From assembly GCF_000315915.1 (NCBI RefSeq), contig NC_020189.1:372001-436000 (forward strand): a stretch of DNA of 64,000 nt, written 5' to 3'. The translations under genes were made by a program, and so were the position numbers. The stretch's first letter is position 1; the number at the start of each line of letters is the position of its first letter. The stretch comes from Henningerozyma blattae CBS 6284 (lineage: Eukaryota > Ascomycota > Saccharomycetes > Saccharomycetales > Saccharomycetaceae). This document shows positions 1 to 64,000 of this stretch, piece after piece. The notes under the pieces are model-generated. The model saw nothing but the letters and a program-made list of their open reading frames with translations, was not told the origin of the DNA and did not search any database.

Positions 1-424
1 TTCACATGCTTACAGTAGTGTATTACATACCATCTTATATAATTGCTTATTAATGCAAAGTGAGGAGAGTGGCGGGAGGGGGGGTAGGTAGTGCTATGTT
101 TATCGAAATACGGTAATAGAACGATACGAAACTCTCTTAGAACCAATAAATGGGCGTTTCATATTTTTTTTTAATTTTATTGTTTTTTTTATTTTTTTCA
201 AAAACATTTACTCTATGGATGATGAATAGATTAACTGGTTACAAAATAACTAGAACGGAAAAACTTCGCTTGGCAAAATTAAACATCAATTTTCGGAAAA
301 ACATGGTTCAATTATCTGTATTAGTTTGATCCACCGCGGTTAGTTCTCCGAAGAACTTACAAAAGCATATTTCCACGGAAGAGCTTTTTTCAAATGGCCC
401 TCCATTCTGGCCAGTCCCTGACAT

Positions 425-742
425 CACGTGCTACTACATTGCGGGGCTTGCATTCTGCCACGTGTGCACGTGCCATTTAGTCACCCCCACCAGCATTCCT
501 TACTGAATCTCAAACCTTTTCGGCTCTAATATTGTTCGGTTCTTTTTTATCGCCTGTAGCCGCCCACGCTGCCGCAGCGACGGCATGTGCGGCGCCTGCC
601 ACAATTTGCCCAGCAGCATAAATTGAATTTCCGTCTTCCACAGCTGTACAATTTGTGTCGCGGCACGTGCGTCATTCGCGGCATTCGCGGCATCTTTCCA
701 CAGTGGCACGTGACTTTAGGTGCCACAGGGCACTCTGTGGCG
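425..742 (+). promoter_or_regulatory. CYS4 upstream region with five CACGTG boxes and Met31/32-like sites
   Basis: CACGTG occurs five times, at 425-430, 459-464, 467-472, 664-669 and 707-712. The cores TGCCACAG (721-728) and CTGTGGCG (735-742) resemble the GCCACA/TGTGGC core bound by Met31/Met32. In yeast, sulfur-amino-acid genes are activated by Cbf1-Met4 at CACGTG with Met31/32, so this cluster 0.4-0.7 kb before CYS4 fits that control. Some boxes could serve a divergent gene beyond the left edge. The stretch is clearly GC-richer than its surroundings. The rest of 1-1151 holds no supported gene; a TA repeat lies at about 1018-1050. Confidence 0.55.
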
Positions 743-1151
743 TTAAAAAAAATTCCAGATTTACGGCATTTTCTCTATTTTGTGTGAATATCATCGATGC
801 GTTTTTTTTTTCATATGCCCATTACGCGAATGAATAAGCAGAAGCAAGTTTATCGCCAAGCATAGATAGACTGACTACACAATACACAACACAGTAGAAG
901 TGCATCACCATACACTAATCACAATGAGCTCTTGTGAATTTTCTAGTAATAACTGTCGCTGTCGTATTAGCAGCAAAATTTTCCACAGACAAATCTGTAA
1001 TCACACAGATATGTACATACATATATATATATATATATATCTATATATATTCCTTTATTATTTTAATGTCTATGTTTAATGCATATTTTCTTGTTTGTTT
1101 GTTTTTAGTTCGACAATTTAAAAAGAATATCGTCATTCAAACACATACATC

Positions 1152-2672
1152 ATGGATTCCAGACATAACGTTATTGATTTGGTCGGTAATACCCCATTAA
1201 TTGAATTGAAAAAGGTTCCAAAGGCTTACGGTATCAGACCAAAGATCTATGCCAAATTGGAATTGTATAACCCAGGTGGTTCCATCAAGGACCGTATTGC
1301 CAAATATATGATTGAAGATGCTGAAGCCAGAGGTATCATTGACCCAAGCAGATCCACTTTAATTGAACCAACTTCAGGTAACACTGGTATTGGTTTGGCT
1401 TTAATTGGTGCCATCAAAGGTTACAGAACCATCATCACTTTACCAGAAAAGATGTCCAATGAAAAAGTGTCTGTCTTGAAAGCCTTGGGTGCTGAAATCA
1501 TCAGAACTCCTACCCAAGCCGCTTGGGATTCTCCAGAATCTCATATCGGTGTTGCCAAGAAATTAGAAAAGGAAATCCCGGGTGCCATCATTTTAGATCA
1601 ATATAATAACATGCAAAACCCATTTGCCCATTACGAAGGTACCGGTAGAGAAATCAAAGAACAATTACAAGAATTGAAAAAATACGAAAAATTGAATGCT
1701 GTTATTGCCGGTGCTGGTACTGGTGGTACCATCTCTGGTATTGCTAAATATTTGAAAGAACAAAACCCAAAGATTAAAATTGTTGGTGCTGATCCAGAAG
1801 GTTCTATCTTGGCCCAACCTGCTAAATTGAATGAAACCGATTTGGCTGAATATAAAGTCGAAGGTATTGGTTATGATTTCATTCCAAACGTCTTGGACCG
1901 TTCTTTGGTTGATGTTTGGTACAAGACTACTGATAAGCCAGCTTTCAAATATGCCCGTCAAGTTATTGCTAACGAAGGTATGTTAGTTGGTGGTTCTTCT
2001 GGTTCTGCCTTCACCGCCTTGGTTGAATATTGTAAGGAACACCCTGAATTGACCGAAGATGATGTCATTGTCGTCATCTTCCCAGATTCCATCAGATCTT
2101 ACTTGACCAAATTCGCCGATGACCAATGGTTGAAGACTAATGGTTTATGGGACGACGAAGTCTTGTCTCGTTTCGATTTCTCCGGTATGAAGAGAGAAAT
2201 TGTTTCTGCATCCAAGACTACTGCTGAAAACGATGTCTTCAAGAACGCCACTGTTAAAGATTTGAATTTAAAACCAGTCATTTCTGTTAGAGATAACGCC
2301 ACAATCGACTCTGTCGTCAAGATCCTAAAGGATAACAGTTTTGATCAATTACCAGTCTTGAGTGCCGAAGGTAAATTACGCGGGTTAGTCACTTTATCAC
2401 AATTATTAAAGGGCTTATCCAATGGTAAGACCAAGAAAGACAGCATCGAAGGTATGTACTTCGATTTCAAAAAATTAAACAACTTTGATGAAATCTCCTC
2501 TTATAACGAAAACAAATCCGGTAAGAAGAAGTTCGTCAACTTCAGTACCACCACAAGATTGCATGAATTGAACGAGTTCTTTGAAAGAAACTCTTCTGCC
2601 ATCATCACCGATTCCAGCATGAAACCAGTCCATATCGTCACAAAGGTCGATCTATTGGATTTCTTGGCTTAA
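1152..2672 (+). CDS. CYS4: cystathionine beta-synthase
   Basis: Condenses serine and homocysteine to cystathionine, the first step of transsulfuration toward cysteine, in the cytosol. At 506 aa it is nearly the length of S. cerevisiae Cys4 (507). Residues 1-340 form the fold-type II PLP enzyme: PGGSIKDR carries the likely Schiff-base Lys46, TSGNTGIGLA is the asparagine/substrate loop, and GTGGTISGIA is the PLP phosphate-binding loop. Residues from about 370 to the end form the regulatory region with CBS-type segments (VKDLNLKPVISV, DNSFDQLPVL). There is no N-terminal heme-binding extension, as is normal for yeast. Codon use is strongly biased (GGT, TTG, AGA), suggesting high expression. The ATG at 1152 starts directly in the conserved N-terminus (IDLVGNTPLIEL). 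Confidence 0.98.
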   Translation: MDSRHNVIDLVGNTPLIELKKVPKAYGIRPKIYAKLELYNPGGSIKDRIAKYMIEDAEARGIIDPSRSTLIEPTSGNTGIGLALIGAIKGYRTIITLPEKMSNEKVSVLKALGAEIIRTPTQAAWDSPESHIGVAKKLEKEIPGAIILDQYNNMQNPFAHYEGTGREIKEQLQELKKYEKLNAVIAGAGTGGTISGIAKYLKEQNPKIKIVGADPEGSILAQPAKLNETDLAEYKVEGIGYDFIPNVLDRSLVDVWYKTTDKPAFKYARQVIANEGMLVGGSSGSAFTALVEYCKEHPELTEDDVIVVIFPDSIRSYLTKFADDQWLKTNGLWDDEVLSRFDFSGMKREIVSASKTTAENDVFKNATVKDLNLKPVISVRDNATIDSVVKILKDNSFDQLPVLSAEGKLRGLVTLSQLLKGLSNGKTKKDSIEGMYFDFKKLNNFDEISSYNENKSGKKKFVNFSTTTRLHELNEFFERNSSAIITDSSMKPVHIVTKVDLLDFLA

Positions 2673-4414
<1,742 letters not shown>

Positions 4415-5806
4415 AGAAAAAATAAATTTATTAGTGTTATTTATGCTATATATATATGTATGTATGTATATATGTATTGTAATATATGCCATGGAACATT
4501 CAAGGAAAAAATAGTAGTTTTATGTTCCACAGTTGAGATATATTCTGTTGTGTATATATATACAGGGTATATCTATAATTCTGTCTTATGTTATATATAC
4601 AATTTTTTATACTCAAGCTAAAGTTTACATTCACATAAAAAGATGTTAATTTTTATGTTAGCCTTTACTACTTAAAAAACAAGGTATTGTAGAATAAGAG
4701 AATAAGTAAGATTTAAATAGTGAGTTTCTTCTCCTAACGATACATTTTTAGCTTCATTTATAGGTCATTTACTTACAGCTTGTGGTAAATCTTTTATGTT
4801 ATTTTCTCTTGCTGTATACTCTGAGCATCATACTAGTAGACTTTTATGTCATTCGGTTTAGGTAATGTAGTAAATACCATAATTTGTTGTAAATTTGACA
4901 TTTTTCTAGGTAATTCTCATGTCTATTCAAATTATAATTTCTATTCCATGGAAAAGCAATAGGTTTCTTTGAAATAGATAGCAACTAAGTTAGAAAAGAA
5001 CAGTTCGTTGCCAAGTGGTTCGAGTAGTATATTGTTTGGCCCATAGTAGAATTTTGAAGTTATGATACCTTATCCAACATTATCCATTTTTTTTCAAATC
5101 TAACGACAAGCTTTGAGTATTGAGTATGTCTTATCACATATGATCGATCTGTCATAATTTTTTACAAGCTCCCTTCTCAAATTTCAAATCAGTTTTAAAT
5201 GACACTTTTCTTATTATTTTTTTAAACTTTTTTGGCGACAATAATTTGCTTTATCATTTATGTTTTCTATATATTATGGACTTATAAGTACATACCAATG
5301 TATCAGAGAAAATATGAAGTTCAAATGATAAACTTACAGTATGCTCTAGCCTAGCTTATGAATATAACGCTTAATAAATGATATTAGTTTAAAGCAGAAA
5401 TCCAACCGTTAACCAAGTTATTGTATTTTTGGACTCACAAAAATAAACTGGCACATTTGGACCATAAAATGATCTATAACAAACTACAGAAGCTACAAAC
5501 TTTTTAATGATGAGATGGTATTTTATATATATTTGATAAATAGAAAAGGTACTGTGTTAATGAGAATCTTACACAGTGAAGAGGACATATTGTATAATGC
5601 AATGTCAGAGGATTATTGTAGTAGTACAGAATTCTCCTGTCATGTTTATTCCATGTTGATATTATCTGGCATAGCTTCAGTGTGATGTGACCATTATATA
5701 TTGAAGTGGAAGCAATATATTACCGTACTGCAGACTCTTTATTGTATTAATAGATTCAATAATTTGATTCTTTGATTATTAATAATAATAGTTTTCTACA
5801 AAAAAT
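4415..5806. other. gene-free AT-rich stretch between HEM2 and the LTR pair
   Basis: About 1.4 kb with no ORF of note, no tRNA and no recognisable repeat apart from short TA-rich runs near 4447-4476 and 4553-4570. HEM2 ends on its left and SSA2 ends far to its right, so it lies inside a convergent interval that needs no promoter. Confidence 0.5.
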
Positions 5807-6231
5807 TGTTGTAAAACCATCTAAGCGCCGTCACCTTTCATGTAATACTTACAAGAAATCGGTACAAGAGAAGCCTCGAGAGAGGACAGATCAGCTGACC
5901 ACAGCTGAGAAACAACTATTCAGCAGGCGTGGAACATCAACTGTAACCACTGAATCTGCACACACTTCCGGTTCATCTCGAACACCTATTAGTAAGAATG
6001 ACACCCAGGTTTCAATGAGTGTACCGTATCTTGTAACTATACACCCAGAACTGTCCATTTCCAAAGGTGTATATAAGGAGCATGTATAGATCGATATGCT
6101 ACTATATACCATATAGAGAAGGACCAAGGGGAGATACAATAATCTTGTGTAATACAACCTGTAGCTACTGATCTCAGTACCATCCGAACTCTGAAACATC
6201 ACCCACGTCCTGCTAGTCTCGTATTACAACG
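5807..6231 (+). mobile_element. solo LTR, Ty3/sigma-like (copy 1)
   Basis: Starts TGTTGTAAAACC and ends TCGTATTACAACG; the last base has changed from the A expected for the matching terminal inverted repeat TGTTGTA/TACAACA. The 425-bp sequence is shared, in the opposite orientation, with the shorter copy at 16042-16257, which defines its ends. Flanks are AAAAT (5802-5806) and AAAAA (6232-6236), an imperfect 5-bp target duplication. It holds a TATA-like TATATAAG near 6070 and a TGAAACA pheromone-response-like motif at 6192-6198. No internal gag/pol lies beside it, so it is a solo LTR left by recombination. ORFs crossing it are chance. Confidence 0.82.
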
Positions 6232-6236
6232 AAAAA

Positions 6237-6651
6237 TGTTGTAAACCAACTTAGGAGTACGATACACTTAAAGAGTAACTACCAAAACTTAACTTAACAA
6301 TCTTATTAACTTAATACCAGTTAATCCTTCGAACTTACGGATATAATTGTTGTTCTTTTTAAACTAAATAACTATATATAAGAACTATAAATTTGTGTCT
6401 TAAGTCTGGAAAAGCTGGCCTTTAAATACTTTTCAAAGGTCAACGCCAGCTTTCCCATTTTACTTTAATTGGACTGTTTGTAAACTTACTTACAAGGGTA
6501 GGAGTGCACAGTTTAAGTAATGCTGGCTAACTAGTAGAGATTATGCATCGAACCGATATTCACAGGTATGCAACTAACAGTTGCTCAGTGTTATGTATAA
6601 TTTCTAGTTAGCAACTTGTAGATGAGTATAAAGTCAATCTCGTCTACAACA
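6237..6651 (+). mobile_element. solo LTR, related ends but different interior (copy 2)
   Basis: Starts TGTTGTAAACC and ends CTCGTCTACAACA, with perfect 7-bp terminal inverted repeats (TGTTGTA/TACAACA). It is flanked by a perfect 5-bp target duplication AAAAA at 6232-6236 and 6652-6656, though a homopolymer duplication is weak evidence on its own. Its end is 12 bp before the first base of tRNA-Pro, close to the tRNA transcription start, where Ty3-like elements integrate. The interior does not obviously match copy 1, so it is a diverged or separate family. It carries a two-part hairpin: AAAGCTGG (6411-6418) with CCAGCTTT (6446-6453), and CCTTT (6419-6423) with AAAGG (6435-6439). Confidence 0.75.
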
Positions 6652-6663
6652 AAAAACAGAAAC

Positions 6664-6751
6664 GGGCGTGTGGTCTAGTGGTATGATTCTCGCTTTGGGT
6701 TGTTTAACACAAGTATGCGAGAGGCCCTGGGTTCAATTCCCAGCTCGCCCC
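6664..6751 (+). tRNA. tRNA-Pro (UGG), with intron
   Basis: A complete cloverleaf: acceptor strand GGGCGTG pairs with CTCGCCC (6744-6750, one U-U mismatch), anticodon stem CTCGC/GCGAG, T-loop GGTTCAATTCC, unpaired C at 6751. Anticodon TGG is at 6696-6698. A 16-nt intron (6700-6715) sits after position 37, the standard place for yeast tRNA introns; S. cerevisiae tRNA-Pro(UGG) also has one. A box B-type GGTTCAATTCC is clear. A T-rich run right after the gene (from 6752) can terminate RNA polymerase III. CCA is not encoded, as expected. Confidence 0.97.
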
Positions 6752-7909
6752 TTTTCTTTTTGTAACTGTAACAATTTTAAGCTTTGCTACTTCCAGTAGT
6801 ATATCCTTTTGTTTTCTGGTTCTTTCTTCTTTGTTCTACCTTAACACTCTAGTTTATTCTTTTAGCTTTAGATTCTTAAATAGGATTTATATTCATGATT
6901 CACTTACTTGTTAATTAACATATTCATTCCGTTATCACGTGATCCTGATTTATACACGTGACTAAAGTAGCTCGCACTACGTGACACTTTTTTAAAAATA
7001 TTTGGTTAAAATCACGTGAAAGTGAACCAAACGTTAATTACGAAGAATATAACGGTTACATATTTTATTTGAAGCTGACCTCTCATTTGTCATGATCTTT
7101 TTTTAAACTAATAGATATAATTAATATATTTTCTTTATCAAACTCTAAGTTATGCTAAAGTTATTTTATATCCTTACTAATAAGATGAATGTATTTCGGC
7201 TACACCTTGACTTATTACAATCTCTATCAAAATTTTTCGTGTTGAAATTTCTCTTTTAGCTTATGTTTCAAGTTCAAATATATTACTAATATATGTGGTC
7301 AAGTATGCTTATTTTTAGTCCATCTGATGCATATACTACATAACATCTAGAAGGAACAACCTATAATACAGCTTTGAATATTGGTGTAACAGAAAGTTAT
7401 GTGAATGTATAAGTTAAACTTCGGTACGGCTATAGTAATATTATGTTTTATATAAAAAAGTATTTGTTTGAGACTAATGTAGCAATTTCCTAGGTTATTT
7501 ACCATTTAGTGTACATTAATTCCTCCGTCCAGCACTAATATTTAATATTAAATGTTAAAAATGAATAATTTTATTACGAGTTAAGAACGATTAAGGCAGA
7601 TTACTCTTGGTATAAAGATATATTTTGTAAGAAACAATGTTTAATTAATGGATTGCTTTGCGTGCTGCATAATATATAAATATGACTTATTGGTCTGGCT
7701 TCCCAATTTCCTATCTGTCTCTATTAAGGTGTTTATCAAAGTCTTAGCTTGTTGGTATATTGAAACGTAAACTTTAAAAATTTATAAAATAAATTTAATT
7801 ATTACACAATGTGAAAGAATAAATAGTAAATAAATGACTATATAGAATAATAAACATAAGAAGTATCTATCAATGAAAAATAAAAGACATCAATTAATGA
7901 TTAAATAAA
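6752..7909. other. gene-free stretch after tRNA-Pro with a CACGTG cluster
   Basis: Three CACGTG boxes lie within 83 bp, at 6936-6941, 6955-6960 and 7013-7018, with a related TACGTGAC near 6979. No gene starts nearby: the next ORF, SSA2, ends at 7910 facing this region. The remainder is AT-rich and featureless. The boxes may be a remnant of a lost promoter. Confidence 0.5.
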
Positions 7910-9829
7910 TTAATCAACTTCTTCAACAGTTGGACCTTCAGCATCTGGGGCTGGTGGAGCACCGCCTGGGAAACCACCTGGAGCAGCGCCACCTGGAGCA
8001 CCACCGGCTTGATATAATTTTGTCATGATTGGGTTAGCAACGCTTTGTAAGTCCTTCAACATATCATCGAATTCTTCTTTAGAAGCAGTTTGGTTGCTGT
8101 CCATCCAAGAGATAACTTCGTCAGCTTTCTTAGTAACAGCTTCCTTATCAGCTTCATCTAATTTGTCACCAGCTTCACCGACAGATTGTTTTAAAGAGTA
8201 AGCAATAGATTCTAATTGATTCTTAGATTGGATTCTTTCAGTTTCTTTTTCATCTTCTTCCTTGAATTTTTCGGCTTCAGCAACCATCTTTTCAATATCG
8301 TCCTTAGATAATCTACCCTTATCGTTGGTAATGGTAATCTTAGAGGACTTACCGGTACCCTTTTCAACGGCAGAAACGTTTAAGATACCATTGGCATCAA
8401 TATCGAAAGTAACTTCAATTTGTGGGACACCTCTTGGAGCTGGTGGAATACCAGATAATTCGAACTTACCTAATAAGTTGTTGTCCTTAGTCTTAGCTCT
8501 TTCACCTTCGAAGACTTGAATCAAGACACCTGGTTGGTTGTCAGCATATGTAGAGAAGACTTCAGATTTCTTGGTTGGAATAGTAGAGTTTCTTGGAATT
8601 AACTTAGTCATAACACCACCAGCAGTTTCAATACCTAAGGATAATGGAGCAACATCCAATAACAATAAATCTTGAGTCTTAGAAGATTCATCACCAGTCA
8701 AAATAGCAGCTTGGACAGCAGCACCATAAGCAACAGCTTCATCTGGGTTAATAGATCTGTTTGGTTCCTTACCGTTGAAGTAATCAGCAACTAATTTTTG
8801 AACCTTTGGAATTCTGGTAGAACCACCGACCAAAACAATTTCGTGAACAGCAGATTTGTCTAATTTAGCATCTCTTAAAACCTTTTCAACTGGATCAATA
8901 GTAGATCTGAATAAATCAGCACATAATTCTTCGAATCTGGCTCTGGTAATGGAAGTGTAGAAATCAATACCTTCGAATAAGGAGTCAATTTCAATAGAAG
9001 TTTGGGCAGAAGAAGATAAAGTTCTCTTAGCTCTTTCACAAGCAGTTCTTAATCTTCTCAAAGCTCTTTGGTTAGTGGTTAAATCCTTCTTGTTCTTTCT
9101 CTTGAATTCTTGAACGAAGTGATTGACCAATCTGTTATCGAAATCTTCACCACCTAAATGGGTGTCACCAGCAGTAGCTCTAACTTCGAAGATACCTTCT
9201 TCAATGGATAATAAGGAAACATCGAAAGTACCACCACCTAAATCGAAAATCAAAACATTTTCTTCATGGCCTTTCTTGTCCAAACCGTAAGCAATGGCGG
9301 CAGCAGTTGGTTCGTTAATGATTCTTAAAACATTCAAACCAGCAATAGTACCAGCATCCTTGGTAGCTTGTCTTTGAGAGTCATTGAAATAAGCTGGAAC
9401 GGTAACGACAGCATCGTTAACCTTGCAACCCAAGTAAGATTCGGCAGTTTCCTTCATCTTACCTAAGACCATGGAAGAGATTTGTTCAGGAGTGAAGGTC
9501 TTCTTTTCACCCTTGTATTCAACGGTGATTTGTGGCTTACCATCAATGTCAACAACCTTGAATGGGAAATGTTTCATATCACCTTGGACTTCATGGTCAG
9601 AGAAGTTTCTACCAATCAAACGCTTAGCGTCAAAAACGGTGTTAGATGGGTTCATGGCAGCTTGGTTCTTAGCAGCATCACCAATTAATCTTTCAGTGTC
9701 AGTAAAGGCAACGAAAGATGGAGTGGTTCTGTTACCTTGATCATTGGCGATAATATCAACTCTATCATTAGAAAAGTGGGCAACACAGGAATAGGTAGTA
9801 CCTAAATCAATACCAACAGCTTTAGACAT
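7910..9829 (-). CDS. SSA2: cytosolic HSP70 chaperone, Ssa family
   Basis: ATP-dependent chaperone that folds new and stressed proteins, helps translocation into organelles, and works with Ydj1/Sis1 J-proteins. At 639 aa (Ssa2 is 639, Ssa1 642) it is full length. ATPase motifs: IDLGTTYSC near residue 8, [13 protein letters not shown] near 197, [10 protein letters not shown] near 335. Then come the peptide-binding domain, an alpha-helical lid and a GGAPGG-rich tail ending in EEVD, the TPR-cochaperone anchor of cytosolic members. Codon use is extremely biased, a sign of very high expression. POM33 and HIF1 follow upstream in the same orientation, as beside S. cerevisiae SSA2 (YLL024C), which is why SSA2 was chosen over SSA1. 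Confidence 0.95.
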
Positions 9830-10037
9830 TTTTTTTTACAGTTATAGCAGAATAAGTCTTATTCTTAACCTCTTCGAAAAGACGGGAAATGGAATAAAAG
9901 GGTTGTTTTCTGACAAATGAATATCCAAAATCAATCTAATCTTTAAATAGAGATTTTCAAGCATTTATATATCTCAAATATTCGAAGGGATGAACAAAAA
10001 TTGGAAATCTCTTGAAATTTGTCTAGGCTAGAAAAGA

Positions 10038-10063
10038 TTCTGGAAGATTCGATGGAACTTTTC
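10038..10063 (-). promoter_or_regulatory. heat shock element upstream of SSA2
   Basis: TTCTGGAAGATTC (10038-10050) is three perfectly spaced alternating TTC/GAA units, the consensus for Hsf1 trimers. It is followed by further GAA and TTC units to 10063, and a two-unit TTCTCGAA lies at 10055+100 (10155-10162). The site is about 210 bp upstream of the SSA2 start. Hsf1 control of SSA genes is established in S. cerevisiae. Confidence 0.75.
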
Positions 10064-10453
10064 AAATTACCGGTTTCGGACAGATTCTTCGTAAAAAAGT
10101 TTCTATGAAATTCCACAAAATTTAGTTATAATAAAGAAAAGCGGCGCTGGAAAATTCTCGAAAAATCGATTCTTAAATTGCACGTGCAAATATGTAGATT
10201 TTCATAGAGGCGTATTTCTTTTGTAATACAAAGTTTGAATTAGAGGTAGCCTTAAAACAAAAGATTTTTCAGGTATTCATTGTGATCTTTCTCAAATAAT
10301 GTCAGTCATTGGCTCGTGTTGATAGCTTCACTATTAAGATGATAAGCAATTAACAATTGTATTTAGTTTGCTATATACGGGTAAAAATAGATTTTACTAT
10401 ATCTATATGTATATTAACTATTAGAATTATTGTGACGAAGTCGTATTTTACCT

Positions 10454-11215
10454 TTAATGACTCTTGGAACTATTTAACTTTAGTTCAGTAGTGATGTTAT
10501 GACTGGCAACACGAGTTAATAAAAGTTTGGCATTAGTATACATTTGTTTGACGGGGAGTGGCACTGATGGATGAGCAATTAGTCCATCAAGACGTACCCT
10601 CCATTGAGCAAAAGCTGCCTTGGTATATTTAGATGATTCATATTTTAATTTCATAAAAATTGAATAAAATATCAATACCATCCATGAATTTGGGAACCAT
10701 AAGATAGCACGCAAAATTGCTAAAACTAAAATAAAGAGTTCTGTAACACCAACGTAGTGCATACAACGATCATTATAGGTATGTACAAATGTAGATATCT
10801 CCCTGACAGTCTTACTATTAGTTGAATTCCATTTGCAAACGTGGGGTAATAAAGTAGTTTTTAAGTAGATCAATCCATGAAATAACGAAAACATAAAATA
10901 TGGTACTAGTGCAAATGGAAATCTTGAAGTAAACAACCACAATAGTGCTAATCCTAAATATTGTGCATTGTCGTTACGAGCAACGGAATTAAACGTAATC
11001 TTATTCTTGTGCAGAATAAAATGCTGATAGGTAATTATACCAAAACTCTCAATTACACCCAATAAGGAGACATAATACAGGCTTGAAAATCCTAAAACTG
11101 TGTACAATGTGGAGCATATTAAAACTAAGGCATGTCCCAGAAACCAGCAGAATTGTAATGATTTAAGAATTTCAGAGACTGGACGACTCTTAGGAGGGAT
11201 AGAAGACTTTACCAT
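10454..11215 (-). CDS. POM33: nuclear pore/ER transmembrane protein of the Pom33/Per33 family
   Basis: Membrane protein of the Pom33/Per33 (Tts1, TMEM33) family. Pom33 associates with nuclear pore complexes and contributes to pore biogenesis and distribution; Per33 is mainly in the ER. At 253 aa it is slightly shorter than Pom33 (279). Several hydrophobic helices are visible: FLGHALVLICSTLYTVLGF, YVSLLGVIESFGIIT, LGLALLWLFTSRFPFALVPY, and LFILVLAILRAILWFPNSW. The C-terminal tail is basic and hydrophilic, where Pom33 has an amphipathic helix. It lies between SSA2 and HIF1 as YLL023C does, which favours POM33 over its paralogue PER33. Confidence 0.88.
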   Translation of the reverse strand: MVKSSIPPKSRPVSEILKSLQFCWFLGHALVLICSTLYTVLGFSSLYYVSLLGVIESFGIITYQHFILHKNKITFNSVARNDNAQYLGLALLWLFTSRFPFALVPYFMFSLFHGLIYLKTTLLPHVCKWNSTNSKTVREISTFVHTYNDRCMHYVGVTELFILVLAILRAILWFPNSWMVLIFYSIFMKLKYESSKYTKAAFAQWRVRLDGLIAHPSVPLPVKQMYTNAKLLLTRVASHNITTELKLNSSKSH

Positions 11216-11636
11216 ATCAATTTAGCAATTGTAACGGTGGTTGAAGTTCTATTTGTAGTGATTAAAGTATTATGAGTTTTAGAATATTTCTTATCTGGCA
11301 GCCAAACCTAGTTTTTTTAATTATGCAGATTCCTTATTAATTTTTTTTCTTTAGATATCCCGAAATGTATGTTATGTATGTGAGTGGGTTATTTAGGGAA
11401 TCTGAATTGATTAGGAAACTAAAGAGTAACGGATAAAAAATTTTAAATTCCAGAACATAAAGGAGGTCGGGAAAATGGCAATCTCATCGAAATAGTCGCA
11501 GATACTTATATATTATCTACATAATAGATATAATAAATCCTATCCATGTAGAGTGGCATGCAATTGACTGTTGGTAGGATTCTACCTGTAACTACATAAT
11601 TTGATAAAAGTAATAAATTGGTTATTAGTCGTCCAA
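11216..11636. other. POM33-HIF1 intergenic region
   Basis: About 420 bp that must carry the POM33 promoter (POM33 starts at 11215 on the minus strand) and the HIF1 3' end. No specific binding motif stands out. Confidence 0.4.
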
Positions 11637-12689
11637 TTATTTATGCTTGCTCTTCTTATTCTTCGGTTTTTTTACCAACGTCGATAAATCATTCACTGTG
11701 GTATTAGCCATGGAATCTCGAAAAGCAGCCTGTAAGATAGACATATTACCATCCATGTTTGGATTATTATTATGGTTGATGTCTTGTTTAATTTGTATTA
11801 AGTTATCCTTTAAATGAGCCTTGATATCGTCATCTATGGAATTTTCACCTTCTACAGGCTTGAGAACTTTGAGAATCGTATTTTTCGCATTTTTCAAATA
11901 CAAATTTCTCCTTTTTGGCGGTATTTCTTTGTCAGTGGCCCATCTTAAAGCATGGGCCATTTTTATGTAACTTTCAGCAATTGCTAGCTGGTTATCTCTT
12001 TGCAATTCAATGGCTTTTTTGTAAGATTTAACGGCATCTTCAAAGGATTCAAGTTCTTGATATATGTCACCCATCAAATTAAGCAGTGGGCCAATAGAAT
12101 GGTTATTATGGGTAGATTCAAAAATAGATTGGGCGATCTCCGCAACGTATAATGCATTTTCAAAAATATTTCCTTCTGCCAAGTCAACAAAGTGATCACT
12201 TGCATCTTCCTGATTTCCTTGCTCCTCATATTCCTCACTAATGTTAGAATTATCTTCTTTTTCTTGTTCTGCCCCTTTGTTGCTATCATTTTGATTATTA
12301 CCATCTTTTTTCTGCTCTTCTATATCTTCTTCTTCTAAATCAAACTGATATAGAGTAGTATCTAATTGAATGTTAGAACTAACTTCAATCCCAGCTGTTA
12401 GATGGCTTTGGGAGTTGTATCTATCATCTATATCACTGTCATCTCCTTCGTCATCTTTATCATCTCCACTTTCCTCATTATTTTCATCTTCATTGAACAT
12501 CTGATCTTTATCTAGTCCTAACTTAAATAATGATTTTGCAAATAACATTAAATGATCTGGATTTAGCATATTTGAATCCTCGGAATCTAACAGCATACCG
12601 TATGACCTAGCTGCTTCATAGTAGTTTTTAGTTGCAGTGTATTTTGCAGCATCTACCAAAAATCGTTTATTAGTGGAAGACATAGTCAA
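11637..12689 (-). CDS. HIF1: histone chaperone Hif1 (NASP/SHNi-TPR family)
   Basis: Binds histone H3-H4 and forms the nuclear Hat1-Hat2-Hif1 histone acetyltransferase complex in S. cerevisiae. At 350 aa (Hif1 is 385) it shows the family layout: an N-terminal TPR (FLVDAAKYTATKNYYEAARSYG), a long acidic D/E/N-rich insertion at about residues 65-160 interrupting a TPR, then TPRs including LLNLMGDIYQELESFEDAVKSYKKA around residues 205-230, and a lysine-rich tail (KKPKNKKSKHK) likely to be a nuclear localisation signal. Synteny with POM33 and SSA2 (YLL022C) supports the call, since the acidic region itself is poorly conserved. Confidence 0.9.
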   Translation of the reverse strand: MTMSSTNKRFLVDAAKYTATKNYYEAARSYGMLLDSEDSNMLNPDHLMLFAKSLFKLGLDKDQMFNEDENNEESGDDKDDEGDDSDIDDRYNSQSHLTAGIEVSSNIQLDTTLYQFDLEEEDIEEQKKDGNNQNDSNKGAEQEKEDNSNISEEYEEQGNQEDASDHFVDLAEGNIFENALYVAEIAQSIFESTHNNHSIGPLLNLMGDIYQELESFEDAVKSYKKAIELQRDNQLAIAESYIKMAHALRWATDKEIPPKRRNLYLKNAKNTILKVLKPVEGENSIDDDIKAHLKDNLIQIKQDINHNNNPNMDGNMSILQAAFRDSMANTTVNDLSTLVKKPKNKKSKHK

Positions 12690-15600
12690 TTCTTGTATTG
12701 AAGTAAATAAATGATTAGTGAAGATATTTTAGCCCGTGTATCTAAATTTCAATGATAATGCGTTAAATAAGGACATGTATGTTTAGATGCTATTTAGATC
12801 AAGAAAGTTGTATCTTAATGTAATTTTTTTTCTTATTTCCTCACAATATTTTTACGCGTACTAGTTAAGAATTCCTAAACGCGTTGCAATTTCAAGTTAT
12901 TAAGTTTTCGAAAATAGAGAACCTTCTAGTTTAAAGCCAGCCTAATATTAACATTTTACTAATATCCTTCAACGTTTATATCAAAACCATTCTTGATTTG
13001 CATTATAATCATCTTTTTTTTTAATTTTTGAGTTATATATATCTACATGAAAAAGAAATATCAGTTGAAAGTTACAACTAGATAAAATTATTTAACGTGA
13101 AAGTATGGTGCCTGGTACGATGCCCTTTAAATGCTTCCCTATCATAATTAATCATGCCCTGTAAAAATTTGCTTTATAAATCATATATTGAGTTATTGAA
13201 TTTAATCTTTCAATATGATTGGTACAATATTCTAGCTCATCGCACATATATAAAAATATTATCCTACTTGGAAGTTTAGTTACACATGCAAAGGAAATAA
13301 TCGGCTACCTTTAATCCTAAGAATTTCTTTTTTATTCTAAATGAAAATATGATGCCTATTCTACTTAAATTAGCTGTCAAAGTTTTTCTTACGAAGTTTC
13401 ATAATTTTGATATAATCTGATACTAAACATATCAATAAAATTAACGAAAAAATAAGAATCTTAAAGAAGTTGCTAGTTGTCAGATTGTAAATCTATAAAG
13501 TTCTTGACTCTATGATGTCATCACAGAAAAATTAAACTAATATAGTTAATATAATACTATTCTGGTGAAATAATAATAAATTATGCATAGAAGGCGTATT
13601 TTATTCTTAGATTAAGTATTTCAGCATGACCAATAAATTTTTGTCTTGTACTATCTATTAAATGTAACAAATATTGTCCAGAATTTATTAATCAATTTAT
13701 TCAATATTTTATATTACATTGATTTCAATTTTACAATGTTAACACTCTTTGATTTGTAATGGATATATAAAAGCCAATGTAATATTAGATTTCTTCATAA
13801 TGGCCCTACTTCAATCTTAAAATTAGACAAAGTAAAGTTTTATGAAGTATTTTGCAAAACAAGTAACTACATGATCAGTACTTCATAAAAAAGTACTATA
13901 CTAAGAGATCTACTTCTGGCTTTAAATACTTTGCTTTATTCACATTTAATCTTATTAGCTAAGTATGTAAAATTCATATGTAGAATTAAGATCTACTTAT
14001 TTCTTTTTATTTCTTTTAAGAATTTATGGGAAGATCCGGCATATATGTATATTTGTATATTTAAAACTATATATTTAATCTAAGTTTACCATCAACAAAA
14101 ATGCAAATAATGTAATAGCACGAGTAGTTTGACTAGTATCTGTAAGCATTCACATCGTATTAGTATACCGTAGGTTGCTGAATTTATATTTTTGTTGTGG
14201 GAAATATGGGTATAAACATTTCATTTTCTAAGGTATCTTAACTTAGAATAATATATAGATAAGATTATTTTTACTATAAAAAAAATATTCAACGAAATAG
14301 TCAAAATAACTTTAAAGTAATAATTTAAGAGGAAACTCAAGATAAACTAATTATTTGTTAAATGATACGTCTTTGAGTACTAAATTTGATAATACCTAAT
14401 GACCTATAAAATAGTAAAACTTAACCAGCTCCTAAGTAGTGTATATAAGTTTTCAGCAAAAATTGAACCTAAACCTGGGAACTATATAAAGAAAAGCACT
14501 AAAATAAGGTTAATAATTGACTCTTTAACTTATAATTGTAGCTAATAAATACGGGATGCCAGTAACGTTTCTTTTAAACCACAATTATCTGTAGTTCGTA
14601 AAAGAGAGAATGAACGTAAAGTATATGATATTTTGACTGGAATTTGAAAGAACCTGACATTATTTAATAATGGTGTTTTTGATGTAATATTGGATTACTT
14701 CTTTTACATACTATATTAACAACTATATTTATTTACAAAATATGCTCATTATATAGTAAAATAAAATAAGCACCATTCATAAATGTTCTTTAACCCTAAA
14801 ATACATTCACCTTACCTAACTAATACCTTAAATATAAACCAAAGTAGGCATGTAAAAATTATACACTTAATAAAAGTTTCTTTCTAAGAAATAATTAGAA
14901 AAATAATTATATTATTTCCCAGCAATTGTTGGTAGTTAAGATGTATCTACTTCATTAATAAAACTAGTTTTAACTTTTTGATAAATAAATATAAAAGAAG
15001 AAAAGAAAAAGAAAAAGAAAAAGTCTGAGAAGGGATGTTGTCTCCCCAAACTAATGAAGCTTTTATTTTTATTGTCTTTTTATTATGGTATTACAGTTAA
15101 TCATATATCTAGCACACCATCGGTAAAATATCAACAGGTTATTTAAAACTAGAAAATTATGCTTTAAAAGTTATATCGTTGATTACCTAATTGGTGGTAA
15201 TATACCTTGATGTTAGTCTACTCCACTTCATTGATTTGTGTAATAGTATGTACATTAATTTGAAGTTAAGTAGTTATTATTCAGCTGTTAAAGTTTTCTA
15301 AATTATGATATGAAAGTTTTTAAATTAGTAGGCTTTAGAGTTATATAATATTAGTTAAGAACTTATTCCAGAGGTTCTGTAATACAAGTAGTACTGGAAA
15401 TTATTTTGAAAATTGTGTTTTAAGATGAAAAAAAAACATTGTTTTCAAGTATTATATCTACTTTTTGTTTTTGAAAAAAAGGTTGTATTCTAACAATAAG
15501 TAATGTGTCAGCAAAGACACATGACTCGTGTTTTTAACTCCAACCTAAAACACTGCGTGCCTACGACATATATGAGCACTTCGTCCAGTTTGCATGATTC

Positions 15601-15801
15601 TAGCATGCCAGTTCAACTTGTATATAAACTAGCCCGATTCAAACCTATGTCTAACCCTTGTCTGTAGGTTACATATTTTGAGCATAAGATTTTTCTGATC
15701 TAAATACAATCTGAAATATAACAAAAAAATTTGTATTCTAACTACTGGGATTCAAGAGAGTTAGACATTGTTATACAGTGTTTAAGATGTAAAGACGATT
15801 A

Positions 15802-15836
15802 ATTCATTTTAATTATACTATATAATTAAAATGAAT
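15802..15836. repeat. perfect 16-bp inverted repeat with 3-bp loop
   Basis: ATTCATTTTAATTATA (15802-15817) is followed by CTA and then its exact reverse complement (15821-15836). A near-complete 35-bp palindrome can form a cruciform or hairpin. No flanking gene explains it. Confidence 0.9.
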
Positions 15837-15850
15837 ATATTTCTTAAATA

Positions 15851-15878
15851 GTGTTTTTCGATATAAACAGAAAAACAC
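15851..15878. repeat. second hairpin, 9-bp perfect arms
   Basis: GTGTTTTTC (15851-15859) and GAAAAACAC (15870-15878) are exact reverse complements separated by 10 bp, only 14 bp after the larger palindrome. Confidence 0.8.
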
Positions 15879-16041
15879 ATTTTAAACGATAAGTCAAGTG
15901 ATAAAAAGTATTTTACCAGTTAATAGAAAATGATATAATCATATTCCAGCATCTAGCCTTTATCTATAGTTATATATATTCTGGATAGATAAAAGAACCA
16001 AGTTATTTCGATCCACACTCTATATTTAATACTACAAAAAC

Positions 16042-16257
16042 TGTTGTAATACGAGACTGACAGTACAAGGATGGTGTTTCAGAGTTCGGATGGCACTGAG
16101 ATCAGTAGTTACAGGTTGTATTACATTAGATTATTATATCTCCACTTTGCCCCTCTATATATCGTATATAATAGTATATTGATCTATACATGCTCCTAAT
16201 ATACTTCTCTTGTACTTATTACGTGAAAGGCGACAGGACCTAGATGGTTTTACAACA
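16042..16257 (-). mobile_element. shortened solo LTR, Ty3/sigma-like (copy 3, same family as copy 1)
   Basis: Read on the minus strand it starts TGTTGTAAAACCATC and ends CGTATTACAACA, so both termini are intact (TGTTGTA...TACAACA). A perfect 5-bp target duplication AAAAC flanks it at 16037-16041 and 16258-16262. It is 216 bp against 425 bp for copy 1; both ends align well and the difference is one internal block of about 210 bp, which copy 3 has lost or copy 1 has gained. The TGAAACA motif is kept (minus strand, 16075-16081). It lies 16 bp before tRNA-Ile, the classic Ty3/sigma integration distance, in the opposite orientation to the tRNA. Confidence 0.88.
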
Positions 16258-16273
16258 AAAACGTAAGATCTTT

Positions 16274-16347
16274 GGTTCCTTGGCCCAGTTGGTTAAGGCA
16301 TCGTGCTAATAACGCGGGGATCAGCGGTTCGATCCCGCTAGGAACCA
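16274..16347 (+). tRNA. tRNA-Ile (AAU)
   Basis: A complete 74-nt cloverleaf without intron: acceptor GGTTCCT pairs perfectly with AGGAACC (16340-16346), D arm TGGCCCAGTTGGTTAAGGCA, anticodon loop CTAATAA with anticodon AAT, T arm AGCGGTTCGATCCCGCT, discriminator A at 16347. The body matches S. cerevisiae tRNA-Ile(AAU) apart from a few changes, including compensated ones in the acceptor stem. A T run follows within 3 bases as an RNA polymerase III terminator. Confidence 0.97.
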
Positions 16348-18920
16348 ATTTTTTGGCACGCTGTGGTAAGTTGCACGTGATATTTTGAAACAGAAAGTCA
16401 CATTATTTAAGACACCTCAATTGTGAACTAAGAGATATAGTCCTTATTTTTTTTTCATTCAATGTGGTAGTTAGGTTCTTTAGGACTTGAGAACCAGTTC
16501 AGAATATTTACGGGCATGTATTGGGTATATTTTTAAATAGTTAAAGTATTTAGCTCTGAGATGCTAATTTTGAATTTACACTTGTATCATTGACTAGACT
16601 GAATAATAGAATAGTTCTAATTAAATATGCAATGTTGATTATATAATATGACAGTAATACAACGATAAAGAATTTTGTTAAAATAATAATAATCTGGATG
16701 ACAGCTTACTTTCTGTCTGTCTTTCTCTAAATATTGAAACAACATTCTTCTAGTATAGCTTATTATATCTTGTATATGATTATTAGCTACTCTTTCTGAA
16801 TTTTACTCGTGACGAAGAAACTTTAGCCTTTGGTAAGGATATTGTTTTAACCTTATTTCTGTTTTAGTAAATAATTACGTTCAAAGTGTCGGAATATCTA
16901 CAGATCATTCTCGGATCATCTCGGATTATTCGTGCGGTGGTGGCAGATGGTAATATTTAAATTACCTATTAATTTGGTTAGTCTTCAATTTAATTAATAT
17001 TATTGTTACAGGATATTCGTAGAAAATGGTTCGGAAATGAAGTGATAATTGAACTTGCAAAAAAAAGTACCTCAAAAAGAATATAAATTCTTTCATCAAT
17101 TTAATGGAAGCATCTTAAATATTTTCAATCCATTTATGAGGATCTCTGTAAATTAATATAAGTGGCCTGAGATAACAAATTTGTACATATCGATGCTAGT
17201 GTAAGTAATTTGACTGTGTTTAAATGTATTATTTAAAAGCAACTTTAAAAAAAGTTATTTAGTATTTTTGAAGAATGTTTAAAATATGTATGCAATAAAA
17301 AAGATATATAAATATATCACTGAAATATAAAGTTATAGTTGAATATATAAAAGATTTAAATAATGCGAATGCTATGTTATTCCTGCGTACAGGAGTTGCT
17401 CACTTGAAGTAATGACGTTTGGTGTATGTAATTAAATATGCATGTTTCATGTATTACGGGTTTAAATATACGAGCATAATATCATCAAAACATTCAATAT
17501 CATCATCTGATGTAGCTTCATAAAATTCAAATATCATATTAGAAAACCACATTTTATTTGGTACAGTATTAGTTTGAAGGTATAAGTAGTAGAAGCAGCT
17601 AATGTTATGTAAATCACGTGTATTATTTGAGTGATCTGATTGTTATTCAATTTGAGAATGATTATATGGAAACACTAGACATTAAAAAGAGCTGGCATAA
17701 CTCTCAAATTCAAATTCCATTAGTGTTTTATAGTCCAAGAGCATTCAAAAAATTTTAGCAATGCTCCGAACTCGGAAGATTTCATTATCTTACTTTGACT
17801 CATCATCTATAGTAGAGCCCCACAGCATGTGGAGATATTCGGACTATCAAAAATTAAGGGTTACGTATAGATCGACAAAAAAAATTGCATTCTTGATTCT
17901 GATAGGTCAAAATCGACGGAGTTCTATATCTAACTCAAGTTGTAAATTAAAGATAAATTATTGACCCATTATTAAAATTATTAATCTGCCATTATCAAGA
18001 TTATTAATCCGATGGCAGTGTAGGTAGGTCAAAATAAGGCGGAAATATCCATATTCAGAATTGATAGTATGAAAAACTATTTAATGATAATATTTACAGG
18101 ATACTTGATTAGGTTTGAGACACATTTGTAACAGCATCAGCTCATAGATAATGGCCTATTTTAGAAGTCCGCGTTTGTTGTAAAGAGGGGTGTTTAGTCA
18201 AAATTAAATAAGCAGAAATCGTTTTTTCCTACGAGCCCCGCACGACGCCGAAGCCAAGTGCCCTAGTGGGCGATGGCCCACATCATCGCCGTAGCACACG
18301 TCATTTTTGCCCCTCTGCCAAACTAGGAAAAATGCACAGATTTTGCTGGAACTGTGAACAGATATCAGTAGTTCAAAATAAAGCATTTCAAGCGTTATAG
18401 AGTTGTAATTATTTAGAGATATTTAGGCAAGATAAAGAGGGATTGTTATATCGTTCATCAAATGAACGTGCCAAGTTTAATTTAAACGGAATCTTCCAGC
18501 TTCTCTAATATTTTACTAATGAAGAAATCTCCAAAATATATATATATATATGTATGTGTGTAGAGGGGCTCTTCTTAATACTTTAACTTTTCATCTTAAT
18601 CATTATTTGACCCTTATTGTACTTTAAGCTATGAAGTATGGTGCGGTAAAATGTTTATTTATGCTCGGGTTAAAATTTCGTTTAGTTTTTTGCTCGTACA
18701 TTGGAAAGCGAGGTAATTATCGGAGGTAAAGTCTGCTCTAGGGAAGCCATCTTATAGTTGTAACAATCGTTTAGGGTTTTTTTCAATCAAATGAATATAG
18801 CCACTAATATAAATATAGATTTCTTTTTGTCTATTTAGCCCTTCCTTTATAGGAGTATATTGGGTTATAATTTTGTAATAATTCTCGAGAAATTAGGTTA
18901 AATAGCAATTTGTATTAGAA
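16348..18920. other. gene-free AT-rich stretch upstream of ERG26
   Basis: About 2.57 kb without a supported gene; it includes the ERG26 promoter. A 67-codon ORF at 17761-17964 has no recognisable features. A sharp GC-rich patch at 18229-18320 is listed separately. A TA repeat lies near 18536-18552. Confidence 0.5.
18229..18320. other. GC-rich patch with a perfect GC hairpin, upstream of ERG26
   Basis: About 90 bp of clearly elevated GC in surroundings of roughly 70-75% AT. It contains GTGGGC (18266-18271), loop GATG, GCCCAC (18276-18281), a perfect stem, and repeated CGCCG/GCC motifs. It lies about 600-690 bp before the ERG26 start. It could be an upstream activating region or part of an unrecognised RNA; no RNA family was identified. 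Confidence 0.4.
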
Positions 18921-19976
18921 ATGACTAGCCCCACATCAGTACTATTAGTAGGGGGATCAGGTTTCTTAGGCTTACACCTAATTGATAAATATTATGCGTT
19001 ACAACCAAGACCAGAAATCCATATCCTAGATATTAGACCAATCCCTCGAAAAATTAATCTAAAACAATTTAGTTTTGATCCTAAAGATATTCATTTTCAT
19101 AAGGGTAATTTGACTTCTCCTGAGGAGGTCGAAGATATTATTCGTAAATCAAAATGTGAGGTTTTAGTTCATTCAGCTTCTCCAATACATGGACAAGAAT
19201 CCCACATTTATACTACAGTTAATGTTAAGGGGACACGTAATTTACTAGATATTTCGAAAAAACTTGGAATTCGCGCATTTGTATATACATCCTCAGCTGG
19301 TGTTATATTTAATGGGCAAGATATACATAATGGAGATGAGACTTGGCCAATTCCAGAAGTACCTATGGATGCCTATAATGAAACTAAGGCCATTGCAGAA
19401 AATATGGTATTAGAAGCTAATGATGAAAAATCTAATTTCTATACAATTGCTCTAAGGCCAGCAGGGATATTTGGTCCAGGTGATAGACAATTAGTACCAG
19501 GATTGAGACAAGTAGCTAAACTTGGCCAATCTAAATTTCAAGTGGGAGACAATAATAATCTTTTTGATTGGACATATGTTGGGAATGTGGCTGATAGTCA
19601 CGTCCTTGCGACCCAAAAGCTTCTAGATAAAACGACATGTTCTAAAGTCTCTGGTGAGTCATTTTTTATTACTAACGATACTCCTTCTTATTTCTGGGCC
19701 TTAGCAAGAACAGTATGGAAAGCTGATGGTCATATTGATAAACGAATAATAGTGTTAAAAAGACCAATTGCCATTTTAGCAGGCTATCTATCAGAATTCT
19801 TCTCAAAATTACTTGGGAAAGAACCTGGGCTAACTCCATTTAGAGTCAAAATTGTGTGTGCGTATCGTTATCATAACATATCAAAAGCTAAGAGACTATT
19901 GGACTATCAACCTAATGTAGATATTGAAGAAGGTATTAGAAGAACACTATTATGGATGGATGAAGGATTAGAATAA
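18921..19976 (+). CDS. ERG26: C-3 sterol dehydrogenase (C-4 decarboxylase) of ergosterol synthesis
   Basis: NAD(P)-dependent dehydrogenase that, with Erg25, Erg27 and the scaffold Erg28, removes C-4 methyl groups from sterol intermediates at the ER. At 351 aa it matches Erg26 (349). The Rossmann motif GGSGFLG is at residues 11-17. The short-chain dehydrogenase catalytic pair is seen in DAYNETKA (YxxxK, about residue 154), with the preceding serines in VYTSSAGV. The 3-beta-HSD family signature ALRPAGIFGPGDRQLVPG follows. In S. cerevisiae ERG26 (YGL001C) is the gene next to CEN7, with its start facing the centromere. Confidence 0.96.
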   Translation: MTSPTSVLLVGGSGFLGLHLIDKYYALQPRPEIHILDIRPIPRKINLKQFSFDPKDIHFHKGNLTSPEEVEDIIRKSKCEVLVHSASPIHGQESHIYTTVNVKGTRNLLDISKKLGIRAFVYTSSAGVIFNGQDIHNGDETWPIPEVPMDAYNETKAIAENMVLEANDEKSNFYTIALRPAGIFGPGDRQLVPGLRQVAKLGQSKFQVGDNNNLFDWTYVGNVADSHVLATQKLLDKTTCSKVSGESFFITNDTPSYFWALARTVWKADGHIDKRIIVLKRPIAILAGYLSEFFSKLLGKEPGLTPFRVKIVCAYRYHNISKAKRLLDYQPNVDIEEGIRRTLLWMDEGLE

Positions 19977-22593
19977 AGATAAGGCTCTGTTACCTTTTTA
20001 TTTAAAAAATTTTTTTCTCCTCACCAAATATTACAGTTTTAATTTACTTTTATACATTCTGTGCTTTCAAATATATATGGCTCCCCCTTATTCTATTTTC
20101 GATATTTTTTTAATTTCATGTTTATTACTGACAACATAAGGGAAATAGAGCAAAACATTTACTGTATTATGTATCTTTTATTTGTAGGAAGCTGTTTTAT
20201 GCAGACTATTATACCTTATTTGTAGAAATAATTGTGTTTACTAGTGCTAATTTCATCTTATTGATAGATTTGAACTGAGTTCGATAATAATTTAATATTT
20301 GCTATATTTATATTTTCAAATACCCAAAGGTTAAAACAAAAAAGTAGAGAATGTTAGAAGAATTTTATTACATAAAGATAATATTGTAGTCCATATTTAA
20401 AATGTTAGTTATGTTCTAAAGTGTTTAAAACTTCGTTTTTTATCCATAATTAGTTGGAAGAATATAATGTGAGTGTTTACTTAGCATCTATTATTCAACT
20501 TCCTGCCATAACTAATTATAATATTTGATGAGATCAATATTAGCAGCACTACCAACAACAAATTTCTTCAGTTATTTAACCGATTAAACTATATACTCTA
20601 TCTTCTTAAAGGGTAAAATAGTTTTTTCTATAAACTTGAAATATATAGAAAGCTTCCTCTAGTATTAAATATTGAATATTAATTTTGAATTTTTTAAATA
20701 GTCATAACTGTCATCAAATTTTTTTTGGTACTTTTCTACTTTAAATTCCAAAATAAGTTTATTATCACTTGTTAAAAAGTTATTACCATGAAAATTATAT
20801 AATTATCTAAAATTTAATTAGTTACAATTTTTAAGGGGGTGTAGAAAAATGAAACCCCATTGGGAGGATTACTGTATATTTTACGACATTAGAATCCTTT
20901 GTATTGGTATTATTGTCAGTTATAGGTTAAGAAATAATTCTGTTTAAATTAGTAGTTAAAATATAGAAACCCCCTACTCTTTTGAAAAGGAATAAAAAGT
21001 AAATAAAATACAAAAATTTGATGTTAAATAAAAGGTTGGTGCTAGATATGGTCTTTATAGATACAACAGTAGATATACTGGTTTAGGATAAAAGATAGTA
21101 TAACGTAAATATACGTTGCTAATAAAAACCCCAATTAGAAAATTCGTTGTCGTTAATTAATTACCATCATGTAGCTTCTACAGAATATACTAAGCATGAG
21201 AGGCACATAACTCTTGTGAGGTTAATTAGGTGAAAATTGTTCACTTAGAGATGACTATGAATTGACTTCTCTTGTCCAAAAAAATAATGTATAAATTGCC
21301 AATATTTCAGTCGACATCTAATCTTATATATTTTTATATATTTTCTATAATTGTTATTCCTACTCAAAAAGCTAGGAGGTGTCTATACTATAAACAATAT
21401 ACAAAAAAAGAATTATTCTCTTAATTAGGACTAACAGCAATACTAATATTAAGGATTCTAATGTCGTACAGTTCGCAATTTATATATTTTGTTTTTAGAC
21501 AAGAGAAATCAATTCATTGTCGTCTATAGATGAAACATTTTTCAACCAATTAACCTCGCAAGTGTTGTCTGGCTCTTATGCCTAACATATCCCGTAGTAG
21601 TTACATAATGTACTCTAGTTACCGGTAATAAATTATCTTATTAGGGATTTTACTTGTAACATATATTCATGTTATACCCTCTTTTATCTTGGATCAGTAT
21701 AACTACTCCATTATGTATAAAGACTATAAAGATCGAACATATATCTTAGTATTAGTATGTAGTTGGTTAGGTTATGCTCGGAAAATGTTTCTTAGGTTAT
21801 AGTAATTAAATATATTGTATCCTAATTTTCGGAAAATTCTTTATAAATTAGTAACTCCTAAACAAAATATAAAAAACATAAAATTTTAAAATACATCTTT
21901 AACTTCAAACAATTTTATACAACGTTAGAAATAGCAAGAAATATAGTTGTTAAATAAATAAATAAAGATATATTATTATTATAATTATTATTTGTCGGAT
22001 CTTTATGTATTAACTATTCTTATAATTGTCCTCCTCTAGCTAAATACGTATATAAAACTACAGAAGTATATAAAAGGGAGCTCTATTTTGACCAGCGGTC
22101 GAACTGTTCAAAATATTGTTGCTCATAGTTTAATTCTTAGTTAAGTAATCTGTTTGAATAATTATTATATTATTATTAAAAAAAACTCCTTGCTTCTTTC
22201 GAAAGGGAATATATAATATATACAGGATATACAATGAACAGTTATAAACTTTTGGGATATTTTCGTGGTAATTTATACTCCAAAAAATGGGCAGATCCAC
22301 CATCAACGAATTGATGGTCTGATATTAAAATAGAACCTATCACATCCTAATACCTTCTTAATATCACTACTTGGGTATTTTTAGTAGTGAGGCCACGTAT
22401 GCTTAATGCATGTTGGATTATTTATTACATTAAGTTGTTATTAGTTGTTGTATAAAGCCACAATTACGACAAAATTCATACTTTATTAGCTGTTAACACA
22501 AACCCACGACTTATGACACATAATTCCACAGCTCTGAGATATTTATATTCCGAGAAATGCAGGTTGTATAAAAATATCACTTAGTACGTAATA

Positions 22594-22676
<83 letters not shown>

Positions 22677-23467
22677 GTTAAAGATAGAGTAAGTTGTGAT
22701 TAAAGAATAATTATAAGTGACAAACAAGAGAATAGAAATATAATTAATAAAAATTGAAGGAAGAGTGGCAAAAACCAACATTAGTTTAGATTCTACATTT
22801 AAATACTTAGTTATTAAGATCATAGATGCACTTCTAAACTATATGTCAAAATTGGAATGCAATTTTCAGAGTCATTCGTTTCATAACTATAAAAACGATT
22901 AATAGATATATCGAAAACAAAATATTGCGTTTTAAGAGATAGTTAACATAATTTTCACCATATAAGATATAAATTGGGTCTATTTTTATAGAATCAGAAG
23001 TGTATTTACATATTATTTAGGGACAAGTTTTTTTAAAAAGAATGTGACTGGCTTAATAAACTCAGACATAAATATTGAACTATGCTACAGATCTGATACA
23101 CTTATTATTTTTTTAAATAACCTAATTTACTAAAGAGATTAGCCATACTAATTAATATCTGAGATTTTGTCTTACATTTTACAAAAAATTTAATGTTCCA
23201 AGCATTAATATATTTGCGTCACTTTAAACTTTTCGAGGCTCGGCTTGGTAATTTAAGTTAGTAGGCTCTTAGTTATTTCCGACTATATATCCAATTAGGA
23301 CCAGTTCAGATAAAGTCTCCAAACAATGAAGAATTCATTGGTAATAATAATCACAATATATAAAAAAATGAATACAAAATCAGTTAACTTTCTTAAATTA
23401 ACAGGGAGACTGAACTTCAGCACTTAATTCATAACGACTTTACCAGTTCTTCTAATAGGGTATCACA
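19977..23467. other. gene-free AT-rich stretch between ERG26 and the DUP-family gene
   Basis: About 3.5 kb with no ORF of note and no recognisable tRNA or LTR. It holds a long ATT microsatellite (listed separately) and a TTTTCGGAAAATT motif at about 21831-21843 that recalls a CDEIII core but has no CDEI partner. Confidence 0.5.
22597..22676. repeat. (ATT)n microsatellite
   Basis: About 26 uninterrupted ATT/TTA units over 80 bp, in noncoding sequence. Such a tract is likely to vary in length between isolates. Confidence 0.95.
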
Positions 23468-24157
23468 ATGTCGACGGCTAGTTCCACTCTCAAAAGTTCC
23501 CCATTTTCACAACTACCAACTGAAGATATACTAACTGTGGTTTTACCAAGAGATAGACGTTGGTGGCTCTACTACTATTTAAGATTTTTAAATAAATCAT
23601 GGATTTTTAGAGCAATTTATATAACTCTGATTTCGTTATTATTGCTATCATGGTGGACTGACAGTGATGAGCTTAAGGTATTATATGGCTTCCTTTTATT
23701 TTTTGTAGCAGTATTTGGAAGTCTGATAAGTGCTCTATTACTGTCTATAAACAGAATGAAGTATTTAATGGGCACCGAAGGACAAATGAAATTGTTGGCT
23801 GAAGTAACGAAATATAAACCAAGTCTCTATATAGAAAAGTGGGATCTGATTGCCTCTCATTTAAATGATTACCTTTACGAGATGAATGCTTTTCCGGACA
23901 GAGAGTTTTTTTATAATGGAAAACAGTGCATGCATCTTTTTCAAGGTATAGTTTCTACAAATAATACGTTACCAAACGGTTCTACTGACCCTGAAGTTCA
24001 AAATTTTGGCAAATATCTTGAACTTGCAAGAGAAGTGCATAAGGACTCTATTGATTTATATTGGGCATCCCATTATCCGGAACTTGCAATAGCTGATTTG
24101 GATCAGGGAGCTTCCGAATCGAATATTGAGAATTTAGATTTCATAACTTCGAAATAG
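23468..24157 (+). CDS. DUP240/COS-like membrane protein
   Basis: A 229-aa protein with two adjacent hydrophobic segments, at about residues 47-63 (AIYITLISLLLLSWWTD) and 70-93 (LYGFLLFFVAVFGSLISALLL). A cytosolic region follows whose W..IA.HLN.YLYEM.AF...EFFYNGKQC...F pattern (residues about 124-162) matches the signature of the yeast DUP family (DUP240 and COS/DUP380 proteins). S. cerevisiae members such as Mst27/Mst28 and Prm8/Prm9 act in COPI/COPII vesicle traffic, and COS proteins help sort membrane cargo. This protein lacks the C-terminal KKxx signal of Mst27/28; it ends ITSK. Family assignment is by motif; no exact orthologue or function is claimed. It stands alone in gene-poor DNA. Confidence 0.7.
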   Translation: MSTASSTLKSSPFSQLPTEDILTVVLPRDRRWWLYYYLRFLNKSWIFRAIYITLISLLLLSWWTDSDELKVLYGFLLFFVAVFGSLISALLLSINRMKYLMGTEGQMKLLAEVTKYKPSLYIEKWDLIASHLNDYLYEMNAFPDREFFYNGKQCMHLFQGIVSTNNTLPNGSTDPEVQNFGKYLELAREVHKDSIDLYWASHYPELAIADLDQGASESNIENLDFITSK

Positions 24158-24285
24158 TATATACATAATCTGTATATTTTCTATATATTACAACAAAATA
24201 TAATGATTACGTCATTACAGCTACAAACAGAAAAAAACTGAAAATATAAAATGAATTTTTAATTTTTCAATTATGTAGGCATTCT

Positions 24286-24683
24286 CTAAATATAATTATT
24301 TAATACTTCAGTTTGAATGAATTTTTCTGACAAATATTTTAATTGCTCGAACACTTCAAAGAAGTCATTTCTGTCCCCAAGATATGGATCTTCTACAATA
24401 TCATCATAATCACTACCTACGGGATTCCAATTGCCAAACAGGTATATTTTTGATAAATTCTTATTAGTCCCCTTAGATTTTAGATATTGGTTTTCAATAT
24501 CCCGAAGATCAGAAATATTTGAGTCATCCATCCCAATTATATAATGAAATTTTTCAAAATCTTCATATTGTATCTGTCTTGTGCTCCCATTTTTTTTATC
24601 ATATCTATAAATATGGCTTGTGCCATTGGAGAGCGACAATAATTACCTAAACATATGAACAAAACATTTTTTTCCCCTGACAT
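24286..24683 (-). pseudogene. LTP1: broken low-molecular-weight protein tyrosine phosphatase (LTP1)
   Basis: Two ORF pieces on the minus strand make up an Ltp1 relic. The first starts at 24683 (MSGEKNVLFICLGNYC...) and keeps the P-loop CLGNYCRS, the CX5R catalytic signature, then runs out of frame and stops at 24537. The second, in another frame to 24286, keeps YIIGMDDSNI, LFGNWN and the general-acid motif VEDPYLGD. The switch occurs at an A8 tract (T run 24590-24597). Compared with S. cerevisiae Ltp1 (161 aa), about 40 residues between the P-loop helix and the QI..(E)DF..(Y)IIG segment are also missing, so a single base error could not explain it. It is probably dead; the retained motifs suggest recent decay. 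Confidence 0.75.
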
Positions 24684-25200
24684 TTCAAAAAAATTTAATT
24701 TAGTAAAGATTGGGTGTAGATCATTAGCTGAAGAGAATATTAACAGAGGAATCCCAAATATGCTCCAAACTTCGAAGACCACTTATTTACCTAAAGCTCA
24801 CAGCTAACATTTATTATTTGACATGCTCGCGGCAATCTATAGATGCCGTGCAAGTGTGACCTGAATACACTGTAAAGTAAAGTGTCAAAAAATCTGTTTA
24901 GTAAATGACATAAAAAACAACAACCATATTTCTCACCTATTATTATCTGCCATCTAAATTTATTTGTTTTAAAGGCTGATTTTCTATTTTGCATAACATA
25001 TAGTTAGACATAACAAGCTGTTGAGATTTGAAGCAAAATATTTTATGGATAAAATTAACTGATAATATCGACATTTCTTCAAATAGTCCCATAATATATT
25101 TATATTTTTGTACAATATTTTAACGTTCTATAATATAGCACATCCTGTTTAATGAAGTATATTTTCCTAAAAACAAACCTCTAAAATATAAAATAAGAAT
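24684..25200. other. gene-free stretch left of the candidate centromere
   Basis: About 520 bp, AT-rich. A 67-codon minus-strand ORF (24791-24994) has no recognisable features. It would include whatever promoter LTP1 had. Confidence 0.4.
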
Positions 25201-25422
25201 ATCGGTTCGGATATCTAAATAATATCTAAAAAGAAGAAAATCAAAACAATTCAAATAGAAATAATTAGTTTGGAATAGAAAATAACATAATAAAATGTTA
25301 ATATTAAAAATATATAGAATTAAATAAAATTAATTTTATTATAGTATAAAGTTAAATAAAGTATTAAAATTATTATAAATAATTAAAATAAAAGTTTAAA
25401 TTATTTGTATGTAGCACGTGAT
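25201..25422 (-). other. candidate point centromere (CDEI-CDEII-CDEIII-like)
   Basis: Read on the minus strand: ATCACGTG (25415-25422) is an exact CDEI (RTCACRTG). About 190 bp follow with roughly 89% A+T (21 G/C by hand count), like CDEII, and then TAGATATCCGAACCGAT around 25200-25216, with the CCGAA core of CDEIII but a poor match outside it (TATCCGAAC instead of TTTCCGAAA). Position is the main support: in S. cerevisiae PMI40, NUG1 and PAC2 lie just right of CEN5 in the same orientation as here, with only MNN1 and NOP16 between CEN5 and PMI40, and this site lies just left of PMI40. ERG26, next to CEN7 in S. cerevisiae, is on the other side. The spacing is longer than the S. cerevisiae CDEII (about 80 bp). 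Confidence 0.35.
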
Positions 25423-25936
25423 AGATGTTTCTTTAGGAGGTATTTCTTTAAAAGATGGAAAATATACTAGCTTTTGGAAGATATTGTGTAGACAATTAAT
25501 TTAGAGAGGTTTAATGAAGCATATTTAATGTTAAAATTTTATGCTTCTCCTTAGAGTCTTTATTAATATCTACATGTAAAAACTTAGTAGTTATGTACAC
25601 TAAGTGTACTTCTTGAAATTTTTCAAAGATCATTTATCATGATAGTTTACTCTAATTTTATAGAATATTTTTAAAATTTGAATGCCTATTGAAGACCATG
25701 AAGAATAAAAATTTATTGGAAAACTGCTTTGATCTTTAATTTACTTTCCACCCTCTTTCGAGATATTCAAATTCAATTTTAGTTTTATTTAGACATTTAG
25801 AGCATCTTAGAGAAACAAGAATAACTTATATAAAAAAAACAGTAATAGAGGTAAAAAAATCATACAGTTAAAAATAAATAAAGGTAAAAAAGCATACAAT
25901 TAAAAATAAATAATGTCAAGCCAATTTTTGTTCATT
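25423..25936. other. stretch between candidate centromere and PMI40 3' end
   Basis: About 510 bp without a gene. It holds the PMI40 3' end signals. Nothing else is recognised. Confidence 0.4.
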
Positions 25937-27565
25937 TTATAAAGTTGGTTCAACAAAAGCTCTGTAGGTAGTGAAATATGAGTCTTCAGCTTCCAATTCA
26001 ACTGAAGTATTTGGTGCAATAAAGAAAACAAAACCTGGTTCAGCTTTCAATTTTTGAGAACCATTGATAACGTAACCATTACCTTTAGTGGTAATCATAA
26101 TACTTGGTCCATCTAAACCATTGAATTGTCTTTTACCTAATGACTTATCAAAAGTAGTTTGGATGATAGCAAATTCATCTATAGGTGGATTATATAGGGT
26201 AGCTTTACCAGCACCAGACGACTTTTTGTCAAATGCTTCTAACTTCATCTTTTGTTCGTCAACTGGGTCGTAAGAGTAGGTTAACATTTCAACTAAATTC
26301 TTAACATCCTTGAATTTTGGAGTGAAACCAGCTCTAACAACATTATCAGAAGCTGCCATACATTCAATGATATCACCATTGATATAAGCATGAGGATCTT
26401 TAGCTCTCAAGAACAAAGCTTCACCTGGTTTTAAGGAACAATGGTTCAACATTAAACCACCGCAGAATAAACCAATATCATTTGGGAATTGCTTATTTAA
26501 TCTAATTAATAATTCTGGTAAATCCTTTTTGTTAAAATCACTTGGAGAAGTCTCAGCTCTTTTAATTAATTTCTTTGAATTTTCAATAATCTTTTCATCA
26601 TCAGCATTCATGACTTTACTGAAAACAGCTTGTAATAATTTCTTGTTTTCAATATCTTCCTTAGAACCCTTCTTAGCGTTGATATCAATTTTGTTAATAA
26701 ATTCATTTGAAGTTTCTTCACCAACAATATTAGTAAATTCTGGAATACGTTTTAATTCATCTGCAATTTCATCTAATGGCTTGAATCCACAAAACCCTTC
26801 GAAATCAGTAACAGCAATTGCCATTTCTGGTTTGTGGTTATCATCTGGATAATTTTTTGGATCTTGGGCACGTAAAATCTTACCCAAAGCTTTATCAGGA
26901 TGAGCTTGAATTGATAACACCTTTTCAATAGACAAAACTTTAAATAAGAAAGGAACTTCATTGGTAGATTGAAATTTATTAATAATATCTTTACCCAAGT
27001 ATTGTTCAGGGTTTGATGCAATGATGTCTCTTAAAGATTCCTTAGTTTCATGGTTGAACGATGGAGTCTTAGAATGAGTACCCATCCACAATTCAGCATA
27101 TGGTTTAGATTCATCGATCTTTATGCTTGGATCAGAGTGACTAGCAAATTGAGCTACAGCAGAGGAAGAACCAATCTTACCCCAGTCATATTGTTGATAA
27201 CCTGTTTAAACGGAATTACAATTCGATTATTTATTATTAAACCATAGTTTAACAGCTAATTTCCTTAGTAATTATTTTCAAATTTTACATAACACAAATT
27301 GCTCAGACTTATTTCATTTTATAATAGCACCAAAAGAGGTAGATAAAACCAATCAAAAATGAGATAAACCATGGATAATTATGATATGAAAATTTTTTGA
27401 ATATTCAAGAAATAGTTGCTAAATTATGATAATAATAATTATTTTCATAAGGGATTGTTAGTATTAAGTAGTCTTTGAGATTAATTGTAAATCGAAGAGA
27501 AGTAAAAAAAGAAGTAACCTATTTTAAGACATACCAGCATCTAATCTAAAGACTTTATCACTCAT
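25937..27565 (-). CDS. PMI40: mannose-6-phosphate isomerase, two exons
   Basis: Interconverts fructose-6-phosphate and mannose-6-phosphate, supplying GDP-mannose for glycosylation and cell wall; zinc enzyme, cytosolic. Exon 1 is 27565-27535 (31 nt, MSDKVFRLDAG begins here) and exon 2 is 27201-25937; joined they give 431 aa, against 429 in S. cerevisiae, whose gene also has an intron at this point. Exon 2 opens YQQYDWGKIGSS. Family motifs include ELWMGTHSKTPS, LSIQAHPDKALG and KDPHAYINGDIIECMAASDNVVRAG, with zinc-binding His/Glu residues. Without the intron the ORF would start at the internal Met of LWMGTHS (27091) and lose the conserved N-terminus. Confidence 0.95.
27202..27534 (-). other. 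PMI40 intron (333 nt)
   Basis: 5' splice site GTATGT (27534-27529) and 3' site AACAG (AG at 27203-27202). A canonical branch site TACTAAC is at 27463-27457, but it is about 255 nt from the 3' site with AGs between. A non-canonical TACTAAG at 27270-27264 is about 60 nt away, a usual distance. The splice keeps the GGT glycine codon of LDAG-YQQ intact. Confidence 0.9.
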
Positions 27566-28498
27566 TATTATAGAAGATTAATGAATAGTTGTTATATTGA
27601 AGTGCTTACCTTACTTCCTGTTATAAACTAATATATAGGTCAAAATAAATGTGTTTAAAAAATAGATAAATAATTACACGTAAATGAAAAGGAATGAATA
27701 TTCAAGAATTAATAATAAATACATACACCCGAAAAATCTCACCGTCCGAAAGAGAATGCACTAAAAAAATTTCCTAATAGAAACAACGAGAATTTTGTCC
27801 AAGATGAAAATGTTGATCATCTTTAAGGATAACAAACCGAAACTAACTGGCGACAAATACTCTTAGAAACATAGTAATTCACATTCATTTATATACTTTT
27901 ACTTTTGGTCTCATATATAAAGCTTAGCTTGTAATTTATCTGATGCTCTTGCCCTAACTATTTCTGTGGACATGAAGCACCATGTGGTTCCCCAGAAATA
28001 TTACTATTTTCCCCTCGACTCTGGGAGCTTAGTAGCAATTAACTTCTTGTAATGAATTACTGCGGAATATATTTTTTCTAGAATACTGAATACTTATTCG
28101 TATTTAATTTAGTTCTTTCTACCTTCCTCGAACTGCCGCGTCATTTTCTAATTACAGTAGTAGATCCAAAAAAATCTAGAAACTATCCCTTTGCAGATAT
28201 TAGCTACTGAATTTGGAAATATATATTTTCATACGTATATAGCCTTGATTATTTAACATCTACAGTGCTTGTATTCATCACCTGCCTTTACGGAGTTCAA
28301 CGGAGAAAACGACAGTGCAGAGGTCGGAGCACTGTCGTCCGAATGTTTATACAAATGTATTTGCGTCATCAGTATTAGCAAATGCAGCTGTTTTATATGC
28401 ATCCACAGGAGCAACTAGTGCTATATATATTAACCTCTGAGAGCTGTTAGGATTTTTTTCCCTGTACTTTGTATACGCCAAATTAGAGTTAAGACATC
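27566..28498. other. PMI40 promoter and gag-like ORF 3' side
   Basis: About 930 bp with no supported gene. Any pol region belonging to the gag-like ORF would have to lie here on the minus strand; none was seen. Confidence 0.5.
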
Positions 28499-29251
28499 TC
28501 AATTCTTCGGCGAACGAATAATATTAAGTAGATATTTTTGAACGGCACCCCAATAACACCCTCTAGATAATATGGTACTAGCAGCCATTTGAGGATCCAA
28601 TTCACTAACTAATGCCCATTCTTGCCTTGTTAAGAATTTAAATTCGTCCACTAATGCTTTAGCATATTTTTCTAATTTAACCTTATCACACTTAACCTGG
28701 ACACATATATCCAATAACTCTCCAATAATTTCTTGAATTTTTGTATAATCCTGGAAGTACATATGCTTCCTAATCCAAATGAATACTTTATGACCATCTA
28801 TAGACTTCAATCCGGATCCAAATTGTACCTCTAACTTATTCTTATATTCTTTGGAGCATGTGTTCAAAATTAGCTTTATTAAAGTATTACTCATGAGCTC
28901 TTTTAACATAATATAATTCTCATCTTCATTTGAAATATTTAATGAATCATGCCTAAAATCACCTCGAATTAGATACTGATACCAGAACGTGCTGACTGAA
29001 GAAGTGTGCAGGATTATATCTCGATACCATATATGGAAAGTTTCACTTGTGTCCAGCTTACCTTTGAATGAAAATGGTGAAATAATTTGATTGTTTTCTA
29101 GCTTCTCGCTTAACTTTTTAATTCCTTTATGATTATTTTTGTTATCTAACTGCTGCTCTTCTATTAAATAGTATTTTTTACCATCAATATAAGTAAAATT
29201 ATTTTCTAAATCAATTTGAAGACCTTTCGAAGTACGAACTATAAATCCCAT
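28499..29251 (-). CDS. isolated gag-like protein (Ty1/copia Gag-type fold suspected)
   Basis: An intact 250-aa ORF with no S. cerevisiae counterpart recognised. From residue 60 its pattern resembles copia-type Gag/UBN2 capsid domains: F.GKLD.SETFHIWYRDI..., FWYQYLIRGD, then IKLILNTCSKEYKNKL, VFIWIRKHM, KIQEIIGELLDIC, and LEKYAKALVDEFKFL. These are conserved aromatic, TCS and long helical positions. There is no CCHC zinc knuckle, protease, integrase or reverse transcriptase, and no LTR was found next to it. It sits where FMP52 and YND1 lie in S. cerevisiae, between PMI40 and NUG1. It may be a domesticated Gag or a relic whose ORF happens to survive. The family call rests on pattern only. Confidence 0.5.
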   Translation of the reverse strand: MGFIVRTSKGLQIDLENNFTYIDGKKYYLIEEQQLDNKNNHKGIKKLSEKLENNQIISPFSFKGKLDTSETFHIWYRDIILHTSSVSTFWYQYLIRGDFRHDSLNISNEDENYIMLKELMSNTLIKLILNTCSKEYKNKLEVQFGSGLKSIDGHKVFIWIRKHMYFQDYTKIQEIIGELLDICVQVKCDKVKLEKYAKALVDEFKFLTRQEWALVSELDPQMAASTILSRGCYWGAVQKYLLNIIRSPKN

Positions 29252-30095
29252 GTTTTCAATTAATGAGGTAGTATAAATATACTATCTTACTAATTCTCTT
29301 TATTTTTTTAAAGAATATATTTGAAATTAATTTTTAATAATGTAGTAGTGAGGTAAAACTTTAAAGAAAATATAATTATTTTTATTTATTATTTTATATA
29401 TTTTACAATTTTTGAATTTCTTGTCCTTTTTATTAATTTTGCAAGGAGAGCTTTATTTGGTCTTATATTAAATTATGATAAATATATACTTTTATTCTTA
29501 ATAATTAAGACAAATTCAATTTAGAGTATCCTAGCCTAGTTTTCATACTCTAAACTGGGAAAAAAAGTGATAAAAAAGGTATTTAATCGTTACACTGATT
29601 ATTTAAAGCCCTGCCTACCTTGATCCCTGAAAATCAAACTGTTTTGCGTCTTAATGCTAAGAAACCAGATAAAACAACAACAATTAAGTTGTAGTGAAAT
29701 AGGTCATTTGTTCAATAAAGCTCTAAATAAGTTATTTCCTTTATTTTAAAATCAGAGAAAGTCATTTGTCGAAAAGGAATGCTATTAAACATAAGTGTAT
29801 TTATACTATAGTAGTCTAGTTTTTCAAAATAAAAGCAATAAATTAATGTCACTAAAATATTTCTAAATTTTTCAGTGCTCCAGTGCTTCGGCATCGGATA
29901 TTCATGCTTTTTGTTCAAAAATGAAAATATGAAAATTTTCGATGAGCTCTAAAGATTCCTTCGATGAGCTATAGCGTCTTAGGCGATATTAAAAAATATA
30001 ATTTATGGAAAATAACTAAAAAACAGCGTTACTTCATAAATTAATCCAAGTTAGTTTAAAGGCTGCTCGTGAAATAAACAAATTAAATATCAAGG
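29252..30095. other. gene-free stretch upstream of NUG1
   Basis: About 840 bp. It carries the NUG1 promoter on the right. GATGAGCT occurs twice near 29941-29970, an element close to the Sfp1/PAC-type motif (GATGAG) typical of ribosome-biogenesis genes, 125-155 bp before NUG1. A 68-codon ORF at 29712-29918 (minus) has no recognisable features. Confidence 0.5.
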
Positions 30096-31655
30096 ATGAG
30101 AGTTAGAAAGCGTACCTCAAAGAGAACTTCCACTCGGATGAAGGAAGGTATTAAAAAGAAAGCTGCTGCCCAACATAGAAAGGAAAGAAAATTAGCAAAG
30201 AAAGATATTACTTGGAGGTCTAGATCCAAAAAGGATCCTGGTATCCCATCTAACTTTCCATATAAAACCGAAATTTTAGAAGCTATTGAAGCTAAGAAAA
30301 TGAATGATTTACACGAGAAAGAATTGGCAAAACAGAAAAGATTAGAAGCTAAGCAGCAAGCCATTGCAAATGGTATGGATCAAGATACTATGATGGATGA
30401 TGATGAGGAAGATGACGGACAAAATGGGTTAGCAGCATTAGTTGAATCTGCACAACAGGCTGCAGAAAATTACAACGAAGCAAATAATGCTCAAAGCCAA
30501 CAAAATGTTGATGTAACCGAATATAATATTGATTTCTATTCTGATTCCAATGAAGATGCTTCTGAACTTGAAAAATCAAGAAAAGCTTATGATAAGATTT
30601 TCAAAACTGTTGTTGATGCTTCCGATGTAATTTTATACATCCTAGATGCTAGAGATCCAGAAGGGACAAGATCAAGAAAAGTTGAAGAAGCTGTCTTACA
30701 AAGCCAAGGAAAAAGATTAATATTAATCGTAAATAAGGTTGATTTAGTTCCACCTTATGTTCTAGAGCAATGGCTGAATGTATTAAAATCTAGTTTCCCT
30801 ACTATTCCATTAAGGGCTGCCCCAGGTGCCACAAATTCATCATCATTCAACAAAAAGTTAACTCAAACTGCAACTGCTAGTGCTTTACTAGATGCTCTTA
30901 AAACATATTCTAATAATAGTAATTTGAAGAGATCTATAGTCGTAGGTGTTATTGGCTATCCAAATGTTGGTAAATCATCTGTTATCAATGCACTAACATC
31001 ATGCCGGGGTGGTTCATCAAGGGTTTGCCCGGTAGGTAATCAGGCTGGTGTAACTACTTCTCTAAGAGAAGTAAAAATTGATAGTAAATTAAAAATTTTA
31101 GATTCACCAGGTATTTGTTTCCCATCTGAGTCCACTAGCAAATCTAAAACTCAACAAGAAGCAGAATTAGCTTTACTTAATGCTATACCACCTAAATATA
31201 TTATTGATCCATATCCATCGATACTAATGTTGGTTAAGAGAATTGCTAATTCTGACGAAATGACCAACAGCTTTAAAACGTTGTACGATTTACCTCCTAT
31301 TCCAGCAAATGATCCTGAGACTTTCACTAAGCATTTCTTAATCCATGTTGCCCGTAAAAGAGGTAGATTAGGTAAGGGTGGTGTTCCAAACTTAGCAAGT
31401 GCAGGTATGTCAGTCTTGAATGATTGGAGGGATGGTAAGATTTTAGGCTGGGTTTTACCAAAAGCTTCTAGAGATACTGATGAAAAGACTGAAGATAAAA
31501 AATTAACCGCGTCTTCTAATGCTAAAACACCAGCTAAAACAGAACAATCCGTGATAGTTTCTACCTGGTCGAAAGAATTCGATCTGGATGGCCTTTTCTC
31601 TTCTCTTGATAATGCTATTTCTGCTCAAAAAGAAGAAGATGCTGAGATGCAATAA
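30096..31655 (+). CDS. NUG1: nucleolar/nuclear GTPase for 60S subunit export
   Basis: Circularly permuted GTPase (YlqF/YawG class) that binds pre-60S particles and is required for their maturation and export. At 519 aa it equals Nug1 (520). The N-terminus is a basic GN3L/Grn1 domain (MRVRKRTSKRTSTRMKEG). G motifs occur in the permuted order: G4 NKVDLVPP at residues 213-220, G1 GYPNVGKSS at 287-295, G3 DSPGI at 336-340. An acidic linker (MMDDDEEDD) lies at 99-107. Followed by PAC2 in the same orientation as YER006W-YER007W in S. cerevisiae. Confidence 0.97.
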   Translation: MRVRKRTSKRTSTRMKEGIKKKAAAQHRKERKLAKKDITWRSRSKKDPGIPSNFPYKTEILEAIEAKKMNDLHEKELAKQKRLEAKQQAIANGMDQDTMMDDDEEDDGQNGLAALVESAQQAAENYNEANNAQSQQNVDVTEYNIDFYSDSNEDASELEKSRKAYDKIFKTVVDASDVILYILDARDPEGTRSRKVEEAVLQSQGKRLILIVNKVDLVPPYVLEQWLNVLKSSFPTIPLRAAPGATNSSSFNKKLTQTATASALLDALKTYSNNSNLKRSIVVGVIGYPNVGKSSVINALTSCRGGSSRVCPVGNQAGVTTSLREVKIDSKLKILDSPGICFPSESTSKSKTQQEAELALLNAIPPKYIIDPYPSILMLVKRIANSDEMTNSFKTLYDLPPIPANDPETFTKHFLIHVARKRGRLGKGGVPNLASAGMSVLNDWRDGKILGWVLPKASRDTDEKTEDKKLTASSNAKTPAKTEQSVIVSTWSKEFDLDGLFSSLDNAISAQKEEDAEMQ

Positions 31656-32119
31656 ACTCATCATAATATAATGGCTAAGTTTGTTTTCAATGGTATGTAT
31701 TGTAAGTAATTTAGGTAATTTAAACTGTATATTAATAAGCTATTAAAGAAGACTCATAGTATCTGAGGTTCAAGAATTGTAAGCTACAGTGTCTAATTAT
31801 TTAGTTTAAATTCCAGCTAGTACATCAACCTTTACAGTTGTTTGTGCGTAAAATCGAACTACATGAAAGTGATATTTATTAATATTCCAAACGCAATAGC
31901 TATTACAAAGCATTCGACACAAGCCCTAATTTTGCTAAATTCAGAAAGGATTCTGTGTCTATTTTTTTTTAATTCAGTTGGTGGTTTTTTGTAGAGATTA
32001 TTTCCACCCGATTATTAACTCATTAGATAACAAGCGTAAAAAGTGTAGTTTATTTCCGATGGACATAATAATACCTAAATTCCACAATACGGTAATCCTA
32101 TTTAGAGTCTTATTCCTGT
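31656..32119. other. NUG1-PAC2 intergenic region
   Basis: About 460 bp, AT-rich, holding the PAC2 promoter. No specific motif was identified. Confidence 0.4.
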
Positions 32120-33694
32120 ATGAGGTTTCAAGTTGGTGAACGATTAGTATTAGAAAATGAATATTGTACTGTTAAATATTATGGGTTTATCGATGCATGG
32201 CCAAATATACCAACTTATGGTATTGAGTGGGATACAGTTACTCGAGGGAAAAACTCAGGCTCGTTAAATGGTAAAAAATATTTCTCAGTATCTCATACCG
32301 GCGCAGGCTCTTTTATTAAGGAAACAAAACTTACTAGACTTGTTTCCAAACGTTACTCTTTTTCAAATGCTACAAAAGCCAGATATGGAGACTCACTAAA
32401 AAGTATTGGCGAAATAAAGTTTGGGAGTAAAGCCTGGGAAGGCTATGGCTTTGAAAGGTTAACAGAACGAAACAACAACATTAGTGAACTAGAGACTGTA
32501 GTACTACATGCTTCGTCTATATATGACACATTATTGCCTGATACTAAAGATGCTTCAAACAATTCTGAGGTTATATTTTTAAAGACGTACTGCTGTAATA
32601 TCAAAACTTTAGATTTATCGTCTAACTTGTTCCATAACTTTGAAACAATATGCGAGATTATAAGCTACTTACCAAAGTTAAAAAAGGTGGATTTATCTTG
32701 TAATAGATTCAACGAGTTTCCTAATTTTCAATTCTCTAATTATAATTTTGAGCGTATTGAAAATTTAAACCTTTCTTCATGTAAATTACCTCAGTCAATT
32801 CTATTGAATATAATCGAGTCGTTTCCGAATCTAAAAGTCTTGAATTTGACAGATAATGACATTTCAGACACTGTATTAGAGAAAATTAATTTTCCAAAAA
32901 CTTTGAAGAGTTTAACACTGTCAAATAATTTACTCCACAAATTCCCCAAGATTGATGCCCACACTTTAACGAATTTAAAAACACTAAATATACCATCTAA
33001 TAAGTTAGAAAGGTTAGATGCTTCTCAGTCAAACGTATTACAGAATATAGATATTTCAGATAATAAGATTAAAAGCATGTCATTTTTAGATAAATTGAAT
33101 GAGCAATTCCCTAACTTATTGTCTTTACGCTGTAATGTTGAGGATCTTTTTAAGATTACTTCTGATGTAAAATCAGATGACTACCGAGATGCTAAGCATA
33201 TCTTTATGGAAATTATTGCAAGATTTAATTCAATTAATACCTTAGATGGATCTATGCTTGATAACAATATCCGCCAGGATGCTGAATTATATTTTTTATC
33301 TCAAGTACAACATAATAAAATAAAATTTCCTGAAGGTCTACGATGGAAAGAATTATGCCAAAAATACAATATTAAGGCAACTAATAATAAATTTAAGCTT
33401 CTACCAAAATTAGACCAGTCAATCATCAGGCTTCGAATAGCCTCTGATTCTAATCAATTGATCAAAGAAGAAGAGAGTATAATTGTACTTGAGTCAGCCT
33501 CGATAAGATATTTAAAAGGAATTATTTGTCGGAGGTTGAACTTATGTATATACAATGTGGACTTATCGTATAAACTATCAACAGGGGTGGTAGGGAAATT
33601 TGACAAAGAATTTTATCTCATAAGAGACTTTAATATCCAAGATAATGACCTAATTATTATTAGTCTTAAATCGGAGGGTGTAAAAACAAAATAA
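32120..33694 (+). CDS. PAC2: tubulin folding cofactor E
   Basis: Cofactor that binds alpha-tubulin and helps assemble tubulin heterodimers. At 524 aa it is near Pac2 (518). An N-terminal CAP-Gly domain (residues 1-75) shows YGIEWDTVTRGKNSGSLNGKKYF, with GKNSG in place of the usual GKNDG. Leucine-rich repeats run from about 150 to 340 (IKTLDLSSNLFHNF, LKKVDLSCNRFNEF, LKVLNLTDNDISD, LKTLNIPSNKLERL). A C-terminal ubiquitin-like region ends the protein (IIVLESASIRYLKGIICRRL). Synteny with NUG1 agrees. Confidence 0.93.
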   Translation: MRFQVGERLVLENEYCTVKYYGFIDAWPNIPTYGIEWDTVTRGKNSGSLNGKKYFSVSHTGAGSFIKETKLTRLVSKRYSFSNATKARYGDSLKSIGEIKFGSKAWEGYGFERLTERNNNISELETVVLHASSIYDTLLPDTKDASNNSEVIFLKTYCCNIKTLDLSSNLFHNFETICEIISYLPKLKKVDLSCNRFNEFPNFQFSNYNFERIENLNLSSCKLPQSILLNIIESFPNLKVLNLTDNDISDTVLEKINFPKTLKSLTLSNNLLHKFPKIDAHTLTNLKTLNIPSNKLERLDASQSNVLQNIDISDNKIKSMSFLDKLNEQFPNLLSLRCNVEDLFKITSDVKSDDYRDAKHIFMEIIARFNSINTLDGSMLDNNIRQDAELYFLSQVQHNKIKFPEGLRWKELCQKYNIKATNNKFKLLPKLDQSIIRLRIASDSNQLIKEEESIIVLESASIRYLKGIICRRLNLCIYNVDLSYKLSTGVVGKFDKEFYLIRDFNIQDNDLIIISLKSEGVKTK

Positions 33695-34883
33695 AAATGT
33701 ACATGAGCACCATTTCCAAAGGGTTCAATACTAATCTTTAATATTACAGTAGTGACCTCACAATACATGTAAAATAAAAGAAGCATAAACACAATTGCAG
33801 TGATAAACCTGCACTTTGCTATTAAATGTGTCAAGCCCAATAAAAGAAAGATGTTACTCTTCCTGAATTAGGTAACAGAGATAAAAATTATTAGATAAAT
33901 AATTTGAGAGAGTCCAAAAATTCCCTACATTGTCATGGAAAATTCTATAGCGAAGATTCCAATATCGACGATGAGGAGCGGGTCAGGTTAAAATTAAAAT
34001 TTCAACCAGCAAAAACACAATCTCGGACGAATCCTCACTGATATGCGTATTTCCCGTGCATAAGGATGGTCTCTTCAAAATTTGAATAAAATTAAGATAA
34101 CTTTGTAATATATATAAGATACCGAATATTTCTTAGATTTGCTCTTTGGAAAAAAATAGTATCTATTTATATGTTTTTTTTGCGAAGCCTCGGCCCGGCA
34201 AAATTAAAAATTCCACTAAAAAACTAAACTGAAAGATTGTTCAAATTTCGTATTACATTACTTATAATTATTCTTTCAGAGTGACGAATGAATCATTCTT
34301 TATTCAAGCCCTCCTCCGTCAGGTAATTGGTTCCAATATTTTTAATAATGCATTAATTAAAAATATTTCTAAAAGAAATGCATTTAGTTTGAAAATACCC
34401 TAACATTTTTATAAAAATGTAATTAACAATATTTACTCCATTGAATGAAAATTCTAAAAATTAATGCTACAATAATAGAACTTTTTAAAGAGGAAAATTT
34501 CTTCTATATACATGAACTATATATAAATATTTAAAAATTGATTATTCAATCTTAACGTATTTACCTCACATGATAGAGTATAACTGAAAATATTTAATGA
34601 ACCAATGAAAGGCTAATATCATCACAATAAACGTACTGAACTACTAGTTATGAGTTTTTTCAGTCTTTTTTTCTGAAAGCGTACACATATTTCTGTCTTC
34701 GCGATTATACAATGTGTAATTTCCTCCACATGTGATCTACTCCGAAATCCATTAACAGATCGTAAACCACATTCAATAGAAATTAATATTATTATAAAGA
34801 TAAAGAGAAAGTTTCCTTTCTGATAGTATTTCTATTACACATTGAAAGTGAATAATATTGCCGAATTTTTAAAATAGAGAAAG
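33695..34883. other. PAC2-RRD1 interval, proposed left breakpoint of an inversion
   Basis: About 1.19 kb without a gene. It joins sequence syntenic with S. cerevisiae chromosome V (PAC2) to the chromosome IX/XI block (RRD1). It holds the RRD1 promoter. No repeat able to mediate rearrangement was noticed by eye. Confidence 0.4.
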
Positions 34884-36350
34884 ATGGAATCCATACCTAT
34901 CTATAAGTTAGATTCCAATTGTGTGTTCTCAGCACCAACAAAGCAAATATTCGATTCACAAGGTACTCAATATTTTAATAGATCAATAGCATTTCACAGA
35001 ATCCAATATTTTATTTCTAAGTATACTCAACTAATTCAAGAGGAAAATATACCTCCAACTGACTATACTTCAAGTAACGACACAATTAGTGGTGTTTCAA
35101 AAATCATCAATGATCTTATCAAACTAGTGGAAGAAACTCCACCATTACCTGGTCCAAGACGCTATGGTAACTTATCATGTCGACAATGGCACAAAAGAGT
35201 TGATGATAATATTAATGAATTGTTTGAAAAATATTTAACGATATCAAATACGAAGTTTAACAAAGACCAACTATTTTTAGAACTAATATATTATTTTAAT
35301 GCAAGCCTCGGATCTCCTACAAGATTGGATTATGGTACAGGGCATGAATTATCTTTTCTTGCATTTATTGGTGCGCTTGATATGCTAAATTTGTTAACAG
35401 ATATTAGTGGTACAGATATATTATTTATTTTCAATGAATATTACCGCTTAATTAGAAAATTAATTCTAAATTACACTTTAGAGCCTGCAGGTTCACATGG
35501 TGTTTGGGGTCTTGATGATCATTTTCATCTAATTTACATATTTGGTAGTTCTCAATGGTGCCCAGAAAATGCTGATATGACAGAACCATCAATTTCTGAA
35601 CCCAAATTTAAGGCACCAATTAAACCTGTTGATATTCTTAATAAGAATCTAATTGAAAAATTTAAATCTAGTAACTTCTATTGCCAGTCAATATTATTTA
35701 TTTTAACAGTTAAAACAGGCCCATTTCCCGAACATTCCCCAATTTTATTTGACATTGCTAAAAATGTTCATAATTGGAAAAAAGTTAGATCTGGGCTATT
35801 AAAAATGTATATGGTAGAAGTTTTAAATAAGTTCCCAGTAGTTCAACACTTCTGGTTTGGAACTGGATTTTATCCTTGGATTAATAGCTCTACCTTAATG
35901 AAATTACCAACATACGAACTCGCACCAGACGATAATAATACGACATATACTATTAATAAACCCACTGATTTATCTAAATCAGGAAGTAAAAAAACTTTAG
36001 AAAATATGCTTAATACAGATAAAGAAAAAATTGATCCAAATTCATGCGTAACAACCACAATTAATCATGGTAGTAATAGAGCCAAGCAACCAACATTGTC
36101 TTCTTCGAATATCTCAACAAGAAAACAAGCCAGAATACCAAATGATATGCTAAGATCAAGCCAAATGTCTAGTGAGGGTCCAACAGCTCCATTGGAAAGA
36201 TCAACTAACATGATAACCGGAATGAATCCTCCATCTAGTACATCTATTAGACATTCGATTCTCCGAACGAATAGAAATTCTAGGAATAATAATGATAGAA
36301 CCAGTAATAATTTAAGTAGATTTAGGAACAATGCTAATGATTCCAAATAA
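34884..36350 (+). CDS. RRD1: PP2A phosphatase activator / peptidyl-prolyl isomerase (PTPA family)
   Basis: PTPA-family prolyl isomerase that activates PP2A-like phosphatases (Sit4, Pph21/22); in S. cerevisiae it affects rapamycin response and mitosis. Residues 1-345 carry all family motifs: PPLPGPRRYGNLSCRQWH, GSPTRLDYGTGHELSF, LEPAGSHGVWGLDDHFHL, and VQHFWFGTGFYPW. The last about 140 residues are low-complexity (Asn, Ser, Thr, Arg), making it 488 aa against 393 for Rrd1. The extended tail and neighbours from chromosome IX favour RRD1 over RRD2. Confidence 0.93.
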   Translation: MESIPIYKLDSNCVFSAPTKQIFDSQGTQYFNRSIAFHRIQYFISKYTQLIQEENIPPTDYTSSNDTISGVSKIINDLIKLVEETPPLPGPRRYGNLSCRQWHKRVDDNINELFEKYLTISNTKFNKDQLFLELIYYFNASLGSPTRLDYGTGHELSFLAFIGALDMLNLLTDISGTDILFIFNEYYRLIRKLILNYTLEPAGSHGVWGLDDHFHLIYIFGSSQWCPENADMTEPSISEPKFKAPIKPVDILNKNLIEKFKSSNFYCQSILFILTVKTGPFPEHSPILFDIAKNVHNWKKVRSGLLKMYMVEVLNKFPVVQHFWFGTGFYPWINSSTLMKLPTYELAPDDNNTTYTINKPTDLSKSGSKKTLENMLNTDKEKIDPNSCVTTTINHGSNRAKQPTLSSSNISTRKQARIPNDMLRSSQMSSEGPTAPLERSTNMITGMNPPSSTSIRHSILRTNRNSRNNNDRTSNNLSRFRNNANDSK

Positions 36351-36778
36351 TAATAGTAAATTTAAATGAATAATAAAATAACGATTTTACTGTTATTTAT
36401 TGCATAAAGAGAAAAGTGGCAAATAAAAAGTCCATAAGCAATATTTATAGAATATTTTTAACTACAAGATCTACATATTATTTATTTCCTCCACTGTTAA
36501 TATATATTTACTCAATCAAATGATTACATAATATTTTAACAAATATGTAAATTAAGTAAGTAAAGAAAAATTTGTTTATGATATATTAAAAAAAAATATA
36601 AATTAAATAATTAATATAAAAATGTTTTGAGAAGGAAAATAAATCTTTGCCCAACAGTAGCTTATCCATTTATTTTCAAGCAATTTTTCAAAACAATAAA
36701 AAAATGTAAATATAGAAAAATTTGAAGAATATAAATAAGAAAGACAAAGGAGGGGGAAAAAATAGAAATTTCTGAAGA
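36351..36778. other. convergent RRD1/PCK1 3' region
   Basis: About 430 bp between two convergent stop codons, A/T-rich. Only 3' end signals are expected. Confidence 0.5.
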
Positions 36779-38509
36779 TTAAACTTGAGGACCAGCTGCA
36801 AGCACATCATCAGTTGCTTTATCTTGATATATTTTAAAATTTTCGACAAATAAAGCAGCTAGTTTATTAACTGCCTTATTGTAACTTATGTTATTCTTAT
36901 TGGCCGGTGAATTCCAAGAATTTTCAGGGTTTAAAATTTCATTAGGAACACCATTGACATGAGTAGGAATTTGCAAATTGAAAACAGGTAAAGTTTCATA
37001 ATTTTCATTTGCTAAAGTACCATCATGAATTGCATCTAAAATAGCTCTTGTATATTTCAATGGACAACGACTGCCACCTGCAGAATAAGAGGAACCAGTC
37101 CAACCTGTGTTAATCAACCAGGCATTTGATTTATATTGATCCATCTTTTTAGCCAACATAGTTGCATAAGTAATTGGATGTAAAGCCAAGAAAGGTTGGC
37201 CAAAGCATGATGAAAAAGTAGCTTCAGGTTCAGTAACACCTTGCTCTGTACCAGCCATTTTAGAAGTGTAACCCGAAATAAAATGATACATCACTTGTTC
37301 TGGAGTTAGTTTTGATACTGGTGGTAACACACCTGAAGCATCACAAGTTAATAAAATTAAATTTTTTGGATGAGAGTTTGCTAAACATGGAATCTTTGCA
37401 CTTTTAATGTAATCTATTGGATAAGCACATCTTGTATTTTCAGTAATTGCACAATCATTATAATCAACTTTATGATTTAATTCATTGTAGGTAACATTTT
37501 CCAAAACAGAGCCAAATCTAATAGCATCAAAGATTTCAGGTTCTTTTTCTCTTGTCAAACCGATACATTTTGCATAACAACCACCTTCAATATTGAAAAC
37601 ACCATGATCAGACCAACAATGTTCATCATCACCAATTAAAAGACGATTTGGATCAGCAGATAAAGTTGTCTTACCAGTACCACTTAACCCAAAGAAAACA
37701 GTTACATCCTTCTTTTCAATACCTTCATTTGCCGATGAATGTAAAGTTAAAATATTATGATGAATCGGCATTAAGTAAAACATAACGGTGAATATACCTT
37801 TTTTCATTTCACCAGCATATTCAGTACCTAAAATAATCATTTCCATTGCCTTGAAATTAATTTCAACAGAAGTCTTGGAAGTCATATCGGCAGTATAAGA
37901 ATTAGCAGAGAATCCACCAGCATTCCAAACAGTGAAGTCAGGCTCGTTGAAATTTTTCAATTCTTCTTCAGTTGGTCTAATTAACATATTTGTCATGAAT
38001 AAAGCATGATAAGCTCTTGCACAAACGACTCTTACTTTCAATCTATATCTTGGATCCCATCCCACATAGGCATCGATCACATATAGATTACTTCTTGTAC
38101 CTAAATAATCCAAAGTTCTCTCTCTATTGATTTGCCATGTCTTTTCAGAACAAGGCTTATTAACTGGTCCCCACCAAACATTATCTTTTGAACCATCTTC
38201 ATAAACAATTCTTTTATCCTTTGGCGATCTACCAGTTTTAGCACCTGAGTAAGCAATCAAAGCACCAGAAGAAGAAATAACAGTTTTGGGTTCCTTCAAA
38301 GCATCTTCGTACAAGATAGCAGCAGAAGGATTATGCTTAATATTGATCAAACTGGAATCCTTAGAACCATCCCAATTTAATTGGCTTAACAATTGATCTT
38401 CCATAGATAATTTTTGTTTCTTCAAAGAAGGGTTACCATTGTAATTATTAATATTAGTTCCATTGATGGAAGTATTAGAAGTGGTAGTTGAAACTCTTGC
38501 AGGACACAT
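36779..38509 (-). CDS. PCK1: phosphoenolpyruvate carboxykinase (ATP)
   Basis: Converts oxaloacetate and ATP to phosphoenolpyruvate, the key step of gluconeogenesis; cytosolic. At 576 aa it is longer than Pck1 (549) through a low-complexity Ser/Thr/Asn N-terminus; the conserved part begins at HNPSAAILYEDALKE. The P-loop GLSGTGKTTLS is near residue 275-285, with the metal-site motif LLIGDDEHCWSD just after. RTRS-type substrate motif is seen as KTGRSPKDKR. It starts MCPAR, so a proline at position 3 could become an N-degron after trimming, as in S. cerevisiae Pck1 (MSP). Convergent with RRD1 and in tandem with ESL, as PCK1-ESL2 in S. cerevisiae. Confidence 0.98.
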   Translation of the reverse strand: MCPARVSTTTSNTSINGTNINNYNGNPSLKKQKLSMEDQLLSQLNWDGSKDSSLINIKHNPSAAILYEDALKEPKTVISSSGALIAYSGAKTGRSPKDKRIVYEDGSKDNVWWGPVNKPCSEKTWQINRERTLDYLGTRSNLYVIDAYVGWDPRYRLKVRVVCARAYHALFMTNMLIRPTEEELKNFNEPDFTVWNAGGFSANSYTADMTSKTSVEINFKAMEMIILGTEYAGEMKKGIFTVMFYLMPIHHNILTLHSSANEGIEKKDVTVFFGLSGTGKTTLSADPNRLLIGDDEHCWSDHGVFNIEGGCYAKCIGLTREKEPEIFDAIRFGSVLENVTYNELNHKVDYNDCAITENTRCAYPIDYIKSAKIPCLANSHPKNLILLTCDASGVLPPVSKLTPEQVMYHFISGYTSKMAGTEQGVTEPEATFSSCFGQPFLALHPITYATMLAKKMDQYKSNAWLINTGWTGSSYSAGGSRCPLKYTRAILDAIHDGTLANENYETLPVFNLQIPTHVNGVPNEILNPENSWNSPANKNNISYNKAVNKLAALFVENFKIYQDKATDDVLAAGPQV

Positions 38510-39711
38510 TTTTGGATTGATAATAAATAGTATTTGGGTTTTGATAGAATTGCTTATAAATTTGTATGAGTAATATTTTTTTTGGCTTTTATTTTTTAAA
38601 AAAAGTACTAATTAGGAATTATATTTTTTGTGGAGAAAGAATGTTGAGAATTACTTTCTTCGGTAATTTAATAAGAATGTAGGAGATTCTCTTGTATTTT
38701 TTTGTCTTTTTCCTCTTTGAATTAAGTACAGAGGTTCACTTGAACTGATCAGATGTAGTCTATCGAATAAATAGAAGCAGGCGTTAAGTAAGGGGCGGGT
38801 ATTAGAAATCTTCTCAATACACAACCATTCAGAAAGACAATTGGAGAGTTATACGGAAAAAATCAATAAAACTTTACCCTTGTAAAAACTTAAAAAGTAA
38901 AAAATTAGGTTAAACTAGGGGTGATAATAGGGTACGCTAGGGGATACTTGATTCAACAATGGGGAAATAATCCTTATAAGTAAATCAAAGCAGAAACAGC
39001 AGCAGTAAAAATTGAATCGAGTCAATCCGAGACAAAATAAGAAAAAAAGGGAGGTAGAAATATACAGAATTCTCTGGCAGTAAATGTCGGTGATATTCTT
39101 AGTACAAGAAACAAGCGAAATGAAACAGAGCTAAATAATTATCCACAAAACTGCCGCCCTTTATATATCTTTCCCAGCTCCGGTTTGCCGGCCTCGGCGG
39201 CAACCCAGCGCCACTCTCGTTGCCGCCGTCTCCCGTTCGGCCGAGCGCACTGCCGCGCGAGCCGCGAGCAAGGCGACCACGGCATCCGTTTGTCCGGAAT
39301 GGCGCAACGGCAGTGCCGGAAATTGTCGGAAATTGTCGGAACTGATATTGTGTCACCTGGTCCTGCTGGTCCAATGGCATCTGACTAGAAAAAAAAAATA
39401 AAAAAACAAACACCAAATTGATGAACACAATGGCCTAATCTATCAATTGACTAATAATGTGGTGGAATGGAATTCTTTATGAGGTAACTGAAAATATATT
39501 GATATATTGTGGGTCGACTCAATACCAACTTTGTTTAAAAGGAAAGAATGCGGATTGACTTAACTCAATTCATACAAGTAAGTATTGCAAGTGGGTTAAT
39601 ATGACAGGATATTATAGTATATCATGGTGTAATATAGTATGGTATATTATATTATATAGGGTATATAGACCGTGGAGATTATTAATCCAGTAATGGTGTA
39701 TTCAATCTAAT
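38510..39711 (-). promoter_or_regulatory. PCK1 upstream region with GC-rich island and two perfect CSREs
   Basis: About 1.2 kb between the PCK1 start and the ESL stop. At about 39160-39350 it becomes strongly GC-rich. Two sites match the carbon-source response element YCCRTTNRNCCG exactly: CCCGTTCGGCCG (39232-39243) and TCCGTTTGTCCG (39285-39296), about 720-790 bp upstream of PCK1. In S. cerevisiae Cat8 and Sip4 bind such elements to induce gluconeogenic genes without glucose. A tandem 10-bp ATTGTCGGAA repeat follows (39325-39345). Small ORFs across the island are by-products of its GC content. Confidence 0.75.
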
Positions 39712-42700
39712 TTAATTTATGCAAACTTTGTTAGTAATAGCGGGCGAGGCTATCGTAATATCACTCTCTTGAGATTGATGTATACCGCCATCAATTGGGT
39801 TATTATTGCTCATGGGAGTCATCTCTCTCGGGTAATTGAATTTATTGACTAGCATGTTGCATAATGAAAAGACAAACTTAGTACTAAAAGTAATAATGTC
39901 ATTATCACTTTTTTCTTCTTGACGTTTTTTGATCATAGAAATATCATCTGTCACCAATACAAATATCATATCAGTGACGTTTAAGTTGCCATTATTCTCA
40001 TTATTATTTATGATTGGGTTATTGTTGGAGCTTGTTACATTGCTATCTTCTTGGTTTCGGTTATCTCTACGTTTTAATTGAGCTCTCTTGATAGCTTCAA
40101 TTACAAACTCATCCACATGTGACCGCCATGTAATTTGTTCTTCAAATTCTAAATGTTCTTCAATATGAGTGGCGATATTACCAGTGAATCTTAATGGTAA
40201 TAATCGTTTTTCACTGTACAATTGCCTTAGTGTGATTATAGCTCGAGTGGCAGCCTCCATCACATTCTCATCCTTAGATTTCCTTAAAAATCGTAATTCT
40301 TGAAATGTAGTTAAACATATAGCAAATTTCAATATTCCATTGGTTGCTAATTTATAAACATGAGCAAAATGTCTTAACCATGATGTGGCATCCAGTACAA
40401 AGTATGTATCACTAAATTGAATGGACGTATCATGGAACATTTCCCCTCTCCAAATCTCATCAATGTTTTTATAATCGGGATCCAAAATTTTATTGAAAAT
40501 CTCTTTTTCCATTAAGAATAATTCTTTATTATCAATATTTGTAGTAGAATTGGAACTTTCCTTATTTTGATTGCTGCCCGCAGTTGCCGAACTATCGTTA
40601 TTACTTTCATCGTTAGCATTGGTCGTAGTATTAATAATATTCGCATTTGAGGAACTGCCATTAATAGTATCAATAATTGTGGATGTATATAATGAAGTGC
40701 TAATCAACTCACCATTTTTATCAAAGTTTGAAAAATCCGGTATAAATCTTTTATAACCTTCATATTCAAATAAACTTTCATTTTCAATTAAACTCAAACC
40801 AGGCTCACAATTCAAATCTGTATTTTGAATAGAATTTTTCTCAAATGGTATCCACGTGTCAATATTACGCTCAGTATTACTATCGTTGATAATAACATTT
40901 TGGATAGTATTCTCATCACTATTGTCTATCGAAATTGAACCATTATTATTCATAATATTGCCATTAATAGCGTTATTATTACTATTAAACGAGTCTAATT
41001 TGTCTAAATTAGAATCTAGCATAGACATAACATTATCTTCATCAACAACTATACTTGAATCATCTTGATTTATATGAACCATAACATCTGTAGTAGTATT
41101 TTGATTAGAACTGTTATCAGGCCCATGTGAATTCTTGTTACTATTATTCATATAATTATCATCGTCAGGTAATAGTTTAAATGCAAAGGTTCTTAATATG
41201 TGGTTGTTTGGAATATCTGACCTATTACAATATACTGATGTATTACTTGAAATTGTTAAACCACCAAAACCATTAAATCTAGTAATCATAGTTTTGAACA
41301 AAAATATCAGTCTGCATGAACGTTTCCAAAAGTTCGTTCCGTTTTCTTCCATTTCATCAAATGGTAAACCATCTATAGGATAATTTAAACATTTAGTATC
41401 TTTCATCGATATATTTTTGGAGCAATCCCTCGAATAGATCTGATAATTTTCTGCAATAACATCAAACCATAGTGAACCATAACATTTCCATACCTCAGGT
41501 AACTCATATTCATTTTCATTAAACTCAACTAATAATTCGTCTAAATTCTTATTTGAATAATTGTTAATTAGCTTGGTAATCATAGAATTTTCATAGCAAT
41601 TATCCAATAATACTGATATAATAACATTCAAATAACTAACAATTGAATTCCATGGGAAAATTTTTCTAATGAACTGTAACCAAAATATACGTGACTCAAT
41701 ATTTTCTAAACTTTCGATTCTTAATGCCAATGATATAATAAAATACGACCAGGGTAGCATGTGAGGTAAGGAAACAAATAGTGGACCATTTAAAAATTTC
41801 TTCAATACAATGATACTACAATTTAATGAGATAATATTGATATATTTTAGGGATTCATTCCAAATTTCTAAGCTATTTGGTAAAAAAAACGATAACTTTA
41901 AGCTTTCTAGATTATTGAAAAAGTCTTGTGGGCTTAAATTGTCCAACATTTCATCCTCATCTTCCATTCCATTATTCTGAAGTTCTGTATCAACATCCAT
42001 ATTGGAAGATATGCTATTATTAGTTGTTGAAATCGCTGTTGCAAAGCTAGTAGTAGATGATGACATTACAATATTGGAGTTACTGCTCTTATACAATGAT
42101 GATTTCGAATTAGTTGGATTACTTGAATCAGAATTAGTCTCATATTTCATAGATACATCGGAACTTGGAATTGTATTCGAAGAAATGTTTGCATTAACAG
42201 TGGTATTTGTGTTCATATTTGAATTGGAATTACTAGCCTTAGATTTACGTTTAGTTTTACGCTCTTTTAAATATTTAGGCAATTGAAACAATAAAGCAAA
42301 TGGATTTTTTGGATCACCAAACCCAATAAGTTGTAATATATGTGATTCAGCAAAGGTTGCGGAGTTCTTGAAGAAGTATTTCAAAATATCTGAATTTTTT
42401 TGCTTAAAAATATTTCGGAAGTTGAATAAATTAATTGCATTAATTTGAAGGCTTTCACTTGTAATAACATTCGAACTTGAAGGAATATTATGCCCATTAT
42501 TTATATTTTCTATATTAGCTTGACCGCTGATACTAGTATTACTACCGCTATTTGTATTTAAGTTTGGATTAGAGGGGTCAGATAAATTGCTTTGAATTGC
42601 AATTTTACCAAAACTGTTAGTAAAATAGTTCAATACGACAGTTTTTAAATGATCATTTTCCAGAAAATTCGGCAACAACATTACTTCACTATGTTTTAAA

Positions 42701-44292
42701 TATTCAATCAAAAATCTTTGCTGGAAGTTTTTTGCAAAACTTGAAGTCATAAAATGATTCGGATTAGAACTACTACCAGCATTATTTGATGATGAAGAGT
42801 TTGAATTTCTTTCAATAAACGCACGCTGATAGATATTATCAATGACTAGCTGCATATATCTCTGAGAAGGTATAAAGGTATCAAAACAGAAGACAGATTT
42901 ACCCAAGTTAACAAATGCTTCTAATGGATTCTGTTGCACAGTTGAAATATGGTAATATAATTTACCATGGCTAAATGTAAACTTCATTGATTCAATATAC
43001 CAATATTCAGAACTTAATTTCCAATCAATAAAATTTGAAGGATATAGAGCGATTGCCATTCTTGATAAATCACCTAACCGCTGATACCAAGGGTTTATGA
43101 AATCGATTGGTAGATCTGATATCATATTGGAGATAGATTCGAATACGTGTGTTATAAATTGTGATAAAATTTCAGGATCCATAAAATTAGCAAAATTTTT
43201 CAATATATCTAAAAATGTTATTGTACCATAAATCCATAATCTTCTCTCAATTTTATAAATTTCCAATATTTCTTTACCAATAAGTTGATCATTTATTGAT
43301 TGTGATGGCGACAAAGAGGTTAGAATAAATAAAATATAATTATTTATCAAATCATGATTTAATTTATAAATTGACCAAAGGTATTTCAATTTTGTTGATT
43401 GTGAAGTTGATAATTTATTACATTTATCCTGCAGTTCTAATTCCTGAGAAACAATCAATTTATAAATATTCTGTAGTTTCTGAATTAAATTTTGATTTGA
43501 TTTTTTAATAGAATTTTGTTGATTATTATTATTGTTATTATTACTGTTATTATTATTATTGTTATTATTATTACCCTGCGAGCTGTCCTGTTGATCGTTT
43601 TGTGAGTTATTATTAGCATTATTGTCTTGATAATTTTGTTGATTAGTGCTTTCATTCGAAGCACTTAGATTATTGTTATTACTATTGTGTGCTGGTATAC
43701 TTTGAGATGTTCCCTGTGGATGATTATCTTGAAAAGTAGTGGTCTGAAAATCATTAGGAGAGCTAAAATTATGCATTGGATTTAAAGTTGTATTGACTTT
43801 ATCATCTGGTACAGTTTTCTCAATTTCTTTTACTTTATCTTTTGCAAAAAAAATATTATTAGTGGTAGCATCATTATTACTTGTGTCTCTAGAAATATCC
43901 GATTGCGATTGCGATTGCGACTGAGACTGAATTTGTAATTGCATTTGCAGTTGTAATTGTAGTTGAGATTGTGTTTTATTAAATAATGAATTAGATCTAC
44001 TTGAAATGGCAAATTGAGATGCAGATGTCAAATCTTCTATTTTCTTAGGAGTTCGTCTTTTAACGTCACTATTTATACTTGTAGAATGCTGTCTTTTTGA
44101 TGAGTTGGCTGCAGTTCCAAATGTATTTGAATTAGTATTTAATTTTGATTTTGATATTGGAGTTGTTACCATAGCTATATTGTTTAAAAAATTATTCTTC
44201 GTTGTAGTTGCCTTTGTTATTGAATTGTTGTGATTATTGTGGAATAAGTTAACATTAACGGATTGGTCATTTGGAAAAATAGATTTAAACAT
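39712..44292 (-). CDS. ESL1/ESL2: Esl1/Esl2-family protein with 14-3-3-like/TPR region and PIN domain
   Basis: Homologue of S. cerevisiae Esl1 (YIL151C) and Esl2 (YKR096W), proteins related to Est1/Ebs1/SMG with a C-terminal PIN nuclease-like domain, linked to RNA metabolism. The alpha-helical Est1-type region covers about residues 270-640 ([55 protein letters not shown]) and continues after a long Ser/Asn insertion. The PIN domain is at the end: [13 protein letters not shown] and [24 protein letters not shown]. A poly-Asn tract is encoded at about 43505-43575. The frame stays open 53 codons upstream to 44451, but that part is hydrophobic and spans a C/G run, so the Met at 44292 is preferred (1526 aa). 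S. cerevisiae members are about 1120-1200 aa. Confidence 0.92.
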   Translation of the reverse strand: [1526 protein letters not shown]

Positions 44293-44451
44293 AAGACGAT
44301 AGAAATAATTATGATAATGAAGGGGGAGGGAGGGGGGGGTAAGAAGTCTCAATATTGTTAACTTTAACAGGAACAGAATGAAAAGTGGTGTACACTTTTG
44401 AGTTTTAAAATAATTAAAAATGATTAATAGTTTTCTTTCCCGAAGATACAA

Positions 44452-45596
44452 TAATTTAAAATAAATAATTTATCAAGCTAGAAGAAAAATTAGAACTATT
44501 AGTTAGTATTAATTTTTGAGTCTGGTTAGAAACTATATTTATTTACAACTGTGACTATTATTATGGGGATTGGTATCGGTATTATTATGGTATTAGATAA
44601 TGGTGTATTAATATTATTGTTGTTTATGCAAAAGAAAAGGAAGGATAAAATGTGGAAAAACTGGATTAAATCAAACAAAAGAAAAATAAAGGATGGAGTT
44701 ACCTAACTAACAAATTGTATACTAATGGAAAATATGTGGAGAGAACAAAATAGAAAAAAATAGTATTGAGAAAAAAAAAGATATGGAAACTGAAACTGAT
44801 TATTGTCAGATTTTCGAATCTTTTTTTTATGTAAGACAAAAAAAAATCCCTAAAGGTACAGCTAATAAATCAGGAGTAGATCGATATACACAGTTAGAGA
44901 AGGTATATCTATGATTATGCTAGGGTACAAATGAATAGCAAACCCGCGGAAAAATAGAGTTATTTGCTTTGTTGTTACTTGTTTTTCTCTTAACTCTTTT
45001 ACTATAAAAATAGTTGTTACTTTTTCTTTTCTTATAGGTTGAAAAAGATGATAAAATTAAATTCAGCCAGGTTAAGAAAGGACGTGAAGTTGATTTAAAA
45101 GAGGGACCCTAATCAGGAAGAATTAACAAAACTAAGTTAGTCAGTAGTAAAATAATAGTTGGCGAATTACAGTAAATCTTAAATGAACCTTAGTCGAAAA
45201 AAAAATTAATTCTTGATAGAATTGATTAATTAAACAAATACCAAGTTCCAAATCGAATCTACTACCCAATCTATTGCTAATTGTCGAATGCCCTTTACTC
45301 TGTTTGTTTGTCGTTGGCAAGTCATAAATCGATTCTGTTGTTTCCAGAATTCAGTTTTTGCTCTGTGATTAAAGTGTCCGTCGGAGGTGATGTTGAATGC
45401 AAGAAAAACAAGAACTCGGATAGAGGGTAATACTAATGTATCGTAAAAGGCATTATTAAGGAGACATCGTAGCATATAAAGTTACAGATAGGTAAGTTAG
45501 CTAAAAATTACATTTAGTATACAGTAGTGAAATATATATAATTAGACAGATAGCTGGAAAATGGGAAAACTAGACAGTTAATAACAATGCAAAAGG
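44452..45596. other. ESL-MLP intergenic region
   Basis: About 1.15 kb carrying the ESL promoter. S. cerevisiae has PCC1 (MLP1/ESL2 side) or MCM10 (MLP2/ESL1 side) in this interval; neither was found here on reading the minus strand. An 81-codon ORF at 45230-45475 does not resemble Pcc1. Confidence 0.5.
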
Positions 45597-48500
45597 TTAT
45601 TTCGAATCGTCTTCCTTTAGCTTTTTGGCAGAGGATGAATCTTCTGAATCGGAATCATCATTGATTGGACGTTTCAATGGGCTTCCTTCTCCCATTTTAT
45701 CCCCTTCTTGTGATGGAGTTTCGGTTGTATTCTCTCTAGTAGATAATAGATCATCTTCTGGAACTTCAGGGGTCTCTGTAGGAGTGACAGACTCTAGCGG
45801 TTTTATAGCTTGTTCTACAGTAGGGGTAGTAGGCTTCATCGCCATAACGTTGCCAAATATATTCTTAGAGGTACCATTTTGATTAAAGACATTAGATGTT
45901 GTCGCCGATGATGAAAATGGATTGAAATGCATTGGAGAGCTAGAAGTTTGTGAGACTCCTAAACTAAATGGGTTTTGAACAATTTCAGTATCTTTAGATG
46001 ATTGTGAGGTATTGTTTGAACTGCTTGAGAATCCTTTATTAGCATTTAAAGAGTTAGTTGTATTAAATCCTCCAAATGAAAATGCAGGTTTTTTTGCAGA
46101 TGGAGGTTGGATTGAAGCTAATGTTGAAGTTTGGGCCAAGTCAGATATAATAGGGTTTTTGTCTGACTGCTTATCATTTTCAATGGCTTCTGATAATTGA
46201 GATTCAAGTTTCGATATTTTTCTCTCTAAGAGGGTTGTTTTCATTGATGATTGTTGCTTACCTTCCTCAAAGGATTTTTTCTTGGCCTCATTTAAATCAT
46301 TTTCAAATTTAATTAGCATATCTCTCTTCACCTCTTCCTTAATTTCTTCACGTAATTTACCAGGATCAATGGTCTCTATTGAATTCCTATTTGCTTCTAT
46401 TTCATTTAGTTTTTCTTGTAGCTTAACTTCATATTCATTTTCTAACTCATGCTTTCTTTTTTCAATAACTCTATTAATCTTAGTTTCTGATGGTAATCTA
46501 ATACGTTTCTTCAACGTTTCCTTAGCTTCTTCAATTCTTTCCAAGGTAGCTTTTTCATACTCTTCTTCCCATTCTTTTTTCAAGGATTGAAATTCTTCAA
46601 TTTTAATAGATTGGTCAGTCCGAGCTGATTGGAGGTCTTCTATTTTCTCTTCATATTCTTTAAGAAGCTTATCCTTTTCTAATTTCCATTGCGCCTCCAA
46701 CTCGTTAGTTTTATCTTCCAGTAATTTAAGTTTTTCCTCTTCAAACTCTTTCTTCATGGATTCGATCATAGCATTCATTGTAGAATCGGTAGAATCAGAA
46801 CCAATAGCGCTTAATTTCGACTGAGCTTCTACTAATGATTTCTTTAGGCTATCAACTTCATCAGTTAACTCCATTTTTTCTTTTTCTGAGGATAGTTTGA
46901 AGGAGTTATTTTCTGTCTTTAAGGCCTTTAATTCAGACTCGATATTAGACAATTTTTGTGTGTATTTAACTTCATTATCACTTAGTGTATTTTGTAGATC
47001 CATTGATTTCTTTTGTTCGCTAGACAGTGCCAATTCAATATTTGTATTGGATGCTTTCAGTTCATTTATTTGCTTATTTAATGAACTTTGTATTTCCTTA
47101 GAAGCATTTAATCTTTCATGTGCTTGTTTCTTTAATAAGTTAAACCTTTCTTCTAATTCTGCGTTTTGCTTTCTTTTAGTTTCAGCGTCATCTTTCAAGG
47201 CGTCAAGCTCAGTAGATAACTTTGAAACTGAATCAAGATCAACCTTATCTATTTGAACTGACAACTCCTCAGCGCGTAATCTCCACTTATTACTTTCTTC
47301 TTTAATTAGCATGATGTCAGTTTCCTTATCACCCAGAGATTCCTTGACGGATTTTAATTCCATACTTAAGTTACTTAGCTTGCTATTTTCTTCATTTAAT
47401 TTTGTTTGTAAAGTCTTGTTCTTCTCATTAAGTTCGCTCACCTGGTTTCGCAAAGTCTCATTACTTTCTTTAAATAGGGTTATTTGATTTAATTCGGATA
47501 CAATTTTCTCATGATTTTCAATTAAATCTGAATGTCTCAGTAATTTATTTTCAGAAGATATTAATTTCATTTGAACGTTTGCCAACTCATCTCTCAAAGA
47601 CTCTAATTTGCTTGCATTATTCTTAGAATCTCTTTCAGCTATGGATAACTTTGTTTCTAAAACGTCCCTATCAGCACGAAGTCTATTGAACATGTGCTTC
47701 GTCTCAGAAGATAGTTGAGAACTATCCATGCTAGAAAAATCTTTGTTGAGTAATTCTAATTGATCGACATACAATTTGTTTTGATTAGTTAAATTATCAA
47801 TTTTCTTCTTGGACTCTTCAAGGTCAGAAATAAATGCATCTTGTTTTTTTTTCCATAATGATTCGTTTTCCGATAATAGACTTGTTTTCTTTTCCAAATC
47901 AGATTCTATTATAACAATACGTTGATTTAATTTTTCAATTTGCTCCTTGAACTCTTCGATAGACTGTAGATTGGCATTATCTTTTGTTAATAGAGATTCA
48001 TATTTCTCTTGTGCATTGTCTGCAAATTTTGCTTTTAATTCAAGTTGTGATTGCAGTTTTGAAATTTTTTCTTCATACTCACTAGCAGTATCAGCGGAAT
48101 CTTTTTTAAATTTGTTTAAACGGGTAATTTGAACATTTAATTGTGCTATCTCTTCAGAATATTTATTTTTTTCATTCTTTAGGTCAGTTGATAATTCGGA
48201 TATGCGTTTGTCATACTCGCCAGTTGAAGCTTTTAACGTTTCATTTTCGCTTAACAGCTTAGAGATTTTATCATCCATTAAATTTTTAACACTTTCAAAA
48301 TTACTCTCCAAAGTTTTTAAGGATTCCTCTGTTGAAGTGTATAGTTGTTTGTATTCCTCTACTTGAGTGTAAGCTTCTGATAGATGTAGCTTTGTAATAT
48401 CTAAGTCTTTCGAAATTTGAGAAAAATCGTTACCTGAGGATGAGCATCTAGTGTTGGTATCTATTGTGTATGACTGGCTTTCTAATAATTCTATCTTAGT

Positions 48501-51059
48501 ATTGAGGTCTGATATTAATGAATTTTTGGAGGTTAGCTCAGTCTTTATAGCCGAGTTTATTTTTTTTAAATCATCTATGGTATTTTGGTACCAAGTACAT
48601 TGCGATTCATTTGATATAGATAGCTTCTGAATTTCTGTCATTTTACTACCCAGGTTTTTAATTAGATCTAAATTGTTGTTTTCTAATTCATGTATCTTAG
48701 ACATGAACTTTTTTTGAGTATCATCCAATAAGGTCATTCTTTCATTCTGTAATGACTGTAACTGTGAAAGCATTATTCTCAATTTATTTTTTTCCTCAGA
48801 AGTTTTTATTAGCTCAGAATTCAAACTATCTTGAGATTTAACTAAGAAATCCTTTTCAGATTTCGCAATTGATAATTGTGTTTTTAAATTTGAAATTTCA
48901 GTTTCACCTGTTATGTATTTATTAATTATATCACCTAATTTTGATTCTTGCTTAATAATAATATTTTGTAAATTTTCAAATCTTTTATTCAATTCTTTAT
49001 TTTCAGTTTTTAGCATATCAAATGCACTTTCAGTCAATGATATTTTTTCTGCCATTAGTGTATTTGATGATTTTTCTTTTTCTAAGCTAATAGTCAAATT
49101 TGATTTATCAGCTGTAAAAGAGGCAATTTGAGACTCTAATGCATCTTTATTTTTTTTTAACTCAGCCTTCAGTTCCTCTATGAGAGTTTGTAATTTTTCA
49201 ATAGATTTCTCATTAGTTTCTGGAGATGTAGAGGATGATAAATCGTCGTTCTTTATAGATGAATCGATAGAAACGTTATTATTTAACAAAAGTTTAAAGC
49301 TATCACGTTCAGCTTCCAACACCTTTACTTTAGATTCAAGGATATCATTGTGATACTGTAATGTTAAAATAGCTTCTTTAGCATCTGCAATAGTTTTATT
49401 TTGGAACTCTTTATGAGAATTAGCATTTTCGATATTTTCCAAATTTTCTGACAGGCTTCTAATTGAATTTAATAATTCCATATTTTTTGCTTGTAGCTCT
49501 TCGATATTTGAAAATGTCACTAATCTCTCAGAGATAACATGCTGGGATGTAAGTTCTGAACCATTCAAATCCTCGGAGTTATTTGATATTTTATTAATAA
49601 ATTCTATTTCCTCTCTTGTTAATGGGCCACCTGAGTCATTCTTAACAGCTACAAATAATAATAAATGTTTCACCTGATTAGCTAAATCCAACCTCTGTCT
49701 GATTAACTCTTTAATATTAGATTGATAGGTCAATAATTTTGAATCGTAATTGTTTAGTTTATTCTGAATAGTATTTTTTTCGTTAGAGGTCTTATTTAGT
49801 AGCAATGTTAAATTTGTTAATTCATTTTCCAAAGCCTGGTTTTTCTCTTGAAAAGAAGAAATGATTGGTATTTTATTTTCAAGTTCAATAATGAATGATT
49901 CAATTTGAGTTTGTAGATGTTTTTTTTCCAATTTTTCCTGTGTAACCTGTTTCTTTAATAAATTAATTTTTGAATATAAAGTAGGTAAGTTTGAATCAAT
50001 AGAACTGGAATTATTAGAATTATTTTGTTCATTACTCATTTGATTTATCATAGAATTCAAATTAAAGTTTTCATTTTGTAATTCTTCAATTTTTAAAGTT
50101 AAATCTTGAATATCGCTTTTTAAGGTTTCATTTTGAGACTCTAAATCAGGAAATTTTGTAAACTTAGAATTTAATTCTACATTTTGTCTTAGTTCTTCTT
50201 GAGTTGAGCTTAATTGGCCCTGTAAAAGATCAATTAATTTAGACTTCATGGCTATTTCTTTGTTCATATCATCTTTAGTAACTAGTAAATTATCTTTTAA
50301 GTTTTTAATTTCCCATATGGAATTTTCATATTTCTTTGTCAAGTCATTATTTTTATCCGAAAGCACAGATACCTTAGCTTCCATTGACTTTAAAGTTGTG
50401 GTTGCCTCTTCTAATTTTATAGTTGAATTATTTAAATTTTTTTCCAGTAATAATTTTGCTTTATTAAACTCTTCTTTCTCTTTCAGCCACTGTTCACTTA
50501 GTGAGGATTTATTTTCATTTAAAAATGTAACCTCTTGTTTCAGTCTTTGAATTTCTGATTCTCTAATAGATAANNNNNNNNNNNNNNNTACATAATTTAA
50601 TTTTTCTGTCTCAAAGTTATTTGAATTATTTTTCCAATTTTCTAACTCGATGTTTAAATTACTTACTTTAAGATTCAAACCTTCATTTTTTATTTTTAAC
50701 TCATTGAATTGAGTCTCATATCCATTGACCTTATCAATTAATTCTTTCTTTTCAGTTTCAACTGTAGCTAATTTTCCACCAAGACTCGTTAACTTATTAT
50801 CAGCCAAGGTTTGCAATTCATTTATATCGTTTGAAACTACATTAGATTGATCTTTTGAATTCCTTAATTCATCCAATTTGTCTTTCACTGCAAGGATCAA
50901 GTCGTAATCAGTAGTATGCAATTTTTCTAATGGTACATCTAATATTGAACTAATTTGTAGTAAAATAGTTGAATCATGCCTATTTTCAGAATTGGAATTC
51001 TTGAAACTTGAATCTAAAGTATCTGCTTCAGAAGTTCCGTTGCCATCTGATTCACCCAT
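45597..51059 (-). CDS. MLP1/MLP2: nuclear-basket coiled-coil protein (Mlp1/Mlp2, TPR homologue)
   Basis: Filament protein of the nuclear-pore basket; Mlp proteins retain unspliced mRNA, anchor Ulp1 and influence telomere and gene positioning. At 1820 aa it falls between Mlp2 (1679) and Mlp1 (1875). Residues about 60-1600 are almost continuous coiled coil rich in Leu, Lys, Glu, Asn and Ser. A Lys/Arg-rich segment (ETLKKRIRLPSETKINRVIEKRKHE, split here for length: KKRIRLPSETKINRV) near 1490 is the conserved TPR/MLP region. The last 220 residues are unstructured, Ser/Thr/Asn-rich with GG-type and acidic parts and a basic KKLKED end. A 15-base N run breaks the sequence in frame near residue 160. 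It is the only MLP gene in the window. Confidence 0.93.
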   Translation of the reverse strand: MGESDGNGTSEADTLDSSFKNSNSENRHDSTILLQISSILDVPLEKLHTTDYDLILAVKDKLDELRNSKDQSNVVSNDINELQTLADNKLTSLGGKLATVETEKKELIDKVNGYETQFNELKIKNEGLNLKVSNLNIELENWKNNSNNFETEKLNYVXXXXXLSIRESEIQRLKQEVTFLNENKSSLSEQWLKEKEEFNKAKLLLEKNLNNSTIKLEEATTTLKSMEAKVSVLSDKNNDLTKKYENSIWEIKNLKDNLLVTKDDMNKEIAMKSKLIDLLQGQLSSTQEELRQNVELNSKFTKFPDLESQNETLKSDIQDLTLKIEELQNENFNLNSMINQMSNEQNNSNNSSSIDSNLPTLYSKINLLKKQVTQEKLEKKHLQTQIESFIIELENKIPIISSFQEKNQALENELTNLTLLLNKTSNEKNTIQNKLNNYDSKLLTYQSNIKELIRQRLDLANQVKHLLLFVAVKNDSGGPLTREEIEFINKISNNSEDLNGSELTSQHVISERLVTFSNIEELQAKNMELLNSIRSLSENLENIENANSHKEFQNKTIADAKEAILTLQYHNDILESKVKVLEAERDSFKLLLNNNVSIDSSIKNDDLSSSTSPETNEKSIEKLQTLIEELKAELKKNKDALESQIASFTADKSNLTISLEKEKSSNTLMAEKISLTESAFDMLKTENKELNKRFENLQNIIIKQESKLGDIINKYITGETEISNLKTQLSIAKSEKDFLVKSQDSLNSELIKTSEEKNKLRIMLSQLQSLQNERMTLLDDTQKKFMSKIHELENNNLDLIKNLGSKMTEIQKLSISNESQCTWYQNTIDDLKKINSAIKTELTSKNSLISDLNTKIELLESQSYTIDTNTRCSSSGNDFSQISKDLDITKLHLSEAYTQVEEYKQLYTSTEESLKTLESNFESVKNLMDDKISKLLSENETLKASTGEYDKRISELSTDLKNEKNKYSEEIAQLNVQITRLNKFKKDSADTASEYEEKISKLQSQLELKAKFADNAQEKYESLLTKDNANLQSIEEFKEQIEKLNQRIVIIESDLEKKTSLLSENESLWKKKQDAFISDLEESKKKIDNLTNQNKLYVDQLELLNKDFSSMDSSQLSSETKHMFNRLRADRDVLETKLSIAERDSKNNASKLESLRDELANVQMKLISSENKLLRHSDLIENHEKIVSELNQITLFKESNETLRNQVSELNEKNKTLQTKLNEENSKLSNLSMELKSVKESLGDKETDIMLIKEESNKWRLRAEELSVQIDKVDLDSVSKLSTELDALKDDAETKRKQNAELEERFNLLKKQAHERLNASKEIQSSLNKQINELKASNTNIELALSSEQKKSMDLQNTLSDNEVKYTQKLSNIESELKALKTENNSFKLSSEKEKMELTDEVDSLKKSLVEAQSKLSAIGSDSTDSTMNAMIESMKKEFEEEKLKLLEDKTNELEAQWKLEKDKLLKEYEEKIEDLQSARTDQSIKIEEFQSLKKEWEEEYEKATLERIEEAKETLKKRIRLPSETKINRVIEKRKHELENEYEVKLQEKLNEIEANRNSIETIDPGKLREEIKEEVKRDMLIKFENDLNEAKKKSFEEGKQQSSMKTTLLERKISKLESQLSEAIENDKQSDKNPIISDLAQTSTLASIQPPSAKKPAFSFGGFNTTNSLNANKGFSSSSNNTSQSSKDTEIVQNPFSLGVSQTSSSPMHFNPFSSSATTSNVFNQNGTSKNIFGNVMAMKPTTPTVEQAIKPLESVTPTETPEVPEDDLLSTRENTTETPSQEGDKMGEGSPLKRPINDDSDSEDSSSAKKLKEDDSK
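50574..50588. other. assembly gap (15 N)
   Basis: Fifteen N bases inside the MLP coding region. The frame is open on both sides, so the gap length is compatible with five unknown codons; the true length is not known. Confidence 0.99.
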
Positions 51060-52869
51060 GATAGCTTCTTAGCAGGAGGCAATTGCGACTTTGGATATTA
51101 TTCTTAATATAAATGATCAATTACTCGTTATATAGCAATCTCTTTGCACTAAAATATGCTATTTTGCAAGTTTTTTAACGTCTGGACTACGTTTCAACGC
51201 AGCAGGATTTGCTTTATTTTTCATAAAATTTAAAATCCTTAGTTTCGCGGATCCGTTTCAAAAATAACGTCATGAGGTACGAGAAAGATCATCTAAGCTA
51301 GGAAACTAGGAATGATAGAAGGTAAACATTTTTAGATTAAGGAATTCATTACCTCAGTATTTAAAATCAATAGATTCTTAGTAGGTTCAGTCGTAAGTTA
51401 AATAATAAAAGCATTTAACATTTTTTCTTCTAGGAATATTTAATTGTCCCTTTTAGAAATAATTTCAAATTTTGCCAAGAAATATTATATTTTGAATCTA
51501 ATATTTCGCTTCAAATATTAACTTTTCAAAGGTACCTACGAATGTAAAGGAGAAGTATTATGAATATGCTTGTTTCTATTATTACTGTGAATCTTAGTTT
51601 CCTGCTATATTCTTGGTAGGGAAACCCAGGTTTTAAAAAGTTTATATAATTATTCCTAAAAGGCATAATGGGAGTAATACTAGACTAAGCTGTAATTTAT
51701 CAGCTATCTATATGTTTCATTTACGACAATGAGATGTATTTGATAAATTTCTTACTTATTGCAACTTAATAAAAAAGTGATCACTTTGTTTTATGTAAAA
51801 TATGGTGATTTATTCATCACGGTCAAAAAGTTAATGATATAATTTCTTTATTATTTAAGTTTATAAAGAAATATTAATCTTTTTTGGAAAAAATGTAAGA
51901 GTTAAAAAAGTACTTAGATTAGAAGTAACGGTAGTCTTTGCATATTTCTTTTCTGCAAAAAGAAGGGTAACAGAAAAATAATGAGAGACCTATTAGTAGC
52001 TTTTATTAATGCAACCAAAATATGTTCAATAATAGTCTAATAGAAATAACTAATTCAAAGTCATGGATTAGTGGTGTTCAAGAGGAAAGTGTTATATAAC
52101 TATCTATATTATTATGGGAGATGGCAGATAATATGGGTCAATCTAAGAAACTTTTTTCTTAATTCTATATTAACAGTATTTTAATTGAGGTTGAGCTTCA
52201 ATATATTACGACTTTGACAGAGCTAGTACTAAAATTTTAAGAAGTTGTGGCATTAACTGAATTAGTGACACTACCACATCAAAAGATATAGGTGTATTTA
52301 CGAATTTCATTAATATTATAGGAGTGAGCTGGTGTTAACGTTACATACTAAGATTTTTAACCATTCCTGACAATTTAAATTAGTTTTGATAAAGGTAATA
52401 ATCTTTATTTTAAAAGTTAAAATATCATCATTACATAAATCCCTTTAATATTAGTTTTATCTATAATTATATCAAAACTTAAGTTTACATTTAAAAGTTG
52501 CATTGCTTTTGTGTACTGTATTGCGCTTTATTGCTTTTTTAGTTTCCGCTTTAGTCAATATTGAGAGGTTTACAATTCGGGTTCGGTTCTTTTTCAACTA
52601 AATTAAAATAATTAAACTTAAAAAAAAAGGAAAAGCCAATAGCTAATCGTATATATGTTTATTTATTACATACAATGCTCCTCCCTTTAACTTTATGGAC
52701 TAGATACTGATTTTTTTTTAAAAAAAAAACAGATTGATTATATAACAAAATATAACAAGTAAACAAAATTATCTGTCAGTGGAAATAATTTTTCGTTTTT
52801 TAGGTAAAATAATAAAATAATATTCTATTGGAAAGATTATTCACTATCTAATAAAACTAAAATACAAAA
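51060..52869. other. MLP-IMP2' interval, proposed right breakpoint of an inversion
   Basis: About 1.8 kb between divergent genes, without supported ORF, tRNA or LTR. It must hold both promoters. In the order inferred from S. cerevisiae, RRD1, not MLP, would lie next to IMP2'. Confidence 0.45.
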
Positions 52870-53997
52870 ATGTCTCAACATAGGGGCATATTACTGACTA
52901 CTCCAGAAGGAACAGGGACAGCTGTTCAATTTGATTCAGAACAAATTGAGAATGATAGAGGTCGTAGTAAAAAGAGATTTAAGGACAAAACCAATACATC
53001 TAGAAGTGCAACCGGTGGAAGTAGTATTTCAAGATCAAGAAGTAGAGCTTCTAGTAGAGTTAGGGACGAAGAATTTTTAAAATGGACTGTTCTTAGAAAA
53101 GATCCCTCCATGAGATTAATTCTGATTAATGGCAGTGATGATAAGAAGAATGGTTCTAAAGATCGCGGTAGATCTAAAAATAGAGAAAATGGAGATGATA
53201 ATGATCCACTTTCTGCCAATAATAATGATGATGATGACAATAACGATAAGGAAGATGAATTAGATGCTGATAATGAGAGTAATTTAAATTTACAACAGAT
53301 TAAAGATGCTTTATCATTGGAAAATGAGATTTCTGACGAAGAACAAGTAAGCGATATTGAAAATGAAGCCGAGTTGGATGAAGAATTCCAATTTGAACAA
53401 GGTAACAAGATTTTACCAAACTTCTGTACATATATCAATTTGACTTTGGAAGGTGGTAAGAAATGGATTCGTAATTATGAATCTCAAGTGAAAGGTAAAG
53501 AGAATGAAGGTATTAATCTAATAAAGTTAGACAATGGGTATGCTCGTGCGATCGAAGGCTATTCAAAAGGTAAAGGCTGCTCAGCAGACGGGAAGTCTTA
53601 TTTATTATATTCTGATTTAAGCAGTGAATCTACATATGCGTTAGCTTACTTGATTGGATCAATTATTAAAAATGGTGATATGATATACTTAGTTCATTGG
53701 GAAGGTAATAACAAGAAGATCCCTGAAAAACAACTAAGTGATAACGTCTTTAGAATGAGAAGGCATGTATTACATCTCTTAGATGCTGCGAGCACTATAA
53801 TTGATGATGCTGAAATAATGATGGTCTCATTGACACATCCATATCCAAAACATTTCTTGAATGAATTAATACACGGTTTGGATATTAGTATGCTATGTTG
53901 TTCGTTGACGATGATTCTTTCAGGGTTGCAAAACTTTGTATCTTCCATACCAATGTTGATTGTAAGAAAGAAACTGAAAAAAAGAATAGTCCAATAG
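52870..53997 (+). CDS. IMP2': Imp2'-like transcriptional regulator with universal-stress-protein-like domain
   Basis: Counterpart of S. cerevisiae IMP2' (YIL154C), a regulator needed for growth on some carbon sources, ion homeostasis and protection against oxidative and DNA damage. At 375 aa (346 in S. cerevisiae) it begins with an ILLTTPEGT..VQFDSEQ.E..RGRSKKR segment as in Imp2', then a basic/RS-like stretch, an acidic Asn/Asp region (about 115-180), and a C-terminal domain (about 205-360) with YLLYSDLSSESTYALAYL and DMIYLVHWE motifs resembling the universal stress protein fold. It is co-oriented with GUT2, as in S. cerevisiae, which supports the name. Confidence 0.82.
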   Translation: MSQHRGILLTTPEGTGTAVQFDSEQIENDRGRSKKRFKDKTNTSRSATGGSSISRSRSRASSRVRDEEFLKWTVLRKDPSMRLILINGSDDKKNGSKDRGRSKNRENGDDNDPLSANNNDDDDNNDKEDELDADNESNLNLQQIKDALSLENEISDEEQVSDIENEAELDEEFQFEQGNKILPNFCTYINLTLEGGKKWIRNYESQVKGKENEGINLIKLDNGYARAIEGYSKGKGCSADGKSYLLYSDLSSESTYALAYLIGSIIKNGDMIYLVHWEGNNKKIPEKQLSDNVFRMRRHVLHLLDAASTIIDDAEIMMVSLTHPYPKHFLNELIHGLDISMLCCSLTMILSGLQNFVSSIPMLIVRKKLKKRIVQ

Positions 53998-55656
53998 GTA
54001 GAAATACATACACAACTACCCAGATAAAGAGCAATTGGAAATCTATCTATAACGAGACAATTTGATGGTGTTCTGTGAATACCAAATTCGAGGCAAGTGA
54101 GCACGAACTTTATCACCATGCCGTGCAAACGTGTTTGTAAATGTGGAACCTATAATAGGACATATTTGCATATGTCCCAGACACGTATTGTTTAGCAGAA
54201 TCTTTAAATCTGTATCTATATTTCCCAGTACATATTATAATCCACATAAATATATATATATATATATATATTACATATATTATATCTTGGATGCATATCC
54301 TATTTGATTTTTGCCTAAATGAGAACCTTTCATCCCAGGCTGTTTCTTGATATAATACAATTAGGTTGCCTTGAATTACTACAATCAAGAATAAATTAGA
54401 TGAATATCCCCATATTTCTTAATGAATCTTTCCCAATAGTTTTAGCCATTAAGATCGGATTGTATCGGACGATGATATATCTATTCATGGTACAGCGTTA
54501 TATCAATGTATCCGAAAAATGCAGAAAAGGTCTATTTCGGTATCAACCTAAATTGATTTGAAAATCTCTCACGAGATCCCAATATAACGAATAAACACGT
54601 AAAAACAACTTTTGCTTAACTTTAGATCAATGTGTCTGGTTACATAGAGTTTATGCTTTTTGTTACCAGGATTACTAGCCTGGGGAAACGTCAAGTTTCT
54701 TTCTCTTTGTGTTTCACAAGAGTACCTTGACTATTTTGTCTCACTTGGATGTAACTTGCTTTTCTCACGTCGCATTGTACATTGCGTACTGTACGTCGTG
54801 TGCTGCATGTTGTACAGGGTACAATTCCATTGCAACTACTATGGACCACATTATGCCTCCACTGTCCCCAACATAAACAAACAAGCAAGACACACAACGC
54901 TCCAAATAAAGTACGCCAGGCACGTCAGCCCTGCAGCGTCCCCCCACGATTTATTCTCTCATCGGGTACTTGTTTTTACGTTTTCTCTTACGCTTTGCCT
55001 TATGCCTTCCCTAGAATTAAGTTGCCTATTGCATCCGCTGTTCAGCATCTGCTGTCTTAATCCGACTGTCAAAAAAGTTTTTATTTTCAGCACAAATTGA
55101 CACACCGCAAAGTGCTCTTCTGATGGTGTTATATTTGTGCCTGGATCTAATGACCCGTTATGTTACTAAATAATCACCATACAGGGAATGAAAGGTCGCT
55201 AAATGGTGAATGGTCAATAAATGATGAATGAGAAACAATTGCCACGCTTTATTTTATTTTATTTTATTTTATTTTTATTTTTTTTTTTTTGTTATTTGGA
55301 GCGACTGACAAGTTAAAAGTGCTAAACTCCGAGATTCAGTGGTTACTCGAGCAAGTTCACGCTTTGTTTGTGGGGTGCGAGCTGATAATCGAACAAAGGC
55401 AATGGAAAAGAAAAAGTATAAAAATCCTCTACAATCGTGACAAGAAACAATCTATCAATCGAATGTTACACAAAAGCAGTTTACGAGTTGGAAACAACAT
55501 TACTCAATTAATCCTTGCCAACGTAATTTGGAAGACACCTTAGGCTTTCGCAATTTTTTTAAGGGAGCCTCCGTGTTTAATAATATTATTATTGTTGTCA
55601 AAAATAACAAGCAATTATAACTTTTTTCATCAACTTTAATTTCATATCGATATCCA
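53998..55656. other. IMP2'-GUT2 intergenic region (GUT2 promoter)
   Basis: About 1.66 kb. It has a TA repeat (54250-54270), a moderately GC-rich part (about 54660-55080) crossed by ORFs on several frames that look like chance, and a (TTTTA)n/T-rich tract at 55250-55291. No gene is supported. Confidence 0.5.
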
Positions 55657-57654
55657 ATGTACAGTCGTCTGTCTAGGGTTTCAAGACCTTTGAAAACTAC
55701 TCTTGCGATATTGACCGTCGCATCAGGGTCCTTACTAACTTACAATCATTTTTATTTGAATCAATCTTCATTGCTATATTCTGATACAAAGCCATTGAAG
55801 ACAAGTTTGAATTCTGAAGAAGATTTGCAAAAGATTGCCAATGGTTCTTATAAGCCACCTTCCAGAAGCGAATTGCTTTCTAATTTAGAAAAGACCAAGA
55901 AATTTGATGTTTTAATTATTGGTGGTGGTGCCACTGGTACTGGTTGTGCTGTTGATGCTTCTACAAGAGGTTTGAATGTAGCTTTGATGGAAATGAATGA
56001 TTTTGCATCCGCAACTTCTTCAAAGTCGACAAAAATGGCTCATGGTGGGGTTAGATATTTGGAAAAGGCTGTTTTCCAATTATCAAAGGCTCAATTAGAT
56101 TTGGTTATCGAAGCTTTGAATGAAAGAAAACATATGTTACAAACTGCTCCTCATTTATGTAAAATATTGCCAATTATGATTCCTGTCTATAATTATTGGG
56201 AAGTCCCATATTTCTACGCAGGTTGTAAGATGTATGATTTCTTTGCTGGTTCTCAAAACTTAAAATCTGCTTATTTGTTATCGAAGACTTCTGCTGGCCA
56301 AATTGCACCAATGTTAGATGTACCAAAATTGAAAGCTGCTTTAGTTTACCACGATGGTTCCTTCAATGATGCAAGAATGAATGTTAGTTTAGCTGTCACC
56401 GCAATTGAAAATGGTGCTACTGTTTTGAATTACATGGAAGTGGAAAAATTGATTAAAGATCCAAAGACTGGGAAAATTCAAGGTGCAACAGTAAGAGATC
56501 GTGAAACTGACAAGAAATATGATGTTATGGCAAAGGTAGTAGTCAATTCTACAGGTCCCTTCAGTGACAATATCTTGCAAATGGATCGTAATAAATCTGG
56601 TTACCCTGACATATTTGATAAAGCTAATATAGATACTTCTAAATTACCTTCAATTGATCATGATAATTTATCAAGAATAGCTGTTGACAATCCTAAGATG
56701 GTTGTTCCATCTGCTGGTGTTCATATCATCTTACCTTCTTATTACTGTCCAAAGGACATGGGTATCTTAGACGTTAAGACGGCTGATGGTAGAGTTATGT
56801 TTTTCTTACCATGGCAAGATAAAGTTCTAGCTGGTACTACTGATATTCCAATGAAAAAAGTTCCTGAAAATCCTGTAGCTACTGAAGCTGATATTGAAGA
56901 TATTTTATCTGAATTGCAACATTATTGTAAATTCCCTGTAAAAAGAGAAGATGTTTTAAGTGCTTGGGCTGGTATCAGACCTTTGGTGAGAGATCCAAGA
57001 AAGTTATCACCAAATTCTAAGGGTGATGATTCTACTCAAGGTTTGGTTAGATCCCATTTCATTTTTACCTCAGAGAATAATCTAGTTACTATTGCTGGTG
57101 GTAAATGGACTACTTACAGAAGAATGGCCGAAGAAACCATTGATGAAGCTATCAAAGTTGGACAGTTACCAAACAAACCTTCAGTCACAAAAGACTTGAT
57201 TTTATCGGGTGGTGAAAATTGGACTCCAAATACTGCCGCTTTATTATCGCAAAAGTATCATATTCCATCCAGCTTATCGAAATATTTATCTGAAAATTAT
57301 GGTACAAGAGCTCCAATTATTTGCGAATTGTTAAAGAAAGACAAAAAGAATGAATTACCTGTTACCTTAGCTGGTAAAGAACATAATGAAATTTTAGGAA
57401 ATGTTGACTTCCAAGCATTAAGATATCCTTACACTGTAGCAGAAGTAAAATACTGTATAGATAATGAATATTCAAGAACTGCTTTAGATTTCTTATTGAG
57501 AAGAACAAGATTTGGTTTCCTAGATGCTAAGGAAGCAATGAATGCTGTTGAAGGTACTGTTTCTATCATGGGTGATGAATTAAATTGGGATTCTGAAAAG
57601 AGATCTCTTGAAATCAAAAAATCCAAGGAATATATTAAAACTTTAGGTGTTTAA
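55657..57654 (+). CDS. GUT2: mitochondrial FAD-dependent glycerol-3-phosphate dehydrogenase
   Basis: Oxidises glycerol-3-phosphate to dihydroxyacetone phosphate on the outer face of the inner mitochondrial membrane and passes electrons to ubiquinone; needed for glycerol use and the G3P shuttle. At 665 aa it is close to Gut2 (649). The N-terminus (about 1-40) is basic and Ser/Thr-rich with a hydrophobic segment, a likely mitochondrial targeting and membrane signal. The FAD-binding motif DVLIIGGGATGTGCAVD is at residues 84-100. Other family motifs are SSKSTKMAHGGVRYLE, AGGKWTTYRRMAEET and the C-terminal RRTRFGFLDA region. Next to IMP2' and UBP7 as in chromosome IX. Confidence 0.98.
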   Translation: MYSRLSRVSRPLKTTLAILTVASGSLLTYNHFYLNQSSLLYSDTKPLKTSLNSEEDLQKIANGSYKPPSRSELLSNLEKTKKFDVLIIGGGATGTGCAVDASTRGLNVALMEMNDFASATSSKSTKMAHGGVRYLEKAVFQLSKAQLDLVIEALNERKHMLQTAPHLCKILPIMIPVYNYWEVPYFYAGCKMYDFFAGSQNLKSAYLLSKTSAGQIAPMLDVPKLKAALVYHDGSFNDARMNVSLAVTAIENGATVLNYMEVEKLIKDPKTGKIQGATVRDRETDKKYDVMAKVVVNSTGPFSDNILQMDRNKSGYPDIFDKANIDTSKLPSIDHDNLSRIAVDNPKMVVPSAGVHIILPSYYCPKDMGILDVKTADGRVMFFLPWQDKVLAGTTDIPMKKVPENPVATEADIEDILSELQHYCKFPVKREDVLSAWAGIRPLVRDPRKLSPNSKGDDSTQGLVRSHFIFTSENNLVTIAGGKWTTYRRMAEETIDEAIKVGQLPNKPSVTKDLILSGGENWTPNTAALLSQKYHIPSSLSKYLSENYGTRAPIICELLKKDKKNELPVTLAGKEHNEILGNVDFQALRYPYTVAEVKYCIDNEYSRTALDFLLRRTRFGFLDAKEAMNAVEGTVSIMGDELNWDSEKRSLEIKKSKEYIKTLGV

Positions 57655-58208
57655 TTCTAAAAATAAAACTAATATTATTTAACGTTTACTCTTTTTAAAA
57701 GATACCTAACCTTGCTATTGTTTGGAATCAAATTTCAAAAAAAAAATCAAAAAAAAAAAAATTAAATAAATAATATTCTAATTAAGAAAAGTAACTTCAT
57801 TCAAACTTAATATTTAATGGTCAGATTTTTCTAAAAGAATTCAATTTTTAATATTTGTGATGATTTAACATTTTTTATATGTAAAAATTTAAGGATTTCA
57901 TTATATAAATAAATTTATTTACCAATTAACGAAGAAAAATATAATTATTGTGTATTTTGAACTGTTTTAATATGTAAACAATTAAAAAAGCATTAAGTTT
58001 TCAAGTAGTAATATATTGTTTTATAAAATGTTATATACTCTACATCTAAATTCTTCATTTTTATCTCTTCAGCTTCCTTCAGTTATCTTTTTTAAACATT
58101 TGTTATAGTAAAAAAATATTGAGTTTCAATCTTTTATTCGTATTCCTCTAAAATAAAAATGACAGAAAATTCAGATCACAAGGTGCTTGTGATGAAATAT
58201 AAAGAAAA
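57655..58208. other. convergent GUT2/UBP7 3' region
   Basis: About 550 bp between convergent stop codons, with A-runs (near 57737-57762). Only 3' end signals are expected. Confidence 0.5.
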
Positions 58209-61200
58209 CTATTTAATTCGTTGGTAAAATAGAACATAAACATGACTACTTGAAATGCTGGTTACCCCTCCTTCAATGTCTCCGTGGTTTTTTTCCTCTT
58301 TAACAATTTCGTCATCAAAATAAAACCATTTTTGCTTCTCGCTGCCTAATTCATGATCTGTATCTTTATTAACTAAGGATGTATAATGCCCACTCACTAG
58401 AGTACCCGTATGATTTACTAAACCATATAACTTATATCTAGCAACTTCTCCATTTTTCAGTGAGATATTCAAATGCAATGGGTATGTAATAACTGTATTA
58501 TTTTTCTTGGTTAAATCATAATAAAATCTAGAAAGATGAATAACTAAAATTCTAGGAGCCTTTACAAAATTTACACTCTTAATTGTAACCATTTTACCGG
58601 AATAATGTCTTACACGTCCCGCACGACCATTTGGTGTAGTATGATTTTGATTTTCTTTATCATCAGACAAATTTTCATCAGCACTCCTTGAATAATGCTC
58701 TTTTAATTCTCTTGGCTTATCAAACGAATGTCGACCACCTGGTAAAATTCTTAAAGGTGAATAAGATCTTACAACTTCTCTAGGTGCGTTTAACAAAAAG
58801 AATCTTTTACTTCTTGGCTCGGGACTTGAGGGACTACGTGGAGGCGGTGAAATATCATGGATGTGCTTCTTTTCTCTATGTCTATGAATTGGCTCTTGTT
58901 TTGGTGCCGCAGAGCCACATCTTGGACAATCCCAAGCATTCTCATCGGAAAGAATTTCATCATTGGTGAACATCTTAATACAGTCTTCTAAATTTACACG
59001 TTTAATTTTCCCAAATGCATTTGTAGATGCCTTTGGAATTGCTAATGAAAGGATGTAAAATGTAGAATATGTAAATGAAGAACAGCCGCATCTTTGGCAG
59101 ACAAGGCCATCTTCTGTTTGGCCTTGGAAGACATGATCTATTGGAGAAAGTCCATTTGATTTCACTGATTCATTATACCATTTAATGTACTGCCCAGGCT
59201 GGACCTCCATATCATCTACATCATAATCTACAAGGTCTGGATAATCTAATTTAACTTCATGCTGATTGGACAGTTCGTCATGTAATCTGTCCAATATTAA
59301 CATTAGAAATTCCTGTGTATCTTGCTGATCATCTGGGATTCTTAAATCAGGTCTTAAAATATTACAAGTCTTTAAAAATCCTGTAGGAACAACAGAGCAA
59401 CCCCCATTCATGTACATTTTTTTAAACAGCATATTGAAAGATTTTGATAACCTCTGATTAGTGGGGATATCGTGATCCATATATTTTTCATACTTATGAG
59501 ATAAGAAAATATTTCGAAATTCGGTTGTTGCAAACAAACATTGTAGCATACTATTAATATAGCATGTATTGCCCAAATTTCTTAAACCTGTAATTGACAG
59601 GGAAACATAGTCATTTTCACTTTTTTCTAAGATAGGGATTGAAAAATGACGATGTATAGCCCCATTCTGCTTATGAGTATCAAGAGAATGAACTTGATTT
59701 TCTAAGGGACTATGAATTGGAGGAAGAGAAGGATTACCGTGCAAATTGATCTTTGGTGGTAGCGGAGGAGGCATTTTACCGCTATTTGGTTTCGGTAAAG
59801 AAGATGGTGGTGGTGGTGGGGCTCTTTTCCTTATTCTAATTGGTAATTGAGGTGGTGTCCAAATTTCCATTTTAGGCTTTTCATTATTATTCAATGGTCT
59901 TCCTGCGCTGGCACCGGCATCCTTTCTATAAACATAATCATTCATTGTTATACTATATTGATTAACATATGAATTAATAACTTTGTACCATTTTTCGTAC
60001 CCACCTAATAAACTTGTTGGTAAAGATTTTACAGGTTTTGATGTGCACGTAACCAGTAAATAAAATAAGGTAAATAAATAATCAAAAGTCATATTCATAT
60101 AAGTTTTCATATCTGAATAATAAACTACGTATTTAAACGTATCTCTCTTAGAAAAAAGAGGGTTGTTAATAATTTGCTCTAATTTCTCAGCTGTATAAAC
60201 AGGTGTATTTGTGGTATCATCCCATAATAATTTAGGGTTTAATTGCAAAATATTTGGAGCAACGATATGATTTTTGACAAATCTTTCAGGGAATCTTAAA
60301 TCAATCAATAAAACTTTTTCACGTTCAACATTGTTTGATAATAATGAAAATAATTCTGGGCATGTAATAACATCTTGTTTTTGAATGTGTTCTAGGGATT
60401 CAATATATTCACTTGTTTCATCATAACCATGATTATTATTATCTTCATTGGAATCGTTGAACATATAAACGGAATGGTAAGAATCCTTTCTATGAGTAAC
60501 TGATCTATCTACCGGTGATTTAAGTGGAGTTGGGGATTTTTTTCTTGGGAATTCTTTTACAGAGGAAGAATGATAGGGGTTTGTTTCAGCAAAATCATCT
60601 TCCTCTTCATCTTCTTCTACATCCTTAGTGTTTATTGTCAAACCATGATTGTAGATGTTAGTTGGGGAGTTGTTGATTTTAGAGTTTAGATTATTAGCTA
60701 AGGCATCTTTAAAGATATCATTTGACGAATCAAAACTCGATGCAGAATGTATATAAGTACTACTACTATTATTATTACTATTGGTGTTGTTGTTGTGACT
60801 ATTAGTATAAGGAATATTTCTGGAAGTGGGTGAAGTTGGAGTTTGGGATATAATACTTCTTGGTGAATTAGTATTGGTATTTAAAGATAGTTTGCTTTGT
60901 TTTGGTTGATTTCTTCTTATATTTGATAATACTCTTGTTACAGATGGTAATTGATTTGAATAAGCGTCATCAACTATTTGTGGGTTTCCTGCGTCAGGTG
61001 CTAATTTCAATTGATTTTTAGAATCCAATTGTGGCGCAGTCCATAAAGGAGAAGATTCGTCTGTGTCTTCTATTGAATATTCTACATCACTATGGACTTC
61101 ATTGGTATATTGATACCTTGGTAATTGTAGGCTTGAGTTGATGCCGCTATTACTATTGCTATTATTGCCATTTGCGGACATATTATTCGCATCTTTAGCT

Positions 61201-61847
61201 AGAGTTATACGGAAAGTTGGATTAGGGGTTACACTATTGTTTGAAAATGATGGGCCAGCTGAAGTGCCCTTATTACTTAAAACTGTGGTTGAAGAAGTGT
61301 TTAATGTGTCCATACTATTGTCTAATTGAGAATCCAACGAAGTATCATTCATTAAGGAGAAAGGATTTGAAGCATTTGGTACAGAAAATGCTCTTTCACG
61401 CCTAATAAACTTAGAATCTACAAATAAATTATTAGAACTCTCATTCTGTGATTTATAATTACTATCTAAAATCTTTGTAATTTCTGTCTTTACCATGGAA
61501 AGAACGTTTGTCATATTTAATTCATCTTCATATAGATTCTTTAATTCATGGTACATTCTATAATGTCTGTTCTTTGTTAAAAATTGAGTGGATTGCGGTA
61601 TAATGAAATACATATAAAAAGATCCGACAATGAAAGCAGACAGGGCATCGTCAAAATGAGAATCCCTTAAGGACTTGGTATATGTTTCAAATAAAAAGGA
61701 ACTATGGTCCAGCAGATCTATTAGTTTCTCCAACTTCAACTGAGGATAATGTGTCTTGAACTCATTATTATAAATCTCTTGTACACATTGTAGCAATTCA
61801 TCAGAGTATTCAGGGGTATAGTTTGGTAATGTCTTTGTTCTTTTCAT
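58209..61847 (-). CDS. UBP7: ubiquitin-specific protease of the Ubp7/Ubp11 pair
   Basis: Cysteine protease that removes ubiquitin; Ubp7 acts in endocytosis with Ubp2. At 1212 aa it is closer to Ubp7 (1071) than Ubp11 (717). Residues 1-150 are helical. A low-complexity Ser/Asn region follows, and a rhodanese-like domain at about 490-640 (VLLIDLRFPERFVKNHI) without the active-site Cys, as in Doa4/Ubp7. Proline-rich motifs (RKRAPPPPPSSLP, KMPPPLPPK) may bind SH3 domains. The catalytic domain has the Cys box GLRNLGNTCYINSM (Cys762) and the His box VNHTGTLVSGHYTS (His1154), with zinc-type CQRCGC and CPRCGS pairs. Divergent from BAS1, as UBP11 is in S. cerevisiae. Confidence 0.95.
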   Translation of the reverse strand: MKRTKTLPNYTPEYSDELLQCVQEIYNNEFKTHYPQLKLEKLIDLLDHSSFLFETYTKSLRDSHFDDALSAFIVGSFYMYFIIPQSTQFLTKNRHYRMYHELKNLYEDELNMTNVLSMVKTEITKILDSNYKSQNESSNNLFVDSKFIRRERAFSVPNASNPFSLMNDTSLDSQLDNSMDTLNTSSTTVLSNKGTSAGPSFSNNSVTPNPTFRITLAKDANNMSANGNNSNSNSGINSSLQLPRYQYTNEVHSDVEYSIEDTDESSPLWTAPQLDSKNQLKLAPDAGNPQIVDDAYSNQLPSVTRVLSNIRRNQPKQSKLSLNTNTNSPRSIISQTPTSPTSRNIPYTNSHNNNTNSNNNSSSTYIHSASSFDSSNDIFKDALANNLNSKINNSPTNIYNHGLTINTKDVEEDEEEDDFAETNPYHSSSVKEFPRKKSPTPLKSPVDRSVTHRKDSYHSVYMFNDSNEDNNNHGYDETSEYIESLEHIQKQDVITCPELFSLLSNNVEREKVLLIDLRFPERFVKNHIVAPNILQLNPKLLWDDTTNTPVYTAEKLEQIINNPLFSKRDTFKYVVYYSDMKTYMNMTFDYLFTLFYLLVTCTSKPVKSLPTSLLGGYEKWYKVINSYVNQYSITMNDYVYRKDAGASAGRPLNNNEKPKMEIWTPPQLPIRIRKRAPPPPPSSLPKPNSGKMPPPLPPKINLHGNPSLPPIHSPLENQVHSLDTHKQNGAIHRHFSIPILEKSENDYVSLSITGLRNLGNTCYINSMLQCLFATTEFRNIFLSHKYEKYMDHDIPTNQRLSKSFNMLFKKMYMNGGCSVVPTGFLKTCNILRPDLRIPDDQQDTQEFLMLILDRLHDELSNQHEVKLDYPDLVDYDVDDMEVQPGQYIKWYNESVKSNGLSPIDHVFQGQTEDGLVCQRCGCSSFTYSTFYILSLAIPKASTNAFGKIKRVNLEDCIKMFTNDEILSDENAWDCPRCGSAAPKQEPIHRHREKKHIHDISPPPRSPSSPEPRSKRFFLLNAPREVVRSYSPLRILPGGRHSFDKPRELKEHYSRSADENLSDDKENQNHTTPNGRAGRVRHYSGKMVTIKSVNFVKAPRILVIHLSRFYYDLTKKNNTVITYPLHLNISLKNGEVARYKLYGLVNHTGTLVSGHYTSLVNKDTDHELGSEKQKWFYFDDEIVKEEKNHGDIEGGVTSISSSHVYVLFYQRIK

Positions 61848-63193
61848 GTTTTCACCGGGAAGGTAGTTGAATATAACTTAGTTGTATCTTATCGTAGTAT
61901 TTCTCCTATTGTAGGGTATATCCGTAAAACTTTGGTTAATGCAACACAGCCACACACACAATAAAGATATAAATCAAATGGATGTTAAAAGTATGCAAAG
62001 GAAACGAGATGGAAAAAAAATATTTAAAAATAAAGGCAAAAAATATATTTATATTAAATATTAAAATGATGCAAATGAAACAAACGAACTATGCAAATTT
62101 GTCAATTACACTAAGTTCTGTTCCAATCTGAGTTCCTTATCGATGAGATCTCTGTGGATACTGTTGTTGGAAGGATATGATGAAAAAAAAATGTAAAGAG
62201 GGCTGTACACAAGCTTAACACATTTAACACACTTTTTTTTAATGTGTTAGACTGACAAATGTTTTACAAATAAAGTTACAACCGTTCTACCTTTAGTCTT
62301 AGAAGAAACTAAGCCAAGAAATAAGAAAAAAAAAAAAACAAAAAAAAACTAAAACATTAGTACATTTAGCATTTAGGCCAATTTTGATTTCTTAAAGTCA
62401 TTTATCCCCTAGCAATCTATTTTTAAACTAAGACTTCTACACTTTTCACTTTTCCACTCTATTTCATTTTTCAAGGGCTGCCGAGTTCTTATTGCCCTAA
62501 AAGTTGCTGCAACGGTTTCTTTGCCACAGTCTCTACGAGAATTTACCGTGGAAATGTTTTTCCTTTAAAGGTGCTATAGATAATCCGGATATCCGAAATG
62601 GGCCTTATTTCCATGGAAAAAAATGAAAAATGAAAAAAATTAAAACAACTAAAAAATATTTGGCACGTGGTGAAAAAACATAGCACGTGATATTTTAGGG
62701 TTATTGTAGAACATCAACCCTATTTTTATTACTCAATACCCAGGGTTACTTTGAATTGTCACGTGTATTATGGAGTTCCCGTTTAGGGATACAATTCTTG
62801 AAGTTTTTCAAAATTTGGTAGTGTGGTAGAAATGACTATTGATGCGGTTAATTGACAAAATACGTATATAAGCAAAATCGATGAGATTAGTCTAAAACTG
62901 GAAATAAGTATATCGGATCTATTTAGATGCTTATTATAGAAAGACCTTTAAGTTGGAGTCTAAATTCTCTCACCAAAATACGTGTTTGTGCCATCAGTAA
63001 CTTCTATTGATGGCGTTGTTAGTTTATTTTTTTTGAAAAGAAAGATAATAATAGAATTAAGGATAGAAAAAAAAATATACACAAATAAAAATAAACCTAG
63101 AAATATATTCATTACATTATACACTAAAACTAAAAAAAGCATAAACAAATTGTGGGAATATAGGAACAAAACGAATATTCAATTATATTCAAT
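61848..63193. promoter_or_regulatory. divergent UBP7-BAS1 promoter region
   Basis: About 1.35 kb between divergent starts. Three CACGTG boxes lie at 62664-62669, 62684-62689 and 62760-62765, about 430-530 bp before BAS1. A hairpin with arms TTAACACATT and AATGTGTTAG around an A/T loop lies near 62215-62252. A/T runs are frequent. Confidence 0.6.
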
Positions 63194-64000
63194 ATGCCCA
63201 ATTCAAGAAATAAAAATGTGTCGAGTAATGGGAAACTTTCGAAATCCTTTGTTCAAAAAGGCGGTTCATTTGATCCATTAGATGTCACTAAGTCCTTAGG
63301 GTTTCAAATTAACCGTAAGATTGGCAGGAACGTTTGGTCAAAAGATGATGATAAAAAATTGACCGGATTGGTTCAAGCCCTTTTGATAGAGATGGGGTTC
63401 CCCAATGGTATTAAGGATATCAAATCTATAGAACATTCAACAGATGTCTCTCAACAATTAAATTGGGATTCATTAGAAGCACATTTTGTTGAGCCACGTA
63501 GGCGTGGTAAAGATTTGAAGAAAAGATGGACTGCCTCATTAGACCCCAATTTGAAAAGAGGTCGATGGACGGATGATGAAGATAAAATCCTTTTAAAAGC
63601 TTTCCAGAAACATGGTCCACATTGGTTGATCATTGCAGCAGAAATACCAGGTAGAACTGAGGATCAATGTGCCAAACGATATACTGAAGTATTGGGTCCT
63701 AATAGTAAAGGTAGACTCCGAGAATGGAGCGTAGAAGAGGATTTATTATTGATAAGTAAAGTGAAACAGTATGGAACTAAATGGAGACAAATCTCTTCAG
63801 AGATGGAATGTAGGCCTAGTCTGACCTGTAGAAATCGCTGGAGGAAAATTATTACTTTAGTCGTGCGTGATAAGGCAGATCCAAAAATTTCAGAAGCTGT
63901 AAGAAAGCATCAAGAATTAACAAAGACTAATCAAAATCCCCCTTCCAATTCTCCGTCTCCATCACAACCTCAACCACAAAACAATTCAAATTCAATGAGT
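63194..64000 (+). CDS. BAS1: Myb-type transcription factor Bas1, 5' part (runs off the right edge)
   Basis: Activates purine (ADE) and histidine synthesis genes with Pho2. The first 269 codons are visible. Three Myb-like repeats can be seen: a diverged first repeat (GRNVWSKDDDKKLTGLVQ ... LKKRWTASL, about 48-115), a second KRGRWTDDEDKILLKAFQKH ... CAKRYTEVL (about 120-170), and a third LREWSVEEDLLLISKVKQY ... CRNRWRKII (about 175-222), each with the spaced Trp residues. A Pro/Asn/Ser-rich part starts at about 245. The rest of the protein, including the Pho2-interaction region, is outside the window. Divergent from UBP7/UBP11 as YKR099W is from YKR098C. Confidence 0.93.
   Translation, partial: MPNSRNKNVSSNGKLSKSFVQKGGSFDPLDVTKSLGFQINRKIGRNVWSKDDDKKLTGLVQALLIEMGFPNGIKDIKSIEHSTDVSQQLNWDSLEAHFVEPRRRGKDLKKRWTASLDPNLKRGRWTDDEDKILLKAFQKHGPHWLIIAAEIPGRTEDQCAKRYTEVLGPNSKGRLREWSVEEDLLLISKVKQYGTKWRQISSEMECRPSLTCRNRWRKIITLVVRDKADPKISEAVRKHQELTKTNQNPPSNSPSPSQPQPQNNSNSMS

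Follow-up and report, generated by a model that had tools for sequence, protein, structure and literature searches.

The element at positions 25197-25422 of the analyzed window, on the minus strand, is very probably the point centromere of the chromosome represented by contig C5 of Henningerozyma blattae CBS 6284. The window is the whole stretch of 64,000 nucleotides under analysis (C5:372001-436000), in an assembly of 14,041,469 bp and 10 contigs (C1-C10). The original prediction of a point centromere at this site is strongly supported by sequence comparison, because a shared motif was found at one site on 8/10 contigs, the same motif set recurring once each on C1-C8. The architecture is that of a classic, short point centromere, except that the A+T-rich middle is unusually long.

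The element in the window

By the S. cerevisiae convention, CDEIII comprises 26 bp, with TCCGAA beginning at base 12. The parts of the element, together with a conserved stretch next to it, are as follows:

25415-25422, minus strand: CDEI, ATCACGTG, a Cbf1-type site and an exact match to RTCACRTG, read directly
25223-25414, minus strand: CDEII, 192 bp, 89.1% A+T, with CDEIII counted as 26 bp as in S. cerevisiae
25197-25222, minus strand: CDEIII of conventional length (26 bp), in which TCCGAAC occupies 25205-25211
25172-25196, minus strand: conserved 3' extension of CDEIII, in which the C5 copy departs from the consensus at several places

A direct re-reading of the minus strand bears out the three parts that had been claimed, i.e., an exact CDEI, a spacer of about 190 bp with about 89% A+T, and a CCGAA-containing element. 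TCCGAA is read at 25206-25211 on the minus strand, within TCCGAACCGATAT at 25199-25211, and the minus strand from 25211 downward is TCCGAACCGATATTC. The spacer from TCACGTG to TCCGAA is 203 bp long, with 89.2% A+T.

Each of the two motifs alone is common: RTCACRTG occurs 13 times in the window, against a shuffle mean of 4.6, and TCCGAA 23 times, against a shuffle mean of 18.75. Their combination is not common. Among the ~63,800 stretches of 195 bp in the window, only 10, beginning at 25210-25219, reach the A+T content of 25219-25413 (89.7%). When a CDEIII profile was built from the other seven copies of the element described below, the C5 site ranked first among 127,940 window positions.

Sister copies in the genome

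We searched the whole assembly for the two-motif pattern TCACRTG-N{185,215}-TCCGAA, with the reversed pattern as a control. The pattern had 26 matches, compared to 4 for the control. The A+T content of the spacer was at least 86% in 8 matches and at most 80.5% in the other 18. The eight A+T-rich copies, all matches to the two-motif pattern, are distributed one each on C1-C8, the window copy included:

C1, 1784387-1784601, minus strand: pattern match with A+T-rich spacer
C2, 1284706-1284923, minus strand: pattern match with A+T-rich spacer
C3, 109490-109702, plus strand: pattern match with A+T-rich spacer
C4, 1063632-1063844, minus strand: pattern match with A+T-rich spacer
C5, 397206-397421, minus strand: pattern match with A+T-rich spacer, the window element
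C6, 64503-64720, minus strand: pattern match with A+T-rich spacer
C7, 179034-179250, plus strand: pattern match with A+T-rich spacer
C8, 682088-682306, plus strand: pattern match with A+T-rich spacer

The motif spacing is 200-206 bp across the eight copies, and CDEII, delimited by convention, is 189-195 bp long with 87-92% A+T, in a search that permitted a 31-bp range; thus, CDEII length is near-uniform within the genome (n = 8). The presence of TCACRTG in 8/8 copies follows from the construction of the search, and the preceding A/G is found in 6/8, the copies without it being those on C4 (CTCACGTG) and C6 (TTCACGTG). Four of the eight copies have the CACATG form of CDEI. A comparison of the other chromosomes had been proposed with the original prediction, and it was positive for the shared motif on 8/10 contigs.

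In favor of a chance encounter between a Cbf1-type E-box, A+T-rich DNA and TCCGAA are the high frequency of the single motifs and the CDEIII of the C5 copy, which is the weakest of the eight. Nevertheless, such a coincidence is exceedingly improbable, given one copy per contig, the constant spacing and a common extended CDEIII. In 140 Mb (ten genome-sizes) of simulated DNA, we found the pattern 68 times; spacer A+T content reached 76% at most and was never at or above 86%. The order-3 Markov model behind the simulation was trained on the window and so fails to reproduce DNA that is locally A+T-rich. The chance that 8 random sites fall on 8 different contigs is 0.009, and that they fall exactly on C1-C8 is 0.0006. 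A looser pattern, with CCGAA, had 51 matches, compared to 22 for its control; among the extra matches, most of which were judged on 80 letters, only a second element on C1 was recognized as A+T-rich with a matching CDEIII.

The genes next to the sister copies were compared to those at S. cerevisiae centromeres. The main C1 copy is flanked by genes for a PHO80-like cyclin and an RRP6-like exonuclease, a pair that we take to mark the position of CEN15 in S. cerevisiae. The C3 copy has a DEG1-like pseudouridine synthase on one side and, on the other, a protein that matches nothing in Pfam; the latter is presumably LOC1, and the DEG1/LOC1 pair would then mark the position of CEN6. Trehalase (C6), an ATP synthase delta/epsilon subunit (ATP16-like; C7), dynamin (C8) and a septin at a distance of 3.9 kb (C4) presumably fit centromere neighbors on one side only. 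No recognized gene was found within ~4 kb in the flanks of the C2 copy. The strands of the C1 and C3 copies agree with those given in Table 1 of Gordon 2011 (CEN15 minus, CEN6 plus; PMC3141009).

A species-specific CDEIII with a 3' extension

The eight sites and the second C1 element align gap-free, with CCGAAC invariant in 9/9 and TCCGAAC in all eight main copies. Allowing at most 3 mismatches, TCCGAACYRATWTTATNWGTTAAAA was found at 8 places in the assembly, compared to 1 for the control; these are 7/8 main sites (the C5 site is missed) and the second C1 element. The C5 copy is the most diverged CDEIII of the eight main copies: leave-one-out scores were 22.7-34.9 bits, the lowest (22.7) being that of C5, which is weaker in its 3' half.

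The information in the alignment, in blocks of 10 nt starting from the T of TCCGAA and running to offset 39, was 20.4, 9.1, 7.7 and 7.4 bits; past offset 39, it was 1.1-4.0 bits per block. The null for these values was obtained from randomly placed blocks (20,000 draws), with a mean of 3.2 and a maximum of 6.9. Because the block information to offset 39 exceeds the null maximum, the alignment indicates that CDEIII conservation is extended by ~25 nt past the conventional 26-bp end. This extension may reflect either a wider CBF3 contact or homogenization between centromeres.

These comparisons change the standing of what had been listed as weak points. The poor CDEIII match outside CCGAA is real in that the C5 copy has the lowest score of eight, whereas the departure from the S. 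cerevisiae CDEIII is the norm of the species. Similarly, the spacer is about twice as long as in S. cerevisiae (192 bp versus ~85 bp), and this is likewise the species norm. The description of the site as an atypical centromere was not sustained: a long spacer (CDEII of 189-195 bp in eight copies) and a divergent CDEIII are the norm in this genome.

Flanking genes and synteny of the C5 site

The following features flank the element in the window:

18921-19976, plus strand: ERG26-like gene, 3Beta_HSD
20879-22540 (C5:392879-394540), left of the centromere: dispersed LTR-like repeat relics, several pieces among at least 80 matches listed
23468-24157, plus strand: DUP-family gene, Pfam PF00674
24289-24782, minus strand: decayed low-molecular-weight phosphatase gene of the left flank, two LMWPc pieces in different frames
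25937-27085, minus strand: main exon of PMI40, right flank
28499-29251, minus strand: Ty5 Gag N-terminal family ORF of 250 aa, between PMI40 and NUG1, Pfam PF17241
30096-31655, plus strand: NUG1-like GTPase, right flank, GN3L_Grn1 and MMR_HSR1
32120-33694, plus strand: PAC2, right flank, CAP_GLY and LRR domains, tubulin chaperone E and Protein PAC2 chains

On the right, the proposed assignments to PMI40, NUG1 and PAC2 fit; we take the GTPase to be NUG1, and the order of the three genes is that found to the right of S. cerevisiae CEN5. Read by eye, PMI40 appears to extend to ~27565, with a short first exon (MSDKVFRLDA...) that an intron separates from GYQQYDW; the S. cerevisiae PMI40 is not known to have an intron. 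NCBIfam gave housekeeping names only. On the left, the proposed decayed gene is confirmed as the phosphatase relic in two frames at 24289-24782. The gene at 23468-24157 is not SPO7, since Pfam gives the DUP family; genes of this family are often subtelomeric in S. cerevisiae. Farther to the right, an 1820-aa ORF (45597-51059) contains XXXXX over a 15-base N run from 50574, which is either a gap in the assembly or sequence that was withheld.

The plus-strand gene at 18921-19976 fits 3Beta_HSD and is presumably ERG26, which we take to be a CEN7 neighbor in S. cerevisiae. The gene had been offered as support from synteny, and its identity stood while this use of it did not: ERG26 is not same-locus support, because the ancestral centromere behind CEN5 is not the one behind CEN7. 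According to Gordon 2011, CEN5 derives from ancestral CEN7 and CEN7 from ancestral CEN4, and Table 1 of that paper pairs CEN5 with CEN9 and CEN7 with CEN1 (PMC3141009). Thus, only the right flank of the C5 site fits CEN5, and the left flank is from the CEN7 region. In the same table, CEN5 is on the sense strand (PMC3141009); the C5 element, by contrast, is on the minus strand although PMI40 again lies to its right, i.e., it is flipped compared to CEN5. This arrangement is most simply read as the outcome of a translocation or an inversion that broke the chromosome at, or close to, the C5 centromere; on this reading, the breakpoint would lie in the stretch that now holds the LTR-like relics, the DUP-family gene and the dead phosphatase gene. 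Gordon 2011 describes other yeast centromeres that have such breakpoints or a changed orientation (PMC3141009).

The LTR-like relics are situated 2.6-4.3 kb left of the element, as might be expected if the element itself belonged to a dispersed repeat (e.g., an LTR) that carries the motifs. This explanation is extremely unlikely, since an all-against-all BLAST of the eight 3-kb loci found similarity only inside the element (pieces of 34-200 bp, 69.5-85% identity), and none of the 80 LTR-like matches listed, from a search in which 40/166 candidates were scored, overlaps the element. A repeat scan of 19900-26000 detected no repeat centered on the element.

Another explanation is that the C5 element is an inactive former centromere and that the active one is elsewhere on the same chromosome. 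A weaker 3' half of CDEIII and rearranged flanks with LTR-like relics and a dead gene are compatible with such a relic, and C1:20998-21219 may be a relic of this kind in the same genome. Conversely, pattern searches of C5 revealed no further two-motif element with an A+T-rich spacer, and we consider the relic very unlikely. Pattern matches elsewhere on C5 are at C5:727131 (spacer 24% A+T), C5:406566 (69%) and C5:817212 (75% over the 80 letters viewed); a better element elsewhere on the chromosome, which had been named as evidence against the original prediction, was not seen among them.

Contigs C9 and C10

No convincing centromere-like element was found on C9 or C10 with two-motif patterns (spacings of 160-216 bp) or with CDEIII alone. 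Two C9 two-motif matches have spacers with 63-64% A+T, and C9:10903, C10:106215, C10:136374 and C10:404902 have 59-73% A+T, as judged on 80 letters only. The sole CDEIII-alone candidate on C9 was rejected, with 72% A+T upstream and no CDEI by the tested pattern, a pattern that also misses CACATG, which is present in four true sites. On C10, 42487-42506 is a two-mismatch match in the CDEIII-alone search.

C9 and C10 may be broken-off chromosome arms. The left end of C1 lies, by eye, inside a repeat-rich, adhesin-like reading frame; among the matches listed, its only close ones outside C1 are at the left end of C9 (96-99%, opposite orientation), and those on C3 are at 77-81%. At its right end, C10 is 99% identical to the left end of C3 (C3:1-715) over ~715 bp in the same orientation, and two places on C7 match at 64-66%. 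Plausibly, the assembly was interrupted by repeat genes, and C9 belongs with C1 and C10 with C3; alternatively, the shared ends may be recent paralogues. If C9 and C10 are chromosome arms, neither is expected to have a centromere, and the ten contigs would represent eight chromosomes with eight main centromeres. A repeat common to contig ends was considered as subtelomeric and rejected: with at least 80 dispersed matches listed, it is LTR-like and uninformative on telomeres. Rfam gave no match on six contig ends. The right end of C5 appears, by eye, to stop inside 18S rDNA.

A second element on C1

The second C1 element (C1:20998-21219, minus strand) consists of ATCACGTG, a 208-bp spacer with 85.6% A+T, and CCCGAACCGATATTATAATTTAAAA. 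Its CDEIII scores 32.3 bits, above the window copy. It has CCCGAA (CCCGAAC) where the eight main copies have TCCGAA, and its CDEII is 2 bp longer than any of theirs. A small gene with Pfam Thiamine_BP adjoins the element and looks like ECM15/YBL001C, which we take to be the gene to the left of S. cerevisiae CEN2. With the ECM15-like gene as reference, the strand of the element is the reverse of that listed for CEN2 in the Gordon 2011 table. LTR-like relics are found a few kb away (C1:23992-25007).

If C1, the largest contig, is correct as assembled, it carries two centromere-like elements, of which one must be inactive or weak. Alternatively, C1 is misjoined, and there would be nine centromeres on nine chromosomes. 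The text of the 2025 centromere atlas by Helsen et al. (PMC12925627) names the H. blattae strain as its one case of disagreement between the number of centromeres counted and the chromosome number reported; the atlas number agrees with PFGE. We put forward, as a tentative and rather doubtful possibility, that C1 carries two near-intact point centromeres, one of them just inactivated after a chromosome fusion, and that the CDEIII extension is a longer CBF3 contact. In the part of the point-centromere literature that was searched, no mention of the CDEIII extension or of the second C1 element was found, and either may be published.

Discussion

The organization of the H. blattae copies is shared with S. 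cerevisiae CEN1-16, which have the same order of CDEI, A+T-rich CDEII and CDEIII, and the same CCGAA core. There are two differences: (i) CDEII is ~85 bp long in S. cerevisiae (PMC12925627) versus ~190 bp in the H. blattae copies; (ii) the H. blattae CDEIII reads TCCGAACYRATWTTAT..., with conservation further 3' than in the S. cerevisiae CDEIII. The text of the 2025 atlas gives a CDEII of "nearly 200 bp" for H. blattae, at the top of its range; the length is the same as in our copies, and no difference from the centromeres in the atlas is established (PMC12925627). Since the CDEII length of 189-195 bp matches the atlas value, this kind of centromere is already known, and the C5 site is typical of the species; the C5 site itself is most likely already in print. 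An earlier survey gives a CDEII range of 70-170 bp (PMC4533239). For CDEII A+T content, the range in Gordon 2011 is 76-98% (PMC3141009), and the H. blattae copies (87-92%, C5 89%) are inside it. The unconventional point centromeres of Naumovozyma, as described in PMC4533239, are alike in being short, sequence-defined and found in related yeasts, whereas they are without regular CDEI and CDEIII. An unconventional centromere of this type is ruled out for the C5 site by the presence of both CDEI and CDEIII.

A Cep3 gene, another feature in common with S. cerevisiae, was found at C2:1655120-1656079 (Pfam PF16846, 62.6 bits versus a cut-off of 22.5). Cep3 is a subunit of CBF3, which consists of Ndc10, Cep3, Ctf13 and Skp1. 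By analogy with the established pathway, a Cbf1 dimer would bind CDEI, the CBF3 complex (Ndc10-Cep3-Ctf13-Skp1) would bind CDEIII via CCGAA, and the A+T-rich CDEII would wrap a single Cse4 nucleosome as the base for one kinetochore. Because a CDEII of ~190 bp exceeds one nucleosome wrap, some of its length may form a loop, or CDEI may be placed one turn farther around; both are speculation.

These results confirm, from sequence alone, a centromere model for a long-CDEII yeast. Two centromere-like elements on one contig would point to a faulty assembly or, alternatively, to centromere loss caught at a rarely seen stage. The CDEII of H. blattae is the longest named in the text of the 2025 atlas (PMC12925627), and a longer CBF3 contact, if true, may accompany this very long CDEII. 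The species is thus a useful extreme for the question of how a kinetochore on one Cse4 nucleosome copes with a CDEII of ~190 bp.
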